Assembly: GCA_903930515.1 (NCBI GenBank)
Contig: CAIYYW010000160.1
Location: 1 to 5,252 of the forward strand
Direction of reading: 5' to 3'
Origin: an uncultured delta proteobacterium
GTDB taxonomy: Bacteria > RBG-13-61-14 > DRUE01
DNA length: 5,252 nucleotides
The position numbers and the translations under genes are program-made. Of the stretch, positions 1 through 5,252 are shown in pieces (within the stretch, counting starts at the first letter, position 1; each line of letters starts with the position of its first letter). The notes under the pieces were generated by a model, which did not search any database, had not been told where the DNA came from, and saw only the letters and a program-made list of their open reading frames with translations.

Positions 1-811
1 CCGCCAGGTTTCCCACCATGGCCAGCTTGATCTTCGCCGACACCTTCATATTTTGAATCTTCTTCCCCAAATTCTGCTCATCCGCTTCCAGTTCCTCGTC
101 GTTTTGATAATTCTTATCCTTGACCAGGTCCGATGCATAGGTCAGGCCAGCCCAGGCATTCTCCGCCATCTCTCCCTCGACGGCCACCAATCCAGGCTCC
201 CCTTCCGTCACCGCTTCCGCTCCCGGCTCCTGCTCCGTTATTTCCTCGATGTCCACCTCGATCCCCTCGCCCTTGGGTTTTTCAACCTTCTTATCTACTT
301 TGGCTTCCAACTCCAGGAACTTGATGATTCGGTCCAGCATCGCAGGGCTGGTGAGCGGGTTTTCCGAAAGGGAATCCACGATCGCGGTGGACCGGAGCAG
401 CCGGATCTGATTACCGGAAATGATGTCCACCAATTCCTTATTGATCAGGGTGGCCTGGAAGACGATGGTATCGTCGTGGGTCGCTTTATTCAACGCGATC
501 ACTTCCTGGTTGTCCGAGTCCTGGGCGAGGTTCTTCGCGAAGAAGTCCAGGATCAGGGGGTGAGTGGCGGGGTCCGCAAGCACCGGCGTGATCAGGCCGA
601 CCGGCATTTTGGCCAGGGTTTCCGCGGCCTGGGTTTTGATTTTTCCATCGGCGGAGCGGGTGAGGGAGTAAACCACTATGATCAGGTCCTTGGGAGGGAG
701 TGGCAAGTTCCCCCGCGCCGCGTTCAGGCGCATACCCTCAGGCACCTCCGGACCGGCGAACTTGAGGAAATTAGGCGGAAGCGTGAAAGCTGCTTGGTCT
801 AATTTCCTCAC
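1..811 (-). CDS. Conserved helical-repeat protein of unknown function, C-terminus cut by window edge
   Basis: I see 270 residues from a GTG start with no stop before the left edge, so the C-terminal part is missing. GTG is chosen because it directly follows the TAA of the SPOR gene and has AGGAG at 818-822, six bases upstream; an internal ATG at 733-731 is a weaker alternative. Residues about 27-165 look like short helical, HEAT-like units, with 'RLNAARGNLPLPPKDLI' near 28-44 and 'IRLLRSTAIVDSLSENPLTS' near 136-155. Residues about 166-248 are a low-complexity, Glu-rich acidic linker. The visible end, 'KVSAKIKLAMVGNLA', starts a basic helical segment. From memory this order (helical N-part, acidic linker, 'KIKLAMxGN' C-part) matches an uncharacterised conserved protein of deltaproteobacterial-type genomes. 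No catalytic motif, signal peptide or membrane segment is visible, so it is probably cytoplasmic. Coupling to the SPOR gene suggests a related role, but no function can be assigned. Confidence 0.88.
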   Translation of the reverse strand, partial: MRKLDQAAFTLPPNFLKFAGPEVPEGMRLNAARGNLPLPPKDLIIVVYSLTRSADGKIKTQAAETLAKMPVGLITPVLADPATHPLILDFFAKNLAQDSDNQEVIALNKATHDDTIVFQATLINKELVDIISGNQIRLLRSTAIVDSLSENPLTSPAMLDRIIKFLELEAKVDKKVEKPKGEGIEVDIEEITEQEPGAEAVTEGEPGLVAVEGEMAENAWAGLTYASDLVKDKNYQNDEELEADEQNLGKKIQNMKVSAKIKLAMVGNLA

Positions 812-2113
812 TTATTTCTCCTGGATCAGCGCGGGCTGGAAACCGTTGGCCCTTAATTTTTCCAGGACCTGGCGGGCCTCGCTGCTCAGGGAATAAGTCC
901 CGACCCGAACCTGGTGAAGGATCACGGGTCCGGTTTTGGAATCAATTTGCGCCGGTCCCAGGCCGGCCTGCTCAATCTTGGTCTTGGAGTTCTGGGCGAT
1001 GGAGTTTGAGCCATAGCTGTAGGCGATTACGCGGTATTGATTCCCTTGTTGCTCCAGCCTGGGCCTGAACCCGATCTGCTCCAGGGAATTCCTCTTCTGC
1101 TCCGCGGTTTTCTGGTCAAACCCTCCGGTCAGGGAAAGGCTGTAAATCTTGAGCGTCCTGGTGGTGTCAATATAATAAAGGTTATTGTATCCCAGGTTCC
1201 GGAGCAATCCCACCGGATCCACCATACTTTCCGTCAGCATATAAGCCCCCACCTGAACCGACCAGCCTTTTCCCGGAGCGGACGAGGGAAGCGTCGAAGT
1301 CAGGGGAACCGGGGCAATGGTCGGCTTGGCCACGGGCGTCGGCTTGGCCACGGGCGCCGGTTTGGCCACGGGCGCCGGTTTGGCCACGGGCGCCGGTTTG
1401 GCCACGGGCGTCGGCTTGGCCACGGGCGCTGACTTGGCCACGGGCGCCGGCTTGGCGGCCGCCACCGTGGTCGGCTTCGGAGCCACGGTCGGGGGCGGAG
1501 TGGGTTTTACCGGCGTCAGGGGCGGCGTCACTGGCTTGGACGGGATCAGGGGAGCGGGTTTTGTTCCCGGACCTGCCGGTTGAGCAGTCGGGGCACTCGG
1601 CTTGGGAGCGGAGGGCGCGGGTTTTCCGATTGGAGGCTTGCCCGTAACTGAGGGTTGAGGAGCCACGGCAGCGGTCTCTCCGGGTATGATCCCCGTCGGC
1701 GGAGTAGGCGCGGTCCGCGGGGTCGCTTGCGGGGGCTTGGGCTTGGTAATGCTTTGAGCGATCTCCTCTCCTTTTTTCAGGAATTTGGAGTATAAAAATT
1801 TCCCTCCAAAAAAGCCGGCCGCGGCCAGGACCAGAACCCCGAGCGCCACGATCAGGATGATCAGGGGAATTTTACTCCCGCCTCCGGACTTGACCTTCTT
1901 CTCCTTGGCCTTTTTCCCTTTCTGGGCCGGTTTCTCGCCCTCCACCGGAACCGCTTCCCCCTCCGGCTCCGCAGGGAGTTGACCCAGCTTGTCCTTATCC
2001 ACCGGATAATATTTATGCTCTTTGTCCTTGGTAATATCTTCCTCGCTCGGCTCAAAAAATGCGTCCAGCGAAGCCTCCGGCTCTTTACCCTTACCCTTCT
2101 TTTCTTCAGGCAT
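812..2113 (-). CDS. Membrane-anchored double SPOR-domain protein
   Basis: 433 residues. The ATG at 2113 is preferred to the ATG two codons earlier (2119) because AGGGGG at 2120-2125 is six bases from the former and abuts the latter. Order: a charged, Lys/Glu-rich cytoplasmic N-terminus (1-80); one transmembrane helix (about 81-104, 'IPLIILIVALGVLVLAAAG'); a long Pro/Ala/Lys/Thr linker (about 123-282) containing tandem KPAPVA hexapeptides; and a C-terminal region with two SPOR-like units. The first begins 'GWSVQVGAY' (about 283) and runs to 'GFRPRLEQQ'. The second begins 'QYRVIAYSYG' (about 369) and ends 'LEKLRANGFQPALIQEK'. Each shows two beta-alpha half-repeats, as expected for SPOR. SPOR domains of FtsN, DamX and DedD bind peptidoglycan glycan strands stripped of stem peptides at septa. 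By analogy this protein would span the inner membrane and place its SPOR units on the cell wall. It has its own promoter and is coupled to the downstream gene. The division role is inference. Confidence 0.93.
   Translation of the reverse strand: MPEEKKGKGKEPEASLDAFFEPSEEDITKDKEHKYYPVDKDKLGQLPAEPEGEAVPVEGEKPAQKGKKAKEKKVKSGGGSKIPLIILIVALGVLVLAAAGFFGGKFLYSKFLKKGEEIAQSITKPKPPQATPRTAPTPPTGIIPGETAAVAPQPSVTGKPPIGKPAPSAPKPSAPTAQPAGPGTKPAPLIPSKPVTPPLTPVKPTPPPTVAPKPTTVAAAKPAPVAKSAPVAKPTPVAKPAPVAKPAPVAKPAPVAKPTPVAKPTIAPVPLTSTLPSSAPGKGWSVQVGAYMLTESMVDPVGLLRNLGYNNLYYIDTTRTLKIYSLSLTGGFDQKTAEQKRNSLEQIGFRPRLEQQGNQYRVIAYSYGSNSIAQNSKTKIEQAGLGPAQIDSKTGPVILHQVRVGTYSLSSEARQVLEKLRANGFQPALIQEK
818..822 (-). promoter_or_regulatory. 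Shine-Dalgarno AGGAG for the GTG-start helical-repeat gene
   Basis: AGGAG on the minus strand ends six bases before the GTG at 811-809 and lies inside the last codons (Gln-Glu-Lys) of the SPOR gene. It decides the GTG start and supports translational coupling, since the TAA (814-812) touches the GTG. Confidence 0.8.
1326..1451 (-). repeat. 18-bp in-frame tandem repeat encoding KPAPVA units
   Basis: Seven consecutive 18-bp units begin at 1326, 1344, 1362, 1380, 1398, 1416 and 1434 with core TTGGCCACGGGCG (plus strand). The three units at 1344-1397 are identical; the outer ones differ in a few bases (GTCGGC, GCTGAC endings), and a decayed unit follows at 1452. Read on the minus strand each unit gives one Lys-Pro-(Ala/Thr)-Pro-Val-Ala hexapeptide of the SPOR protein's linker, with one Lys-Ser-Ala-Pro variant. 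Because 18 is a multiple of three, gain or loss of units changes linker length without a frameshift. Identical central copies with diverged edges are typical of slippage or unequal exchange. Confidence 0.95.
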
Positions 2114-2119
2114 TATCAT

Positions 2120-2125
2120 CCCCCT
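2120..2125 (-). promoter_or_regulatory. Shine-Dalgarno AGGGGG for the SPOR gene
   Basis: AGGGGG on the minus strand ends six bases before the ATG at 2113-2111. It directly abuts the in-frame ATG at 2119-2117, which is too close to use, so the later ATG is the probable start. Confidence 0.7.
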
Positions 2126-2169
2126 AGTTTAATCATTTCTCAGTTAACACTTCCCTGATTTTAGCTATC

Positions 2170-2198
2170 ACTTTATCCCGTTTGCGGGGAAAAGTCAA
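2170..2198 (-). promoter_or_regulatory. Sigma70-like promoter of the SPOR gene
   Basis: On the minus strand TTGACT (2198-2193, five of six matches to TTGACA) and TAAAGT (2175-2170, four of six to TATAAT) are separated by exactly 17 bp. Transcription would begin near 2163, giving a leader of about 50 nt with the AGGGGG ribosome site near its end. The spacer contains a small inverted repeat, CCCG-CAAA-CGGG (2188-2177). No factor is identifiable from this. The call rests on motif match and spacing only. Confidence 0.55.
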
Positions 2199-2412
2199 GC
2201 CGATCAAAAACATCCGCCAACATCATTTCAGCGACAAATGGAAAGAAAGGAATCAGGCGTTGATTTGATTGGCAAGCGCAAGGAACTCTGATAAATTCCG
2301 GTTTGCAGGACCTCAAGGCTTCAAGCAATTTTGTCATGGCAATGATTGCCGAAGATATTTATTCCGGCCCAGCCTAAGGCTTTGGTGTAAGGGAGCGAAC
2401 GGGATCGGATGG

Positions 2413-3537
2413 TTAATTGCCGGATGCGGCGTTTTCCGCGCCGGCCTTGATTTGGACCAGGAGTTGCTCCAGGGCTTTGGGCAATTCCCCGATCAGCAAT
2501 GACCAATGGATGGATTCCGCAGAGAGGGTTTCCGGCGCCTCGGTGATATAGGTGATCGTAAGGTCGGTTCCCTCCCGCCGGGATTTGAGCAGGATCTGAA
2601 CCCGGGCCGCCAGCTTGACCGAACTCGGGATCAGGTAACAGGAATAATACCCGTCCCCTGGTTTGCGCAAGCCGGGGAAAGTTTCAATCTGGTTCTCAGA
2701 CCCCAGTAAATCGGTCCGGCTCAAAAACGGTTCGCGGTCTTCGGATAGTAAGCAGCGGCTGAAATCAAACTGATATTGTTTTTCCAGTTCCGCGAATTTC
2801 GGCCCGTTCAGATACTGTAACACCTTTTCCGGAGCCGTGTTGATCCAGACCGACAAGTTATGCCCCTGGTAAAACTCGTCATACAGCTCTCCGCGGTATC
2901 CTTTTTCCAGGATTTTATCCGCGCTTAAAGAAGGGTCAAAATGCGCCTGCATCCTGGCTCCGCCCCAATCCGCGCCCCTGACGATGGTCTCGGACAGATT
3001 CGCCGCCTCGACCAGGCCCCGGGTAAACGGGTCTTGTTCTTCCTGCTTTTCAAAAATCATGGTCACCTTGGTGCCGTTATTAAGCGCCTTGAACTTGAAG
3101 CGCAATAGGCTCAGGCCCCGGCCCCGCTCGCCCTCGCTTAGATACCAGAGTTCCTCGCCCGGCGCCTGGTATGCCAGGACCATTTTATAGGGAGCCAGAT
3201 TACTCATAATTTCCGCCTTGATCGCAAACTCCGCGGCGTCTCCCAGCTTTTCCATATTGTCGCCGGAAACATATACTATTTCCGCCATCCCGGAATTCAT
3301 CACCAGGTTCCGCGGTTCTCTTAAATACGATTCGACTTCCTTGGGAGGAGCGTTCAACATATAAATCACTTTGTACCCGGTAAAGCGAGAGGTGAAATCC
3401 TGACCAGACACCTGTCCGGATTCCTTGCCCGCCGGCCGCGAACAGCCCAAGGCAAGAAAAATCAAAACCAAAGGCGCAAGCTGATTGTCCAGACGCAAGC
3501 GGCTCTTTATTGACTTTAAAATATCGCCTATCTCCAT
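2413..3537 (-). CDS. Putative lipoprotein with two SRPBCC-like halves
   Basis: 374 residues from ATG 3537; a TTG one codon earlier (3540) is also possible. AGGTGG at 3546-3551 serves either. Residues 1-31 look like a lipoprotein signal peptide: a Lys/Arg-rich n-region, a short hydrophobic core 'LAPLVLIFLALG', then Cys32. The lipobox (A-L-G-C) is imperfect because Leu/Val/Ile is usual at -3. Ser33 at +2 would suit the outer membrane if Lol sorting rules apply. Two similar halves follow. The first is about 54-200, opening 'GYKVIYMLNAPPKEVESYL'; the second is about 215-365, opening 'GHNLSVWINTAPEKVLQYL'. Both have the SRPBCC/START-like order: opening strand, 'AP..V..YL' helix, beta-rich middle ('FKFKALNNGTKVTMIFE'; 'RREGTDLTITYITE') and a long C-terminal helix. 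SRPBCC folds bind hydrophobic ligands in a deep cavity, so a periplasmic lipid or small-molecule binding role is possible. The fold call comes from pattern only; ligand and function are unknown. Confidence 0.85.
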   Translation of the reverse strand: MEIGDILKSIKSRLRLDNQLAPLVLIFLALGCSRPAGKESGQVSGQDFTSRFTGYKVIYMLNAPPKEVESYLREPRNLVMNSGMAEIVYVSGDNMEKLGDAAEFAIKAEIMSNLAPYKMVLAYQAPGEELWYLSEGERGRGLSLLRFKFKALNNGTKVTMIFEKQEEQDPFTRGLVEAANLSETIVRGADWGGARMQAHFDPSLSADKILEKGYRGELYDEFYQGHNLSVWINTAPEKVLQYLNGPKFAELEKQYQFDFSRCLLSEDREPFLSRTDLLGSENQIETFPGLRKPGDGYYSCYLIPSSVKLAARVQILLKSRREGTDLTITYITEAPETLSAESIHWSLLIGELPKALEQLLVQIKAGAENAASGN

Positions 3538-3545
3538 CAATTAAA

Positions 3546-3551
3546 CCACCT
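3546..3551 (-). promoter_or_regulatory. Shine-Dalgarno AGGTGG for the lipoprotein gene
   Basis: AGGTGG on the minus strand ends eight bases before the ATG at 3537-3535 and five before the overlapping in-frame TTG at 3540-3538. The ATG is preferred by codon; spacing does not separate the two. Confidence 0.6.
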
Positions 3552-3571
3552 ATATCAATATCATTTGGATT

Positions 3572-3593
3572 GGAAAAAGTCAAACCGATTCAA
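3572..3593 (-). promoter_or_regulatory. Upstream motif shared with the SPOR promoter (TCGG-Y-TTGACTTTT)
   Basis: The minus strand here reads TTGAATCGGTTTGACTTTTT then CC. The SPOR promoter region at 2207-2188 reads TTGATCGGCTTGACTTTTCC. They differ by one substitution and two single-base indels. In the SPOR case the TTGACT is a good -35 box. Here TTGACT (3583-3578) is followed after 17 bp by TATTGA (3560-3555), with TG one base before it as in an extended -10. That would start transcription near 3548, inside the AGGTGG ribosome site, so its use as this gene's promoter is doubtful. It may instead be a shared regulatory element or chance. Confidence 0.35.
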
Positions 3594-3648
3594 CCGATCA
3601 GTTTCAGGAAGAGCAATTTTCCAGAGCCTGCGGACGAAAGCAGTATCT

Positions 3649-4881
3649 TCAGCGCGCGATCGGCTTGAGCATTTCCAAATATGCGTCCAGGCGGTTGCGC
3701 ATAATCTCGGACTGGTAAAGCCGAGGGTCGCCGTGGTCCGTGTCCAGAAGCAGGCCGGGGATGCCGGAGATTTTATGCACCGTCTTCAAAGTGTCCATCA
3801 GCCCGAGCGAAAGGAACCGGCAGGAATGGTCGGAATGAAGCAGGTATCCGTTGAGCTGGTATTGCTTGATCGCGATCGCGATGTCAAAGGAGCGCTCGCG
3901 GATCATCGGGTCGAAAGAGCGGATCAGGTTGGTCGCGTATTGCTCGAGCATCTGGTCCAGGTCGTCTTTGGCTTCAAAGGAAAGCTGGCACCAGGCCCGG
4001 GTGTAATTGTTCGCCACCAGATTGATCTTCCGCTCCATCAGGATCTGGTAAAAATCCCGCATCGCCATCCAGAGCGGCAAGCCGTCCCACCAGAACCGGT
4101 ATTTCTCGCCCGGAACACCCTCAATCCCCCGGCTGATCCGGTCCTTCAACTCTTCCACCAGGTTCCGGTAAAAATCCACCGTGACTTTTTTCCCGCGCTG
4201 GTCAACAATCGGCGCCATCGCCAAATATTGATCAAACAGGGTTAACGGCGCCGGCACTTTTTGCGCCGCGAGCAGCACCATATAAAACAGCTTGGAGGCC
4301 TCGTTGCTCAGCCGCACGGTTTCGCGGAAACGGCTGAGATCAAATTTCTGCCCCAGCTTGTCCTCCAGCCATTGGATCAACTGATACAACTGCTCCTTCA
4401 CATATGTCACCGCGAACTTGTCCGGCGCCGCCCTTAAGCCCCTTCCCTGTCCCGGAATATCCAGCACGAACAGCGGCACATTATACATCCGAGAAAGCTC
4501 TTCAAACCATTTGAATAAGGTGAAGCATTGCGCGCTGGAATAGACGATCAAATCCGGGATCGGGATACCCCCGATCGGGCTTTTCCCCGAAAAACGGTAC
4601 CCCAGGTCGCACCGGGCGTAGCTGCAAATATCAGGCGCGAAACCCCTGGCCTCGGCTGCCTGAGCCGTTTCCAGCGCCATCCGCTTCGCCTGAAGCACCA
4701 CCGCGTGGTTCTCCGGATATGCCGGAAGCGCGTCAAAGGCGTAGATGAACTCAATCGGCCCCAGCGCGTTCAAATACGCGATCTTGGTTCCCTTTTCCTG
4801 CGCCTGCTTCAACCCCACATAGTAATAAAAATTGATCTCCTTCAACTGCTTCAGGGTTTCTATATTTTCAACTTCCGCCAT
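3649..4881 (-). CDS. 2-hydroxyacyl-CoA dehydratase / benzoyl-CoA reductase family subunit (BcrB/HgdB-like)
   Basis: 410 residues, about the usual full length for this family. The N-part has the family pattern 'GPIEFIYAFDALPAYPENHA' (41-60), then 'DICSYARCDLG' (Cys86), 'IPDLIVYSSAQCFTLFKWFE' (Cys119) and 'PLFVLDIPG'. The C-part has 'HSDHSCRFLSLGLMD' (Cys354) and a final 'DPRLYQSEIMRNRLDAYLEML'. Cys86, Cys119 and Cys354 sit where the family's [4Fe-4S] cluster cysteines are expected; Cys91 and Cys298 are additional. Related enzymes are cytoplasmic, act on CoA thioesters (reductive dehydration of 2-hydroxyacyl-CoA, or ATP-driven benzoyl-CoA ring reduction), usually pair two related subunits and need an ATPase activator. 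'PENHA' and 'CSYAR' look closer to the BcrB side. No partner or activator is in the window, so the substrate cannot be named. The ATG at 4881 has no Shine-Dalgarno sequence, and the next internal Met is far inside the conserved domain. Confidence 0.9.
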   Translation of the reverse strand: MAEVENIETLKQLKEINFYYYVGLKQAQEKGTKIAYLNALGPIEFIYAFDALPAYPENHAVVLQAKRMALETAQAAEARGFAPDICSYARCDLGYRFSGKSPIGGIPIPDLIVYSSAQCFTLFKWFEELSRMYNVPLFVLDIPGQGRGLRAAPDKFAVTYVKEQLYQLIQWLEDKLGQKFDLSRFRETVRLSNEASKLFYMVLLAAQKVPAPLTLFDQYLAMAPIVDQRGKKVTVDFYRNLVEELKDRISRGIEGVPGEKYRFWWDGLPLWMAMRDFYQILMERKINLVANNYTRAWCQLSFEAKDDLDQMLEQYATNLIRSFDPMIRERSFDIAIAIKQYQLNGYLLHSDHSCRFLSLGLMDTLKTVHKISGIPGLLLDTDHGDPRLYQSEIMRNRLDAYLEMLKPIAR

Positions 4882-4889
4882 TGAAAGTT

Positions 4890-4912
4890 ATTCTAACCAA
4901 CACTCCCGCGAT
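4890..4912 (-). promoter_or_regulatory. Possible promoter of the dehydratase gene giving a leaderless transcript
   Basis: On the minus strand TAGAAT (4895-4890, five of six matches to TATAAT) lies only eight bases before the ATG at 4881. A weak -35, TTGCAA (4917-4912) or TTTGCA one base further out, sits 16 or 17 bp upstream. A start point 6-8 bases after the -10 box falls at or within two bases of the ATG. No Shine-Dalgarno sequence precedes this ATG, which fits a leaderless message. Confidence 0.35.
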
Positions 4913-4964
4913 TGCAAACCCCTCAGCCCATCGGTTTCTCGTTTTGCTTTTCGCAATTCGTTAA

Positions 4965-5111
4965 GCAGACACTCTTGTCTGCGATTCTGCTTTGAATACT
5001 CCTCTGGGGCGCAGACACTCTTGTCTGTGATTGTTTTGAATACAACCCTGGGTGGGACACTCTTGTAGGGGGCGGGACACTCTTGTAGGGGGCGGGACAC
5101 TCTTGTCCCGC
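4965..5111. repeat. Cluster of five short palindromic repeats with core ACACTCTTGT
   Basis: The core ACACTCTTGT occurs five times. Copy 1 (4965-4982) is GCAGACA-CTCT-TGTCTGC, a perfect 7-bp stem. Copy 2 (5012-5027) is CAGACA-CTCT-TGTCTG, a 6-bp stem extended by a G-T pair. Copy 5 (5092-5111) is GCGGGACA-CTCT-TGTCCCGC, a perfect 8-bp stem. Copies 3 (5054-5069) and 4 (5074-5089) keep the core and left GGGACA arm, but the right arm is TGTAGG, leaving only a 3-bp stem. The array lies in non-coding DNA upstream of the dehydratase gene. Spurious short frames across it give peptides of the 'QECPAPYKSVPP' type, which should not be annotated as proteins. Confidence 0.9.
5054..5109. repeat. 20-bp tandem repeat GGGACACTCTTGTAGGGGGC
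   Basis: Within the palindrome cluster a 20-bp unit starts at 5054, 5074 and 5094. The units at 5054 and 5074 are identical over 20 bases; the third switches to TGTCCCGC after the core and so completes a hairpin. This looks like a local tandem expansion of the repeat's left part. Confidence 0.85.
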
Positions 5112-5252
5112 ATTTGGATACACCCCTCCCGTTAAATTTGCTTTTGCTGTTTCAAGGGCAACTATTTTTTTTTGCCCAGGCGCCAGGGCGATCAAGTAGA
5201 GGCAATGTTGACGCTGAATGGCACTCTGGAGGAGTATTCAGGATCCGGCTCG

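Follow-up and report, generated by a model that had tools for sequence, protein, structure and literature searches.

A tagged hairpin with covarying arms, very probably a REP element, forms a decayed cluster in an uncultured delta proteobacterium

What maintains a short repeated hairpin whose core is constant and whose arms change in sequence yet stay paired? The question was raised by the window, that is, the whole 5,252-nt stretch of DNA analysed here, which is contig C160 of an uncultured delta proteobacterium (assembly of 3.65 Mb in 401 contigs, 93% complete). The initial annotation had described five copies with a shared core, three of them with outer arms that differ and still pair, and had proposed either a REP/REPIN-type element or a structured RNA. 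The description of copies and arms was confirmed. Exact ACACTCTTGT cores lie at 4969–4978, 5015–5024, 5057–5066, 5077–5086 and 5097–5106, compared with none in 200 shuffles of the window. Copies 1 (4965–4982), 2 (5010–5029) and 5 (5092–5111), all on the plus strand, read GCAGACA(CTCT)TGTCTGC, CGCAGACA(CTCT)TGTCTGTG and GCGGGACA(CTCT)TGTCCCGC, with arms CAGACA/TGTCTG in the first two and GGGACA/TGTCCC in the last, which is the final unit of the array and keeps both arms. Their stems have 7–8 bp and their loops are CTCT; folded as single-stranded DNA, they reached −7.1 kcal/mol (z −5.1), −5.8 kcal/mol (z −3.8) and −10.0 kcal/mol (z −5.3), respectively, and the constant core is itself partly paired through the ACA/TGT flanking the loop. 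Copies 3 (5050–5069) and 4 (5070–5089), also on the plus strand, are 20-nt units, AGGGGGCGGGACACTCTTGT, that retain the left arm and the core and have lost the right outer arm; copy 3, folded in the same way, formed no hairpin (z 0.2). The tags of the window copies are not of the GT[AG]G type, being GGGG (just before copy 2) or a degenerate GTTA (4960–4963, before copy 1). Copies 1 and 2 belong to a 44–46-nt unit with a TTTGAATACwCC spacer, and the spacer between them (TGCTTTGAATACTCCTCTGGGG; 4988–5009, plus strand) is seen again between copies at other loci. The cluster is located upstream of a 2-hydroxyacyl-CoA dehydratase-like gene (3649–4881, minus strand; NCBIfam relatives all below the cut-off). 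Because just three copies fold, covariation cannot be demonstrated from the window alone, but the genome-wide copies do reveal it.

The core is not confined to this locus. It occurs 70 times in the window's genome, compared with one occurrence of the reversed control, and the copies fall mostly outside the genes predicted by our own simple gene finder. The wider pattern GACACTCYTGTC matched 72 times in this genome, 39 times in a sister species of the same genus (G001) and twice in a genome of the same order; in a set of 60 genomes searched with GACACTCTTGTC, the other 58 gave at most one match each. As the genome search fixed the ten core bases alone, the arms were not preselected for pairing. 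Counting identical arm pairs once, we found 110 of 144 cells paired in the window's genome, where shuffles averaged 73 and peaked at 90, and 61 of 72 in G001, where they averaged 45 and peaked at 55; these values were reached by none of 2,000 shuffles in either species. These shuffles ignore the relatedness of the copies, which the counting of distinct arms reduces in part, and GACACTCTTGTC, the query that retrieved the G001 copies outside locus L210, sets the first pair in advance. Several Watson–Crick pair types were found per arm position in both species. Thus, the copies are many, dispersed and mainly outside genes, and their arms change while remaining complementary. Neither result that the initial annotation had listed as a refutation, a core limited to this locus or arms that change elsewhere and lose their complementarity, was obtained.

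These properties are those of a REP, and we consider it very probable that the hairpin is a REP element, marked by a GTRG tag and copied by the REP-associated tyrosine transposase (RAYT, an HUH/Y1 enzyme) that recognises it, and that the window holds a decayed cluster of such elements. The element would act as a short single-stranded DNA hairpin with a GTRG-type tag at its 5' side; in relatives, hairpins of this kind flank the RAYT gene and copies lie scattered between genes. The plan, arm-ACA-CTCT-TGT-arm with a CTCC variant, is widespread. A contig scan of 257 billion bases with GCRGACACTCTTGTCYGC returned at least 112 stretches, and the matches listed include Acidobacteriota, Verrucomicrobiota, Ignavibacteria, Hydrogenedentota, Armatimonadetes, Nitrospinales, Victivallaceae and others; the initial annotation's mention of similar repeats in environmental bacterial genomes proved right. 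At this pattern size some hits may be due to chance, against which we set the position of the tag exactly at the foot of the stem. Among the matches listed from other phyla, the tags of 156 hairpins included GTGG (68), GGAG (31), GTAG (21), GTAA (9) and GGAC (9), and the close pairs were head-to-head in 26 cases, tail-to-tail in four and head-to-tail in two, the inverted pairs being 30–142 nt apart. GT[AG]G-type tags predominate among the hairpins of other phyla and of G001, and are present on 9 of 46 in the window's genome. Occurrence is patchy: when 149 genomes were sampled from the phylum to which one acidobacterium (G064) belongs, 50 contained GACACTCYTGTC, with five or more matches in a handful. 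G064 itself, selected for being a hit, has 226 matches, many as inverted pairs about 100–145 nt apart. A separate array in another genome, at L319 (G140:C60, ~665–831), consists of five GTGG-tagged copies arranged head-to-tail with a 39-nt period.

The linked Y1 transposase that the initial annotation had suggested looking for was found in the sister species and in other phyla. In G001, a gene encoding 152 amino acids (L210:1290–1748) is flanked by hairpins at 1260 (plus strand, CTCC form), 1775 (minus strand) and 1825 (plus strand, CTCA form). Its product scored 86.7 bits against the NCBIfam REP_Tyr_transpos model NF047646 (cut-off 80), a model also passed by proteins from Nitrospinales (L194) and from an acidobacterium (L121). 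The best solved relative is E. coli TnpAREP (4er8), and the eight sequences compared all keep both HxH histidines and one tyrosine; family model, motif, tyrosine and structural relative all fit membership in the RAYT (TnpAREP) family. Hairpin-flanked RAYTs occur in G001 as well as in Acidobacteriota, Verrucomicrobiota and Nitrospinales, and further RAYT-like genes with this hairpin within 800 nt are present at L146, L079, L178, L222, L275, L276, L279, L280 and L281. Linkage here means position within this distance, and its positional nature counts against the REP account, as does the finding of many RAYTs that lack this hairpin. Two RAYT-like genes, at L192 and L283, are flanked by close variants, with the stem CGCGGACA and loops such as tact, or CACGGACA(ttcc)TGTCCGTG. 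At L307 (G110:C166), two RAYT-like domains (residues 34–184 and 392–542) lie in one long frame, whose openness may be due to chance.

Sister RAYTs carry differing hairpins of like plan, for example GTGG-CGCGGGCG(ccct)CGCCCGCG and GTGG-GACCGGGTC(tcc)GACCCGGTC. This bears on the idea that a regulator or nucleoid protein binds the repeat in double-stranded form and recognises its constant core. Such a site would be consistent with that core and with the 20-bp period, near two helical turns, of some arrays. However, it would have no need for arms that vary freely yet stay complementary, nor would it account for a shared plan with different sequences next to sister RAYTs, and we regard it as highly improbable. 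Returning to the REP reading, a quick tree of 80 RAYT proteins, sampled from genomes that already hold the hairpin, required seven changes of the hairpin label compared with a shuffled mean of 11.4 (none of 500 shuffles was as low); because of this sampling, the tree does not measure how frequent the pairing is. The label is clustered and not confined to one RAYT clade, which also counts against the REP account, and a single origin of the pairing was not supported by this tree. Its starred branches force at least four label changes, which puts the hairpin next to RAYTs at four or more positions on the tree, a less usual situation.

The family looks different in the window's genome. Among 46 hairpins there, the tag is GGGG in 26 and GTGG in nine, all ten close pairs are head-to-tail, and AGGGG follows half-hairpin units at 12 loci. 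The window holds a cluster of five worn tandem REP hairpin copies, comprising derivatives with degenerate tags and head-to-tail pairs only. Because there are no inverted pairs among the copies read, we rejected the REPIN part of the original proposal for this window. Neither did the search of this incomplete assembly reveal a cognate RAYT at E 1e-12; there were weak matches only, including a fragment in a 73-aa frame. Four intact Y1 genes of about 230–330 aa are present, one of which, when scanned with profiles, had a DnaA-like C-terminus; none of the four has a hairpin within 1.5 kb, and they were discarded as partners. The lack of an intact cognate RAYT, the mostly GGGG tags and the absence of inverted pairs count against the REP account in this genome. 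They may be reconciled with it if GTGG has decayed in most copies, copying by the RAYT has stopped or goes unseen, and the arrays, including the 20-nt half-hairpins, grew by slippage or recombination. The RAYT would then have been lost here, or it may sit in an assembly gap.

The arrays could also have a life of their own. Immediately 3' of the copy cluster begins a longer dispersed, mosaic non-coding repeat (5115–5252 in the window, no strand assigned; also L321 and L323), which forms the end of this contig and of many others. It extends over at least about 340 nt and occurs at ~20 places, nearly identical in many of them; we considered that it might contain a transposase gene and found no convincing reading frame. 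Another hairpin family, whose apex is CTTYAG, was observed at L017, L029, L049 and L051 and across the window's genome. Its arms also covary (GCGAC/GTCGC, GCGCC/GGCGC, GCGGC/GCCGC), and its pattern GCGNCTTYAGNCGC matched 74 times in the window's genome and 45 times in G001, with 8 and 9 matches for the reversed control. The window clusters may thus represent an independent minisatellite that spreads inside the larger mosaic repeat, with the hairpin as a mere passenger. That the clusters share spacers and this common 3' repeat, and mix with this other hairpin family, makes this a possibility to be taken seriously, albeit one we think fits less well, since single tagged copies with the same core and covarying arms occur outside clusters in both the window's genome and G001.

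Evidence of gain or loss came from two intercistronic junctions compared between G001 and the window's genome. At one, the element is present in G001 (L264) and absent in the window's genome (L038); at the other, it is present in both (L246, L031). The former documents that the element was gained or lost at one given site, and does not give direction or mechanism. Placement in G001 is far from even. Between co-directional genes, as called by our hexamer-based gene finder, 17 copies are antisense and two are sense; distances of ~10 nt to the upstream stop codon and 22–40 nt to the following start codon are common, with a TTCGTG boundary near the Shine–Dalgarno sequence. Antisense copies of this kind fill short co-directional gaps just before the next ribosome-binding site at loci such as L064, L252, L253, L259, L261, L327 and L334. 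Published uni-REPs are described as near the upstream gene, but their distance to the following one varies (PMC3733652). The G001 pattern could reflect targeting, selection or a replication-strand effect.

The same placement would be consistent with an RNA element. The hairpin could be transcribed between genes and stabilise mRNA, end transcription or tune translation of the next gene, with selection on the RNA keeping its arms paired, and REPs are known to adopt such roles (PMC3733652). In other phyla, however, we found no orientation bias (12 antisense and 16 sense in Acidobacteriota, among the matches listed), and an RNA role leaves the tag, the head-to-head pairs and the RAYT flanking unexplained. 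A search of five sources gave no Rfam match. If the wobble pairs point to either strand, it is the REP strand, the antisense of those mRNAs (18:8, p 0.08), a difference too small for us to accept as proof of the folding strand. As an alternative to the REP reading we therefore find an RNA element unlikely, and the structured RNA offered in the initial annotation was not demonstrated. An RNA role is nevertheless compatible with a REP origin.

In most descriptions, a REP belongs to a single RAYT and to one species or genus. An apex found unchanged next to RAYTs of different lineages and phyla provides a test case for whether a REP follows its enzyme, arises by convergence or passes horizontally, and the antisense position of the G001 copies between genes would allow a direct test of RAYT target choice; the window, with its decayed copy cluster, adds little alone. 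We would venture, with low confidence, that several RAYT lineages from several phyla, although diverged, use one hairpin as a common address, so that it could spread between distant bacteria or persist after its enzyme is lost. Within the genus of the window, it would be set in a fixed orientation before ribosome-binding sites, perhaps by the tag guiding insertion next to the Shine–Dalgarno complement (CTCC), an idea borrowed from guide-sequence work on another RAYT (PMC8266576).

In summary, this is a known kind of repeat whose sequence is shared unusually widely. No published account of it was found, either among 20 of the 37 papers that contain the core (judged by title) or by the longer hairpin sequences. 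A REP family with mostly GTGG tags is reported for Opitutus terrae, and this hairpin may already be listed there. The BIMEs of E. coli are clusters of different REPs. Our clusters resemble them in mixing hairpin repeats and recurring spacers, and differ in being head-to-tail and in containing half-hairpins of 20 nt as well as the CTTYAG-apex hairpins of another family. Like REPINs (Bertels and Rainey, 2011; PMC3116915), the hairpin forms inverted two-copy pairs, but it does so in other phyla only; the copies read from the window's genome and from G001 include no such pair. The nearest descriptions are the GTAG-tagged REPs and REPtrons (Di Nocera et al, 2013; PMC3733652), together with the TnpAREP subclasses (PMC6006769). 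With GTAG REPs it shares a short palindrome with a small loop and complementary stem changes and, in G001 and other phyla, a GT[AG]G-type tag where the 5' arm begins and a position flanking a tyrosine transposase gene; its dimers are likewise mostly head-to-head (in other phyla, among the matches listed). In contrast to them, GGAG and GTAA tags are also common here, the window's genome has degraded tags and head-to-tail pairs, and the apex ACACTC[CT]TGT recurs across several phyla and beside RAYTs of several lineages.
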